From an uncultured Thermoproteales archaeon (GTDB lineage: Archaea > Thermoproteota > Thermoprotei > Thermoproteales > Thermoproteaceae), in assembly GCA_938027595.1 (NCBI GenBank), contig CALJAK010000010.1, positions 1-51,678 on the forward strand: a stretch of DNA of 51,678 nucleotides. The letters are read 5' to 3'. Both the position numbers and the translations under genes were made by a program. Below the pieces are notes generated by a model, which saw only the letters and a list, made by a program, of their open reading frames with translations, had not been told where the DNA came from and made no database searches. Positions 1-51,678 of the stretch are shown here, one piece after another. Position 1 is the stretch's first letter, and every line of letters starts with the position of its first letter.

Positions 1-1
1 C

Positions 2-2188
2 GTAGCGTTGGGGGAGTCGTTTTATGTAGACAACGGCACAATTCACCTAGCCCTAGTAAACCCACGTAATTCTGCAATGGATGTAAAAATCTCCATCCGC
101 TACGCCTCCTACGCCGTTTTGAAAGTGACCGGTGGTTTTTACGACGGTGGAAAGATAAGACTTGAACTATTCGCGATAGAGAGGGGGCAGAGATTCAACG
201 GCGTGTTGAAAATCAACGGCACGAAGGTGCAGTTCCAAAACGGCGTGGGGGAGTACGAAATACCCGGCCCCCTCAAGCGCTACGTTTTGTATTACGACGG
301 GGGTCGGCTCGATTTGAACTTCTCCAGCGTGGAGGTTAAGACGGAGCCGTCTGTGTTGTACTTAGGCGAGGGGGGGAGGGGGACGTTGGTTATATACGTC
401 AACAACCCAAACCCAGTGGATGTAGCTTGTAGAGTGACAAACATCGGCGAGTTTGTCGCGCCCAGAGAAGCGCAGCGCATTTACTATCTCAATTTCTCCG
501 CCGGGAGCGTGGAGGTGATTTGCGGCGACACGCGCGTAGAAGTGCCGGTCTATGGAGTTAGGTACAGATTGACTTACGACTTTGGCGAAAAACGCGGAGT
601 TTTAACAGCGTATTTCGGCACGGAGGCTAGAGATTACCCAGTGGGGGAACTGCCGACGTCTATTGAGTTGAAATACGGCGGTTATACTGCGGCAACACTG
701 CGTTTAGACCCGCCGAAGGTGTCGATCGACGTTGGGAAAATCTACGTAACTCCAACGCAAGTAGAGGCCGAGGTGAGGTTGTCGGTGTGTAGCGCCATCG
801 GCGGCAGGTACATAATTACTGTAGAAAACAGAAAAGTAGAAGTGGAAACCGGCGGCGGATGCGGCTCCGCAGCCGTGAGGCTGCAAGCGCTAGCCAACGA
901 TGGCGTTTTGAAAATCCGCACATCTCTAGGCGATATATCTATAGAGATACCTCCGCCGCGCGTTGAAGTGAAGTTGCTCAAATGGGATATAACCAGAGAG
1001 GGGGAGAGTGCGGTGGTGGAAGTGTCTATAGACGCTGGGGGGTATGTGTACAACGTACTGGGGCGTGACGTAACCGGCGTGGATAAGTTTGAGCACGTCC
1101 TGACTCCCGTCGGCGGAGTGGTCACGTTGGACTACGGCTTTGGCAAATTTGTCATAGAGAGACCGAGAGTGAACATATCCACGCGTCCGGTTGTGGTTGA
1201 GTATGGAGTCCCGGCGAAGTTGGCGGTGGAGGTGAATACGCCGAGGGAACTGTATTTAGATGTAGATGTAGTCTCGTCGCTGGGCGGCAGAGCTCCCCTA
1301 ACGCCCGGGGTCAGCTCCTACAGAGCTCTGTTGGAAATACCTCCGCACGTGGGGACTCACGATGTGGTTATCGAAGTGGGTCCCTACAACGTCACTACTA
1401 GAGTCGAGTGGTACGTGGTGGATTTGCGTCTGGAAGCCGCGAGTCTCGCGCCGGTGGGCAGCGCGGTGTTTCTCAACGTAAGCGGTCGTGTATACCCGCC
1501 GCGCAACGTGTCGGTTGTGTTGGAAGCGTCTCCCTGCGTAGAGGGCGTCCCCCCGTTGGTCTCCATAAACTCCACTATTCGCATAAAAGCCAACGGCAAT
1601 TGTAACGCCACGATTACGGCTTACACAAACTCCAGCCGCGCCGTCGTGAACGTGACGTGGGTTCCTCTAGTTGTAGAATTCGCAGTGGGCGAATTGGGCA
1701 GGCTGAACGGACTCCCCGTCTTCGCCGTAAGCGATTTGCGAGCCTACGGGAGGCTGGGCAGTTTGAAACTACCGGCGGTGATAATAGGCGAGTTCGACAG
1801 ACTGGGGATAGCGAACTACAGCGCAGTGGTGGAGTACATGGGCGTTTCGAACAGCTCCACGATTTTGGGATATGTCGTGCCGCGAGACAAATATCTAACC
1901 GCCGTTAGGCTCAACGAAACACTCCCAGAGGGAGCCAAGCCGTATTTCACATACCTTTTGTACAAAGCTGTGGCTTCCGGCAATTGGGACACAGTAGATG
2001 TAATCTTGGAAATGTACGAGAGAAAGACGCCCGCGTCTATCTTGGGGCGGTGGGTAATCGCTCTAGGCTTAACTTCTGGAAACGCGGAGGGGGCGGTGGC
2101 GTTAGCTACGGCGTTGGCGAAAACAGAGTGGTACGCCGGAATTTTCGTTTTGTTCTCTCTGCTTCTCTTGTTAAAGAAATTCAGCTGA
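2..2188 (+). CDS. Large surface protein with C-terminal membrane anchor (5' end outside window)
   Basis: The reading frame is open from the first bases of the window, so the true start lies upstream; a TTG at position 8 has no promoter and is probably internal. About 728 codons are visible. The protein is beta-rich with repeated stretches typical of Ig/CARDB-like folds and carries many N-glycosylation sequons (for example NFS, NVT, NVS, NSS, NYS, NET). The last about 20 residues are a hydrophobic segment (AGIFVLFSLLLLL) ending in KKFS, a plausible stop-transfer anchor. Seen: sequons and tail. Inferred: an extracellular glycoprotein of the cell surface. No catalytic motif was recognised. Its 3' end overlaps the convergent surface-protein gene by 8 nt. 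Confidence 0.7.
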   Translation, partial: VALGESFYVDNGTIHLALVNPRNSAMDVKISIRYASYAVLKVTGGFYDGGKIRLELFAIERGQRFNGVLKINGTKVQFQNGVGEYEIPGPLKRYVLYYDGGRLDLNFSSVEVKTEPSVLYLGEGGRGTLVIYVNNPNPVDVACRVTNIGEFVAPREAQRIYYLNFSAGSVEVICGDTRVEVPVYGVRYRLTYDFGEKRGVLTAYFGTEARDYPVGELPTSIELKYGGYTAATLRLDPPKVSIDVGKIYVTPTQVEAEVRLSVCSAIGGRYIITVENRKVEVETGGGCGSAAVRLQALANDGVLKIRTSLGDISIEIPPPRVEVKLLKWDITREGESAVVEVSIDAGGYVYNVLGRDVTGVDKFEHVLTPVGGVVTLDYGFGKFVIERPRVNISTRPVVVEYGVPAKLAVEVNTPRELYLDVDVVSSLGGRAPLTPGVSSYRALLEIPPHVGTHDVVIEVGPYNVTTRVEWYVVDLRLEAASLAPVGSAVFLNVSGRVYPPRNVSVVLEASPCVEGVPPLVSINSTIRIKANGNCNATITAYTNSSRAVVNVTWVPLVVEFAVGELGRLNGLPVFAVSDLRAYGRLGSLKLPAVIIGEFDRLGIANYSAVVEYMGVSNSSTILGYVVPRDKYLTAVRLNETLPEGAKPYFTYLLYKAVASGNWDTVDVILEMYERKTPASILGRWVIALGLTSGNAEGAVALATALAKTEWYAGIFVLFSLLLLLKKFS

Positions 2189-4103
2189 AGTAAATAGTGG
2201 CTGTCAAAGCGCCGGAGATCTCCAGCCTCTCGCCTATGCGTACTTTAAAGCTGCGGCCGCGTCTGTCTCGCACTTCTACATATTCCCCATTCCAGAGGAC
2301 TGACTGCGGGTAATCGCTGATGCTTTTGGCAAAGTAGTCTCTGAAGAGCCGATCGACGTAAGACTCCACGTCTTCATCAGACGCGGTGGGTTTCTCGCCG
2401 AATAAGAGGCGGGGTATCAGAGAGCGAGGCACTTCGCAATTGCGCGGGCTGCCGTCTATCAAAACGCGAGTGGGGTTGCCTTGTGCGTCTGTCTCTATTG
2501 ACATTTGGTGGCCGGCCATCTCCATGTGGAAACGCCCGCCGCTGCTCCCAGCGTACCCGCTGAACCTCCCGACGTACGTGTTACCAAATGCTTTCAACTC
2601 TATGGTGCCCTCGGCCGACCTGCGCCCTTGCTCATACGTCAAAGTGCCGCTTATCCGCAGTAAATCAAGGGGAAGGTCAAACCCGCCGCATTTGACGGTC
2701 AACCGCTCAGGCCTCTGGTCATCGAAATCTATCTTAGAGACGTCTCTGATGGTTATCCGCGGGGGCACTAGCCTAGTGACGATCTCTAAGCCGTATTTAC
2801 TGCCGTTTACTTCAATCCACAGCGTTACGCTTCCAGGCGCTTGTGTCGATATTGTGAAGTTCTTCCCCACAACTGCCCCGGGTTCTATTCGGTGTTCGAC
2901 TACGCCGTCTGGCTCCGTCACCACCACGGAAACAGATCTCTTAGTGGCGTTTGTGCTAATTAAGTAACCCCACGCCACCTCCACGGCTCTCTCGTTGGAG
3001 TGGATATATACAGTGGCGGCTTCCCCAGCCCCCGGCCAATCTCTAGACAGCCGGGGGCTCCACACCACTAACTCCACTATGTAGCTGATTATCTTGACGT
3101 TTACTGTGTGTCTAACCGTAGCGTTTACGCTGCCTCCGAGTTTAAACTCTATTACGTAAACGCCGGATTTGTCGATCTTCGCGCTTTTAGTTACGTTTAC
3201 CTCATCGCCTGGTTTCAACGCGATTTCTCTACCGTCGATTGTCAAAAGCGCAGAGGCGTTGCCCGTGTTTTTCACCCAGAGCCACGCTTTCGCCTCCTCG
3301 CCCGGCAGTGCCTCTATTTCTCTAACTCCGCCAACGCGCCATTGTAAATTAGGCGTGTGGTAAAACACTAACAACGGCGCTGAGACTGCGCCCAAGTCAA
3401 TTTGGTATCTACCGGCGGCTTCGATGTGTACAGTCTTGTTTATCTTAACTGCTCTGCCGGGCGGTATCTCCACGCCGTTTATAACGCCTGTGTAATTACC
3501 CACGTTCTCCACCTCGATCTCTACAATGACGTCTGTGGGTAGTTTAGAGACGTTTATCTCCACTGCCTTAGCTACAAAGATGGGGACGAAGTAATACACT
3601 CTCACTTCTTTTGTGTATTCACGTCCATTTACGAAGATAGATAATTTAACCACGCCGCTGTTTCTCACCACAACACTACGGTTTATCACCACCTCCCGCC
3701 CCGGCTCTAGTCTATAGACTTCTCCCTCTACAATCGCTTCGCCAGCGGCGTTCCCCCTGTTTTTTACGTAAACGGAGTAATTCAACAACGTCGGGAGTCT
3801 CGTCGTGTTTAACATGTCTACCGCCCTCAACTCCACGTAGAACTCAGCCCGCGGCGTTTCTGTATACGTCGGCGGGGCGTCGGTAGGGGGGGCAGCCGGC
3901 GGTTGGGGCGTAATCTGCGGCCCGGGGGGCGTGGGAGTGGGCGTAGTAGTGGTTGTAACAACGGGCGTGGTTTGAGGAGTAGTCGTCGGCGCTGTCGGAG
4001 TCGTCGGCGTGGTCCCACTGGCGGTTGGCTGCGTGGTTATAGTCAGAGCGATGTATATAGCTACTAACACAACAGCAGTTGTGAAGTATAGGAGTTTCTT
4101 CAT
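2181..4103 (-). CDS. Secreted/anchored surface protein with Thr/Pro-rich linker and CARDB-like repeats
   Basis: 640 aa. The N-terminus has two Lys and a hydrophobic stretch (LLYFTTAVVLVAIYIALT), a signal peptide or signal anchor. Residues about 25-85 are an extreme Thr/Pro linker. Then follow at least three similar beta modules built around 'NxGNxxxxxxI(D/N)Gxxxxxxxg' patterns, resembling CARDB/NEW3-type adhesion domains, with many N-x-S/T sequons. The C-terminal about 200 residues differ and have no recognised family. The start ATG at 4103 is supported by a TATA-like tatataaa about 24 nt upstream (near 4128), inside the end of cysS. It is probably a cell-surface or S-layer-associated glycoprotein. 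It faces another surface protein tail to tail with an 8-nt overlap. Confidence 0.75.
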   Translation of the reverse strand: MKKLLYFTTAVVLVAIYIALTITTQPTASGTTPTTPTAPTTTPQTTPVVTTTTTPTPTPPGPQITPQPPAAPPTDAPPTYTETPRAEFYVELRAVDMLNTTRLPTLLNYSVYVKNRGNAAGEAIVEGEVYRLEPGREVVINRSVVVRNSGVVKLSIFVNGREYTKEVRVYYFVPIFVAKAVEINVSKLPTDVIVEIEVENVGNYTGVINGVEIPPGRAVKINKTVHIEAAGRYQIDLGAVSAPLLVFYHTPNLQWRVGGVREIEALPGEEAKAWLWVKNTGNASALLTIDGREIALKPGDEVNVTKSAKIDKSGVYVIEFKLGGSVNATVRHTVNVKIISYIVELVVWSPRLSRDWPGAGEAATVYIHSNERAVEVAWGYLISTNATKRSVSVVVTEPDGVVEHRIEPGAVVGKNFTISTQAPGSVTLWIEVNGSKYGLEIVTRLVPPRITIRDVSKIDFDDQRPERLTVKCGGFDLPLDLLRISGTLTYEQGRRSAEGTIELKAFGNTYVGRFSGYAGSSGGRFHMEMAGHQMSIETDAQGNPTRVLIDGSPRNCEVPRSLIPRLLFGEKPTASDEDVESYVDRLFRDYFAKSISDYPQSVLWNGEYVEVRDRRGRSFKVRIGERLEISGALTATIYFS

Positions 4104-4121
4104 GCGTTACAGTTAACTCGT

Positions 4122-5546
4122 TTATATAACTTGTCGTCTTGTAGTGTAATAAGTCTTTGGACCGAAATCGTGGAGTTCTACCCCTATCGTTTTCAATTTT
4201 TCTCTAATGAAATCCGCCAATTGGTACTGTCTCTCTTGCCGTAGTTTAGACCTGACTTCCACCATGGTTTCTATGGCTTCTTTCAATTGTTTGGGTATCT
4301 CCCGCCTCTCTAACACGCCGAGTACGTCAGCCATCTCCACGTACTGCTTTAATATGACCAACGCTCTCTCTCTAGATATCTTCTCTATTTTGTGCAAGAC
4401 AGTGGAGATTATGTACTTAGCTGCGTTGTACAACTGTTGCGCTGCCTCTTGCGTAGAGAGGTCGTCTTCCATAGCGTTGTGAAACGCCTCTACGTATTTC
4501 TCTACCCCAACTTCTTCTAAATCTCTCTCGCCCGCGTCCACGACCGCTTGGCTGAGCTCGTCGTAAGCTGTGTATATAGTCTTCACCATCTCGCCAGCTT
4601 GCTCCAGCGCTTCTTGGCTAAACTCCATGGGTTTTCTGTAATGACTGAGGGCGTAAGTCATTCTCAACGTCTCTCCGCCGTATTTCGCCAACGCCTCTCT
4701 GAGAGTGATTACGTTGCCCAGCGATTTGGACATTTTCTCTCCCCTCACTGTGAGATACCCCACGTGCATCCAGTACCTGGCGAAGTTGTCCAGCCCCAAG
4801 TAAGCCTTGGCGATTGCCACTTCGTTTTCGTGATGTGGAAATATGAGGTCTGCCCCCCCGCCGTGGAAATCGAAGGGAGCCCCCAAGTATTTGGTAGACA
4901 TGACGACGCATTCCAAATGCCACCCCGGTCTGCCGGGGCACCAGGGCGAATTCCACCAGGGCTCTCCCGGAGTCCAACTCTTCCAGAGAGCGAAGTCTAG
5001 GGGGTTTTTCTTGCCGGGTTCCGGCTCCACTCGGGCGCCCGCCATCAGCTCTTCTATCTTCTGCCTAGATAAGAGTCCGTAGTTGGGCACTTTCCCCACT
5101 TGGAAGTATATGGAGCCGTCTGGCGCTGCGTAGGCGTAGCCCCTCTCCACCAGCGTAGAGATCCAAGTGGTCATCTCCTCCACGTGGTCTGTGACTCTTG
5201 GGTAGCTGTGGGCTGGCTTTAGGTAGAGTTGTGTCGAGAGTTGGAAAAACTCAGTTATGTATCTCTCTGGCACTTCTCTCCACCGCTTCTGCGCCTCTTG
5301 TCCAAACTCTTCTCTAGCTCTGGCGATGATTTTGTCATCTACGTCGGTGAAGTTTATCACTAGCTTGACTTGGTAACCCAACAACTCCAAGTACCGCCGG
5401 AATATGTCGAACACTACGTACACTCTGCCGTGTCCCACGTGTATGTGGTCGTAGGGAGTGACGCCGCATACGTAACCCCTGGCGAGTTTGGGGAGGTAGG
5501 TGGAGAATTCCTCCACTTGCCTAGTGGCGGTGTTGTATATACGCAT
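4122..5546 (-). CDS. cysS: Cysteinyl-tRNA synthetase
   Basis: 474 aa class I aminoacyl-tRNA synthetase that charges tRNA-Cys with cysteine in the cytoplasm. The HIGH-type motif (HVGH) lies about 40 residues in, and the KMSKS loop is intact (EKMSKSLGN). Likely zinc ligands are visible: Cys in YVCGVTPYDH, Cys in WHLECVVMS and the HHENE segment. Length fits the usual about 460 aa. Position of the ATG at 5546 is supported by a TATA element about 24 nt upstream (5566-5575) that it shares with the divergent KH-CPSF gene. The presence of CysRS implies direct cysteine charging rather than the SepRS route. Confidence 0.97.
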   Translation of the reverse strand: MRIYNTATRQVEEFSTYLPKLARGYVCGVTPYDHIHVGHGRVYVVFDIFRRYLELLGYQVKLVINFTDVDDKIIARAREEFGQEAQKRWREVPERYITEFFQLSTQLYLKPAHSYPRVTDHVEEMTTWISTLVERGYAYAAPDGSIYFQVGKVPNYGLLSRQKIEELMAGARVEPEPGKKNPLDFALWKSWTPGEPWWNSPWCPGRPGWHLECVVMSTKYLGAPFDFHGGGADLIFPHHENEVAIAKAYLGLDNFARYWMHVGYLTVRGEKMSKSLGNVITLREALAKYGGETLRMTYALSHYRKPMEFSQEALEQAGEMVKTIYTAYDELSQAVVDAGERDLEEVGVEKYVEAFHNAMEDDLSTQEAAQQLYNAAKYIISTVLHKIEKISRERALVILKQYVEMADVLGVLERREIPKQLKEAIETMVEVRSKLRQERQYQLADFIREKLKTIGVELHDFGPKTYYTTRRQVI

Positions 5547-5560
5547 GGCGAAGTTGGCGT

Positions 5561-5576
5561 TTAAGTATTTATATCT
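5561..5576. promoter_or_regulatory. Shared divergent TATA element, cysS / KH-CPSF
   Basis: The sequence ttaagtatttatat reads as a TATA-like box on both strands. Its centre is about 24 nt from the cysS ATG (5546) and about 24 nt from the KH-CPSF GTG (5593). With initiation about 25 nt downstream, both transcripts would begin at their start codons. Confidence 0.6.
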
Positions 5577-5592
5577 CTGTCTACGGGGTGTT

Positions 5593-7488
5593 GTGTCTTA
5601 TTCTGAAATTGAAAATAGAGTGAAGTCTATGTTCCCCATTGACGTCAGTCGGGTGTCTTTCGAGGGGCCCAACCTCTGTATTTACATAAAGAAGCCAGTA
5701 GAGGAAGCGCTAGAGGCAGTGGGCGAGGTGGCTAGAGCTTTGAAGAAGCGGGTAGTGTTGAGAGTAGACCCAGCCAGCAGACTCAGCGTGGAGGCGGCTA
5801 AGCGAGTTATTAGAGAAATTGTGAGTGACGTGAGTGAAATCCGTTTTGAGGAAAGCGGCGATGTTTACATATATCTCGCCAAGCCCGCCAGAGAGCGGGA
5901 GTTGAAATCTATGGCTAGGGAGATTTTTCTAAAGACTGGCTGGAGGGCAGCCATAGAGAGTGGAGTGTCTAACAGCGGGCTGCCGTCGCATGAGATAAAT
6001 GCAGTGAGGCAGATATTTCACGAGGCGTACAACCAACGCAAGTGGTTAATGGAGACTTTAGCTAGGCAAATACACCAAGAGCCGGTGGTGAGAGAGGGCG
6101 CTGTGTTCGTCACTTTTCTGGGGGGCGCCATGGAGGTGGGGAGGAGCGCTCTGCTTGTAAACACAACCGAAAGCCGCATCTTGCTAGACTGCGGTCTCAA
6201 ACCCGGCCAGAACGACGAGGATTTCCCCCTCCTCGACCAATTGGATTTAGACAAGTTAGACGCGGTGGTTTTGACTCACGCCCACATGGACCACGTGGGG
6301 TGTATCCCCATGTTGTACAAATACGGCTACCGGGGGCCGGTGTACATGACTGACCCCACTAAGTACCAAATGTACATCCTCCTCTCGGACTACGTGGAGC
6401 TCAAAGAGCGGGAGGGGGCTGTGGCTAGTTTCTCCAAAGCGGAGGTGGAGGCGGCGGTGTATCACGCCATCACTCTAGATTACGAGGAGGTTACCGACAT
6501 TTCGCCAGATGTCAAATTGACTTTCTACAACGCGGGGCATGAGATAGGCTCCGCCATGGCGCATTTACACATAGGCAACGGGAGGTACAACATACTCTAC
6601 ACTGGCGACTTTAAATACGGCAAGACTAGACTTCTGAACCGCGCCGTGAGTAAATTCAAACGGCTTGAAATGCTCATCATGGAGTCCACTTACGGCGGTA
6701 GAGACGATTTGCAACCCCCCAGAGTGGAGGCGGAGGGAGCTCTGGCGAGACACGTGACTGAGGCTGTGTCTAAGGGGGGCAAAGTGTTGATCCCTGCTTT
6801 CAGCACCGGCAGGGGGCAGGAGATACTCTATGTACTCAACAAAATGATGGAGGGGGGACTCGTGCCGAGAGTGCCCATTTACGTAGATGGCATGATTGTG
6901 GAAACTCTCAACGCCTATTTGACGTACCCCCACTATCTAAATCTGGAGGTGGCTGAGGAGATATACAACGGCGTGAATCCCTTCACTACCTCGGGCAGTG
7001 TGGTGATTGTGGACAGAGCGAGGAGGATTGAGGATAGGATTAACCAAGTGGCTAAGATAACTCAGAGCGACGAACCCGCCGTCATAATTGCTCCCCACGG
7101 CATGTTGAACGGGGGGCCCGTCTTGGATTACTTCGCCCAATTGGCGCACGACGAGAGGAACAAATTGATTTTTGTCTCTTACCAAGCAGACGGCACGTTG
7201 GGCAGGAGGATTCTCAACGGCGAGCGGGAGTTCGTGGTGAGGAGTCTCACAGCTGGCGAAGTGAAGATGGGTGTCAAAATGGACGTGGTGTCTATACCCG
7301 GCTTCTCGGGACATAGCGATAGGAGAGAGCTCATGCGCTACGTGGAGCATCTAGAGCCAAAACCGAGAAAAATTGTGTTAATCCACGGGGAGCCCTCTAA
7401 GTTAGTGAGTCTAGCCACCTCCATAGAGCTTAGGTACAAGATAACTACTCTAATCCCTAAGGTGGGTGAGAGAGTGAGAGCTCTCTAG
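5593..7488 (+). CDS. KH-domain beta-CASP ribonuclease (archaeal CPSF/aCPSF1 type)
   Basis: 631 aa from GTG 5593. Members of this family cut RNA 3' ends and act in archaeal transcription termination and RNA decay. An N-terminal KH-like region (about residues 1-145) is followed by a metallo-beta-lactamase domain with THAHMDHVG (HxHxDH zinc motif), HEIGSA and TGDFKYG. A beta-CASP domain follows, with FSTGRGQE and HGMLNGG, and then the closing SGHSDRRE motif. The length matches the about 640 aa family norm. GTG 5593 was chosen over upstream starts because the TATA box sits about 24 nt ahead and the KH domain begins just after it. Its end overlaps memo by 4 nt on the opposite strand. Confidence 0.94.
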
Positions 7489-8315
7489 CGGTAGAAGAGC
7501 AAACTGGCGTAACCCACAGTCTCGTCCATGTAACCACTTGTGTCGCCAGAGGTGGCGTGTCTCAAGAGAGACACCTCTCCATACCCCAACTCTCTGGCTG
7601 CGGTTATGAGTGTGGCCACGGGCCCCACGCCACACATGGATATGTTGAATTTCGACGCCACTTCGAAGAGACCCCCCTCGTCCAACTCTAGAATTCTACC
7701 TATAGCCATATCGTCTTTTTTCATAGTGACGTCGTGCGGTTCGTAGTGGTTAAAATCGCTGCTAGCCACTATGTATATCTTCCTGCCGTCTTCTCTCACC
7801 ACTCTCGCCAGAGCTTTACCCAACTCTCTAGCCGCAGAGGGAGTCTGCCTCCACATGGCGATGGGGACGAAAGTGACGTCGCCGAAGTAGTACTGGATGA
7901 GGGGCAGCTGAACTTCTATAGAGTGCTCTCTAGAGAAGGCGTGGGGGTCTTCCTCAACGCCAAGTCTAGAAGCCAACCGCTGATCTACCTCAACCCGACC
8001 CAGCGGCGTTTCCCAAACGCCGGACTTCGCCACAGCCACCGGAGCGCCGACGCCATAGTGATTGGGCCCCACTACCACCACTACGTCTGGCTTGCCGTAT
8101 CCAGCTAGAGCTGAGTAAAGCCAAGCCGCCACTGGCCCCGAGTAGATGTAACCCGCGTGCGGCGCCACGCCCCCGAGAGCGTCGGCGCCAAGTTTCGGTA
8201 GCTGCGGCACTTTGGGCCCCAGCTCATGTCTAATCGCCCATTCAATCTGCTGTAGCAACTCTTCTCTGTCTGACGGGTAAAAATACCCAGCTACCGCCGG
8301 CTTTCTGACTCGCAT
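7485..8315 (-). CDS. Memo family protein (AmmeMemoRadiSam protein B type)
   Basis: 276 aa. The N-terminus [17 protein letters not shown] and the segments [28 protein letters not shown] and ASSDFNHY are the hallmark blocks of the Memo family, related to class III extradiol dioxygenases; conserved His/Asp/Glu residues could bind metal. The biochemical role in archaea is not established. The gene follows rps2 with a TAATG stop-start fusion at 8313-8317 and has no TATA box of its own, so it is very likely translated from the S2 transcript. The partner family AMMECR1 is found in this window too, but 36 kb away. Confidence 0.92.
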
Positions 8316-8932
8316 TAGACTAACCGCGTTTCAAAATCCTCCACCGGCGTGGGGAGGTCTTGGTCTAGCTTCAACTCGCCTCTCTCTCTGAGGACTTGCC
8401 TCGCCAATATCCAGAAGATCAAAGCGAGACTTTTCCTACCCTTGTTGTTGCATGGTATCATGAAATCTATGTATTGATGTGGAGTGTCTGTGTCCACTAG
8501 AGCCACCACTGGAATCCCCACTCTAGCCGCCTCCGACACTGCTTGCGCGTCTAGCTTGGGGTCCACTACGAACAACAAATCTACCTCTTGATAGTGGTTG
8601 AGGTTTGGATTTGTCAAAGTGCCAGGTATAAACCTGCCGGTCAGAGCTCTGCAGCCCACGTACTTACAAAACATTTGCACCGGCTTGAACCCATACGGTC
8701 TGGTGGTGTGTACTAAAACTCTATCTGGGTTGTACCTAGAGATGAACTTGGCGGCGATTTTCAAACGCTCGTCTATCTTCTTTATGTCGAATATCCTAAG
8801 CCCGTCGGGTCTCACGGCGAATACAAACCCCCTGTCCTCTAGGTATTTGTTAGATAGTCTAGTGCCCAACCTCACGCCCGCCGATAGGTATTTGTCTAGA
8901 GGCACTAAATACTCATACCTCTCGTCAGACAC
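8315..8932 (-). CDS. rps2: 30S ribosomal protein S2
   Basis: 205 aa archaeal/eukaryotic-type uS2. Recognisable blocks: [11 protein letters not shown] near the start, [20 protein letters not shown], and [18 protein letters not shown] followed by [13 protein letters not shown], which is typical of the family. It is part of the small ribosomal subunit head/body junction. The start is GTG at 8932, with a strong TATA (ttatatatac, 8951-8960) centred about 24 nt upstream, indicating a leaderless transcript. It lies downstream of the kinase/FHA pair and directly upstream of memo. Confidence 0.97.
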
Positions 8933-8949
8933 GAGAGTCCTCTCGCAGC

Positions 8950-8961
8950 TTTATATATACT
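8950..8961 (-). promoter_or_regulatory. TATA box for rps2-memo
   Basis: On the minus strand the sequence gtatatataa lies about 24 nt before the rps2 GTG, in the 29-nt gap after the FHA gene. This gives rps2 its own promoter within the leftward gene run. Confidence 0.6.
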
Positions 8962-9408
8962 TTACTCCCACTTCACCACAACGCTAATTTTAGTGTTACC
9001 CACGCGAATTAAACTCTTTTCGCCTATACTTTCTGCCTTTATCCGCCGCTCTCCACTCTCTGTGATTACATACGTCCCGTTGCTACTCCCCAAGTCCTCC
9101 ACCACCACGCCGTTTGTGGTAGCTATCAACCTCAAGTGCCTCCGCGAAACTGTCCCGTCTGGAATCACAATGTTGTTTTCCACAGCTCTACCCACTGTGA
9201 TCACTACGCCGGGTGAATTAATTCTATACACAAATTTCCTCCCCACCAACATGGCGACGTTGCTTTCCACAATCTCAATCACTACCTCTCCAGACGGCGT
9301 GCGGGTTAGTTTCTTTGTGGTAGCTTCAGGTTTGTAGGCGTTACAAACTTTGCAAACTACCACCTCGTCTCTGTTCTCGGCGCCGCATATGGGACACTTC
9401 CACGGCAT
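8962..9408 (-). CDS. FHA-domain protein with N-terminal zinc ribbon
   Basis: 148 aa. Residues 4-22 hold a Cys4 mini-zinc ribbon (CPICG...CKVCN). Residues about 65-148 form an FHA phosphothreonine-binding domain with the canonical signature GRAxxNNIVIPD, VSRRHLRL and DLGSSNGTYV; the conserved Arg, Ser, His and Asn of phosphopeptide recognition are all present. It lies 6 nt downstream of a membrane Ser/Thr kinase, whose substrate or reader it probably is (inference from context). A TATA-like attttttaaag near 9432, in the end of the kinase gene, could also drive it alone. The arrangement parallels bacterial STPK-FHA pairs. Confidence 0.92.
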   Translation of the reverse strand: MPWKCPICGAENRDEVVVCKVCNAYKPEATTKKLTRTPSGEVVIEIVESNVAMLVGRKFVYRINSPGVVITVGRAVENNIVIPDGTVSRRHLRLIATTNGVVVEDLGSSNGTYVITESGERRIKAESIGEKSLIRVGNTKISVVVKWE

Positions 9409-9414
9409 GTCTAA

Positions 9415-10878
9415 CTATACACTCTCTTTAAAAAATGTAATTAAATCTCCAGCGGTGGGTCTCTCCGCCGGGTTTAGACTCAACATTTTCAACAAGAAGT
9501 CGCCCAACCACCGCGGCACTTCTCTGTTGTACGCCGAGGGGTGCGGTATTTCGTGTCCACTCTCCACAAAAACGTTTGGATTTATCCCAGTGAGGATTTC
9601 ATACATTACACACCCCAGTGAATATATGTCAGAAGCTAGGGTAGCTCGCCCCTTCTTGACTTCGGGCGCTGCGTAAGCCGGCGACATGTAACTACTACGC
9701 ACATAACCACCCACCACTACTTTAGCTATTCCCATGTCGCCAATTTTCGCCACGCCGTTTTTGAACAATATGTTCTCTGGCTTTATGTCTAAGTGAACCA
9801 CGCGGTGTTTATGTATGTCGTAAAGTCCAACAGCTAATTGTCTGAATATCTCCAAAGCCTCATGCGTGGACAACTTCTTCCTAACTCTCAACAAATCTCT
9901 CAAAGTGCCGCCGTCCATGTACTCCAAGAGGATGTAAGGTGGGTTTTTCATATACATGGCGAGATCTCTATAGGCGACGGCCGGTAGATACACTTCGAAA
10001 GCTCTCACTACGTGAGGCGATTTTATGCCGAGGTATCTATTCATCTCTTGTCCAAACGCCGCTAGGACGTTCTCGTCGCCAGCCAGGGGGACACCCGCGT
10101 CGTCGCTGTATCTCAAGACTTTGGCGGCGTATGTCTCTCTCCCGTGCTTCACAGCCAACACGTAGCTAAAACCCCCGGCGCCCAACAATTTAACCACTTT
10201 ATACCTCCCACCCAGCCAGGAGTACAGCCAACCCAAGGGCGGCGTTTGAGACGTGTGCGTCAACCTCCTGTAAGTAGCGAAATACGCCAGAACCAACGCC
10301 GTGGGTGGTAGGTAGAAGAAGGCGTCGCCTGTCAGATATAAATACACACCATTCGCCGCCATTACTGCAATTATTACATAATGCGGTAGTTCACCCAGCG
10401 CGAGCGTTACCCCAGCCACCACAGACAGTGGGGTAGCTGTGGACGTCATGAAGACAGACGCCAACGCAGCGGGCCACGTGGCTCTCTTGACGTCTGGAAT
10501 TCTTCGGTTGTATGGATATAGAACTATCGAGAGAGTTGTGAACACGCCGTCGACGATGTAGTATATATACGTGAATTTCTCTTCTAGATAGTAATCAATC
10601 ATTACAAACATCTTGACGAGAGTCAACAAGATGAATAGAGCAATTAACGGCTTCCTGAATCTATCTAAAACTCCCCTCAGGAGGATTAGAGCTACCAACG
10701 CCGTGTTTATTAGAAATATGCCATCCATAGACATAGTCATCAAAACAGCGGAAGTCACAACCCAAGGGAGAGCTGCGTATAATCTATACGACGTGAATAC
10801 AATTGACAAAAATACTCCAAACGCCAACAGAGTGATTGGCCACACGGAATAATCTGAGTGTTTTAAGTATACGTACAT
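9415..10878 (-). CDS. Membrane-anchored serine/threonine protein kinase
   Basis: 487 aa. About the first 215 residues form seven or eight hydrophobic segments; the rest is a cytoplasmic eukaryotic-like kinase domain. Seen: Gly-rich loop LGAGGFSYV, invariant Lys in YAAKVL, a candidate helix-C Glu (GQEMNRYL), catalytic loop VVHLDIKPENIL, DMG in place of DFG, and the APE motif (YAAPEV). The catalytic Asp/Lys/Asn are intact, so it should be active, but it is a non-RD kinase (HLD). The first possible ATG is 10878. A GTG at 10842 (after residue 12) is better placed relative to a tatacttaaaa element near 10861-10872 and still precedes the first membrane segment. It is paired with an FHA gene 6 nt downstream. 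Confidence 0.92.
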   Translation of the reverse strand: MYVYLKHSDYSVWPITLLAFGVFLSIVFTSYRLYAALPWVVTSAVLMTMSMDGIFLINTALVALILLRGVLDRFRKPLIALFILLTLVKMFVMIDYYLEEKFTYIYYIVDGVFTTLSIVLYPYNRRIPDVKRATWPAALASVFMTSTATPLSVVAGVTLALGELPHYVIIAVMAANGVYLYLTGDAFFYLPPTALVLAYFATYRRLTHTSQTPPLGWLYSWLGGRYKVVKLLGAGGFSYVLAVKHGRETYAAKVLRYSDDAGVPLAGDENVLAAFGQEMNRYLGIKSPHVVRAFEVYLPAVAYRDLAMYMKNPPYILLEYMDGGTLRDLLRVRKKLSTHEALEIFRQLAVGLYDIHKHRVVHLDIKPENILFKNGVAKIGDMGIAKVVVGGYVRSSYMSPAYAAPEVKKGRATLASDIYSLGCVMYEILTGINPNVFVESGHEIPHPSAYNREVPRWLGDFLLKMLSLNPAERPTAGDLITFFKESV

Positions 10879-10885
10879 TATACGT

Positions 10886-10898
10886 AAACATATATATC
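10886..10898. promoter_or_regulatory. TATA element between kinase and moaA
   Basis: acatatatatc lies about 23-25 nt ahead of the moaA GTG (10916), fitting a leaderless moaA transcript. It is only about 14 nt from the first possible kinase ATG, which is one reason to suspect that the kinase starts further in. Confidence 0.5.
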
Positions 10899-10915
10899 AC
10901 GAACGAATTTACATT

Positions 10916-11845
10916 GTGTTTGACCGCTTCGGCAGACCTTTTTTAAAAATGAGATATGTGATAAACGACGAATGTAACTACTTCTGTATATTTTGCCACT
11001 TCGAAGGTCAGAAGAGGCGTCAGGGCGTGACTCTCACCGCCGAGGATTACGACTTCGTCACCGGCGTATTTACAAAATTGGGTATTTCAGATTTCAAAAT
11101 CACCGGCGGGGAACCTCTGCTCAGGAGTGATGTTGGCAAGATTGCAGAAAGTATTTCAAAGTGGGGTGGTTCTGTCTCTATAACTACAAATGGTTATTTA
11201 CTGCGCAAGTGGTTACCTACGCTTAGGAAAGCTGGAGTTAGAAAAGTGAATATATCTCTACACACTCCAGACCCAGACAGATACGCAAAGATAACTGGCA
11301 CCACTCCAGAAGTGTATAGAGAAGTAGTGGAGGGGTTGCGCACGAGTAAAACACTCGGCATAGACGTCAAGATAAACGTGGTGGTTCTCAAAGGCATAAA
11401 CACCAACAGAGACACCGTGAGGAGATTCATAAATCTAGCTCTCGAAACACATGCCTCTCTACAATTCATAGAACTCATGCCAACGGGTTTGGGGCTGAAC
11501 GCCTTCAGTCAATATTACGAACCCATTGAGTCCATAGTGGAAGTGATTAAAGAGTTTGGAGCCAAGCCAGCCAGCCTCAGGCGGGAGTTGCACCTCAGAC
11601 CTATTTATACAGTGGCCGGCGTCGTTGTAGAACTCATAAAGAACTACAACAACCCCACTTTCTGCAGTGGCTGCACGACTATGAGACTCACAAGCGATGG
11701 CAAACTCAAGACTTGCATATATGCAGAGCCCTCGGTAGATCTAGCGCCCCACATAAAAAACAGAGATGTAGAAGGCGTAATACACACAATCAACGCAGCG
11801 CTACGCCAGAGAGAACCCAAATTCAAGTTTTACTCACCCTCGTAG
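10916..11845 (+). CDS. moaA: GTP 3',8-cyclase MoaA (molybdenum cofactor biosynthesis)
   Basis: 309 aa radical SAM enzyme that begins molybdopterin synthesis by rearranging GTP. The N-terminal cluster motif is CNYFCIFC (Cx3Cx2C), followed by KITGGEPLLR and ITTNGYLL. The second, substrate-binding cluster is the canonical Cx2Cx13C (CSGC, then Cys 14 residues later). The start is GTG 10916 with a TATA box about 23 nt upstream. One oddity: the C-terminal Gly-Gly tail often seen in MoaA is not evident (it ends KFYSPS). It fits with the MoaC-like gene at 17.2 kb and the convergent ModE-like regulator, which overlaps its 3' end by 16 nt. Confidence 0.93.
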   Translation: MFDRFGRPFLKMRYVINDECNYFCIFCHFEGQKRRQGVTLTAEDYDFVTGVFTKLGISDFKITGGEPLLRSDVGKIAESISKWGGSVSITTNGYLLRKWLPTLRKAGVRKVNISLHTPDPDRYAKITGTTPEVYREVVEGLRTSKTLGIDVKINVVVLKGINTNRDTVRRFINLALETHASLQFIELMPTGLGLNAFSQYYEPIESIVEVIKEFGAKPASLRRELHLRPIYTVAGVVVELIKNYNNPTFCSGCTTMRLTSDGKLKTCIYAEPSVDLAPHIKNRDVEGVIHTINAALRQREPKFKFYSPS

Positions 11846-12219
11846 TATGGGATCTCTTCCCCCCTCTCCACTTTCGTCTCTGTCAACAACTGGGCGAGTC
11901 TAGACTCCCAAACTTTCACCACTTTCTCTACTTCTGACTGCAATTCTTCATAGTACTTAACTAACAACTTACCCACTTCAGTGAGTTCGGTAGATCCCCT
12001 CTCTCTACCACCCCTCTTGGACTCCACTAGGGGGACGCCTAGAGCGTCCTCCAACTTCTTTATGTATGTCCATACAAATTTATATGAATATCCAACTTTT
12101 TTGGCAGCTGAAGCTATGGAGTTAGTCTCCTCTATAGCTTTGAGTATGTTGTAAACGCCGGGGCTGAGGATCTCCTGCCCGTCTTTATCCACCCAAATGC
12201 GGCTCTTTACCTTAACCAC
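11830..12219 (-). CDS. ModE-family winged-helix DNA-binding protein
   Basis: 129 aa. The N-terminal about 95 residues match the LysR/ModE-type winged helix: GVYNILKAIEETNSIASAAKKVGYSYKFVWTYIKKLEDALGVPLV then GGRERGSTELTEVGKLL, the typical ModE wing sequence. No C-terminal molybdate-binding TOBE domain is present, only a helical tail, so it may not sense molybdate itself. The start is GTG 12219 with attttaatatc about 22 nt upstream. It faces moaA tail to tail (16-nt overlap), which suggests but does not prove a role in molybdenum or tungsten metabolism. It follows enolase by 17 nt. Confidence 0.85.
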   Translation of the reverse strand: MVKVKSRIWVDKDGQEILSPGVYNILKAIEETNSIASAAKKVGYSYKFVWTYIKKLEDALGVPLVESKRGGRERGSTELTEVGKLLVKYYEELQSEVEKVVKVWESRLAQLLTETKVERGEEIPYYEGE

Positions 12220-12236
12220 GTAAAATAACTATGATA

Positions 12237-13469
12237 TTAAAATTTAGCCAATGTGCCCCACTTGCCTAAATATTCGCCTATCCTAATCAATTCGTTCAGT
12301 TTGGCCGTCCTCTCCCCGCCCATAATGCCGGCTTTCATGACCTCGCCCCCGAGACCCACTGCTATGTGGGGCAGAATTCTGTACTCAGTATCTCCAGATC
12401 TGTGAGAAACTACGGTGCGCATTCCGCATTCTCTAGCGGCCGCCACGGCTTGACTCGCTCTGAGCAGAGTGCCGATTTGGTCCGGCTTAATGATGACGCC
12501 GGTGGCTGCCTTCAGTTTGCCCCCCTGGCGTATTCTCTCTGGGTTTGTCACAAAGAGGTCGTCCCCCACGATTAGTCTATCTCTAAACCTCTCAGTCAAC
12601 TCCGCGAAGGATTGGAAATCCTCCTCTTGGAAGGGGTCCTCGACGTAGATGAGGTCAAACTCCTCCACGAGCTTCGTCACGAACTCTAACTGCTCCCGTG
12701 GTTTTCTCTCTACTCCCTCGTTTCTGTAGATGTATCTCCCGCCGTCCCACATGGTAGACGCCGCCATGTCGACGCCGAGCCCCACTTCTACCCCCAGTTC
12801 TCTACCCACTTCTCTGGCTGTCTCTCTCAAAATCGTCAAAGCCGTGTGTGACGAAATGCGGGGAGTCCAAGCCCCCTCGTCGTTCTTGCCGCCAGTGAAG
12901 GCGTGGTCTACTTTCAATATGTACTTCAAAACTCTCTTGTGTATCTCTACGTTAGTCAACACCGCCGTAAACACGTCGGGGGGATTCAGCGGAATTGTCA
13001 AAAACTCTTGAATGTCTGGCCCCAACCCCCTGCTGTGTTTACCCCCACCAATCACGTTCCCAAGTGGCAGCGGTAGACGTCGGGCGTAGGCACCTCCTAT
13101 GAAAGAAAACAACGGCACCCCCAGAGAGGCAGCCCCAGCTTCAGCCGACGCGAGAGATGTGGCTATAGCCACCGCGCCGCCTATTCGCTCAAAGCGGGGA
13201 GTGCCGTCTATCTCCTCCAATCTGCCGTCTATGGCGTATGGTTCAGTGACGTCAAGCCCCACTATCTCTGGAGCCACCAACTTCTCAAAAGCCGCGATTG
13301 CTGCGTCTATCCCACCCTCGGGGAAGTAAGCCACTTCGTGTGCTCCTCTAGAGGCCCCAGCTGGCGCTGCGGCTCTGAAGACTCCATCCTCTGTATACAC
13401 ATCCACTTCAATCGTGACGTCTCCCCTGCCCGTAAACACTTTCCTAACAGACACGTCGACAATTTCCAT
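12237..13469 (-). CDS. eno: Enolase (phosphopyruvate hydratase)
   Basis: 410 aa glycolytic/gluconeogenic enzyme interconverting 2-phosphoglycerate and phosphoenolpyruvate. The substrate loop is GASRGAHE (usually GASTG). DEGAW carries the acid/base Glu. Metal ligands lie in GVDMAAS, YVEDPF and VGDDLFVTN. The catalytic Lys is in IIKPDQIGT, and SHRSGDTEY matches the SHRSGET block. It ends with the GERTAKLNELIRI signature. Slightly divergent but complete. A TATA-like tctataaatac lies about 24 nt upstream of the ATG, giving it its own promoter in a leftward run of S17e, FKBP, psmB, eno and a regulator. Confidence 0.96.
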   Translation of the reverse strand: MEIVDVSVRKVFTGRGDVTIEVDVYTEDGVFRAAAPAGASRGAHEVAYFPEGGIDAAIAAFEKLVAPEIVGLDVTEPYAIDGRLEEIDGTPRFERIGGAVAIATSLASAEAGAASLGVPLFSFIGGAYARRLPLPLGNVIGGGKHSRGLGPDIQEFLTIPLNPPDVFTAVLTNVEIHKRVLKYILKVDHAFTGGKNDEGAWTPRISSHTALTILRETAREVGRELGVEVGLGVDMAASTMWDGGRYIYRNEGVERKPREQLEFVTKLVEEFDLIYVEDPFQEEDFQSFAELTERFRDRLIVGDDLFVTNPERIRQGGKLKAATGVIIKPDQIGTLLRASQAVAAARECGMRTVVSHRSGDTEYRILPHIAVGLGGEVMKAGIMGGERTAKLNELIRIGEYLGKWGTLAKF

Positions 13470-13488
13470 AACTAAACCGAAGGGGTAT

Positions 13489-14085
13489 TTATAGAATTTT
13501 CTGCTGGACGCTGAAAACTCGTTTAAATCCCTCTCTCTCAGTGATGGAAATTACGTCGATGCCCTCGCCGGAGCCCGGGTCGTTCCGGATGGCGGCTCTA
13601 ATGGCTTTCACAGCTAACTCCACGGCGTCTTCCAGCGGCATGTTTTCCACATATCCAGCTTCTAACACTCCCTTTGCGTATGGCGATCCGCTGCCGGTGG
13701 CGATGTACCTCTCTCTAGTGGTGGTGCCCAGCCAATCTACCATGTACAACACTGCACCCTCGCCCTCGTCGACGCCGCCGAAGATGGAGTGGATTAGGTA
13801 TATGTACGGCCTGGAGTAGAACAAGAGGAGCGACACATAGTTCACTAACGCCCTTATGGGTATGGGTTTCCCACGTTCAATCCTATACTTCCTCGCCATT
13901 AACGTGAGGTGAGTCAAAACAGTCTGCAAATCAGCCACGCCCCCCGACATTGTGGCCGCCACGTGGTTGTCTATTTTCCAAAGTTTCTCCCCCCTCTTGT
14001 GCGCTATGTAATAACCAGCGGTGACTCGTTTGTCGGCGGCGAGAACTACGCCGTCTCTCGCCACAATCCCCACAGTAGTAGTCAT
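13489..14085 (-). CDS. psmB: Proteasome beta subunit, catalytically active, no propeptide
   Basis: 198 aa. The sequence begins M-TTTVGIVARDG: the nucleophile Thr1 follows the initiator Met directly. Counting from that Thr, Asp17 (LAADKR) and Lys33 (GEKLWK) fall exactly at the catalytic positions, and GSGSPYAKGVLE is the conserved Ser129 block. So this is an active peptidase subunit of the 20S core. A TATA-like gttttttaaatc (14103-14114) about 24 nt upstream of ATG 14085 argues against a longer N-terminus, so only Met removal is needed for maturation. It lies downstream of an FKBP chaperone and S17e. Confidence 0.97.
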   Translation of the reverse strand: MTTTVGIVARDGVVLAADKRVTAGYYIAHKRGEKLWKIDNHVAATMSGGVADLQTVLTHLTLMARKYRIERGKPIPIRALVNYVSLLLFYSRPYIYLIHSIFGGVDEGEGAVLYMVDWLGTTTRERYIATGSGSPYAKGVLEAGYVENMPLEDAVELAVKAIRAAIRNDPGSGEGIDVISITEREGFKRVFSVQQKIL

Positions 14086-14102
14086 GTATCTGCGGCTAGT
14101 TT

Positions 14103-14114
14103 GTTTTTTAAATC
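14103..14114 (-). promoter_or_regulatory. TATA box for psmB
   Basis: Minus-strand gatttaaaaaac overlaps the stop codon of the FKBP gene and is centred about 24 nt before the psmB ATG. It fixes the translation start and supports a leaderless transcript. Confidence 0.6.
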
Positions 14115-14794
14115 TTGAGCTCTACCTCAGTGACAAATTTTATCTTCTTCACGTCGAATTTGTTGGAGATTTCTGAAGCGTATTGAAGCAACACATTGCC
14201 TATGCGTTCGTACAACAACACCTCTGCCGGGAGTGTCACTGTAATCACACCACTCTCGAGAGATGTGCCTATCTTTTCTTCAGACACCTTAGGTAAATAC
14301 AACTTCAACAACGCCGCTGCTTTTTCTTCATTTGTAATCAACTTCTTCACCACTCTCCCCCTAACTATAAACGTCTTGCCGGCTAGGGGGTGGTTGAAGT
14401 CAAGCACTACCCGCCCCCCCGATATGGACACTACTCTAGCTCTCTGACCCTCGTACTCCACTACGTCGTCTACTCGCGGCACTACGCCATGGCGGTGGAA
14501 TTCTCTAATTGAGACTATCTTCACTTTGTTGGGGTCTCTAACGCCGTACGCTTTCTCTGGCGGCACTTCCACTTCGAACTCCTGCCCCTCGTCTATGGAG
14601 AGCAGCGCGTTCTCCACAGTCTCCCAGAGTGGGGTCTCGCCTAAAATCACCAAACGTGGGTTGTAGATCTCCTCGGGTCTGTATATCCCAGCCTCTCTAG
14701 CCACGCCCTCTAGCGTAGTCTCTACAACTTTACCGTCGTCTTTAGCCACTACGGTATATTCAAGGAGTATGTAATCGCCCTTAGCCAGAGGCAT
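14108..14794 (-). CDS. FKBP-type peptidyl-prolyl isomerase (SlyD-like)
   Basis: 228 aa. The FKBP core with an inserted-flap domain is recognisable: KGDYILLEYTVVAKDDGKVVETT at the start, then ALLSIDEGQEFEVEVPPEKAYG, a classic SlyD-like block, then VDDVVEYEGQRARVVSISGGRVVLDFNHPLAGKTFI. The C-terminal about 70 residues are an archaeal extension also seen in long archaeal FKBPs. It speeds proline isomerisation and has chaperone activity in the cytoplasm. No TATA box is seen; it starts 2 nt after the S17e stop, so it is co-transcribed with rps17e. Confidence 0.94.
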   Translation of the reverse strand: MPLAKGDYILLEYTVVAKDDGKVVETTLEGVAREAGIYRPEEIYNPRLVILGETPLWETVENALLSIDEGQEFEVEVPPEKAYGVRDPNKVKIVSIREFHRHGVVPRVDDVVEYEGQRARVVSISGGRVVLDFNHPLAGKTFIVRGRVVKKLITNEEKAAALLKLYLPKVSEEKIGTSLESGVITVTLPAEVLLYERIGNVLLQYASEISNKFDVKKIKFVTEVELKI

Positions 14795-14796
14795 GG

Positions 14797-15009
14797 CTAC
14801 GCGGTTTCAACCTTCTCCTGTGCCTTCTTTCTCTTTACCATTCTCGTTATGTAACCAGCCACTCTATTTCTCACAGATTTGCTGGGGATTTCAGCTAACT
14901 GAGACACCGCGGTTTTGTTATGTTGAAAATCCACTGTGAATTTGTCTGGGTAAATCTCCATGAGTTTATCTCCAAGCGACTTTATGTACTTAGGCCTCAC
15001 TCTGCCCAT
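14797..15009 (-). CDS. rps17e: 30S ribosomal protein S17e
   Basis: 70 aa archaeal/eukaryotic-specific small-subunit protein. The signature [25 protein letters not shown] with [19 protein letters not shown] is clear. The length matches the short archaeal form. The promoter attttaaatac is about 22 nt upstream of ATG 15009. It heads the S17e-FKBP unit and is divergent from rpl2, separated by a 122-nt gap that holds a candidate sRNA. Confidence 0.95.
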
Positions 15010-15041
15010 AGCCCCCCGGCTTTAGACGTATTTAAAATTTA

Positions 15042-15089
15042 TCTGAGTGCTGTCTCTCTTCACAAATCTGTCGAGGTGCATTTCTTCAC
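15042..15089 (-). ncRNA. Candidate C/D box-like sRNA in the S17e/L2 gap
   Basis: Read on the minus strand: GTGAAGA, 12 nt, CAGA, 3 nt, GTGAAGA, 11 nt, CAGA. These are the spacings of an archaeal C/D box sRNA (C, D', C', D). Every box deviates in the same way: the U of box C that pairs with the U of box D is A in both boxes, so U-U becomes A-A. This could be compensatory, or chance reinforced by a short direct repeat of about 25 nt. It lies in the 122-nt non-coding gap between rps17e and rpl2; otherwise the gap holds only the two TATA boxes. Guide targets were not identified. Confidence 0.4.
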
Positions 15090-15100
15090 ATATCCCAAAA

Positions 15101-15112
15101 AATTTTATAAAT
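15101..15112 (+). promoter_or_regulatory. TATA box for rpl2
   Basis: attttataaata is centred about 26 nt upstream of the rpl2 ATG (15132), supporting a leaderless transcript. Confidence 0.6.
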
Positions 15113-15131
15113 AAATCTACTCCAGCGGTCG

Positions 15132-15854
15132 ATGGGTAAGAGAATTCTCGTACAGCGCAGGGGTAGGGGAGGTTCGCAATTCAAATCGCCCAGTTGGATT
15201 AGAGACGGCCCCGTGCGGTACCCACTGGCGTCTGGCGTGGGGTATGTGGTGGATATAGTACACCAACCGGGTCTAAACGCCCCAGTGGCTAGAATTAAGT
15301 TGGAAAACGGCGTTGAGTTCTTCAACTACGCCGCGGAGGGGCTGTACGTTGGGCAGACAGTCGAAGTGGGCGAGGGGGCGGAAGTCAAGAATGGCAACAT
15401 TCTACCGCTTGGCAAAATTCCAGAGGGAACCATGGTGTTCAACGTAGAGAAGCAGCTGGGGGACGGGGGGAAGTTCGCCAGATCCAGCGGCACGTATGCG
15501 TTAGTGGTGGGTCAGAAGCCGGGCAAGACAATCATAAAACTACCCAGCGGCCGCGTGGTGGAGGTAGACTCCAGGGGCAGAGCTACCGTGGGTATTGTAG
15601 CTGGTGGGGGTAGGGTAGAGAAGCCCTTTGTGAAAGCTGGCAAGAAGTACCACCGGGCTAGGACAAAGGGGTGGAAATACCCCACTGTCAGAGGCAAAGC
15701 CATGTCGCCATATGCCCACCCCCACGGCGGGGGGTCGCACCAGAAGGGTGGGACTCCAGTCCCCAAGACAGCGCCGCCTGGGCAGAAAGTGGGTTTCTAC
15801 GGCTCCAAATGTACTGGCCGCGGTTGTGTGAGAGCTAGAGCGCAGAGACAGTGA
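15132..15854 (+). CDS. rpl2: 50S ribosomal protein L2
   Basis: 240 aa archaeal uL2, next to the peptidyl transferase centre. It starts [20 protein letters not shown] as archaeal L2 does and contains [10 protein letters not shown], the universal block with the functionally important His near the peptidyl transferase centre. It is separated from the classic S10-operon genes here, as is common in Thermoproteales. Its stop overlaps the GTG of the next gene (GTGA, 4 nt), so the isoprenoid gene is translationally coupled. Confidence 0.98.
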
Positions 15855-16933
15855 TAGACAAGCGGAAAGACGACCACATATACCTAGCGTTGTCTCAATT
15901 TTCTCAAGTTGGCTCGGCGCTTTTTGAGGAAGTGTTTCTCATACATAACGCCCTCCCGGAGATTGATTACTCGGAAGTGGACACCTCTGCGGAGTTTCTA
16001 GGCGTCAAAGTGTCAGCTCCCCTGGGCATTGGGGCCATGACTGGGGGCACCGAGTTGGCTGGGAGAATCAACGCCGAGCTTGCAAAAGCGGCGGAGAAGT
16101 TCAACATACCCATGTATGTCGGCTCTCAGAGAATTGCGCTAACCAAACCGGAAGTCAAGTGGACGTTTGAAGTAGTTAAACAGAACGCCCCCTCGGTCCC
16201 CAAAGTGGCGAATTTGGGGGCGCCACAACTCTCAGCTCTGCCGGAGGAAAAGCTAGTGGAGTGGGTTGTGGAAGCTGTGGAGATGGTGAATGCACATGCG
16301 GTGGCTATACATCTAAACCCCGCGCAGGAGGTGATTCAACCAGAGGGCGAGCCCAACTTCCGCAATATACTTGACAAAATTAGATTGGTCAAGAGAGCGC
16401 TTGGGAAGCCTCTCATAGTCAAAGAAGTGGGTAGCGGCATTTCTAGAGAAGTGGCGCTTCGATTGGCGTCTGTGGCTGACGCCATAGACGTGGGGGGCTT
16501 CGGCGGGACTTCTTTCATATCTATCGAGGGCGCTCGCGCTGCTAAATCCGGCTCTGAGATCCACAAGAGGCTTTCGGAGACTTTCAGAAATTGGGGTATA
16601 CCCACCGCCGTCTCTATATGCGAAGTGAGGTCTGTATATGGGGGGTTTGTAGTGGCTTCTGGAGGCGTCAGGAGTGGACTAGATGGGGTGAAAGCCATGG
16701 TTTTGGGAGCTGACTTCTTCACCATGTCGCAACCTCTCTTGAAAGCGGCGTTGGAGAATAGACTAGAGGAGGAGGTAAAGTCCATAATTACAGAAGTCAA
16801 AACTGCGATGTTTTTACTGGGGGTTAGCCGCGTGTCTCAACTAGCCACAGTGCCCAGAGTCTACGGCTTTGGGTTGCGGAGTTGGATAGAGCAGAGGGGA
16901 CTCACTTGTGGTGGTAGACATTTTAAAGTGTGA
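15851..16933 (+). CDS. fni: Isopentenyl-diphosphate delta-isomerase, type 2 (FMN-dependent)
   Basis: 360 aa. It converts IPP to DMAPP for archaeal isoprenoid lipids. RKDDHI near the N-terminus, GAMTGG, the VGSQRIAL region, [17 protein letters not shown] (with the catalytic-site Gln and the metal-binding Glu), [10 protein letters not shown] and GGFGGTS match type 2 enzymes and their FMN/phosphate sites. Its length is typical. The GTG start lies within the rpl2 stop (4-nt overlap), the same kind of ribosomal/isoprenoid linkage seen in other archaea. Confidence 0.96.
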
Positions 16934-16945
16934 AGATATTTAACC

Positions 16946-17233
16946 ATGTCTTGCCCCACTTGTGGATCTAGAGAGTTAGTACTTCTCCCAAGTGGCGATT
17001 TTCTCTGCAAATCTTGTGGCCATAAGTGGCCCCTGCCCCGCGTGGACTACAGCTGGGCTGAGGTCGAGATAAAGAAAGCTAAACTCTTGGAGCGAGTAGA
17101 GGCAAACGATTGTAGAGAACTAGTGGCCCAACTCTCCCGCGAGATGGATGTGGAAAGCGCTAAAAAGTTAGCTACAAAAATTCTCATGTTGAGAAAGGGG
17201 AAGTTAACGCAGAGTGAGTATAAATGTCTATAG
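16946..17233 (+). CDS. Small zinc-ribbon protein of unknown function
   Basis: 95 aa. An N-terminal Cys4 ribbon (CPTCGS, then [11 protein letters not shown] about 15 residues on) resembles TFIIS/RNA-polymerase-type ribbons; the C-terminal half is helical and charged with no recognised family. ATG 16946 has cattttaaag about 24 nt upstream, in the end of fni. It overlaps the following MoaC-like gene by 10 nt, suggesting coupled translation. Possible roles are nucleic-acid or protein binding; nothing specific can be concluded. Confidence 0.8.
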
Positions 17234-17961
17234 TAGACATATCGCGGAAGCCAGATGTCTATAGATACGCCAGGGCGTCCGCCGAATTGGACGCAGTGCA
17301 CTGCGGCGCCTCGGTGGCTCAGAGAGCCGCTGTGAATGCCTATAGATACCTACCGTTTCTACACCCATTGCCATTGACGGCGGCTGCTGGCTGCAGCGGG
17401 GGGAGGCTGTGGGTAGAGGGCGTTACGCAGTGGCAAACCGGCGTGGAGATGGATGTGTTGTTTGGAGTTCTCGCTGGCGCCGTGGCGTCGGGGGCTGCTG
17501 AAGTCAGGAAGTTGAGAGTGGAGACTAAGGTGAAGGGTGTGGTGACTGAGCTAAAGCCAGCGGTTCTTGGAGACGTCCCGCTGGCGAGAAAGACCGGCGT
17601 TGCTGCGGCTGCCCGCGGCGAGTTGAAAATGAAGAACAGCCAAGTGGTCAAGAGTCCTGTGGAGAAGGGGCACCCCATATACGCAGCGCAAGCAGCGGCG
17701 GCGTTGAGTGTGAAGAGGTTGTGCGAATTGACTGGCGGCAGGTGTCCACATGTGCAATATTTCAAGATTGACATCGATGTGGCGGACGTGGTGGTGGCCA
17801 GCGTGGAGGTTAGGGCTAGAGACTTATCTCCCACTGCAGAAGCGCTCTTTGCGGCTGGCGTTGCGTTGTTGACTATTTGGGACATGGTGAAGAAGTTCGA
17901 GAAGGAGGATGGGCAGTATCCCCACACAGAAATATCTATAAAGACGTGGGGTTTGTCTTGA
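17224..17961 (+). CDS. moaC: MoaC-like cyclic pyranopterin monophosphate synthase, tandem-duplicated
   Basis: 245 aa, against about 160 for normal MoaC. The N-terminus [10 protein letters not shown] is the usual MoaC start. Copy 1 (about residues 1-105) has LHPLPL and TGVEMD, the His and Glu blocks of MoaC, but lacks the LTIYDM block and has Cys where the catalytic Lys of the KGD loop is expected. Copy 2 (about 125-245) begins again with a VEKGHP loop (Lys present) and ends with [11 protein letters not shown] (Asp and Lys present), but its HPL motif is degenerate (CPHVQYF) and GVEM is replaced by SPTAEAL. The two halves are complementary, as expected for a fused pseudo-heterodimer. It converts the MoaA product to cPMP if active. 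It overlaps the zinc-ribbon gene by 10 nt. Confidence 0.8.
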
Positions 17962-17962
17962 G

Positions 17963-19237
17963 ATGGAGAGAGAGTTGTTGGAGGTGGTCCTCCGCCACAA
18001 CGTGTGGAGGAGGCGCGAGACGATAAACTTGATAGCTTCTGAAAACGTCATGTCGCCTCTAGCGGAACTCTTCTACTTAAACGACTTGGCCGGTAGGTAT
18101 GCGGAGGGCGTGGTGGGTAATAGGTATTACCAAGGCACTAAGTACGTAGACATTTTGGAAGACGCTCTGGTTAGGGAGTTTGCTAAAGTTCTAGACGCCA
18201 AATTCGTTGACGTAAGACCCATCTCTGGCACTGTGGCTAACTTAGCCACTTACCTCGCTCTAGTGCCGGAGAGCGGCGTTGTTGCCTCGCTTCCGATCAA
18301 ATACGGTGGGCACATTAGTCACAATAACGTGGGTGGTTTGAGAGCTCTCCGCATAAAAGCAGTGGAGATCCCATGGGACTTGGAAAACTTCAACGTCGAC
18401 GTGGACAAGGCGAGGAGAGTGATTGAAGAGAGGAAACCTCACTTGATAATTTTGGGGGGCTCTCTCTACCTCTTCCCCCACCCAGTGAGAGAAATCTCGG
18501 AAGTGGCCAAATCCGTGGGGTCTTACTTGTTGCACGACACTGCCCACGTGTTGGGGTTGGTAGTCGGCGGTGTGTTTCCAAATCCCCTGCGGGAGGGTGC
18601 TCACGTGATTACTTCCTCTACGCACAAGACCTTTCCAGGTCCCCAGGGCGGGTTGATAGCGGGTGTTTTGGAAGACTCCAGCGAGATACAGAGAGCTGTC
18701 TTCCCCGGATTCACTTCCAACTACCACCTCCATAGATATGTATCTACTTACATAACTCTATCCGAGATGAAACTCTTCGGCGCTGAATATGCCTCCGCCG
18801 TTGTGAAAAACGCCCGAGCTCTGGGGGAGGGACTCGCCGAGGAGGGTCTCTCGCCTCTCGCGGAGAGACTGGGGTACACCGAGACGCACCAAGTGGCGTT
18901 AGACGTGTCGAAGTTTGGGGGCGGCGACAGAGTGGCGAGGATGCTGGAGGAAGCCAACATTGTGGTGAACAAAAACGCCCTCCCCTGGGACAAGAGTGTG
19001 TTGAAACCCAGCGGCGTTAGGCTGGGGACGCAGGAAGTGACTAGATTCGGCATGGGGCCCGGCGAGATGAGAGAAGTGGCTAGGTTTATAGCTAGAGTGG
19101 TCCGGGGGGAGGACCCAGCCGCGGTGAGGCGTGACGTAGTGGAGTTCCGAAAGTCTTTCCTGGAGATAAAGTACGGTTTCAAAATCACTCGAGAAATGGT
19201 GGACGAGGTTTTCAACTCTCTCTCGCTATATACATAA
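17963..19237 (+). CDS. glyA: Serine hydroxymethyltransferase
   Basis: 424 aa PLP enzyme interconverting serine and glycine with transfer of a one-carbon unit to a pterin. INLIASENVMSP at residues about 20-31, the GRYAEG...RYYQGTKYVD block, LLHDTAHVLGL, and SSTHKTFPGPQGG with the PLP lysine are all intact. The family length is about 420 aa. It starts 1 nt after the MoaC-like stop and overlaps the convergent SDR gene by 12 nt. Confidence 0.97.
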   Translation: MERELLEVVLRHNVWRRRETINLIASENVMSPLAELFYLNDLAGRYAEGVVGNRYYQGTKYVDILEDALVREFAKVLDAKFVDVRPISGTVANLATYLALVPESGVVASLPIKYGGHISHNNVGGLRALRIKAVEIPWDLENFNVDVDKARRVIEERKPHLIILGGSLYLFPHPVREISEVAKSVGSYLLHDTAHVLGLVVGGVFPNPLREGAHVITSSTHKTFPGPQGGLIAGVLEDSSEIQRAVFPGFTSNYHLHRYVSTYITLSEMKLFGAEYASAVVKNARALGEGLAEEGLSPLAERLGYTETHQVALDVSKFGGGDRVARMLEEANIVVNKNALPWDKSVLKPSGVRLGTQEVTRFGMGPGEMREVARFIARVVRGEDPAAVRRDVVEFRKSFLEIKYGFKITREMVDEVFNSLSLYT

Positions 19238-19999
19238 TGTGCGCCCCCCGTCTACCAATATCAACGAGCCGCTGAGGTAACTAGATCTATCCGACGCCAA
19301 AAACGCGGCGATTTCTCCAATCTCCTCGGGTCTCGCCAATCTGCCGAGGGGTATCTCGAGCGCCATTTCTCTCAACACTTCCTCGACGGCGCGATTTTCT
19401 CTCCGCGCTCTGGCTTCAGCCACCTCTCGAACTCTCTCAGTATCTACATAACCCTGCATAATTCCGTTTACCAAAATGTTGTACCTGCCCAGTTGGTACG
19501 CCAAGGTCTTCACGAGCCCAGCTATGGAGATCCTAATTACGTTAGACAAAGTGAGCGTGGGTATCGGTTGCTTCAACGTTGAGGATGTTATATATATGAG
19601 GCGCCCACCCCCGTTATTTATCATGTGGGGCAAGACGTCTCTAGTGATCCACACTGCGCTCAACATCAACAATCTCACTCCGTAGTCCCAATCTTCTTCA
19701 GTTAACTCCAAGAAGGCGCCGGGTTTGGGGGGGCCGGTGTTGTAAACTAAAACGTCCACCCGCCCAAAGTTTTTGATAGCCTCCTCCACCACTCTCCTCA
19801 CGTCTTCTCTCTTAGTCAAATCCGCCTCCACCGGCACCACTGTGACGTTGTTCAACTTCTTGGCTAGAGCCTCCAACCTCTCTCTACTCCTGGAGGCTAT
19901 GACTAAGTTCGACCCCTCTCTTGCAAAAACTGTGGCGACTCCAGCGCCGATTCCCCTACTGGCGGCAGTTATTATAGACACTTTTCCCTTCAACAACAC
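19226..19999 (-). CDS. Short-chain dehydrogenase/reductase family protein lacking the YxxxK pair
   Basis: 257 aa Rossmann-fold SDR. The nucleotide loop TAASRGIGAGVA (TGxxxGxG-like) and YNTGPP in place of the usual NAG are present, and the C-terminal PEEIGEIAAFLASDRSSYLSG block is typical. ITSS supplies the usual Ser, but the expected YxxxK reads SNVIR in LSNVIRISIAGLVKTLA, so catalytic Tyr and Lys are replaced by Ser and Arg. Similar 'LSN..R' SDRs exist elsewhere; their chemistry is unclear. GTG 19999 has gttaaataag about 24 nt upstream. The substrate is unknown. Confidence 0.88.
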   Translation of the reverse strand: MLLKGKVSIITAASRGIGAGVATVFAREGSNLVIASRSRERLEALAKKLNNVTVVPVEADLTKREDVRRVVEEAIKNFGRVDVLVYNTGPPKPGAFLELTEEDWDYGVRLLMLSAVWITRDVLPHMINNGGGRLIYITSSTLKQPIPTLTLSNVIRISIAGLVKTLAYQLGRYNILVNGIMQGYVDTERVREVAEARARRENRAVEEVLREMALEIPLGRLARPEEIGEIAAFLASDRSSYLSGSLILVDGGRTLCI

Positions 20000-20017
20000 G
20001 TCTCTGGCTTACGTCAC

Positions 20018-20932
20018 TTATTTAACTTTTATAAAGCCGTGTTGTCTACAAACGTCTCTAATCGGGCACTGACTGCATTTGAGGTCTCTGCAGTACTTAA
20101 CGCCAATGTCGTACGCGCCCCGTTCGTACAAAACTGGGTCTTCGCTTATTTTAGCCACGTGGCGAATTAACCCCCTAACGCTCTCCAACCTCACCGTCAC
20201 CTCGCGGTACTTCCCCTCTCTAAGTCCCCCCAAAACGCTTCTAGCCACTCTCGCCTTGAGTCTCTCGGCAGTTAGAGAATTGACGTCCTCGAAGGCGTTA
20301 GACCTAAGCGTTACGTAAGTGGTGTATATATCGCCATGCGGTATGTACTTCTTCACTTCGTTAGTGTAAGCTATCCGGGCGGCTATCGGTATATTGCTCT
20401 GGTGTATATACAACCGCAAGAGGAGTTTCACCCCCCTCCCCACTCTATTTCCCCCCTCGTTTCTGAAAATCAAAGTCCTAACCTCCTCTTCGAACTTAGA
20501 CATCTTTCGTTGTTTCGCAACCCACTCATAGAGCGTTTTGTGTCTAGACGTAATTACGTTTAGAGATCTCAAGACGTTGGAAATTATCTCGTTGGCGGTT
20601 TCTCTGCCGAAGCCGGCGTTTTCTAAAACTTTACGCACTCTAGAGGCTGAGAAGAAATCTATCTCTCCATAGAGTTGAGACAATTTCGCCAATTCTTCAT
20701 AGCTTAAAACTTTGTACTTATTTATAATAGATAATAAAATTGTATATATGACTAAAATATCTAGATTTTTTATATTTGACAAATTTTTAATTAATAAATC
20801 TACATCATTTCTATAAATTCTAGAGATGGATTTGACTTGTTCCACTAACATCTCGTAGTCGTGGGGTAGAGTCTCTAACACGCGGTCTCTGATCGAAGCG
20901 CCGTGTTGCACAATTCGCTTCCTAACTTCCAC
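20018..20932 (-). CDS. Unknown helical protein with EndoIII-like C-terminal Fe-S cysteine loop
   Basis: 304 aa. The C-terminus has YCRDLKCSQCPIRDVC, a C-x4-C-x2-C-x5-C cluster that closely resembles the [4Fe-4S] loop of endonuclease III-type DNA glycosylases (usually C-x6-C-x2-C-x5-C). The helical middle contains KVLENAGFGRETANEIISN, reminiscent of a glycosylase helix-hairpin-helix neighbourhood, but no catalytic Lys/Asp pair can be assigned with confidence. The N-terminal third is coded by a very AT-rich stretch (about 20700-20830). The start GTG 20932 has tatatag about 22 nt upstream. It could be a lineage-specific DNA-repair or nucleic-acid Fe-S protein. Function unknown. Confidence 0.75.
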   Translation of the reverse strand: MEVRKRIVQHGASIRDRVLETLPHDYEMLVEQVKSISRIYRNDVDLLIKNLSNIKNLDILVIYTILLSIINKYKVLSYEELAKLSQLYGEIDFFSASRVRKVLENAGFGRETANEIISNVLRSLNVITSRHKTLYEWVAKQRKMSKFEEEVRTLIFRNEGGNRVGRGVKLLLRLYIHQSNIPIAARIAYTNEVKKYIPHGDIYTTYVTLRSNAFEDVNSLTAERLKARVARSVLGGLREGKYREVTVRLESVRGLIRHVAKISEDPVLYERGAYDIGVKYCRDLKCSQCPIRDVCRQHGFIKVK

Positions 20933-20956
20933 AATTGTTATAAGCCATAACTATAT

Positions 20957-21340
20957 ATGGATGAACTCATTTCTCTAGCGAGAGAGGCGTTGAAACGCGC
21001 GTATGCGCCGTATTCAAATTTCAAAGTGGCGGCTGTCGTGAAGACAAAAACTGGCGTATACACTGGAGTGAATGTGGAGAACGCTTCGTATGGACTCACG
21101 ATGTGTGCCGAGAGAGTTGCAATATTTAAGGCCGTCTCTGAGGGTGATAGAGACGTAGAGACCGTGGTGGTGTACACAGATACAGAAGAACCCACGCCCC
21201 CCTGCGGAGCTTGTAGACAAGTAATAGCCGAGTTCAACAAAGACGCTACCATAGTCATGGCGTGTAGAGGCAAAGCCACCACCGCCAAGTTGAGTCAACT
21301 ACTGCCCATGGCCTTCGCCGGCGAGAGACTGAGGAGTTAA
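20957..21340 (+). CDS. cdd: Cytidine deaminase
   Basis: 127 aa homotetrameric-type enzyme deaminating cytidine or deoxycytidine in pyrimidine salvage. AYAPYSNFKVAA, NVENASYGLTMCAERVA (zinc Cys and catalytic Glu) and PPCGACRQV (two zinc Cys) form the complete active site. Its length is typical. It starts at the ATG at 20957, 24 nt from the divergent Fe-S gene; no well-placed TATA box was identified for this gene. It overlaps the convergent Mrp gene by 4 nt. Confidence 0.96.
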   Translation: MDELISLAREALKRAYAPYSNFKVAAVVKTKTGVYTGVNVENASYGLTMCAERVAIFKAVSEGDRDVETVVVYTDTEEPTPPCGACRQVIAEFNKDATIVMACRGKATTAKLSQLLPMAFAGERLRS

Positions 21341-22242
21341 CTCTCTTCCTCGTCCCCCGGTAGTTTCATGAGCGAGACTCTCCTCTGCGGCGCCGGCGGG
21401 GTTTGCGTAAGTCTCTCTCTGTAGAACTCCACTAATTTGTCCACTATGGCTAAGATGGATTTGCTAGTTTCGTTTTCTCTCTGTAGAAACTCGTGGAGTT
21501 TTCCAGCGTCTAAATGTTGCGAAAACTCCGGGTCTATGGGGATTCCCCCCAAAAACGGCACGCCTGCAGCTTCTGCAATCTTCTCCCCGACACCCCTACC
21601 GAAGATGTAGTGCGTAGTGCCGCTGTCTGGACACTTGAAGCAACACATGTTCTCCACCACTCCCGCCACGCGTATGTTCAACCTCCTCGAGAAGTCTATA
21701 GACTTGAGTACAATCCGGCGGGAGATGTCGGTGGGGATGGTGACTATTATACTCCCGTCCAACCCACCCTGGAGACTCTGAGCTATGGTGAGGGGAGCGT
21801 CGCCCGTGCCTGGGGGGAGGTCCACTATCAACACGTCGAGGGGGCCCCACTCCACTTGTGAAATGAAATCTCTCAAAGCTTGATTGACGAGCGGCGCTCT
21901 CCATATGACTGCAGTGTCGTCGCTTGGCAGCGCGAAGTCTATAGACACCACTTCTATGCCCAAGGGTCCCGTCACTGGGGTTATCTTCCCACTCTTCTCG
22001 TCTGCGTACATCACGCTCTGCGTGAGGCCCAACATCTTGGGCACAGTCGGTCCATACACGTCGCCGTCTAGAATTCCCACTTTGTACCCCCGCATGGCTA
22101 AACCGACGGCTATTGAAGTAGTCACTAGCGACTTACCCACGCCGCCCTTGCCCGAGATGGTGACTAACTTCACTTTGACATGTCTGACGGACTCTGCGAG
22201 CGAGCCGGGGGCAGTTTGCCCCTTGATTGACACTTTGACCAT
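21337..22242 (-). CDS. Mrp/NBP35-family P-loop ATPase (Fe-S cluster carrier)
   Basis: 301 aa from ATG 22242. The deviant Walker A is SGKGGVGKSLVTT, the switch regions are GDVYGPT and LPPGTGD, and the ENMCCFKCPDSG block holds the CxxC that binds a bridging [4Fe-4S] cluster in the dimer. Members load Fe-S clusters onto apoproteins. The C-terminal about 40 residues are a charged tail. ATG 22242 (after a weaker upstream TTG) fits gactttaaatatc, a TATA-like element centred about 22 nt upstream. Apo-targets in this window would include MoaA and the Fe-S protein at 20.0 kb (inference). Confidence 0.95.
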   Translation of the reverse strand: MVKVSIKGQTAPGSLAESVRHVKVKLVTISGKGGVGKSLVTTSIAVGLAMRGYKVGILDGDVYGPTVPKMLGLTQSVMYADEKSGKITPVTGPLGIEVVSIDFALPSDDTAVIWRAPLVNQALRDFISQVEWGPLDVLIVDLPPGTGDAPLTIAQSLQGGLDGSIIVTIPTDISRRIVLKSIDFSRRLNIRVAGVVENMCCFKCPDSGTTHYIFGRGVGEKIAEAAGVPFLGGIPIDPEFSQHLDAGKLHEFLQRENETSKSILAIVDKLVEFYRERLTQTPPAPQRRVSLMKLPGDEEES

Positions 22243-22344
22243 GTGTAACAAACGTTTTAGATATTTAAAGTGTCAGAACCCAGATTTTTCATCCACATTT
22301 CAGCGATGACAGGCCCTCTCCACCGCCAAACAGAGCTCGTTGCT

Positions 22345-22506
22345 TTATATCTTTTTCCAGTTGTACCTCCTGAGGCGTTTGCTCCGGCCCCAGCCGCAGG
22401 AGGCGCAGTATTTCTTAGTTACGTTGTAAGAATGTCTACCGCAGCGGGGGCATCTAATGTGCGTCTTGCCCCTACCGTGTTTCCCCATTGACGGAGTCCC
22501 CTTCAT
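22345..22506 (-). CDS. rpl37e: 50S ribosomal protein L37e
   Basis: 53 aa. Translating the minus strand from ATG 22506 gives [16 protein letters not shown] followed by [10 protein letters not shown] and [10 protein letters not shown], then a basic tail [11 protein letters not shown]: the zinc-binding Cys4 arrangement and size of archaeal eL37. It overlaps the Lsm stop codon by 4 nt (ATGA), the widely conserved archaeal Lsm-L37e gene pair, which strongly supports the call. It binds 23S rRNA. Confidence 0.95.
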
Positions 22507-22745
22507 GACACCGGCGAGATGAACAATACGTTTTCTCCTCTAACTATCAGAGTTCCCCTCTTGTGTATATTCCCGTCTATGATCTCCTCCGCGTCTTCCA
22601 GCAGTAGGTTTACATGTTGGTCGAAAGAGCGGAGTATTCCCCTAATTTCGTGACTGTCGCGTAGTTTTACCAACACTTGTTTTCCGATGGAGTCTTGTAG
22701 AGTTGCGCCTAGAGTTGCGAAACATTTTGACACGTCTGAAGCCAT
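22503..22745 (-). CDS. Sm-like archaeal protein (SmAP/Lsm)
   Basis: 80 aa from ATG 22745 ([13 protein letters not shown]). Both Sm motifs are clear: [34 protein letters not shown] (Sm1) and [15 protein letters not shown] (Sm2, with the RG-x-N pattern). It forms heptameric RNA-binding rings, probably in tRNA/sRNA metabolism. The chosen ATG is about 23 nt from the shared TATA box at 22763-22774; upstream in-frame Mets would lie before the promoter. It is the first gene of the Lsm-L37e unit. Confidence 0.96.
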
Positions 22746-22761
22746 GGTCCTCTGTTGAGAG

Positions 22762-22775
22762 CTATATATAAAATT
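22762..22775. promoter_or_regulatory. Shared divergent TATA element, Lsm / 22795 gene
   Basis: ctatatataaaatt is centred in the 49-nt gap, about 23 nt from the Lsm ATG (22745) and about 26 nt from the ATG at 22795. One element appears to serve two leaderless genes. Confidence 0.6.
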
Positions 22776-22794
22776 TCCATTGACTGACTTCGTC

Positions 22795-23091
22795 ATGTCC
22801 GACATATTGATAGAGCAAGTCTTTAGAGATTTGCAGTCGAGGGGGTTCAAAATACTGGAGAGAGTTGGGGACAGACTCTACGTGGTGGAGAAGGGGGAGA
22901 AGTACCTGTTGTACACAATGGTGGAGGGTGTAGAGATAGACATAACTACTCTGTCTAGTTTTATAAACATGTCTGAGACTTTATCTATGCAGATAGTTCT
23001 CGCGTTGGTTAGCAACGATGGGACTGTCACTTATTACTTCATGCGTAGATTGAGACTACCCAGAAACCCGCGCCATGTTGAAGATTTTTGA
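22795..23091 (+). CDS. Conserved-looking small protein of unknown function
   Basis: 98 aa from ATG 22795 (MSDILIEQVF). The protein looks like a compact alpha/beta fold: an amphipathic N-terminal helix, then GDRLYVVEKGEKYLLYTMVEG beta strands, and a basic C-terminus (MRRLRLPRNPRH). No family recognised. The start is fixed by the shared TATA box about 26 nt upstream. It overlaps the next gene by 17 nt, so both are probably expressed together. Divergence from the Lsm-L37e unit hints at RNA biology, but that is only context. Confidence 0.7.
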   Translation: MSDILIEQVFRDLQSRGFKILERVGDRLYVVEKGEKYLLYTMVEGVEIDITTLSSFINMSETLSMQIVLALVSNDGTVTYYFMRRLRLPRNPRHVEDF

Positions 23092-23356
23092 ACGTCTCGT
23101 GGAAGTCTCTAGAAGCCGCGGTTTGCGTTTTGTCATACACTTCGCTAAGTGCCGCGGGAAAGTAGCCATAGACAGAGAGCTAAAGGCGTTGGATGAGGAG
23201 GGCCGGCCGGCGTCGTGGCTCCGAGTTTTTCCAGGTGTGACGCCGCAGAACGTGTTGACTCAGTGTGTGGTGAAGAAAGTGGAAGTGTACAGTGGGGCCG
23301 AGCTTGTGGGGGAATTCAAGACTCTGGAGGAGGTTCTCCACTACTTACGGCTCTGA
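23075..23356 (+). CDS. Small protein of unknown function
   Basis: 93 aa. It starts MLKIFERLVEVSRSRGLRFVIHFAKC and ends GEFKTLEEVLHYLRL. Mixed alpha/beta, basic in the first half, no recognised motif. It overlaps the preceding gene by 17 nt, suggesting translational coupling, and overlaps the convergent C2-PUA gene by 41 nt. No signal peptide or membrane segment. Confidence 0.65.
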   Translation: MLKIFERLVEVSRSRGLRFVIHFAKCRGKVAIDRELKALDEEGRPASWLRVFPGVTPQNVLTQCVVKKVEVYSGAELVGEFKTLEEVLHYLRL

Positions 23357-23756
23357 CTTTGACGGCGTAGCCTCTCCCGAGTGTGAGTTCTCTAGCGCTG
23401 TAGATGAGCCTACCCACCGCCACTAACTCGCCGCTGGGGTTAACCACGGCGACTTCGCCGTTGGGTCTCGCTTCTGGCGTTATGTCAATTACATACTTCG
23501 CCGGGACGTTGCGCCCCCCTCTTATGTACTCCACCACTTCGCTAGAGATCACAACTCTTCTAGTCATGTAAACAGCGCCGTGGGCCGTTGGTAGTAAATA
23601 GCCGTCGTTGTTTCGCAAGACGAACGCCAGCTTTCCATCTATGTAAACATTTTTCATCCGCCCCCACTTGTTGTACTCCACCTCCAGCCGGCCGGTTATC
23701 TTCTCCACGGCGCCTCTGCCGTATAGATACGCCAGTAAATTCAACAACGCCCTCAC
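23316..23756 (-). CDS. C2-PUA protein, probable detached C-terminal part of archaeosine TGT
   Basis: 146 aa from GTG 23756 (VRALLNLLAYLYG). Residues about 25-70 (GRMKNVYIDGKLAFVLRNNDGYLLPTAHGA) resemble the C2 domain of archaeal tRNA-guanine transglycosylase or ArcS. The rest is a PUA RNA-binding domain (YVIDITPEARPNGEVAVV, SGELVAVGRLIYS, GRGYAVKVR). The tgtA gene at 26.6-28.1 kb lacks exactly these domains. Inference: this supplies tRNA binding in trans, either for TGT or for an ArcS-like step. The start is chosen because an AT-rich TATA-like element (23765-23782) lies just upstream, shared with aMBF1. Confidence 0.8.
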   Translation of the reverse strand: MRALLNLLAYLYGRGAVEKITGRLEVEYNKWGRMKNVYIDGKLAFVLRNNDGYLLPTAHGAVYMTRRVVISSEVVEYIRGGRNVPAKYVIDITPEARPNGEVAVVNPSGELVAVGRLIYSARELTLGRGYAVKVRAVSSGEPPPES

Positions 23757-23762
23757 GGGATA

Positions 23763-23782
23763 ATTTTTATTAAATAAATTCA
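23763..23782. promoter_or_regulatory. Interleaved divergent TATA elements, C2-PUA gene / aMBF1
   Basis: The AT-only run atttttattaaataaattc lies between starts only 35 nt apart. A box near 23765 is about 26 nt from the aMBF1 ATG, and one near 23779 is about 23 nt from the PUA GTG on the other strand. Confidence 0.45.
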
Positions 23783-23790
23783 TATGTGTC

Positions 23791-24252
23791 ATGAATTGCG
23801 AGATATGTGGCCGCTCCATAGTGGGCGACCCCGTAGTGGTGGAGGTGGACAAGGCTGTTTTGTACGTCTGCAAAACTTGCGGCGCTAGTTTCGGCAAGAG
23901 AGTCGCTACGCCGCAGAGATCTCCAAAACCGCGGGTTCAAAATCCACGTCCCCCCCGGCGTGAGTTGGAAGTAGTGGAGAACTTCCACTTGATAATTAAG
24001 AGGGGTAGAGAGAATTTGGGTCTCTCTAGGGAGGCGTTGGCGGCTATGTTGGGCGTCAAGGAGACTGTACTTAGACGTATAGAATCTGGGCAGTTACAAC
24101 CGGATTTGGCGTTGGCGAGGAGGATAGAGAAAGCGCTGGGGGTTAAAATTCTGGCTGAGGTTTCTGAAGAGGGCGTTGTGAAAGACGTCGGTGGGTTGAA
24201 CAAGGGGCTGACGCTTGGAGATATCGCCGAGGTTAGAGATAGTGAAAAGTAG
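23791..24252 (+). CDS. Archaeal MBF1-type zinc ribbon / HTH protein
   Basis: 153 aa. An N-terminal Cys4 zinc ribbon (MNCEICGRSI then CKTCGASFG), a Pro/Arg-rich linker, then a Cro/XRE helix-turn-helix (about residues 68-125: IIKRGRENLGLSREALAAMLGVKETVLRRIESG). This is the architecture of aMBF1, a ribosome- and translation-associated homologue of eukaryotic MBF1. The start ATG 23791 is leaderless relative to the AT-rich element at 23763-23782. Its end overlaps the hflX start by 11 nt. Confidence 0.93.
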   Translation: MNCEICGRSIVGDPVVVEVDKAVLYVCKTCGASFGKRVATPQRSPKPRVQNPRPPRRELEVVENFHLIIKRGRENLGLSREALAAMLGVKETVLRRIESGQLQPDLALARRIEKALGVKILAEVSEEGVVKDVGGLNKGLTLGDIAEVRDSEK

Positions 24253-25387
24253 GGCAGTCTTGGCGTATGTAGGTCCCAAATCTCTAAACTTATCTCACAA
24301 ACTGGAGGAGTTCACTTCCCTGGCGCAAGTGGCTGGTTTCGATGTAGTGGAGGTAGTGACTCAATTTGGGAAGCCGGACAGTAGGTTTTACCTAGGCGCT
24401 GGGAGAGCTGGAGAAGTGGCGAAGTTGGACTTCGACGTGTTTATTGCGTACCACAGCCTCACGCCGCTGCAAGTCTATAACTTAGAGAAGTTGTTTAAGA
24501 GAGAGGTGTTGGACAGAGTTCAAGTGATTCTCAAGATTTTTGAAAAGAGAGCCGGTAGCGTGGAGTCTAAACTACAGATAGAGCTAGCTCGGTTGAGGTA
24601 CAACTTGCCCAAAGTCAAAGAGTACGTGAGGAGAGTGAAGATGGGCGAGCAGTTGGGTTTCATGGGCGCTGGGGAGTACGCAGTGGATGCGTACTACCGC
24701 CATGTGGTGAGGAGAATCTCTACGATAAAGAAGAAACTAGAGCAAGTGAGGAGGGGCAGAGCGATACACATAAAGAGGCGGAGAGAGTTGGGGCTCCCTG
24801 AGGTGGTGATCACGGGATACACTAGCGCTGGTAAAACTACGTTGTTCAATAGGTTAGTTAACGAGAAGAAGTTGGTTGACGGCATGCCTTTCGCTACTTT
24901 GGAGACTTACAGCAGAGGGATAGATTTGTGGGGCGTCAAGGCGATTTTGACAGACACCATTGGCTTCATAGACGACCTGCCCCCAGTCTTGATTGAGTCT
25001 TTCAACTCCACGCTTCAAGAAATCGTAGAAGCCGACATGGTGCTTCTGGTTATAGACGGGTCTGACCCCCCTGGGGAGATCGCGAGGAAAGTGGAGACTT
25101 CTGTAGAAACGTTAGGCGAGGTGGGTATCCACAGAGAGAGAGTTATCCCCGTGGTGAATAAAGTGGACAAGATGGGGCTGGGGCGCGTGGCGGCAGTGAG
25201 GGGGGTGGTGGAGAAGTATTTCACGTGGTTTGTGCCAGTGTCGGCGGCGTCTGGCTTCGGCATCGACGCTTTGAGAGTTGTCTTATTTCTGAAAATGCCC
25301 GGCTACAGAGTGCGCAGAGTGGAGGACCCACACGCGTTGGGTCTGCGGATTGGCGACGTGGTTTTTGTAGCAGAGCGAGTGTACTAA
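24242..25387 (+). CDS. hflX: HflX-family GTPase
   Basis: 381 aa from GTG 24242. The N-terminal HflX domain contains YLGAGRAGEVA (the GxGK-like nucleotide site) and EIFEKRAGSVESKLQIELARL-type sequence. The G domain has G1 GYTSAGKTTLFN, G3 DTIGFIDDLP and G4 NKVD. HflX proteins bind large ribosomal subunits and can split stalled ribosomes. GTG 24242 is preferred over an upstream TTG because it lies just inside the aMBF1 end, and the family normally begins close to an AVLAYVGP-like segment. The linkage to aMBF1 suggests a translation-stress unit. Confidence 0.94.
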   Translation: MKSRAVLAYVGPKSLNLSHKLEEFTSLAQVAGFDVVEVVTQFGKPDSRFYLGAGRAGEVAKLDFDVFIAYHSLTPLQVYNLEKLFKREVLDRVQVILKIFEKRAGSVESKLQIELARLRYNLPKVKEYVRRVKMGEQLGFMGAGEYAVDAYYRHVVRRISTIKKKLEQVRRGRAIHIKRRRELGLPEVVITGYTSAGKTTLFNRLVNEKKLVDGMPFATLETYSRGIDLWGVKAILTDTIGFIDDLPPVLIESFNSTLQEIVEADMVLLVIDGSDPPGEIARKVETSVETLGEVGIHRERVIPVVNKVDKMGLGRVAAVRGVVEKYFTWFVPVSAASGFGIDALRVVLFLKMPGYRVRRVEDPHALGLRIGDVVFVAERVY

Positions 25388-25415
25388 ATTTATAAAGACG
25401 TAGATAAACGCTGTA

Positions 25416-25928
25416 GTGAGAGAAGTATATCTACACATTGTGGAGAAGTCTGTATCTTGGGAGTTCGACAGTGTTGAATACGGCAGACTCGCTAGGAAGA
25501 TCGTGGAGATACTACACGAAAGGGGGGAGGACCTCACGGACGACAGAATCGCCATACTCCTAAACATCTCTACGGCAGAAACTAGGAGAATACTTCAACA
25601 CTTAATGAAGTACAACTTGGTGGGGGTGAAGAAGAGAAATACGGAGGATTACCGGATTGAGTACACTTGGTACGTGAACGACGAAATTATTAACCAAGCT
25701 ATAAAAAGTAGGTCGAGAGTAGTGCGGGAGAAGTTGTCTCTACTAATTGCGTCTCTAACTGAAGGCACGTATTACATCTGTCTCACTTGTTTCATGAGAT
25801 ATACTCTAGAGGAGGCTATGAATAGAGATGGCACTTGTCCAATATGTGGCAGCAAACTGACGTACGTGGAGAACGTGGATGAGATAAATAAATTAACTAA
25901 TGTACTTCAAAAACTAGAGAACGTATGA
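25416..25928 (+). CDS. tfe: Transcription factor E (TFE alpha)
   Basis: 170 aa. An N-terminal winged helix (residues about 20-95, IVEILHERGEDLTDDRIAILLNISTAETRRILQHL) and a C-terminal zinc ribbon (CLTCFMRYTLEEAM, then CPICGSKL), the archaeal counterpart of TFIIE-alpha that stimulates promoter opening by RNA polymerase. GTG 25416 has aatttataaag about 25 nt upstream. It overlaps the next gene by 4 nt (ATGA). Confidence 0.96.
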   Translation: MREVYLHIVEKSVSWEFDSVEYGRLARKIVEILHERGEDLTDDRIAILLNISTAETRRILQHLMKYNLVGVKKRNTEDYRIEYTWYVNDEIINQAIKSRSRVVREKLSLLIASLTEGTYYICLTCFMRYTLEEAMNRDGTCPICGSKLTYVENVDEINKLTNVLQKLENV

Positions 25929-26635
25929 AGATCGAATTCCACGTATTCAAGCCCGTTGAGAATTACGAAATTTTCGTCACTGGATTCGCCGGCATAGGGA
26001 TAGTGGGTCACATAGCCACGAGATACCTAGCCAAAAACTGCGAAGTAGTCGGCGTTGTGAGATACCGCGGCGAGCCTCCGGTGGTGTCTATAGAATACGG
26101 TAGACTCTTGCTGCAGAACGAGATTTTTTCATGTGGCAGAGTAGTGGGGGTAGTGAATCACTTCGGCATCCACGGGGCTGTTATGTATGACTACACCAGA
26201 GCGCTGGCTCAGTGGGTTGTGGCTAACGACTTTAGAGCGGCTGCACTCTTCGGCGGTCTCGATGGGAGGTTGAAGAGGGGAGAAGACTTACTGCGCGTGG
26301 CGTACACCTCCGCCTACAGACGCCTCGGTCTCCCCACGAGCGGCGCCAAAGTTTTGGAGAGTGGTCTTCAGATAGTGGGACCATTGGCGTTGTTGACGTC
26401 GTTTTTCGAAACGTTAGAGTTCCCAGCTATAGTCATCTTGCCGTATGCAGACGTCAACAGACCCGCAGATCCCTACGCGGCGAGCGTAGCGCTTGACTTC
26501 TTCTCGAAGATTTTCGGCGTCTCTCTAGACGTGAGTGATTTGAGGCAGATCGCCGAGGAGTTGGAGAGAGAGTTTGAAGAAGTCCGCAGGCGGTTGGAGG
26601 AGAGCAAGCGGGAGGAGTCTAAGCTATATATCTAA
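25925..26635 (+). CDS. PAC2-family protein (proteasome assembly chaperone-like)
   Basis: 236 aa. TGFAGIGIVGHIATRYL near the N-terminus, RYRGEPPVVSIEYGR and ALFGGLDGRL are PAC2-family blocks. Archaeal homologues resemble PbaA/PbaB-type proteins related to eukaryotic proteasome assembly chaperones. The C-terminal about 40 residues are a charged helix. Translationally coupled to tfe (4-nt overlap). It overlaps the convergent tgtA by 17 nt. A proteasome link would fit with psmB in the window but is inferred from family only. Confidence 0.9.
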   Translation: MKIEFHVFKPVENYEIFVTGFAGIGIVGHIATRYLAKNCEVVGVVRYRGEPPVVSIEYGRLLLQNEIFSCGRVVGVVNHFGIHGAVMYDYTRALAQWVVANDFRAAALFGGLDGRLKRGEDLLRVAYTSAYRRLGLPTSGAKVLESGLQIVGPLALLTSFFETLEFPAIVILPYADVNRPADPYAASVALDFFSKIFGVSLDVSDLRQIAEELEREFEEVRRRLEESKREESKLYI

Positions 26636-28088
26636 CGTCGTCGAGAGACTTCAACCTCTTGGCTTTGGGGATGGCGAAGTCCACTCCGTAGAGATACACC
26701 TCGTCGTATCTCTCTAGCCATTGGTGTGCGAAAGCCCTAGCCTCCTCGCTTTCTCCCTCTCCCTCGTTTTGAGACAGTGGATAAACCTCAGCCACCTCCT
26801 CTGGCACAATTCCAAACGTGGGGTCGTAGAACAACACGTGGATGTCGTTCTTCATCAGAGATTTTATGTAGCCGTATTCCCAAGACTGTGTGTAGGGTTT
26901 TGTCTCTACTCTAATCACCACCGCCCTCCTGGGGGTGTCTAGTTGAGTCATCCTAGCCCAGTGTCTACAAGGCTCCGGTCTGGAGCTGGCGGTGTCTCCG
27001 TAGAAGAACAACCCGTGGGGTGTGGGGTGCGTCTCTGGGTCGAAAGCCTCCAGTAGAGTCCGCCGCTTGTGGAGACTCTTTAGAAATCTGTAGAGACTGG
27101 GGTGCGCCCTGGCTTTTATCTCTAGATACTCCCACAGAGTGCCCTCGTGAATTCTCTGCTTTATCTCTAGGAGTTCCTCTCTTAAAATCGCCAAGTTGTG
27201 CTCGGCGATGTGGAGAATTCGCTCTTCTCGAGGCATTTCTCTAAGCTCCTCCACCGACATGTAACAAAGCCTCGTACTGCATGGGAGGTACTCAGTCTTT
27301 ACGTCATCTAGGTGGAGAGTGCGGTCTCTCAACATAATCCGCCCGTCTCTGGCGTAAAGTATGTAAGAAGCGCTGTCGAACAAATCCACGCCGAGAGCAA
27401 CCGCGAAGGGTAGTATTAGTGGATGACCAGCGCCGAAGAGGTGGACGGCAGCCTCTCTCTGTAGGTTAGACTTGACGGTGGCCACCATCTCCAGCACCAA
27501 GTCGAGTTTGTACTCCTCCAAGAGCGTCGTGGGGCTGCCGATTGCGTATATGTGAAAGTCGAGTTTTGACAACTCTCTAGTGGATTTGACGAGGAGGTCT
27601 CTGTACAACGCCCCCTGGATGGGAGCCACGACTAACATGTCTAACTTCTCTAGTAACTCAGCCGCTCTCTTAGCTCTCCTCAAAGTCTCTTCCACTTTCA
27701 ACACCGCGCTGTGGTACGGCTCTTCGTAGTCAAACGGCAAGTCGAGAATTACGCCGATGTCGCTACCTATCTCCCACTGGTAGAGGAGTATCTCGTCTGG
27801 GTCCACATCGACAGTGCCGTATTTCAATATCTGGTAAGCCCCAGAGTCTGTCATCACCACGCTCCCCCACTTCAACAACTCCTTGACGTTGACCACTCTC
27901 CCCGCCAGTCTGTATATGAAGTACGAGTTAGTGATTACTTGCTTGAAGTACCTCCCCAACACTTCTGTAGACACATCTTGTCTCCGGACGTCTACAACTG
28001 GAAACAACGCTGGAGTCTCCACAACGCCACTCTTGGTGTGTAGCCTCCCCACTCTTCCGGCTAGGTCTTTCGCCAAAATTTCAAACAT
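26619..28088 (-). CDS. tgtA: tRNA-guanine(15) transglycosylase, catalytic part (archaeosine synthesis)
   Basis: 489 aa against about 580 for full archaeal TGT. The catalytic barrel has TNSYFIYR, MTDSGAYQ (substrate Asp) and APIQGALYRDL. A cysteine/histidine zinc region follows (PCSTRLC, then EHNL). Residues about 340-489 include the C1-type DPTFGIVPEEVAEVYPLSQ block. The C2 and PUA domains are missing; a separate C2-PUA gene lies at 23.3-23.8 kb. It exchanges guanine 15 in tRNA for preQ0. The ATG overlaps the upstream membrane-protein stop by 8 nt, placing tgtA at the end of the pilus-type operon. Confidence 0.94.
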   Translation of the reverse strand: MFEILAKDLAGRVGRLHTKSGVVETPALFPVVDVRRQDVSTEVLGRYFKQVITNSYFIYRLAGRVVNVKELLKWGSVVMTDSGAYQILKYGTVDVDPDEILLYQWEIGSDIGVILDLPFDYEEPYHSAVLKVEETLRRAKRAAELLEKLDMLVVAPIQGALYRDLLVKSTRELSKLDFHIYAIGSPTTLLEEYKLDLVLEMVATVKSNLQREAAVHLFGAGHPLILPFAVALGVDLFDSASYILYARDGRIMLRDRTLHLDDVKTEYLPCSTRLCYMSVEELREMPREERILHIAEHNLAILREELLEIKQRIHEGTLWEYLEIKARAHPSLYRFLKSLHKRRTLLEAFDPETHPTPHGLFFYGDTASSRPEPCRHWARMTQLDTPRRAVVIRVETKPYTQSWEYGYIKSLMKNDIHVLFYDPTFGIVPEEVAEVYPLSQNEGEGESEEARAFAHQWLERYDEVYLYGVDFAIPKAKRLKSLDDVRYIA

Positions 28089-28590
28089 CTAAATCCACCA
28101 CTTCGTATGTAGACACGACTTTCGTCTTCTCTGGAGAGAAATTGGGGCCGACGTAGGACAAATACTGCCGCAGTTGTATAAACCACTCGGGTTCTTCTAC
28201 TGCATATCCCTTGTTGTATGCTCTAGCAACTAAATCAACTAATTGGAGTAGATTGGGGTGTATAACTCTCCTAGAGCCCGCGGGGATTACGTCTATAATT
28301 TCCTGAGGCAACTTCTTCACTAGTTCTTCTAAAGCGCGCAACCTCTTGAGAGATTTGTAGGTCTTTATTGTCGCTTCTCTAGGCGAAATTTTCAGTTTTA
28401 GTTTCACAGCGGCGGTGAGTAACCCCACCAAGCCTAGAACTACGGTGGGCATATTTGTCAAAATAGATATTAAAAAAGCCACTGTAGATATCAACATTGT
28501 GAAAATCACTAGAGCTTTCAAATCTCTTATGAAAATCCCCCCCAACGCCGCCACTGTTGCCAAAACTCCAGTTATTAACAAGTCTACCAT
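28081..28590 (-). CDS. Small membrane protein in secretion/pilus operon
   Basis: 169 aa. The N-terminal about 75 residues form two or three hydrophobic helices (LLITGVLATVAALGGIFI, ALVIFTMLISTVAFLISI, TVVLGLVGLLTAAV); the rest is a soluble helical domain with KLKISPREATIKTYKSLKRL. No family recognised. It is encoded between the coiled-coil protein (7-nt overlap) and tgtA (8-nt overlap), in one leftward unit with the secretion ATPase and platform protein, so a role as accessory membrane component is likely. Confidence 0.7.
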   Translation of the reverse strand: MVDLLITGVLATVAALGGIFIRDLKALVIFTMLISTVAFLISILTNMPTVVLGLVGLLTAAVKLKLKISPREATIKTYKSLKRLRALEELVKKLPQEIIDVIPAGSRRVIHPNLLQLVDLVARAYNKGYAVEEPEWFIQLRQYLSYVGPNFSPEKTKVVSTYEVVDLDV

Positions 28591-28799
28591 ATTGGCACTA
28601 TTTCACATTTATCTAAAGCTATTAATTGATACTCACCCGGCTCCAGTCTTTTCAATTGACGTATGCATTGCTCTAGCAAATTAATTTTTTTCACTATAAA
28701 CACATCTAGTTTTTTGTCTATTTCGAGTAGTGACTTCAACATTTCTATTTTGCGTTGTATAATCTCTACTAATTGTTCAGGTTTTACGTACGAGAGCAT
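28584..28799 (-). CDS. Small coiled-coil protein in secretion/pilus operon
   Basis: 71 aa, almost entirely amphipathic helix (VEIIQRKIEMLKSLLEIDKK, then INLLEQCIRQLKRL), with a short beta-like tail. No known family. ATG 28799 lies inside the end of the ATPase gene (23-nt overlap) and its end overlaps the next gene by 7 nt, so translation is coupled on both sides. It is probably a partner of the ATPase or of the membrane protein. Confidence 0.65.
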   Translation of the reverse strand: MLSYVKPEQLVEIIQRKIEMLKSLLEIDKKLDVFIVKKINLLEQCIRQLKRLEPGEYQLIALDKCEIVPIW

Positions 28800-30258
28800 G
28801 CTCTCTATAGTAATTCCTCACTGCTTCTTCTACTTTTCCAGCTTCTAAAATTCCCCTCTCCGTTAGGACAGTGAGGAATTTCGCTCTTTCAATCACCTCA
28901 TCGTAACCGCCGAGTTTGTGGAGCCAGTAAGATTTCTTCAAATCTACCTCTACGCCGTCTGTCTTGGGGTCGTACCAACCGACGTTTATTAATCCATACT
29001 CCTCGTCTTTTATCTTCATCTTCGTTGGTATTACGTAGGGATGTACTCTCAACCACACTACTTCAGTAATCGCCGTCACTCGCCTCCCAATTTCTAATTT
29101 CTTTACTGTAGTCACTACGTGAAATGCCGATATGTGTTCTGCAGAAACTCCAATAGTCTCGCCGATGAGACGCATGAAGACTTCGGTTATATCCTCGGCG
29201 TGGAAAGTGGTGCCGCCCCCGTGTCCAGTCAACACGCCCTGGATCAACTCGTGTATCTCCCGACCGCGGCTCTCGCCTATCACTACAATGTCTGGCCTGG
29301 CGCGGAGGAGGTATTTAACTAAGTCTATGAGGTATATCGCAGATTCAGACCCCGGCAGATTCTTCATGTAGTCATACATCGGCGATGTGTACAACATAAT
29401 TACATTTTGATATGTGGGGGGTACTCTTATCTCTGGCGTCTCCTCAGCGATTGCTAGACGTTTGTGTGGCAGGAGGACTAACAACGCGTTTAACACTGTA
29501 GTTTTGCCAGCGCCAGTGCCGCCTATTACCATGATTGATTTGTGATGTTCAAAGAGATACCACAAATACGCCATGGCTAGCGGCGAGATTGTGCGCCTCT
29601 TTATGAGCTCAGTGGGAGATATGGGGAGTGGGGGTTGGACGCGTATAGATACATATGGCGAGTTTCTCGCCACTCTAGTAGACATGGCTGTGGCGAATCT
29701 CAAAAGCGCACCGTTTCTCAACTTAATGTATGTATCTTGAATTGGATATTGTTCGTTAAGCGGCCGGCCGGACTCTGCGTACACTCTGCCAACTATCTTA
29801 ATTAAGTTCTCTCTATTCTTAGGCACAATGTTAGTCTCTATGTTGTAGCCATACTCTCTGTGGTCTACGTATATGGGTACGTCGACGCCGTTTATGTTTA
29901 TGTTTTCCAACATTATGTCGTAGAGTAGTGGAGTTAAGTACGAGTAGTCAGCCGCCTCCAGCTGGACGTAGTACCTCACCGCGGCGCGTAGTTGTTTCGG
30001 CACTCCCACGTCGGCCATCGCCATCTCGACGAGTTTACCTAACTCTTCTCTAGTGACGTTTGGTCTTATTATTTGATGTGCGGTTAGATACTCCACAACT
30101 TTGTACACGTACTCACCCACTTTGTCTGAATAGGGGAATGCATACGACACGTTGTAACAATAACCATCTTCCGACTGGTATATCTGTATGCGGGCACCTT
30201 CTGATTTGTACTCTGTCAATACTGAACCGCTGCAAGTGTTTATAGTAAAGTCCAACAT
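28777..30258 (-). CDS. Type II/IV secretion (archaeal pilus) ATPase
   Basis: 493 aa GspE/TadA/ArlI-family motor. Walker A IGGTGAGKTTVLNALL, an Asp box with AEETPEIRV, Walker B PDIVVIGESRGREIHELIQ and a His box (TGHGGGTTFHAE) are intact. The N-terminal about 200 residues form the N-domain with basic and aromatic residues (LRFATAMS preceding). It hydrolyses ATP to drive assembly of pilin-like filaments through the membrane platform encoded 1 nt upstream. No pilin with a class III signal peptide is evident in the window, so the filament genes would lie elsewhere. Confidence 0.95.
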   Translation of the reverse strand: MLDFTINTCSGSVLTEYKSEGARIQIYQSEDGYCYNVSYAFPYSDKVGEYVYKVVEYLTAHQIIRPNVTREELGKLVEMAMADVGVPKQLRAAVRYYVQLEAADYSYLTPLLYDIMLENININGVDVPIYVDHREYGYNIETNIVPKNRENLIKIVGRVYAESGRPLNEQYPIQDTYIKLRNGALLRFATAMSTRVARNSPYVSIRVQPPLPISPTELIKRRTISPLAMAYLWYLFEHHKSIMVIGGTGAGKTTVLNALLVLLPHKRLAIAEETPEIRVPPTYQNVIMLYTSPMYDYMKNLPGSESAIYLIDLVKYLLRARPDIVVIGESRGREIHELIQGVLTGHGGGTTFHAEDITEVFMRLIGETIGVSAEHISAFHVVTTVKKLEIGRRVTAITEVVWLRVHPYVIPTKMKIKDEEYGLINVGWYDPKTDGVEVDLKKSYWLHKLGGYDEVIERAKFLTVLTERGILEAGKVEEAVRNYYREHALVRKT

Positions 30259-30259
30259 A

Positions 30260-31777
30260 TTACAGTAATATTCCAGAAGCCATAGACGCCAAAAAGATCG
30301 CTATGTAGAGAAAACCCAAGTAGAGTAGACCCCCCCTAGTGGAGAAGCTGATTTTCGCAAAGAGGAAGTAATAACCTATGGACATAATGCCGAGCGATAA
30401 ATAGAGTAACCCAGCCCCCACTCCGCCTAACTGTGCACCGCCGGAGATTTTAGCCATGGCTTCAGTAAGTTTAATCATGGAAGTGTTCACGAAAGCCACC
30501 ATTGCAGCTCCGGCCAGCGCTAGAAAACGGGTAATGCTCAAAGTTTTCCCAATTTCAGACTTGTATTCAAACAGCTTCATTACAAAGTTCTGTAACTGAT
30601 CTATTGTAGTGCGGGGCAGCGTGCCTAAGCGATATATGTCAAACAACATCCTAAGCACTACGGACATCACTGGCTGTAGTCCCCTCAATACCACATCTTC
30701 CAACTGACTGCTACCCACTCTCATAGCTTGTAATATAGCAAATGCTTTTTTGTTAAAAGGTCCGTAGTTTCCAAAAGTTATTGCGTTTTCCACTGCTCGA
30801 TACACCGACGGTGCTCTCTTCAACTCGTCAAATACCGTGTAGACAAAGTCTGAAAACCCCCTCTCAAAAGCTTTAACGTTCTCTCTGTCGCGTGTAATTA
30901 TCCAACCGGCGAGAGCTACGCCGAACGCCAAAATGGGGGCATATGTAGATGCTGGAGTGAAACCAACGACGATTAACAAAACCGCAGCGGCTATCGCGAA
31001 GACTAACGGCAAGATTTTGAAATCCATCTTCATGAGGGGGACGTTGACGGAAAGAGACATAACTACCCCAAGCACTGCGGGCATTAAACCGCCCATTATT
31101 ATCAACATGGCTGGGTTCCCCCTCCCGATGATTACGGCAGTTACCGACAACATGGCCAAACCCACCACTAGCGAGGAAATCAACGAAGTGAGTCTATCCA
31201 TCCGCCTATGCATTGACGACGTGAATTCCACAATGTCCATATCCATGTATAGCGATAGTTTAGACACCATATTTTCGCCAATTCTGAGCGCCGTGTAGAG
31301 AGAGTTGAATCTATATACGAGCTTCTGGGGGGCCAGTTTCTCTACGGCTCTCTTAATTGCGTCGAAGGGCTCCATTCCCAACATCTTCACGTTATTCCAA
31401 GCCGTGATCGCGAGCGTCCTTACGCCTGGTAGCTCTCTATATCGCGTCATGCGCTCCACCACTAAGCTTATGTTAGCGTTGGTGGCGAAAGCCATTTGCA
31501 CAATTGCAGTGAGAAACACCATTTCGGTAGTTAAAAGCTCGCGTATAGAGCCAGCTCTCGTTAACACTATGAATTTTGGAAGTATGAACAAGAAAGCCCC
31601 CAGCCCCAAGAATAGGGGACCCAGCGGCATTGCGCCGATCAGCGTGAGAGATGTCCCGGCAGCCACCACGCCGAGCCCTAGCAGACTGAATAGTCTGGCG
31701 GTGTGTCTAAAGCGAAGTGGGTCTAAGTCAGTGCGGTCGACCCCCCGCAGTGCCACTTTAATAGTAGAGACACGCAT
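30260..31777 (-). CDS. Type II secretion F / TadC-like membrane platform protein
   Basis: 505 aa with about nine hydrophobic segments in two repeats, each ending in a cytosolic helical T2SF domain (EMVFLTAIVQMAFATNANISL and FSDFVYTVFDELKRAPSVYRAV), the layout of archaeal pilus platform proteins (ArlJ/PilC/TadC-like). It anchors the ATPase encoded immediately downstream. The ATG at 31777 has aaaaataata about 23 nt upstream. It starts the unit platform, ATPase, coiled coil, membrane protein, tgtA. Confidence 0.92.
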   Translation of the reverse strand: MRVSTIKVALRGVDRTDLDPLRFRHTARLFSLLGLGVVAAGTSLTLIGAMPLGPLFLGLGAFLFILPKFIVLTRAGSIRELLTTEMVFLTAIVQMAFATNANISLVVERMTRYRELPGVRTLAITAWNNVKMLGMEPFDAIKRAVEKLAPQKLVYRFNSLYTALRIGENMVSKLSLYMDMDIVEFTSSMHRRMDRLTSLISSLVVGLAMLSVTAVIIGRGNPAMLIIMGGLMPAVLGVVMSLSVNVPLMKMDFKILPLVFAIAAAVLLIVVGFTPASTYAPILAFGVALAGWIITRDRENVKAFERGFSDFVYTVFDELKRAPSVYRAVENAITFGNYGPFNKKAFAILQAMRVGSSQLEDVVLRGLQPVMSVVLRMLFDIYRLGTLPRTTIDQLQNFVMKLFEYKSEIGKTLSITRFLALAGAAMVAFVNTSMIKLTEAMAKISGGAQLGGVGAGLLYLSLGIMSIGYYFLFAKISFSTRGGLLYLGFLYIAIFLASMASGILL

Positions 31778-31811
31778 GTATTTAGTTCTACATTATTATT
31801 TTTTGTTGTGT

Positions 31812-32318
31812 CTATAGGAGGCGCGCCATTATGTATGCATCTTCCCCATCGCTGTAGTACCTATCCACTCTGCCCACCACTCTGTAGCCTAGTTTTTCGT
31901 AGAGCGATATTGCCGGCGCGTTAGAGACGCGTACTTCTAGATAAACCTCGGAAGCTCCATAGTACTTCTTCATTGCGTCCATGGCTCTAGTCATCATGGC
32001 TGTAGCTATGCCCAACCGCCTAGCCTCCGGCAGAACGCCCACAGACACTATGTGTCCCTTCTTCACTGGGGTGACTCTAGAGAAGTGACTCCAGCCGTAC
32101 TCCACGCGAGACATCACGTAGCCAACCACTTTCCCCCCCATCTCGGCTACTATAAACGCCTTTGGGTAGCGTTCTAAGTGTTCTAGAAAAAACCAAGTGG
32201 GGTAATTCTCGGGTAGCACTGCTCGATTTATGGCAATCACCTCTGGGAGGTCTTTGACAGTCGCCTCGCGTATTGTGTAACTTTTCCCGCCCTCTTGATG
32301 TTGGTCTACGAGAGTCAT
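31812..32318 (-). CDS. rimI: N-terminal protein acetyltransferase (RimI/Ard1 type)
   Basis: 168 aa GNAT-fold enzyme. YTIREATVKDLPEVIAINR at the N-terminus, VSVGVLPEARRLGIATAMM with the acetyl-CoA pyrophosphate loop (RRxGxA) and YLEVRVSNAPAISLYEKLGYRVVGRVDRYYSDGEDAYIM at the end are typical of archaeal Ard1/NatA-like acetyltransferases, which modify protein N-termini. It starts 1 nt after the pyrB stop; a gatatataag element in the end of pyrB (32331-32340) could be its own TATA box. Confidence 0.93.
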   Translation of the reverse strand: MTLVDQHQEGGKSYTIREATVKDLPEVIAINRAVLPENYPTWFFLEHLERYPKAFIVAEMGGKVVGYVMSRVEYGWSHFSRVTPVKKGHIVSVGVLPEARRLGIATAMMTRAMDAMKKYYGASEVYLEVRVSNAPAISLYEKLGYRVVGRVDRYYSDGEDAYIMARLL

Positions 32319-32319
32319 G

Positions 32320-33231
32320 CTAGGAAATAATTAGATATATAAGTGCCATCCTCAGCGGCACTCCCAACGCGGCTTGTTTGAAATATCTAGCATGTGGCGT
32401 GTAGTCAACTCTGTAGTCAATCTCGTCAACTCTAGGCAGGGGGTGCATCAAGATGAGATTCTTCTTTGCGTTTTTCAACGTCTCTTGCGTCACTCTATAA
32501 CTACCCTTAACTCTCTCGTACTCCAGGGGGTCTATAAACCTCTCTTTCTGTATCCTCACTACGTACAAAACGTCAAGTGTGTGGATTACCTCTTCGAGGC
32601 TGGTGTGGAAACTGTACTTCACGCCCCTCGAGTGGATATAGTCTATAGTCTCCGTCCTAGGTCGCAAGAAGTCCGGCGACACTAAGCTAATCTCCACGTT
32701 GAAGTTTGTGAAGATTTCTAGGAGGCTATTGATTGTCCTCGCGTGTCTCAAGTCGCCCACTAACCCCACTCTCAAACCGTCCACTGTGCCGAACTCTCTC
32801 CAGATAGTGTACACGTCTAACATTGCTTGCGTGGGGTGGTTGAAACCGCCGTCGCCTCCGTTGATGACTGGACTCTCCGCTACTTCTGCGGCGAGTTTTG
32901 CAGCGCCCTCGTACTTGTGTCTCACTACAATGATGTCGGAATATGCGTCTAACATTCTCACTGCATCTGCCAAAGTCTCCCCCTTCTCCACGCTAGTGCC
33001 TTCGGGGCCCCAGAAACCCACCACGTCTCCCCCCAGTTTCTTCATCGCCACTTCGAAGCTAATGCGTGTTCTCGTAGAGGGTTCGAAAAACGCCGTGGCT
33101 AAGATCTTCCCCTTGAGGAAATTCACGCGAGACTTGGCGTATTTCTCCATGTATTTAGCCACTTCGAAGAGTTCTTCGAGTTCTTTTCTAGAAAAATCCC
33201 GGGCGGAAATTACGTCTCTCCCGCGCCACAT
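32320..33231 (-). CDS. pyrB: Aspartate carbamoyltransferase catalytic subunit
   Basis: 303 aa. The carbamoyl-phosphate motif [23 protein letters not shown], the [13 protein letters not shown] block and [11 protein letters not shown] are all present, so the enzyme should make N-carbamoyl-aspartate, the committed step of UMP synthesis. No pyrI regulatory-subunit gene lies next to it. It is divergent from pyrF, with start codons 37 nt apart and an AT-rich promoter segment between, so two steps of pyrimidine synthesis share one promoter region. Confidence 0.97.
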
Positions 33232-33242
33232 GTGAGAAATTG

Positions 33243-33260
33243 TTTTTTATATTAATTAAA
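33243..33260. promoter_or_regulatory. Divergent promoter pyrB / pyrF
   Basis: ttttttatattaattaaa between starts 37 nt apart contains TATA-like sequences for both strands: near 33256 for pyrB (about 25 nt) and near 33246 for pyrF (about 22 nt). Coordinate expression of the two pyrimidine genes is likely. Confidence 0.5.
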
Positions 33261-33267
33261 GTGGGGC

Positions 33268-33867
33268 GTGGTTCCACTCATAGTGGCGTTAGATACCGAA
33301 TTGGCGAGAGCTGTAGAGACAGCCAGAGCTTTGGGAGGGGTCGTGGCTGGGTTTAAAGTGGGGTGGGATTTGGTGTTAGAGAGTGGAGTTTCTGTAGTGA
33401 GCGAGATCTCTAACTTCGGCAGAGTTTTGGTGGACTTGAAGATCGCCGACATTCCGACAATTTCTGGCAGAGTAGTGGAGAAACTCATAAAAAACGGCGC
33501 TTGTTGTGTGATTGTACACGGATTTCTATACCCCTCAACGCCGAGAGGTCCCCATATATACATACTGGCGAAAATGACGGTGGGCACGATGTACGACGAG
33601 GTTTGGGAGATTCTGTTAGAGCGGTTAGACGACGTGAGAGGCGTGGTGTTGCCCGGCAACCAACCCGACGTCATAGCTAGAGCGAGGCGGAAACTTGGCT
33701 GTAGATACAGAATAATTTCGCCGGGGATAGGGACGCAGGGGGGCAGCCCGGGCGACGCCATTAGAGCCGGAGCTGATTTCGAAATTGTTGGCCGATATAT
33801 ACTGGAGGACTTTACGAGAGTTGAAGAGTGGAGTGTACATAAGCCTAGTTGCTTCACGGAATTTTAA
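33268..33867 (+). CDS. pyrF: Orotidine 5'-phosphate decarboxylase
   Basis: 199 aa TIM-barrel enzyme giving UMP from OMP. LIVALDT at the N-terminus, FKVGWDL, the catalytic VDLKIADIPT (Asp-x-Lys-x-x-Asp), PGIGTQGGSPGDA (phosphate loop) and GADFEIVGRYI are present. The start is GTG 33268. A second GTG within LIVALD is too late. The C-terminus ends shortly before the leaderless promoter of the next gene, 23 nt away. Confidence 0.96.
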   Translation: MVPLIVALDTELARAVETARALGGVVAGFKVGWDLVLESGVSVVSEISNFGRVLVDLKIADIPTISGRVVEKLIKNGACCVIVHGFLYPSTPRGPHIYILAKMTVGTMYDEVWEILLERLDDVRGVVLPGNQPDVIARARRKLGCRYRIISPGIGTQGGSPGDAIRAGADFEIVGRYILEDFTRVEEWSVHKPSCFTEF

Positions 33868-33890
33868 TAAATACGTACGTCAATAGAGAC

Positions 33891-35165
33891 ATGTCTGTCT
33901 TCAAAGCTTACGACATACGTGGAGTGGTGGGTACCGAACTGACGGAAGACTTAGTGGAGGAGATTGGGTACGCCATCTCTCGCTTTTTCGAGAGCGAAGA
34001 GGTGATCGTGGGGATGGACGTGAGGACGCACTCGTTTAAAATAGCCGAAGCGCTATCCAGAGGCCTCTTAGTTGGCAACAACGTGATTTTCATAGGCACA
34101 TCCACAACTCCAGTGACTCACTTCGCTTCTCACGCGTTAGACAAACCGGCCGTTATGATCACGGCGTCGCACAACCCGCCGGAGTACAACGGCATGAAGA
34201 TTATGAAACGCGGCGGTGTCGATTTGGAGAGTCACGAAATTCAACAACTAGCCCGCATGTTGGAGAAGCCGCCTCTAGAGAAACGCGGTTTGATTTACGT
34301 AAAAGACGTTCTGTGGAGGTACATAGAGCGCCTCGGGGAGTTTAAGTTAGACATGTCCGTGGGGTTCGACCCAGCGAACGCCGCCGGCGTGGTGCTTAAG
34401 CCACTACTAGAGAGAGTCTTCAAGAGAGTTGTGGCTATAAACGACTTCCCCGACGGCCGCTTCCCCGCACATCTGCCAGACCCCGAGAAGGCGGAGAACT
34501 TGCGCCAATTGCAGAGTTTAGTTGTGGAAAACCGCCTAGACGTCGGCATAGCGTTAGACGGCGACTGCGACCGCGTGGGGTTAATCACGGCAGGGGGCCG
34601 CATATTTAGACCGGAGAAAATGGCGTATGCCTTAATCAATTACTATCTAAAACCTGGCGACGTGGTTGTGTTAGACGTCACCATGCCGCTGTATTTGGAG
34701 ACCGTGGCGGAGGAAGTGGGGGTAAAGATCGTCAGACAGAGAGTGGGGCATAGTTTTCAAAAACCCACAGCCGCTAGACACAACGCAGTTTTCTGGGCTG
34801 AGTACAGTGGACACATTGGGTTTAGAGAAAATAATTACTTCGACGACGGGATGTACGCCGCTTTGAAAATTCTCTCCGTGCTGCCCGTCGGCTTGGACGA
34901 AGTGTTAGACAAATCTCCCCAAGTGTACGAAGAGCGTTTGGACATAAGAGCCGACGCTCCGAAGAGAGTTGTGGAGATGGCTAGAGAGAGGGCGGCGGGT
35001 CTCGAGTACCAAGAGTTAGACGGGCTAGACGTGAGGACGAGAGCCGGCCGTCTCTTGATCAGACCCAGCAACACAGAGCCCGTCGTGAGAGTCAAAATGG
35101 AGTCACACACCAAAGAGGGGCTGGCCGAGTTGAGGAAAATACTCAGCCAATTGATTCACTCGTAG
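33891..35165 (+). CDS. Phosphomannomutase/phosphoglucomutase
   Basis: 424 aa alpha-D-phosphohexomutase. FKAYDIRGVVG at the N-terminus, the phosphoserine loop MITASHNPPEYNGMK, the metal loop LDGDCDRVG, the sugar-specificity loop WAEYSGHIGF (usually GEMSGH) and the phosphate loop RPSNTEPVVRV are all in order. It interconverts hexose 1- and 6-phosphates for glycan precursors, which would fit glycosylated surface proteins such as those at the window start. ATG 33891 is chosen over upstream codons because attttaataaat (33861-33872) lies about 25 nt ahead. It overlaps the convergent oxidoreductase by 10 nt. Confidence 0.95.
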   Translation: MSVFKAYDIRGVVGTELTEDLVEEIGYAISRFFESEEVIVGMDVRTHSFKIAEALSRGLLVGNNVIFIGTSTTPVTHFASHALDKPAVMITASHNPPEYNGMKIMKRGGVDLESHEIQQLARMLEKPPLEKRGLIYVKDVLWRYIERLGEFKLDMSVGFDPANAAGVVLKPLLERVFKRVVAINDFPDGRFPAHLPDPEKAENLRQLQSLVVENRLDVGIALDGDCDRVGLITAGGRIFRPEKMAYALINYYLKPGDVVVLDVTMPLYLETVAEEVGVKIVRQRVGHSFQKPTAARHNAVFWAEYSGHIGFRENNYFDDGMYAALKILSVLPVGLDEVLDKSPQVYEERLDIRADAPKRVVEMARERAAGLEYQELDGLDVRTRAGRLLIRPSNTEPVVRVKMESHTKEGLAELRKILSQLIHS

Positions 35166-36517
35166 AGCATTTGGGGCTTGCCGTAGAGGAAGTAAGACGG
35201 TTTTTGACTCAACGCCGCCGCTAGCATAATCGAGGCGTAAGGCACGCATAGAGACTCTCCACATGTAGTGCCGAAGGACAACTTTGGCGTCTTGAGGTGT
35301 CTCAATATGTCTACCTCCTCGTGCGTGATCTTCAGTTTGACTCTTCTATTCATTTCTCTCACCACCTCTAGAATTCTCCCCATCGACGTACCGTCGCAGG
35401 GGCAGATTACTACGTCTTCATCTACATCCATCTGCGGCCAGAAAGAAGCCCAGTGCGGCACGTCCACCACGTTGGGTTCTACATAGCGCCCGGTGCCGTC
35501 TGTGCCCTTCTCGAGTCTATTCCCCAAGTTGTAGAGCCAGTTGGCTTCTATGGATAATTTGCCTAGGAACTTCTCCATCTCGCTTTTGGTCTTCTCGGCG
35601 TCTTCCACGCCGTCTTTTGACGCAATGTAGAGAGCCAGTAACCTCCCCTGCTCTATAGTAATGTCGTCACTCAACGCTCCGTATAAATGACCAGTGGAGT
35701 ATACATTGCTCCCCCCCACTGCCACATCTCTCTCTCCGAGAGTCAAGAGCTCGCCGTAGTTATTCCTCCTTGGCACTAGTGAGTTTAACTCAAAACTGTA
35801 GAACACTTTAAACCCTAGTCTGGCGACGGCTAAGGGGTTAACAATCCTCACTGTAGAGACTATAAGATCGACTTTCTTTCTGTGGATTTTTGCACCTCTT
35901 TCAGTTATCTCTTCGTAAACTAATTCGTCTTCATAACTCCTCAACCTCACCGCAGTGATTACCTCCAGCCTTGTCTTCACTCTCTCGTAGTACTTCGCGT
36001 CTCTTGCGTATGCAGAGTTGTCCATAACCACCACGTCGTTCCCAGCGTCTCTCAAAGCCAAAGCCGTCTTAAACCCCCACTCTGTGGTTCCCCAAACGAC
36101 GATGTTCAAACCAGACGGCTTTTGGCTCAGTAACTCTTCTGCCGTCTTCTGGGGGGCTCTCGTGCTGTTTGGAAACGTAATCGGCACGTCGACGCCGCCG
36201 GTAGCTAACACTAAATGCTTATATTTAACTCGGTATCTCCCGTCCCCCTGGTATACATACATCCCATCGAAAAAGCCTGTGTGTAGATCTAGAACTCCCG
36301 CTTTGTTGACCACGTCTACAGCCGCCTCCGATGGAACGATGGCGCGATGTCCCCCAACTCTGCCCACGTACACAACTTTGGGGTTGTAGCCATACTTCTT
36401 CAACTCCAGCGCCGCGGCGAGTCCCCCGAGTCCGCTGCCCACAATCAAAACGTCTGCCTCTAACTCCCCCTCGCGTGTGGCTTTAGGTTCACATCGTATT
36501 GGAGATACACAACTCAT
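35156..36517 (-). CDS. FAD-dependent oxidoreductase with BFD-like cysteine domain
   Basis: 453 aa. The N-terminal dinucleotide fold is VLIVGSGLGGLAAALELKKYG; ATGGVD and a second fold (NIVVWGTTEWGFKTALAL) mark a two-dinucleotide-binding flavoprotein. The C-terminus has ICPCDGTSM (CxC) and TTCGESLC (Cx4C) about 44 residues apart, recalling BFD-type [2Fe-2S] domains of sarcosine oxidase alpha, HcnB and dye-linked proline/opine dehydrogenases. The substrate is unknown; amine or amino-acid oxidation is a guess from the family. gatttataccta about 24 nt upstream of ATG 36517 is a good TATA box. The partner subunits of such enzymes are not adjacent. Confidence 0.82.
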   Translation of the reverse strand: MSCVSPIRCEPKATREGELEADVLIVGSGLGGLAAALELKKYGYNPKVVYVGRVGGHRAIVPSEAAVDVVNKAGVLDLHTGFFDGMYVYQGDGRYRVKYKHLVLATGGVDVPITFPNSTRAPQKTAEELLSQKPSGLNIVVWGTTEWGFKTALALRDAGNDVVVMDNSAYARDAKYYERVKTRLEVITAVRLRSYEDELVYEEITERGAKIHRKKVDLIVSTVRIVNPLAVARLGFKVFYSFELNSLVPRRNNYGELLTLGERDVAVGGSNVYSTGHLYGALSDDITIEQGRLLALYIASKDGVEDAEKTKSEMEKFLGKLSIEANWLYNLGNRLEKGTDGTGRYVEPNVVDVPHWASFWPQMDVDEDVVICPCDGTSMGRILEVVREMNRRVKLKITHEEVDILRHLKTPKLSFGTTCGESLCVPYASIMLAAALSQKPSYFLYGKPQMLYE

Positions 36518-36533
36518 GGCGTCGGTGGAGTCT

Positions 36534-36546
36534 AGGTATAAATCTG
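36534..36546 (-). promoter_or_regulatory. TATA box for the FAD oxidoreductase gene
   Basis: Minus-strand agatttatacct is centred about 24 nt upstream of ATG 36517, giving a leaderless transcript. Confidence 0.5.
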
Positions 36547-36571
36547 TAGCACCTTGAGCGCTGGCGATGTG

Positions 36572-36618
36572 TCAGCGCTTTGGACCTCAGTCACGCCTCC
36601 AGATTTGGCTCTCATCAT
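36572..36618 (-). ncRNA. Candidate C/D box sRNA
   Basis: On the minus strand: canonical box C ATGATGA, 9 nt, CTGG (D'), 4 nt, GTGACTGA (C'-like), 11 nt, canonical box D CTGA. The core is 47 nt, the size of archaeal C/D guide RNAs. Terminal boxes are perfect and the internal pair is degenerate, as is usual. It fills the 125-nt divergent gap between the FAD gene and the nuclease. A gtgtataaag-type element near 36650-36659 could be its promoter. The guide upstream of D (GGTCCAAAGCG) would direct methylation of a U in a CGCUUUGGACC-like target; the target RNA was not identified. Confidence 0.5.
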
Positions 36619-36626
36619 TTATAACT
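36614..36626 (+). promoter_or_regulatory. TATA box for the nuclease gene at 36643
   Basis: atcatttataact is centred about 24 nt upstream of GTG 36643 and overlaps the box C end of the candidate sRNA on the other strand. Confidence 0.5.
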
Positions 36627-36642
36627 GTGACGCATTCACTAC

Positions 36643-37197
36643 GTGAAGTTGTGTATAAAGAGTTATCTCTCTGGAGGCTCCGCCGACTGCCTCAAGTCGC
36701 TTGGATTCCTCTCAGACGGGGAGCCCACTTCGAGAGGTTACGTGCTCTATAAAGCTCTGAAACACGGCGTTGACGTAGTGAGTTTAGCCAAATTTCTCCA
36801 CTGGCGCGAGTTCGAGGAATTCATACGGTATGTGTTCTCGGAAGTTGGGTTTGGAGTAGTGTCTAACCTCAGAATGAACTGCGGCGGCGAGTTCGACGTA
36901 GTTGCTTGGAGCAGACGCATTGCGTTTGTGATTGAAGCCAAGAAGTGGAGGGGGGGCAACTTGAGGAAGGTAGCCACTTCGCATTTGGAAAAAGTGAGGA
37001 AGTGTTTACCTCAGTTATTTGCCTTTTCGCGCTGTGTAGCGCCGCTTGTAGTTAACTCTACCGGCGTCAACACTATCTCTAACGGAGTGCCTATTGTTTC
37101 TGTTGAGAAATTGGGGAGTTTCCTCACTTCTTTTCACTACTTCGAGGATCAAATTGCTGTATTTTGCCAGACATCCACCACAGACGTAGGTATATAG
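36643..37197 (+). CDS. Predicted PD-(D/E)xK nuclease-like protein
   Basis: 184 aa from GTG 36643. An N-terminal helical/winged region (LKSLGFLSDGEPTSRGYVLYKALKHG) precedes a restriction-endonuclease-like core: EFEEFIRYVFSEVGFGV, then GGEFDVVAWSRRIAFVIEAKKW, which gives the E...D...ExK catalytic pattern, then a strand-helix with PIVSVEKLGSFLTSF. It could be an archaeal DNA-end or repair nuclease; no methylase partner is present, so classic restriction is unlikely. Its last 183 nt overlap a small zinc-protein gene on the other strand, an unusually long overlap. Confidence 0.78.
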   Translation: MKLCIKSYLSGGSADCLKSLGFLSDGEPTSRGYVLYKALKHGVDVVSLAKFLHWREFEEFIRYVFSEVGFGVVSNLRMNCGGEFDVVAWSRRIAFVIEAKKWRGGNLRKVATSHLEKVRKCLPQLFAFSRCVAPLVVNSTGVNTISNGVPIVSVEKLGSFLTSFHYFEDQIAVFCQTSTTDVGI

Positions 37198-37275
37198 AGC
37201 TATCGACAACTCTGTCTTCAGCCTAACTATATTGTATCTACTCACGTTCCCCCCGCAGAAAAAACAACTAGTCAC
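37015..37275 (-). CDS. Small Cys4 zinc protein, translationally coupled to membrane protein
   Basis: 86 aa from GTG 37275. Two CxxC pairs (CFFCGGN and CGGCLAKY, about 28 residues apart) suggest a zinc-binding domain over residues 4-45; the C-terminal half is polar and basic with low-complexity character. The start lies 8 nt inside the upstream membrane-protein gene. The overlap with the nuclease gene on the opposite strand is 183 nt, so either this C-terminus or the nuclease C-terminus may be fortuitous. Moderate confidence because of that. Confidence 0.55.
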   Translation of the reverse strand: MTSCFFCGGNVSRYNIVRLKTELSIALYTYVCGGCLAKYSNLILEVVKRSEETPQFLNRNNRHSVRDSVDAGRVNYKRRYTARKGK

Positions 37276-37732
37276 GTCTCTCCGTCTTTTCCATAGTGGT
37301 AGACAACTCCGCAAGGATCTTAGTCAACCTGGGTGGCGACATTATCTCCTCCAACATCGCGATGAGGATCGCCATTGAAAAAAGGGGGAGAGAGAGATAT
37401 TTGGCGTAGTTACTAACCACCACCACGACGTCGTTTCCAGATATGAAGACGTAGGGGAGGGGCATCGCGTACATCACTGCTACGAAGGCAATGAAGATAA
37501 CCAACAGCCTCCTCTTTATCTTCAACACGAGCTCTATGTATATAGATACAACCGTCAACGCGACTGCACCCCCCATCGCTAGAGGCCAGGGAATTTGTAT
37601 ATAATTCTCCACATAGCGCCCGGCGGTGATTTTGAAATTACCAACTTCTGCTGATGTAGTGGCGTACAGCGGAGTTGCGAAGGGCTCTACTACCATCAAG
37701 ACGGCGAGAATCGCCGCGAGGAGCCACAACAT
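37268..37732 (-). CDS. Four-helix membrane protein of unknown function
   Basis: 154 aa from ATG 37732, 2 nt after the YlqF stop. Hydrophobic segments: LWLLAAILAVLMVVEPFA at the start, PLAMGGAVALTVVSIYI, LVIFIAFVAVMYAMPLPYV and LSLPLFSMAILIAMLEEI. Between the first two is a about 35-residue loop that may face outside. No family recognised. It sits between a ribosome-assembly GTPase and a zinc protein in one leftward unit. Confidence 0.75.
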   Translation of the reverse strand: MLWLLAAILAVLMVVEPFATPLYATTSAEVGNFKITAGRYVENYIQIPWPLAMGGAVALTVVSIYIELVLKIKRRLLVIFIAFVAVMYAMPLPYVFISGNDVVVVVSNYAKYLSLPLFSMAILIAMLEEIMSPPRLTKILAELSTTMEKTERRD

Positions 37733-37734
37733 GA

Positions 37735-38499
37735 CTATGGCTTCGTGGAATATTTCAACTTGCCCAGAGCCCAATCTCTCAACACAGATCTGGCGGCCTC
37801 CTCCACGTTGACTTTTCCCCCCTTCGTAAGTCTACCTCTGGCCTTTCCAATCTCTTCAAGCGCGTTTTCCACACTGCAGTCAACTCCATATGCTTCTCTC
37901 AACGCCTTTGGGTTATATCTAACCACGCGTTTGAGTAACGCATAGGCGTACGGCACGGGGTCGGTGATTGTGTCTGGATCTACCAACCCCCTGATTACGT
38001 CCAGCTCCAGGTCGCCGGAGGGTGTTTTAACAACGCCGGGGGTGTCTATGACTTCTAGCCAAGTTTTCGCCTTGACTAACTGCTCTCCCCTAGTCCACCC
38101 TGGCTTTGGGCTCGTGGAAGCCACATGTCGCCCTCTCAAGTAATTTATTATAGTGGATTTGCCCACGTTGGGGTAACCCACCACCACTACTTTGGTTGGT
38201 ATTCTAGGAGTTAAAGTGCGTATTGCCGCGAAGAGTCTAGTAGTGCCTAGTCTATACTTCGCGCTTATGTACACAACTTCGCGCCCCATCTGCCTAAAGT
38301 AATTTCTCCACATCTCTAAGTTTTCTCTCTCTGCCAAATCTGCCTTGTTTAAAACCACCAGAAGTTGTTTGCCAAGTTTCTCCGCCAATTTCTCCACCTC
38401 CCCCACTCTAGTGGCTTGGGGGTCTCTAGCGTCTAACACTTCTAACGTCACGTCTCCACTTTCCATAACTCTACGGACGAGTCTCCAAGTCTCTCTCAC
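37735..38499 (-). CDS. Circularly permuted GTPase, YlqF/RbgA-like
   Basis: 254 aa from GTG 38499. Motif order is permuted: G4 (LNKADL) precedes G1 (GYPNVGKSTIIN) and G3 (DTPGV), diagnostic of the YlqF/YawG family that matures the large ribosomal subunit. The N-terminal VLDARDPQATR is the characteristic switch-like block. The C-terminal about 90 residues are helical, the RNA-binding region of the family. GTG 38499 was chosen because the shared TATA element at 38517-38529 lies about 23 nt upstream, while longer versions run into it. Confidence 0.93.
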   Translation of the reverse strand: MRETWRLVRRVMESGDVTLEVLDARDPQATRVGEVEKLAEKLGKQLLVVLNKADLAERENLEMWRNYFRQMGREVVYISAKYRLGTTRLFAAIRTLTPRIPTKVVVVGYPNVGKSTIINYLRGRHVASTSPKPGWTRGEQLVKAKTWLEVIDTPGVVKTPSGDLELDVIRGLVDPDTITDPVPYAYALLKRVVRYNPKALREAYGVDCSVENALEEIGKARGRLTKGGKVNVEEAARSVLRDWALGKLKYSTKP

Positions 38500-38515
38500 A
38501 GTAATCACACCGTAA

Positions 38516-38530
38516 ATGTTTAAAAAATGT
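38516..38530. promoter_or_regulatory. Shared divergent TATA element, YlqF GTPase / atpD
   Basis: tgtttaaaaaatg in a 46-nt gap is about 23 nt from the GTG at 38499 and about 24 nt from the ATG at 38546: the same geometry as the cysS/KH-CPSF gap. Confidence 0.6.
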
Positions 38531-38545
38531 GATGCACATTTCCAT

Positions 38546-39145
38546 ATGTCGATCAAGCCACCACCCTCTAGGCTTGTGTTAATTCGCCTAAGGAGGCAGT
38601 TGGCGTTGTTCAATAGGATAAGGAAGACACTTGAGGACGCTAGAAACTCCACGGTGCAGAGGATAAGAGTGTTGGTGGCGGACTTGGAGAAATCCCGACG
38701 CGAAATAGCTGAGAGCTTTGACGAAATATCTCAAAACTTCAAAACGGCGGTAGCTAAATCGTGTATATGTAGAATAGAAGCCATCGCCGAACTTACGCCA
38801 AAAACTGTAAAAGTAGATCTCGTCAATAGAGAGACGCATGTTGGGTTAGCGGTTTCTAACTACGCCAGTTACCCCAACTACAGTCTGGCTTCCGAAGCGG
38901 CTGAGCTAGACGTGGCTTTGGCAAGAATGCGAGACATGATGAATAAACTTATAGAATTCGCCGAGAAGGAAACTCTATTCTTCGCACTGCTTAACAGAGT
39001 TAGGGAGTACCAACGGATGATAAACGCCATAGATTACGTAATTGTCCCACGCATTAAAGACCAGATGCAATTCATACGCCTGGCGCTAGACGAGGGAGAG
39101 AGAGAAGAGTTCATCCGTAGGAAGATAATCTCGTCACGTATATAA
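38546..39145 (+). CDS. atpD: A-type ATP synthase subunit D (central stalk)
   Basis: 199 aa from ATG 38546 (MSIKPPPSRLVLIRL). Two long antiparallel helices with RLRRQLALFNRIRKTLEDARN at the N-terminus and NAIDYVIVPRIKDQMQFIRLALDEGEREEFIRRKII at the C-terminus, the latter being the conserved subunit D block that rotates inside the A3B3 head. It starts at the shared TATA box. The next gene, a 53-aa ORF, has its own TATA overlapping the atpD 3' end. Confidence 0.95.
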   Translation: MSIKPPPSRLVLIRLRRQLALFNRIRKTLEDARNSTVQRIRVLVADLEKSRREIAESFDEISQNFKTAVAKSCICRIEAIAELTPKTVKVDLVNRETHVGLAVSNYASYPNYSLASEAAELDVALARMRDMMNKLIEFAEKETLFFALLNRVREYQRMINAIDYVIVPRIKDQMQFIRLALDEGEREEFIRRKIISSRI

Positions 39146-39146
39146 G
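39136..39146 (+). promoter_or_regulatory. TATA box for the 53-aa gene and atpK
   Basis: cgtatataaga overlaps the atpD stop and is centred about 26 nt upstream of ATG 39167, giving a leaderless start for the small gene. Confidence 0.55.
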
Positions 39147-39166
39147 AGAGAGATTTTTAGAAAGGT

Positions 39167-39328
39167 ATGAAAGACTTGAGTTCATTTATTAGAGAGTTGG
39201 TAGAGAAGGAAATCGAGAGAGCTATGTCTAACATAAGAGAAGAGATGAAAGAAACCACTTCGCTGATTGATAGAAAGATAGAAGAACTACGTCAATATTT
39301 AAAAAACTTAGAATTTAGAATGGCATGA
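39167..39328 (+). CDS. 53-aa coiled-coil protein between atpD and atpK
   Basis: 53 aa, highly charged single helix with heptad spacing (FIRELVEKEIERAMSNIREE, LIDRKIEELRQYLKNLEF). A TATA box is exactly placed about 26 nt upstream, and its stop overlaps the atpK start as ATGA (39325-39328), so translation of the proteolipid is coupled to it. Its position within ATP synthase genes and its shape suggest a peripheral-stalk-like or assembly component, possibly a reduced G/H subunit. No sequence family recognised. Too short for most gene finders. Confidence 0.75.
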   Translation: MKDLSSFIRELVEKEIERAMSNIREEMKETTSLIDRKIEELRQYLKNLEFRMA

Positions 39329-39594
39329 AGAAGGCATTGTTGATAACAATATTGCTACCAATGTTTGTAATGGCTCAGGCAGAAGTTGGCTATAAATACG
39401 TAGGTGCTGGCTTGGCGGTGGGGCTGGCTGGAGTTGGCGCGGGCATAGGGGTAGGCATAGCCGGCGCTGCGGCTATATCTGCATTTCTCGAAAAGCCACA
39501 AGAGAAAGTCTGGTACTTAATATTCATAGCTCTAGCCGAAGCCATAGCTATATATGGCTTAGTCATAAGCTTAATGTTGTTGTTAGTAGTCTAG
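39325..39594 (+). CDS. atpK: A-type ATP synthase proteolipid subunit K (c-ring)
   Basis: 89 aa. An N-terminal signal-like helix (KKALLITILLPMFVMAQA) is followed by one hairpin: a Gly-rich first helix (GAGLAVGLAGVGAGIGVGIAG) and a second helix with the ion-binding Glu in FIALAEAIAIYGLVISLML. So it is a single-hairpin c subunit with one carboxylate per protomer. No sodium-type ligand set was tested. Coupled to the 53-aa gene by ATGA. Its 3' end overlaps atpC on the other strand by 4 nt. Confidence 0.95.
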   Translation: MKKALLITILLPMFVMAQAEVGYKYVGAGLAVGLAGVGAGIGVGIAGAAAISAFLEKPQEKVWYLIFIALAEAIAIYGLVISLMLLLVV

Positions 39595-40622
39595 AGTTTG
39601 GCTAGAGCTTCGAAAAACCTTCGCCTTTTTTCTAGAGTAACTCCCTCGGCTATCAGTGAGGCGGCTCTGACTATTGCCATGACTTCTGCTCGCATGTATT
39701 CCAAACGTGCAGCCAACGCGCCTAGGGAAAACTCGGTAAATCTCATAATGTATATATCTGCCAGTCTCCTCATATAGGCTGGATATATATTATCCATCGC
39801 AATCGCTATGTTCTCTAGAGTAGGCGCCGCGGCTACCGCATCTAGCAGAATTTTGCCCCACGGCGTGTATGTGGCGTTTTCTAAAAACCGCGCTGGTGGG
39901 TCTCTCACTGCGGATGACGTTATTGGAGTTGGTGTGCCAATAATTAACTCGTTGACTTCTTCGCCGATATCCCACAACCTAGCTCTTATGGCAATTAACG
40001 TGTTTACGTACTCTTTTACCTCTTCTATGAATTTGCTGTATGTCGCATCTCTCCTAGCCGTGGGGGTCTTGGAAAGATCTTCAATCCACTGCCTGTCGAT
40101 AAAGATACTCAGTTTGTCTTCTCCATATTTAGCTGCAAGTTCAAAAGCTCTGTAAGCTAGGTGTTTGATTTGCTTTAACCTCTCTCCCACCTCCTCCACG
40201 TTTTTAGCGCCGAGTAGGCTGGCTATGACGTGACGCCGCCGTGTGAATTCCAAGGGTTTCCAGAAAATGAAATCTTCTGGATTTCTCCCAGACCTAATGG
40301 CGATAGAGAGGTTACGTATGTTTTCATATTCAAAAAACTTCAGAGAAGATATGGTTACTTCCTTCACTTCACTATCGCCGCTCATGTAGATAGACTTCAC
40401 TCTCTCTAGGTATGTATCTATGAGCGCGTTGCGTAGTTCTACAATATTTTCTTTGGTGAGTTTTTCCAGAGTTACTCTGTATGTAGTTGTCTTTAAGATG
40501 TTTAGAAATTCTTCTAGAGTGTTTGCGTAAGCCAACGCCAAGAATTTGTCGCGGGGGAGTTCTTTAATTCTGAGTCCCCTAACTCTCGGGCCTAGATAAG
40601 GCCTCTTAGCCACTGGAATCAT
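39591..40622 (-). CDS. atpC: A-type ATP synthase subunit C (V-ATPase d homologue)
   Basis: 343 aa, all-helical socket subunit that links the central stalk to the c-ring. The N-terminal YLGPRVRGLRIKELPRDKFLALAYANTLEEFLNIL and the central EYENIRNLSIAIRSG block (compare 'E..Nlr.i.rg...g' of the family) are recognisable, as is the C-terminal AEVMAIVRAASLIAEGV. The length is typical. Coupled (ATGA, 4 nt) to the upstream 105-aa coiled-coil gene. It faces atpK tail to tail. Confidence 0.92.
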   Translation of the reverse strand: MIPVAKRPYLGPRVRGLRIKELPRDKFLALAYANTLEEFLNILKTTTYRVTLEKLTKENIVELRNALIDTYLERVKSIYMSGDSEVKEVTISSLKFFEYENIRNLSIAIRSGRNPEDFIFWKPLEFTRRRHVIASLLGAKNVEEVGERLKQIKHLAYRAFELAAKYGEDKLSIFIDRQWIEDLSKTPTARRDATYSKFIEEVKEYVNTLIAIRARLWDIGEEVNELIIGTPTPITSSAVRDPPARFLENATYTPWGKILLDAVAAAPTLENIAIAMDNIYPAYMRRLADIYIMRFTEFSLGALAARLEYMRAEVMAIVRAASLIAEGVTLEKRRRFFEALAKL

Positions 40623-40936
40623 AAATTGATTAATTTTAACACTTGGCTAACTAATTCACTCTTCTTATTCTGATAATTCTCTTTAATTTTATCTATTTTC
40701 TTAGTTAAATCGTCATACATTTTATCTATTTCCTCTCTTGTATTTTTTATTATCTCTTCTCTATATTTTTCGAGTGTGTTGCTTATAATTCTCTCTATTT
40801 TTTCAGTTATCTCATCTCTGTGCTTGTTTAAAATTTGGTCTGCCTTGAGTAACACGTTAGTCTTTATCTCCTCGACGCTCTTCATTACGTCGTCTACTTC
40901 CTCTAGTTTTTTCAAAATCTCGTCAATTTTAAACAT
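40619..40936 (-). CDS. Coiled-coil protein, probable ATP synthase peripheral-stalk subunit (H/G-like)
   Basis: 105 aa, nearly continuous charged coiled coil (DEILKKLEEVDDVMKSVEEI, HRDEITEKIERIISNTLEKY, YDDLTKKIDKIKENYQ). The size and shape match the archaeal AhaH/subunit H that pairs with subunit E in the peripheral stalk. The coupling to atpC by a 4-nt ATGA overlap supports an ATP synthase role. Sequence identity to known H subunits cannot be judged by eye. The promoter attttataaaa lies about 25 nt upstream. Confidence 0.75.
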   Translation of the reverse strand: MFKIDEILKKLEEVDDVMKSVEEIKTNVLLKADQILNKHRDEITEKIERIISNTLEKYREEIIKNTREEIDKMYDDLTKKIDKIKENYQNKKSELVSQVLKLINL

Positions 40937-40986
40937 CTAGTGGAGGTACTCGTGTTTTTATAAAATTTACCGCGTTGAGTTGGAAA

Positions 40987-41035
40987 TCGGCGCGCGGAAT
41001 TGACATCATCTTCAGCCCGTCCCCAATTACCTCAC
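40987..41035 (-). ncRNA. Candidate C/D box-like sRNA in GC-rich gap
   Basis: Minus strand: GTGAGGT, 13 nt, CTGA (D'), 2 nt, ATGATGT (C'), 12 nt, CCGA. The internal pair is near-canonical; the terminal pair deviates, with G opposite C where U-U is normal, so a Watson-Crick pair could replace it. It lies in a 140-nt divergent gap and forms a clear GC-rich island (about 40971-41040) between AT-rich promoter segments, which favours a structured RNA in a hyperthermophile. The overall box match is weaker than for the candidate at 36.6 kb. Confidence 0.35.
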
Positions 41036-41079
41036 GGCACTAAGCCATATTAACAATATTTATATAGAAATACGGCTTG

Positions 41080-41874
41080 ATGTATATGTTTCTACAAATT
41101 GAGGAAATAATCTTCGGCGTGTTGCTTCTCTTTGCGTTATTAATTCTGTTGTCTATATTGGCGTCTGCAATCCGAATAATTCCAGAGTATCAAAGAGCAG
41201 TGAAATTTAGACTAGGTCGCGTAGTGGGGGTGGTCGGGCCAGGTTTAGTCTTCATAATACCAGTCATAGAAACTATAGTTACTTACGACTTGAGAGTAGA
41301 AGTGGTGGACGTACCTGCACAAAAGACTTTGACAAAAGACAACGTGGAGGTGACTGTAGACGCAGCGATATATCTCAGAGTGTTTGAACCACTGAAGACC
41401 GCCCTCACTGTGAGGAATCACGTGCCTGCGGTGGCTATCTACGCATCGTCGACTCTCCGCGACGTCATTGGCATGGTGGAGTTAGACACTCTACTGACGC
41501 ATAGAGACGAAATTGCGAAGAAAATCGCCGCTGTCGTTGATGAACACGTAACCCCCTGGGGAGTCAAAGTGACCGCTGTGGCTATCAAAGATATAAAACT
41601 CCCAGACGTTTTGCTCAGAGCTATGGCTAGCCAAGCCGAGGCCGAAAGAGTGAGGCGGGCTAAGATAACTTTGGCGTCTGCAGAGTACGAAGCCAGCAAA
41701 ATTTACCTAGACGCGGCTGAGAGATATTCTCAAAACCCCACCGCCGTCCAGCTTAGGATGATCGACGCGTTGATAGAAATCGCTAGAGAGCGCAATTTGA
41801 TAATTGTGACGCCACCCACGTTTGAATACGTGGCGCTCCCGCTCGCAGTGAAAAAAGAGAGGGATGAAAAGTAG
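41080..41874 (+). CDS. Stomatin/prohibitin-type SPFH membrane protein
   Basis: 264 aa. An N-terminal hydrophobic hairpin (FGVLLLFALLILLSILASAI) is followed by the SPFH domain: IIPEYQRAVKFRLGRVVGVVGPGLVFIIPVIETI, DVPAQKTLTKDNVEVTVDAAIYLRV and DVIGMVELDTLLTHRDEI, then a helical tail. This is the p-stomatin family (partner PH1511/PH1510 system). Starts at 41080 or 41086 both fit the TATA (aatatttatatag, near 41059). It overlaps the downstream NfeD protease gene by 11 nt; that protease class cleaves the C-terminus of its stomatin. Confidence 0.95.
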   Translation: MYMFLQIEEIIFGVLLLFALLILLSILASAIRIIPEYQRAVKFRLGRVVGVVGPGLVFIIPVIETIVTYDLRVEVVDVPAQKTLTKDNVEVTVDAAIYLRVFEPLKTALTVRNHVPAVAIYASSTLRDVIGMVELDTLLTHRDEIAKKIAAVVDEHVTPWGVKVTAVAIKDIKLPDVLLRAMASQAEAERVRRAKITLASAEYEASKIYLDAAERYSQNPTAVQLRMIDALIEIARERNLIIVTPPTFEYVALPLAVKKERDEK

Positions 41875-43150
41875 CTTGCTGGCGCTGCTGGCGGCAGTTC
41901 TGCTACAAGCATATGCAATACAAACTTTCTACGTTGTTGAGATAGATGGAGTTATTGGTCCCTACACTTTTTCTCAAATACAGAGAGTTATTTCGCTAGC
42001 TGAACAAAACAACGGCGCTGTAATTCTGTCGTTATATACCCCCGGCGGTTTGGCGGACGTCACTCTTCAAATTATGAAAGAAATTGGCAACTCGCCAGTG
42101 CCAGTTGTGGGTTTTGTATATCCAGATTATGGCTACGCTTGGTCTGCCGGCACTTATATCCTCATGTCTACACACATAGCGGCGATGGCGCCCCACACTG
42201 TTATTGGCTCTTGTCAACCCATCGCTGGCGGCGCTCCGATAAACGAGTCGAAGACTCTAAATGCTCTAATTGGATATCTCGAAACAGTATCCAAGTCATA
42301 CGGCCGTAATGAAACATTTGCAAGACTCTGCATACAGCGCAATCTGAATCTAGATGCCGAAAGCGCGTTGAGATATAGAGTTATAGATCTGTTAGCTACA
42401 GACATAAATGACTTAATAGAGAAAATTGATGGACGTACGATCTTACTGCGGGGTCGGGCCGTTGAGTTGGTCGTAGAGGGGAGGAGAGTTGAGAAAGTGT
42501 CGCCTACCTTAGTTGAGAAGTTTCAAATGTGGATTAGTGACCCCCTAATTTCGACGATTTTGTCTACGTTGGCGTTTCTCCTCTTGCTGGTGGCGTTTTT
42601 TACTGGAAACCCAATTGCGGCTGTGGTGGCCATATTGATATTGACTATTTCCATATTTTCGATATTACCCACGGCGTGGATGGGGTTGATTCTCGTAATT
42701 CTCGGCGCGGTGTTGATTCTGGCTGAGGTTTTGACGGGGGGCGCGACTTACGGCGCGTTGGCTGTGGTGGGAGCTATCTTTTTGGGAGTGGGTTTCATAT
42801 CGACATATCCCATCAACGTATTCAGTGGTGAATTGATATATATAAAGAACTGGTGGTTAATAATGACAGGTCTCTATATAAACATCGCCGTATTAGTAGG
42901 ATTTCTAATATTCATGGTGTATAAAGTCATATCTATACATAGGAGAAAACCACCTTCTGAATTCTTGACAAATTTGAGAGGTGTCGAAGGTGTCGCTATA
43001 GACGACATCGGTCCAGACAAACTGGGTTTCGTAATTGTGTTTGGCGAATATTGGAAAGCCACGTCTAAAACCCCCATAGGGAGAGGTTGTAAAGTGCGCG
43101 TTGTGGAAATAGAAGGCGACATACTGGTAGTCGAGCTTGTCAAATGCTAA
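41864..43150 (+). CDS. NfeD/ClpP-class membrane serine protease (stomatin partner)
   Basis: 428 aa. A signal peptide (SLLALLAAVLLQAYA) precedes a ClpP-like domain: GVIGPYTFSQI, YTPGGLADVT, nucleophile Ser in YAWSAGTYIL and general-base Lys in NESKTLNALIGYL, the Ser-Lys dyad of the PH1510 family. Four or five membrane helices follow (about 230-345). The C-terminal soluble OB-like NfeD domain ends the protein (LRGVEGVAIDDI, GRGCKVRVVEIEGDILVVE). Classic stomatin operon. The protease likely faces outward or into the membrane space. Confidence 0.95.
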   Translation: MKSSLLALLAAVLLQAYAIQTFYVVEIDGVIGPYTFSQIQRVISLAEQNNGAVILSLYTPGGLADVTLQIMKEIGNSPVPVVGFVYPDYGYAWSAGTYILMSTHIAAMAPHTVIGSCQPIAGGAPINESKTLNALIGYLETVSKSYGRNETFARLCIQRNLNLDAESALRYRVIDLLATDINDLIEKIDGRTILLRGRAVELVVEGRRVEKVSPTLVEKFQMWISDPLISTILSTLAFLLLLVAFFTGNPIAAVVAILILTISIFSILPTAWMGLILVILGAVLILAEVLTGGATYGALAVVGAIFLGVGFISTYPINVFSGELIYIKNWWLIMTGLYINIAVLVGFLIFMVYKVISIHRRKPPSEFLTNLRGVEGVAIDDIGPDKLGFVIVFGEYWKATSKTPIGRGCKVRVVEIEGDILVVELVKC

Positions 43151-43154
43151 ACGA

Positions 43155-43167
43155 CGGATTTATATAG
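43155..43167 (+). promoter_or_regulatory. TATA box for the 56-aa gene
   Basis: ggatttatataga is centred about 25 nt before GTG 43186. Confidence 0.5.
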
Positions 43168-43185
43168 AGGTTAAGTTAGATATTT

Positions 43186-43356
43186 GTGTATATCTATATA
43201 CTGTCTGGATACGGGATTTTCGCTACGTTAATTGGACTCGCAAGCGGTCAATTTGAGTTAGCTGCAGTGGGTTTAGTAGCATTGTTAGTGGGAAATTTAC
43301 ACTTAGCGGGGAGAATTCTTTTATATCTAAAGAGACGTAATTCTGTGACGAACTAA
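43186..43356 (+). CDS. 56-aa membrane protein
   Basis: 56 aa from GTG 43186: hydrophobic IYILSGYGIFATLIGLASG and LAAVGLVALLVGNLHLAG, a likely two-helix hairpin, then a basic tail (LLYLKRRNSVTN). gatttatatagag (43156-43167) is centred about 25 nt upstream, the usual leaderless arrangement, which makes expression plausible. No known family. It follows the stomatin/NfeD pair on the same strand and may be a partner. The stop codon falls inside a candidate sRNA. Confidence 0.65.
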   Translation: MYIYILSGYGIFATLIGLASGQFELAAVGLVALLVGNLHLAGRILLYLKRRNSVTN

Positions 43357-43392
43357 GGGTCTCCTGAAGTGGTGAAGAGATGCCCAAACCGA
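43345..43392 (+). ncRNA. Candidate C/D box-like sRNA overlapping a 3' end
   Basis: Plus strand: GTGACGA (C), 12 nt, CTGA (D'), 4 nt, GTGAAGA (C'), 10 nt, CCGA (D). Spacings match archaeal C/D sRNAs. The normally U-U position is C in both box C and box D, and A opposite U in the internal pair. It overlaps the last codons of the 56-aa gene and runs into the 79-nt gap; overlap of sRNAs with ORF 3' ends is known in Pyrobaculum. Guides (ACTAAGGGTCTC and GATGCCCAAA) have no target assigned here. Confidence 0.45.
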
Positions 43393-43435
43393 TATTTTAA
43401 ATAGAACCTATATATTAACGTGACAACTGCACTAC

Positions 43436-43900
43436 ATGTATCTCCAGTTAGAGTTGATCTTAGTCTTAGGCGTCTTGGTGGCTATCTTGGCAGTTATACT
43501 CATCTTCATAAGGAGACAACCACCCCCACCGCCGGAGGATACCGGCGCTAGATATACACACGGCGAGCGAGAAATCCTTAACAAACTTGAAGAAATGAGA
43601 GAAAGACTAGACAAGATGATCCCGCCGTATGGGAGAGTGGGTTACGTCCCCTCTTCTCTTGAAGAATTTAGAGAACTCCTCGGCTTTAGTTATGTTAAGC
43701 TTGGAGGCAGAGAGTTAGGCGAGAGGCCGCATTTCCTAGACATTTTTGAAAATTTAGATGTGGATTATCTCCAAGCATCTCATAAAGGCGTGTACATATA
43801 CATAATGAGACGTGGCGGAAAGAAGTTAGTAGCTACGGGTAGTCAATATTTAGATTATTTGACTTTCCGCTTTCTAGCGGAGTTCCTCGACTACATCTAG
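43436..43900 (+). CDS. Membrane-anchored protein with cytoplasmic alpha/beta domain, unknown
   Basis: 154 aa. One N-terminal membrane helix (LELILVLGVLVAILAVILIFI), a Pro-rich spacer (RRQPPPPPED), a short coiled-coil (EILNKLEEMRERLDKM) and a compact C-terminal domain (PHFLDIFENLDVDYLQASHKGVYIYIMRRGGKK) that looks roadblock-like in outline but is not assigned. cctatatattaa lies about 24 nt upstream of ATG 43436. Downstream of the stomatin/NfeD genes on the same strand. It overlaps AMMECR1 on the other strand by 68 nt. Confidence 0.72.
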   Translation: MYLQLELILVLGVLVAILAVILIFIRRQPPPPPEDTGARYTHGEREILNKLEEMRERLDKMIPPYGRVGYVPSSLEEFRELLGFSYVKLGGRELGERPHFLDIFENLDVDYLQASHKGVYIYIMRRGGKKLVATGSQYLDYLTFRFLAEFLDYI

Positions 43901-44498
43901 CAACTTCGGCGGCTAAGTCGCGTTGATATACACTACCCATCGGCGCTGTCTCTCTAAATATCTGCGCTTCATATACATATATCTTGGTCTTGCCGTCGCG
44001 CCAACAATCGCCAGGTAACCACGCCTTTATACATGTGTTGGTGAGAAACTCCTCGGTGTCCCAACAGTGTTCCACAGCCACTTGCGGAAGGAGGAGCCCG
44101 CTATATGGCCCCCTCTTGACGAACAACCCGTGGCGACCTACTTGAATCTCTACGTCTTCTACCAGTGGGCTCAAGATAGACACTTCAAACACTACGCGAG
44201 GCAATTCATCTATTTGCATGGCTGGAAATCTGGGGTCCCGACAACACGCGGCTATTGCGCTGTGGATAACGGCGTGGAGAGTGTTGAGATAACCACCTAG
44301 GTAGCCTATACATCCACGGAGTTCGTACCTACCACCTTCTAGAGTTTCAATTGTGGTAAAGATTCCATAGTTGTCTCGTAGTAATTTCGCAGGTGGGTCT
44401 TTCGGGTAGTAAATCTTTCCATTCAAGAAGTGCTCTACTGCAGCTCTTGCAGTTTTCACTAGGTAAGTCCCCTCTTCTAGAGTGTATGGTTGAAACAC
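43833..44498 (-). CDS. AMMECR1-domain protein
   Basis: 221 aa. The AMMECR1 signature is clear: LRGCIGYLGG in the first half (compare LRGCIGT), then CRDPRFPAMQIDELPRVVFEVSILSPL, and GLLLPQVAVEHCWDTEEFLTNTCIKAWLPGDCW. The fold is known, the biochemical role is not; bacteria often fuse or link it to Memo and a radical SAM protein. The Memo homologue here is at 7.5-8.3 kb. GTG 44498 has ctataaattt about 24 nt upstream. Confidence 0.93.
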   Translation of the reverse strand: MFQPYTLEEGTYLVKTARAAVEHFLNGKIYYPKDPPAKLLRDNYGIFTTIETLEGGRYELRGCIGYLGGYLNTLHAVIHSAIAACCRDPRFPAMQIDELPRVVFEVSILSPLVEDVEIQVGRHGLFVKRGPYSGLLLPQVAVEHCWDTEEFLTNTCIKAWLPGDCWRDGKTKIYVYEAQIFRETAPMGSVYQRDLAAEVARCSRGTPLESGKSNNLNIDYP

Positions 44499-44504
44499 GT
44501 TTAA

Positions 44505-44527
44505 TTCTTTAAAAGAAATTTATAGAT
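44505..44527. promoter_or_regulatory. Interleaved divergent TATA elements, AMMECR1 / zinc-protein gene
   Basis: With starts 37 nt apart, two separate boxes are visible: tctttaaaag near 44510 (about 25 nt from ATG 44535) and aatttatag near 44522 (about 24 nt from GTG 44498 on the other strand). Confidence 0.5.
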
Positions 44528-44534
44528 TACATCT

Positions 44535-44777
44535 ATGCCTAACTGCTCCGTGTGTAATAAACAAATTAACTTTAAAAATGTGGCATATATAAATGGAGAT
44601 GTGTTTATATGTAAAGACTGCTTTCCGCAGTATTACATAAAAAACTTGTGTAAAGTAGTCACGCGTAGATTAAGAGGCGAGAATCACGTAGCGTGTATCT
44701 TCTGCACGTTTAGGAGACAGTGCGACTTCCACATTTCTAAACGTCTTAAATCATTGACGACGCTTGACCAAAGCTAG
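44535..44777 (+). CDS. Small zinc protein with two cysteine clusters
   Basis: 80 aa. CSVCNKQ and CKDCFPQ (CxxC pairs about 22 residues apart) form one zinc site; CIFCTFRRQC followed by a His forms a second possible site. The rest is basic. No named family; may bind nucleic acid. ATG 44535 is leaderless. It overlaps the m5C methyltransferase on the other strand by 27 nt. Confidence 0.75.
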   Translation: MPNCSVCNKQINFKNVAYINGDVFICKDCFPQYYIKNLCKVVTRRLRGENHVACIFCTFRRQCDFHISKRLKSLTTLDQS

Positions 44778-45875
44778 GAAAAAACCCGGAGTGTGGTGTA
44801 TATGTGGAAAGAACCTCCTACATTGGTCACATCCCCAACCTGGCGCCCCCATTTTCACGTCTATGGGTTCCACATCCACGTTTTTCAACACACTCTCGTT
44901 TTCTATATGTGTCAAAGTGCACGTGGAGTAAACTACATATTTAGATATCTTCAGCGCGGTCTTTAAAAATTGCCACTGGTACTTAGCGAGTGATTTTGCA
45001 CTCTTAAGCGTCACATGGTGATATATCTTGGGCCGCACTCCAATGTCTGTACATGGGGGATCTACTAGCGCCACGTCTGTCTTCACACGTGGGAAATCTC
45101 TCTCTATATATCTACTGTCGTGTAAGACTACGTCAACCAAAGCGCCGAGCCCCATTCTGGAAATTTCGCTCTTTAGCTTGCCAATCTTTTCCCATGATCT
45201 ATCTACCGCAATCACCGCAATGCCGTATTGTGCCAAGTGTGTCGTCTTGCCGCCCGGCGCTGCGTTTAAGTCGAGTGCTCTCTTCACGTCTAGTTTTCTA
45301 ACTACATGTCCAACAACCATGGCGGGGAGACTCTGGCTGTAGAACAACCCCTCGCTGTACTCCGGCAGATTTCTAATCTTGGGGGTTTTGTACAGAGATT
45401 TCTCAACTGTTACGTATAGCCCAGTTCTGGTTTTCATGACTTCACTACTTTCAACCACCGCCGTGCCGAACGCCACTAAATGCCCCCGGTCTGACATTAT
45501 GTTTACCTCTTCCCCCCTCTTTACGTAATCCGTCTTGACGACGCCCGGCGCGTACAAATCTGCACCCATCATCACGCTCTCTGCGGCTTTTTTGTCTACT
45601 ATCACTACTTTTCTAGCTGTGGGTATCTTGAAGGGCCCCAATACGGGCATCCATATGGCTTCTTCTAAATGTTCATCTCTATATACAGATATGCCTCTTT
45701 CGCTTAGACGTTTCACTAACTCTCCTGGCGACGTCTTCGCCGTGTTGACTCTTAGATAATAACGCGGTGGTGGGGTAGTGAGAGCTTTGAACATCGCGTC
45801 TATCTCGCTGTCTGTGAGAAATTCTAGAAAATGTTTATATAAATCGTAATCGATTTCAATTCCGTAAAAATTCAT
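44751..45875 (-). CDS. RNA cytosine-C5 methyltransferase with PUA domain (NSUN6/Trm4 type)
   Basis: 374 aa. The N-terminal YYLRVNTAKTSPGELVKRL is the family leader. Residues about 90-160 are an inserted PUA domain (GADLYAPGVVKTDYVKRGEEVNIMSDRGHLVAFGTAV). The methylase core has LDLNAAPGGKTTHL (SAM site), VDPPCTDIG (first Cys) and YSTCTLTHIENE (catalytic Cys in TCT). The PUA-insert layout matches NSUN6-like enzymes that act on tRNA 3' regions; the exact target is inferred. The start overlaps the upstream stop as TAATG. Confidence 0.93.
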   Translation of the reverse strand: MNFYGIEIDYDLYKHFLEFLTDSEIDAMFKALTTPPPRYYLRVNTAKTSPGELVKRLSERGISVYRDEHLEEAIWMPVLGPFKIPTARKVVIVDKKAAESVMMGADLYAPGVVKTDYVKRGEEVNIMSDRGHLVAFGTAVVESSEVMKTRTGLYVTVEKSLYKTPKIRNLPEYSEGLFYSQSLPAMVVGHVVRKLDVKRALDLNAAPGGKTTHLAQYGIAVIAVDRSWEKIGKLKSEISRMGLGALVDVVLHDSRYIERDFPRVKTDVALVDPPCTDIGVRPKIYHHVTLKSAKSLAKYQWQFLKTALKISKYVVYSTCTLTHIENESVLKNVDVEPIDVKMGAPGWGCDQCRRFFPHIHHTPGFFLALVKRRQ

Positions 45876-46192
45876 TAACTTGTTAAAATTTTTTCAAGTA
45901 TTTCTCTAGCTCTTGTGGGGTCTCTCTTGGCTATTTGCCAAAGTTCATCTTCAGCTCGCAAGACATAGCGATAAGTCTTGTATCTCTTTGTCTCCACCAC
46001 TGTGGATAGAAAACGGTGTTTAGATAATTTCTGCAGTACTCGTGCACTTCTGAGAATTACGCTATGATTCGTGCCCAACCCGGCGAGTTTCGCCAGAGAG
46101 GTAGCTCTAATACTCACCACCTTCCCCTTTGCGTTTAGTAAGAGGATTATTAAGGCCTCTACGAGTTTCTTTTCTATAAATTCGAGACCCAT
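45875..46192 (-). CDS. Winged-helix-like protein upstream of m5C methyltransferase
   Basis: 105 aa from ATG 46192 (a GTG directly before is also possible). A helical N-terminus (FIEKKLVEALIILLLNAKGK) precedes SIRATSLAKLAGLGTNHSVILRSARVLQKLSKH, which looks like a winged-helix DNA-binding core, then a strand pair and a helical end. A good TATA (atatatataac, near 46214) is about 22 nt upstream. Translationally fused by TAATG to the methyltransferase. Function unknown. Confidence 0.72.
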   Translation of the reverse strand: MGLEFIEKKLVEALIILLLNAKGKVVSIRATSLAKLAGLGTNHSVILRSARVLQKLSKHRFLSTVVETKRYKTYRYVLRAEDELWQIAKRDPTRAREILEKILTS

Positions 46193-46199
46193 CACTTAC

Positions 46200-47303
46200 T
46201 CAATCTCTGTTATATATATTCATTATTCTAGGTATATTTCTATCCAGTGGCTGAATCGCTATTCCCCTCTCTGTGATTACTCCAGTTATGTATTTCGGCG
46301 GAGTGATGTCGAATACTGGATTGTATACAGACACATCTCGTATAGTTATGTAAATGTTTCCTTGTGTAGTTCTCACAGTACGCACTTCGTCGGGGTTTCT
46401 CTCTTCTATTTCCACCTCATTCGGTTTATTCTTTGAGTCTATAGTGCTAGTGGGCGCCACGACGTAGAAGGGAATTCCAAACTCGTGAGCCAAGACGGCT
46501 TCGTTTAGAGTGCCAATCTTGTTAAACACGTGACCGTCTAGAGTTATCCTATCGGCGCCCACCATCACGATATTTACCTTTTTCTTGTACATGACTAACC
46601 CCACGGCGGTGTCTGCAATTAACGTGGTGGGTATTTTGTTGTGGATGAGTTCATACACAGTGAGTCTGGCTCCCTGTTGCCACGGTCTAGTCTCTGGCGC
46701 TACTACCGAAATTTGTTTTCCCAACATATTCGCTATGTATATAGGAGCTGTAGCCGTTCCGAGACCCGTGCCCGTGGCTAAACCCCCAGCGTTGCATATA
46801 GTCAAAACCACATCGCCGTCTTCTAACAACTCGGCGCCGTATAGCCCCATTTTGATTTCGGCTTCTAACTCTTCTTCAAATATTTTCTTCGCTTCCTCCT
46901 CTAGTAGATGAGTTAACTCTCTCACTGAAGTCGTCTCTGTTGCGAGTTTCACAGCTTTGTCGTACATTCTCTCCAAAGCCCAGAAGAGATTGACTGCGGT
47001 TGGTCTAGTTTTCGCTAACGTTTCTTTTGCTCTCTTTAGAGCTTCCATCGCGGCGTTTATTGTGTAATGTTGTTTTTCTAACATGGCTATGACCATGCCG
47101 AATGCTGCTGTGATGCCAATCGCTGGAGCTCCACGGACTGCCATACTGCGTATTGCCTCAGCCACTTCATCTACAGTCTTCAACTCTATGTATCTAGTCT
47201 CAAACGGCAGAGCTCTCTGATCTAGCAAGACTAACTTGTCTCCTACCCATTGGATTGGTCTAATTGCTGGCTTGAATTTTTCTCTTATTTCTCTCGCATC
47301 CAT
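46200..47303 (-). CDS. mtnA: S-methyl-5-thioribose-1-phosphate isomerase (aIF2B-like family)
   Basis: 367 aa. [39 protein letters not shown] (catalytic Cys), [18 protein letters not shown] (catalytic Asp) and the C-terminal [21 protein letters not shown] block are typical of MtnA, which recycles methylthioadenosine-derived sugar phosphate to methionine. The related ribose-1,5-bisphosphate isomerase is less likely given the N-terminal [19 protein letters not shown] signature. 4 nt or so separate it from the next gene. Confidence 0.94.
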
Positions 47304-47319
47304 GTTAATTCCGTGTTGT

Positions 47320-47895
47320 TTATTTACATAGCGACTGTAACAAACGTTTTAGCTTGACTACAGTGGTGAGAAATTCAAAATTCTTCGCCTCTCTAGGTAG
47401 TTTGTTGAATAAATTGTGGCAATCTAACTTTTGACATACACACTGCACGTCTGGACACTCTTCTACAGCTTTCGCCTCTTCTTCATGGAGGTTTGTATAG
47501 ACATATAGTAACGTCGTTACAAATCTAGCGAGGGAGTTCGTAAACGTGGCGTACAAATCGTCTATAGAGAGAAAGATGTAGTCTGGGAGGAGCACCACCT
47601 CTACCCCCAGCTCTCTTGCCAACTCTCTCGCTCCCTCGTCTGCATATCCCCGCGCTATTACCAACGGTCTTGCCCCCACTAACTTGGCGTTGACGTAAGT
47701 TTGGCGTATTCCACTTATGTCCACCTTGCCGGCTTTGACTTCAATTGCGTAAGTCTCGCCTTTTCCGTCTAGCGCCAGAATGTCCACCTCCCCTATCTCC
47801 ACGCCCTCTCTGTATATCTTGTAACGTATTGCTTTTGGAGTGAGACCCAGCGACGGTAGTAGATCTACCACGTACTTTTCAAACCTGGCCCCCAT
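47320..47895 (-). CDS. Predicted RecB-family (PD-(D/E)xK) endonuclease
   Basis: 191 aa. [23 protein letters not shown], then the catalytic core [25 protein letters not shown] giving E-x-D ... E-x-K, and a helix with [34 protein letters not shown]. The C-terminal about 60 residues include [13 protein letters not shown], four cysteines that may bind metal. It resembles archaeal RecB-like nucleases of unclear function. ATG 47895 is only 29 nt from the divergent GTG at 47924. Confidence 0.85.
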
Positions 47896-47923
47896 GGCTA
47901 AAAATATACATTATTTATGATAC

Positions 47924-48220
47924 GTGAGGCGTTATCTAGTTTTGAGAGTTCTGCCCAAGAGAGAAAAGACTGTGGCTAGAGATTTATGTGACTGTATATA
48001 TCACCACGATGAGGGGGTGAAGTGCGAAGTTTTGTCCGTCGGCAGAGTTCTCGTCTATACATACATAGAGGCGTTTGAGAGATGTCTCAGCTTGAGGTAC
48101 TTTTCTAAACTTGTAAAAGATTTTCAATATTTCGACGAAGTGCAGTCAGAGCATCCCCAATGTAGCGGTTGTGTAATCGTGGAGGTTGGGGGTAAGTTTT
48201 TCGTGCGTTGGGTAAAATAA
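47924..48220 (+). CDS. Small protein of unknown function upstream of orc1/cdc6
   Basis: 98 aa from GTG 47924. RRYLVLRVLPKREKTVARDLCDCIYH at the N-terminus superficially resembles KOW/NusG-N-like (NGN) starts ('ly.lrv.pg.E..va..L'), which the rest neither supports nor excludes. Ends GGKFFVRWVK. Five cysteines. aaaatatac is about 22-25 nt upstream. Same strand as orc1, 74 nt ahead of it. Confidence 0.62.
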   Translation: MRRYLVLRVLPKREKTVARDLCDCIYHHDEGVKCEVLSVGRVLVYTYIEAFERCLSLRYFSKLVKDFQYFDEVQSEHPQCSGCVIVEVGGKFFVRWVK

Positions 48221-48263
48221 AACTTTTTGTATATATAGAGTAAGTGTAGTGTTTGTATATTGA

Positions 48264-48277
48264 AAGTATTTATAGCT
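48264..48277 (+). promoter_or_regulatory. TATA box for orc1/cdc6 in an AT-rich gap
   Basis: aagtatttatagct is centred about 25 nt upstream of GTG 48295. The whole 74-nt gap (48221-48294) is AT-rich; no origin-recognition-box consensus was seen in it. Confidence 0.55.
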
Positions 48278-48294
48278 GAGTTGTCTATAGTCAC

Positions 48295-49461
48295 GTGATA
48301 ATTACGAACGAAACGGTGTTTTCACCTAGTTACATCCCCCCCAAGCTACCACATAGAGAGACACAGTTGCAACAACTAGACGTGTTGTTGAGTGGGTGGC
48401 TCAAAAACCCCGGTCAGCACTATCCAAGAGTTACCATTGTCGGCAGACCGGGCACTGGCAAGACTGTCACCATAAAGAAACTTTGGGAACTCCACAAGTC
48501 GGAATCCAAAGCTTACTTTGTCTACATCAATGGGTTCATCTATAGAAATTTCACCACTATCATAGGCGAGATAGCTAAGTCGACAAATATCCCGTTCCCT
48601 AGGCGTGGGTTGAGTAAAGACGAACTCCTAGCGCTACTTATAGAGCACTTCCGCGAGAGAGATTTATACATCTTTCTAATACTTGACGATGCGTTTAACT
48701 TAACGCAAGAGATAATTTCTACATTCATACGACTCGGGCAAGAGGTTGACAAACTGGGGGCGTTCAGAATTGCTCTAGCCATAGTGGGACACAACGAAAA
48801 CATACTCCACAGCCTAGATCAATCCACCCGCGGCATTATGGGTAAGTACATAGTTAGATTCAGCCCCTACACTAAGGATCAAATTTTTGAAATACTGTTG
48901 GATAGATCTAGAGAGGGTCTAGCCGACGGTTCCTACAGCGAGGACATACTAGAGATGATTTCAGACATCACCGGCGCTCAGAGTCCACACGAGACGCAAA
49001 AGGGCGACGCCAGGCTGGCAATAGACATCCTCTACCGCGCTGCTTATATAGCTCAACAAATGGGCAGGAGGAAAATAACGCCAGAAGACGTGAGGAAGTC
49101 CTCCAAGGAGGTTTTGTTTGGGATCTCAGAAGAGATATTGAGAGGTCTGTCGATACATGAGAAGTTGTTTCTACTTGCGATAGTTAGGTCGTTGAAAATA
49201 TCTCGCACGGCGCACGTCTCCTTTGGCGACGTGGAGGAGTACTACAAGGTGGCGTGTGAAGAATTTGGCGAAAAGCCGAGAGTACACAGCCAGTTGTGGA
49301 GTTATCTAAACAATTTGAGAGATAAGGGCATTGTGGAGACTAGACAAAACAAGCGGGGCGAGGGCATCCGTGGACGCACTACGCTCATATCTATCGGCAC
49401 GGAGCCCCTAGACACTCTAGAAGCAATAGTGACGAAGTTGATTAGAGAAGAGCTTAGATGA
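48295..49461 (+). CDS. Orc1/Cdc6-family replication initiator
   Basis: 388 aa AAA+ ATPase plus winged helix. Walker A VGRPGTGKTVTIKKL, Walker B FLILDDAFNL (the family usually has DE; here DD), sensor 1 region IVGHNENI, sensor 2 GDARLAIDIL. The C-terminal about 90 residues form the winged-helix DNA-binding domain (EEYYKVACEEFG...LWSYLNNLRDKGIVETRQNKRGEGIRGRTTLISI). It binds origins and loads MCM. Start GTG 48295. It overlaps a small HTH gene by 4 nt, facing the rfcL/rfcS genes. Confidence 0.93.
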   Translation: MIITNETVFSPSYIPPKLPHRETQLQQLDVLLSGWLKNPGQHYPRVTIVGRPGTGKTVTIKKLWELHKSESKAYFVYINGFIYRNFTTIIGEIAKSTNIPFPRRGLSKDELLALLIEHFRERDLYIFLILDDAFNLTQEIISTFIRLGQEVDKLGAFRIALAIVGHNENILHSLDQSTRGIMGKYIVRFSPYTKDQIFEILLDRSREGLADGSYSEDILEMISDITGAQSPHETQKGDARLAIDILYRAAYIAQQMGRRKITPEDVRKSSKEVLFGISEEILRGLSIHEKLFLLAIVRSLKISRTAHVSFGDVEEYYKVACEEFGEKPRVHSQLWSYLNNLRDKGIVETRQNKRGEGIRGRTTLISIGTEPLDTLEAIVTKLIREELR

Positions 49462-49724
49462 TAGAAATTGCGTTAGGCGCTCCCCTACGCATTAGGATAG
49501 TTATGGCGTTGTTGCAATACGGCGAGATAAACGTCACAGAACTCGCCAACAGGCTTGAAGCTAATTACAAACAACTGACGTCTCACATACGGATACTTTC
49601 AGAATATGGAATTGTAGAAGAAAAACGCATAGGTAGAGCTCGCTTAGTGAAATTGCGGAAAAGCGACGTGGTGGTTTCTCTGGCGCAAGCCTTAGTGAAC
49701 GCAGACAAATTACTTCGTCAGTAG
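49458..49724 (+). CDS. Small ArsR-like winged-helix regulator coupled to orc1/cdc6
   Basis: 88 aa, essentially a single winged-helix domain: LGAPLRIRIVMALLQYGEINVTELANRLEANYKQLTSHIRILSEYGIVEEKRIGRARLVKL. No metal-binding Cys pair is evident. Start codon ATG overlaps the orc1 stop (ATGA, 4 nt), so it is made together with the initiator. It may autoregulate or assist initiation; unknown. It overlaps rfcL by 15 nt on the other strand. Confidence 0.88.
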   Translation: MIEIALGAPLRIRIVMALLQYGEINVTELANRLEANYKQLTSHIRILSEYGIVEEKRIGRARLVKLRKSDVVVSLAQALVNADKLLRQ

Positions 49725-50969
49725 ATCTCTTATGTCTAATGTATTCACCCCAAGCGCCTTGCTCAATTTGTCTAAAACAATCTTCTCCTGTCCCATTTTC
49801 ACAAGCGCCGAAAGTACATAGACAAGCTCTGTGTTAACTACAGACCGGGAGACGTGTAGACTTGTAGATAGATACCTAGCCAAGAGTTCTCTGCGCTTAC
49901 GTACCTCCCTCAGCCTAGACATTGTTAAGAATCTCTGTGGAAATCCATATTTGATAAAGGGTGGGAGTCTGGGTTTATTTCTCACTTGCGAAACTCCGCC
50001 AGTGACCAACTCAAGCGCATATCTCAACAACTCCCACTCTTGCGTCTTCTTGACAACGCCAATGAACATGTCTGCTTTGCTCAAATTGTCGTAAGCCTCG
50101 GCCAACAACTCCAAGTCTTTATACACCGTGGGGATGGTCTCGAGAACCCACGTGAAGTACTGCTCCCAATCAAAAGAGGGGCTTGAGGAAACTTTGACAG
50201 CTTCACTAAACCAACGAGCTTTGTAAACTTTATCTAAAACTTTGAACATGGACATCTGTGGATTTCTCTCATCTCTTCTGATCTTGTCCAAAGTCAAGAC
50301 TCTATCTCCAGTTAGATACATCTGTAAGTCGTTAATAGCTGCCCGCAAATCGCCCGCCGTGGATTTAGCTATGGCCGCTAGAGCTTCCTCCTCGCACTGC
50401 GCTCTCTCTGTTTTGCAAATTTTCATCAACACCGCCACCACTTCTTTTTCAGAAAGCTCTCTCAAATTCACCACGTGCGAAATTTCTCTAAGAGGTCTAA
50501 ATTTTGAGTCGTATGGATTATTCGCAGTCATTACGACTGGAATTTTCGCAGTCTCTATAATTTCTATAACTGCCTCCAAACCGCCTGCGTCTTCTCTCGC
50601 GTGAAGTCCATCAACTTCGTCAAATAGAATCATTCTACCCACATATCCAAAGAGAGAAACCTCCCGAATGCCCCTCCCCACTGTTTGCTTTACCCTCTCT
50701 CCAGTCCTCACATCGCTGGCGTTCAACTCAATCAACTCGTAGTTGATTTCTCTAGCTAACGCATGCACCAAAGTAGTCTTACCAGTGCCAGGGGGGCCGG
50801 CCAAGAGGATCGCCTTAGCTTCAACACTCCTCTTCTTAGCCCACTTACTGCAGAACTCTCTCGGCGCTTTGAACTTGTGACATATCCACGAGGCTAGGAC
50901 TTCTTTTGCCTCCTCTTGGTTGACTACCTCGTCGAAACTCTTGGGTCTATACTTCTCAACCCACAGCAT
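49710..50969 (-). CDS. rfcL: Replication factor C large subunit
   Basis: 419 aa from ATG 50969 (MLWVEKYRPKSFDEVVNQEE). Walker A LLAGPPGTGKTTLVHAL, Walker B ILFDEVDGL, sensor 1 VVMTANNPYD and sensor 2 GDLRAAINDL are those of archaeal RFC-L, which with RFC-S loads the PCNA clamp. The C-terminal about 170 residues are the RFC-L collar; no obvious PIP motif at the end. It starts 1 nt after the rfcS stop. Confidence 0.96.
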   Translation of the reverse strand: MLWVEKYRPKSFDEVVNQEEAKEVLASWICHKFKAPREFCSKWAKKRSVEAKAILLAGPPGTGKTTLVHALAREINYELIELNASDVRTGERVKQTVGRGIREVSLFGYVGRMILFDEVDGLHAREDAGGLEAVIEIIETAKIPVVMTANNPYDSKFRPLREISHVVNLRELSEKEVVAVLMKICKTERAQCEEEALAAIAKSTAGDLRAAINDLQMYLTGDRVLTLDKIRRDERNPQMSMFKVLDKVYKARWFSEAVKVSSSPSFDWEQYFTWVLETIPTVYKDLELLAEAYDNLSKADMFIGVVKKTQEWELLRYALELVTGGVSQVRNKPRLPPFIKYGFPQRFLTMSRLREVRKRRELLARYLSTSLHVSRSVVNTELVYVLSALVKMGQEKIVLDKLSKALGVNTLDIRDLLTK

Positions 50970-50970
50970 T

Positions 50971-51678
50971 TCACTTCTTTTTCTTACTCTTCTTCCCAAT
51001 CAACGCAACTTTAGTCAAGAAGTAAGTCATTTGAATTTCTTCATCCGACCCCTGAGTCAGTCTGTAGTCCACGTCTGCGAGTAACTCCGCGATTTCTGCC
51101 TTTGTCTGGTCGTCTAGAGACATTTTAACTAACTCTCTCTGTATTACTTTTATCAAATCTACGCCAGCTACGCCCTTGTTGTACATGATTTCTCTCAGTT
51201 TGTCACGCGATTTTAACAAATCGCCGTTCAGCGCTAAGTTGAGCATCTCCACGACGTCTGTGGGCTTGACCACCGCGGCGCTTGTAAACACCGCATCTAC
51301 ATCTATCACATTCTTCCCCTCGGCTCTGCTCTTAGCGGCGGACACTTGCAGTAGATTTATAGCTCTACGCATGTCGCCCTCAGAAATTTCGTAAATGGCG
51401 TCTAACGCATTGTCTCTTACTTCTATCTGCTCCCTCTTGGCGATTTGTCTAAGTCTCTGTGTCATCAAACTTTTCGGCATTGGAGAAAATCGAAATACGG
51501 CACATCTCGAGACGATTGGGTCTATTATGCGCGACACGTAGTTGGCTAGTAGTATGAATCTTGTGTTTTGTGCGTATATTTCCATTATTCTTCTTAGTGC
51601 TTGTTGTGCGTCTTGTGTCATGTTGTCTGCTTCGTCTAGTATGACTAGTTTGTATGGCGCTTTTCCCGTGGGGGCTGT
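50971..51678 (-). CDS. rfcS: Replication factor C small subunit (N-terminus outside window)
   Basis: About 235 C-terminal residues are visible; the frame stays open to the window edge and contains Walker [20 protein letters not shown], so the P-loop lies beyond it. Sensor 1 [19 protein letters not shown] with the arginine finger context, sensor 2 [12 protein letters not shown], and a collar ending in a Lys-rich tail (GKKSKKKK) complete the call. Clamp-loader subunit, expressed with rfcL (1-nt gap). Confidence 0.95.

Follow-up and report, generated by a model that had tools for sequence, protein, structure and literature searches.

A tandem MoaC fusion in Thermoproteales divides its active-site residues between two domains and may form a single composite site

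MoaC, the cyclic pyranopterin monophosphate (cPMP) synthase, produces the first pterin on the route to the molybdenum/tungsten cofactor. In the window, the whole analyzed stretch of 51,678 nucleotides from an uncultured Thermoproteales archaeon, we have found a moaC gene that encodes two MoaC domains in one chain. Three-letter residue names with numbers refer to the E. coli MoaC sequence, and one-letter names to the 245-aa protein of the window. The features of the locus are as follows.

10916..11845, + strand: moaA (radical SAM GTP 3',8-cyclase), the expected maker of the MoaC substrate, 5.4 kb upstream of the fused moaC
11830..12219, - strand: LysR-type helix-turn-helix (HTH) protein, ModE-like by sequence reading, adjoining moaA
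16946-17233: zinc-ribbon protein (TFIIB-type finger) of 95 aa, its gene sharing 10 bases with the start of the fused moaC, a pairing conserved in Pyrobaculum
17224..17961, + strand: fused tandem MoaC, 245 aa, by ORF, Pfam MoaC profile, AlphaFold2 model and genome search
17224..17538, + strand: N-terminal MoaC domain (aa 1-105), keeping D5, K9, R14, H47, T72-G-V-E75-M-D77, K102 and K104, without the Lys51 segment and the Asp128/Lys131 block
17539..17601, + strand: interdomain linker (approximately aa 106-126), with low conservation and lower model confidence
17602..17958, + strand: C-terminal MoaC domain (aa 127-245), keeping K148, K164, E206, D220 and K223, without His77 (C174 instead), Glu112 and Lys147

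Two MoaC domains in one chain

The sequence-only reading had described the ORF at 17224-17961 on the + strand as 245 aa long with two MoaC-like halves. The ORF is as it stated, and the MoaC profile recognizes both halves, not one half only. The full protein scores 62 bits against the Pfam MoaC model, above the cut-off of 27. Searched alone, residues 34-87 of the N-half match Pfam positions 50-110 (E 7e-5) and residues 122-228 of the C-half match positions 8-122 (E 1.6e-11). The NCBIfam MoaC models likewise match both halves, with scores far under their equivalog cut-offs for NF008999 (84.6 bits, cut-off 171) and for TIGR00581 (52.9 bits, cut-off 141.5). The closest solved sequences, those of Sulfolobus tokodaii (2ohd) and Pyrococcus horikoshii (2ekn), both match the C-half. 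A second, canonical MoaC was sought in the 96.5% complete source genome and none was found, leaving the fused copy as the sole MoaC detected there.

The predicted fold agrees with the profile matches. AlphaFold2 was run on the full chain with an alignment of 18 fusions, giving a confident model (mean pLDDT 92.1, pTM 0.92) of two MoaC-like repeats with the same order of strands (E) and helices (H). The N repeat reads E12-22 H29-37 E52-58 E61-70 H75-88 E93-104 and the C repeat E127-135 H139-143 H151-162 H166-170 E177-186 E190-198 H204-225 E236-242; the helix ahead of the Lys51 motif is missing from the N-copy, whose final helix is also shorter. In a Foldseek comparison of the full model with the PDB, hits 1-28 were all MoaC chains, the best of them aligning with a single domain at 1.4-1.8 A. 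When the N-half was modeled by itself (pLDDT 91.1), hits 1-28 were again MoaC chains throughout. Thus, as modeled, both the full protein and its N-half have the ferredoxin-like MoaC fold.

Active-site residues of the two copies

Both halves of 36 intact fusions were aligned with 79 canonical archaeal MoaC sequences. In the canonical proteins Lys21, Arg26, Lys51, Lys67, His77, Glu112, Met113, Asp128 and Lys131 are each present in 79/79, and Lys147 in 78/79. The fusions divide these residues between their domains. All 36 N-domains carry His77, Glu112 and Met113, and Asp17, Lys21 and Arg26 are present in the 29/29 that aligned in that region; Lys51 and Asp128 are absent, a single Lys scored at position 51 being read as a misplaced residue, and Lys131 occurs only in most copies of the Vulcanisaeta/Caldivirga/Thermocladium family (f3) and in genome G051. 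In the fusion alignments the N-domain VxxKxK strand (K102, K104) is invariant; aligned by hand, its two lysines fall on Lys147 and on the conserved Lys at the second position after it. The C-domains have Lys51, Lys67, Asp128 and Lys131 in 36/36 and neither Lys21 nor Lys147 in any (0/36). They also lack Glu112, save in the divergent protein L024, whose Glu may be 112 or 114, and keep His77 in 15/36, this residue being lost from the C-domain in Pyrobaculum. The codons for the key residues in the window, all on the + strand, are listed below.

17362..17364, + strand: codon of H47 (His77), invariant in N-domains
17446..17448, + strand: codon of E75 (Glu112), invariant in N-domains
17527..17529, + strand: codon of K102 (Lys147, VxxKxK strand), invariant in N-domains
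17665..17667, + strand: codon of K148 (Lys51), invariant in C-domains and absent from N-domains
17881..17883, + strand: codon of D220 (Asp128), invariant in C-domains and absent from N-domains
17890..17892, + strand: codon of K223 (Lys131), invariant in C-domains

In the 245-aa protein, Lys51, His77, Glu112, Asp128, Lys131 and Lys147 are each present in at least one copy; the six never occur together in one domain and are complete only in the sum of the two. Most of what had been read from the sequence alone was borne out: H47, E75 and D77 are kept in the N-copy and its Asp128/Lys131 block is lost, while the C-copy keeps K148, D220 and K223 with C174 in place of the His of the HPL motif and SPTAEAL in place of GVEM. 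The N-copy also keeps K102 and K104 of the Lys147 region. The proposal that the N-copy has a Cys where Lys51 would be was not supported. The helix-plus-KGD segment is shortened or deleted in Pyrobaculum and Thermoproteus N-copies, and thus C27 is a neighbor conserved mainly within Pyrobaculum rather than a clear substitution.

The same partition recurs in 36 intact homologues that diverge by up to approximately 65% in sequence, which exceeds what chance would give. When 16 invariant or nearly invariant canonical positions were hand-aligned with the 245-aa protein, 9 were kept in the N-copy only, 5 in the C-copy only, 1 in both and 1 in neither. This complementary loss gives a one-sided Fisher p of 0.008, to be read with the caution that adjacent sites are not independent. 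The same per-protein test is not significant for the Vulcanisaeta/Caldivirga/Thermocladium-type fusions (p 0.4-0.85), because they have fewer losses and because an insertion puts the N-domain Lys147 strand out of register in the profile alignment. In these fusions the C-domain retains His77 and the N-domain Lys131, and the partition rests on fewer residues. Conservation across the clade is better evidence for the partition than the per-protein test.

Two cysteines, C167 and C174 (KRLC...CP; window 17722-17745), are invariant in the C-domains of 16/16 aligned fusions of the Pyrobaculum/Thermoproteus family. C174 occupies the vacated His77 position and C167 lies near; the pair may form a disulfide or have a new role.

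Distribution and origin of the fusion

The fusion is a clade character of hot-spring archaea allied to Pyrobaculum. In the window's order, MoaC was found in 42/45 genomes and is a tandem fusion in 41 of the 42, a few of them broken by contig ends or frameshifts. The exception (G001), from another family of the order, has a single-domain MoaC of 157 aa. Fusions of the Pyrobaculum/Thermoproteus family (f1) are approximately 242-258 aa long with shortened copies. Those of f3 are mostly approximately 330 aa with both copies near full length, except in a divergent genus with fusions of approximately 275-295 aa. We considered whether a frameshift or an assembly error had joined the copies by accident, and rejected this because 41 genomes of the order, some of them complete, carry the same fusion. 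In one genome (G041) a one-base frameshift splits the fused moaC just before the C-domain VEKGDP motif (L032, 1480-2200), leaving frames of 187 aa and 115 aa, the second with no evident start codon; the shift could be an artifact of sequencing, or be real or programmed.

Of 250 genomes sampled evenly across the phylum, 182 have MoaC. Among the matches listed, and leaving out G237 with its three matches, the sole fusion outside the order is a 294-aa protein of G051, a genome of the same class but a different order. This protein shows the same partition, and its gene lies against moaA (L145, 2649-4478). It may be an old inheritance combined with loss, or a transfer. G050, a sampled genome of that order, has a single-domain MoaC. 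Canonical MoaC matches inside longer ORFs, possibly other MoaC fusions, were seen in G045 (L137; 311 aa), G178 (310 aa), G251 (328 aa) and G083 (605 aa).

In a tree of both halves and canonical MoaC, the N-domains form one group (support 99) and the C-domains another (84), the halves from G051 included. The tree has few columns and several long branches, which makes its deep order unsure. The separate N and C groups can be explained by one duplication and fusion, pointing to a single ancient event. Across the fusions generally, Lys51 and Asp128 are lost from the N-domain and Glu112 and Lys147 from the C-domain; in the Pyrobaculum/Thermoproteus family His77 has also gone from the C-domain, and the entire Lys51 block and Asp128/Lys131 block from the N-domain.

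Where dS is not saturated, dN/dS is 0.07-0.21 in both halves, indicating purifying selection. These values bear on the idea that the N-half, which has the weaker profile match of the two, is a decaying remnant and that the C-half alone matters. A remnant is hard to reconcile with 14 residues invariant in the N-half across 18 fusions and a dN/dS as low as that of the C-half, and a C-half acting alone would be without His77, Glu112 and Lys147. We rejected this explanation on the invariant residues and low dN/dS of the N-half, and consider it extremely unlikely.

A putative composite site and its pathway

The canonical MoaC dimer is one continuous eight-stranded sheet, and three dimers make up the hexamer (PMC3602415). 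When M. tuberculosis MoaC2 was superposed on GTP-bound T. thermophilus MoaC, the ligand contacts came from Lys62, Asp137 and Lys140 in one chain (A) and from His88 in the other (B) (PMC3602415). In our alignment the equivalent E. coli residues are Lys51, Asp128, Lys131 and His77. The C-domain of the fusion keeps Lys51, Asp128 and Lys131 and the N-domain keeps His77, the same split as that published between chains A and B, and thus one complete composite site is expected. The mirror-image site in Pyrobaculum has none of these four residues.

It is hypothesized that moaC was duplicated in tandem and then fused, that the two domains pack together like the subunits of a MoaC dimer, and that losses then became complementary between the fused copies. 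The C-domain would give Lys51, Asp128 and Lys131 (K148, D220, K223) and the N-domain His77, Glu112 and Lys147 (H47, E75, K102). By homology with the MoaC dimer these residues should converge on one site; from the residue partition we predict that Glu112 and Lys147 lie on the same side as His77. The joint site would turn the MoaA product, 3',8-cyclo-7,8-dihydro-GTP, into cPMP, and the mirror-image site, lacking these residues, would be dead. From the hexamer of three dimers we expect a trimer of fused chains, and the working particle would probably have three live sites versus six in the MoaC hexamer. A single fused chain thus probably replaces a two-subunit enzyme, with only one of its sites working. 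We consider it highly likely that the protein is such an asymmetric one-chain cPMP synthase, with one live composite site, one dead site, and its domains packed as in the MoaC dimer. The sequence-only reading had arrived at a pseudo-heterodimer with one good composite and one dead site, and the agreement with the published chain A/B split supports it by homology.

The live site might instead be formed between chains, from an N-domain and the C-domain of the next chain, in a domain-swapped or head-to-tail assembly. The several interfaces of canonical MoaC, a trimer of dimers (PMC3602415), leave room for this, and the linker of approximately 20 residues could permit either arrangement. The single-chain pTM of 0.92, however, implies a fixed mutual position of the domains within one chain, and we regard a between-chain site as quite unlikely.

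Genomic context connects the fused protein with the cofactor pathway. MoaE and molybdopterin oxidoreductases are encoded elsewhere in the source genome. The fused moaC adjoins the ModE-like HTH gene and moaA in Thermoproteus-type genomes and genus g3, and moaA lies beside or near it in f1g2, f1g3 and G051, in the last on the same strand. This linkage supports action of the fused MoaC right after MoaA. Pyrobaculum has a conserved cluster of ribosomal protein L2, an FMN-dependent dehydrogenase-family enzyme (by reading, type 2 IPP isomerase), the zinc ribbon, moaC and serine hydroxymethyltransferase.

The same context weighs on whether cPMP synthase activity has been lost in favor of another role, such as MoaA scaffolding or pterin binding. 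Each copy is without many MoaC-invariant residues, and the NCBIfam score is under the equivalog cut-off, as such a loss would allow. Yet in 36 proteins each copy retains the catalytic-type residues that its partner has lost, the fusion is the sole MoaC detected in a genome that also encodes MoaA, MoaE and molybdoenzymes, and moaA linkage is found in several lineages. Loss of activity is thus very unlikely. A different matter is whether the vacated pseudo-site of the fused MoaC was given a new job, e.g. as a pterin or oxyanion sensor, or as a dock at which MoaA hands over its unstable intermediate. We hold this to be unlikely; if true, a gain, rather than neutral complementary loss alone, would have maintained the fusion.

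Canonical MoaC (E. coli; S. tokodaii 2ohd; P. horikoshii 2ekn) shares with the fused halves the predicted domain fold, the conserved residues once both halves are summed, and the MoaA pathway context. It differs in having one domain of approximately 150-160 aa, a full catalytic set per chain and a pair of identical sites in the dimer, whereas the fusion has two unequal domains in one chain and one complete site expected. The MoaC/MoaB, MoaC/MobA and MoaC/MOSC fusions of the NCBIfam models pair MoaC with a different enzyme, whereas the protein described here joins it to a further MoaC copy. Bimodular QueF of Vibrio cholerae and E. coli is likewise a tandem duplication, whose active-site elements are shared out over the two domains and come together at a site between them (PMC5372742). 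It is the nearest documented parallel, as an analogy of evolutionary route and not a relative; its fold and reaction differ. Open papers on MoaC with duplication or with Pyrobaculum yielded no description of the fusion, which does not prove novelty.

Cut-offs set on canonical MoaC miss this probably working version, a warning for annotation. A symmetric MoaC hides which side of the dimer supplies each residue unless mixed mutants are made; the fusion allows mutation of one side and tells which side must provide which residue to a single MoaC site. We regard the fused MoaC as a clear example from nature of how a homodimeric enzyme can become asymmetric when its gene is duplicated and fused and the copies lose complementary parts. 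Living relatives preserve intermediate stages, from near full-length copies with partial loss in Vulcanisaeta and Caldivirga to short copies with complete partition in Pyrobaculum.
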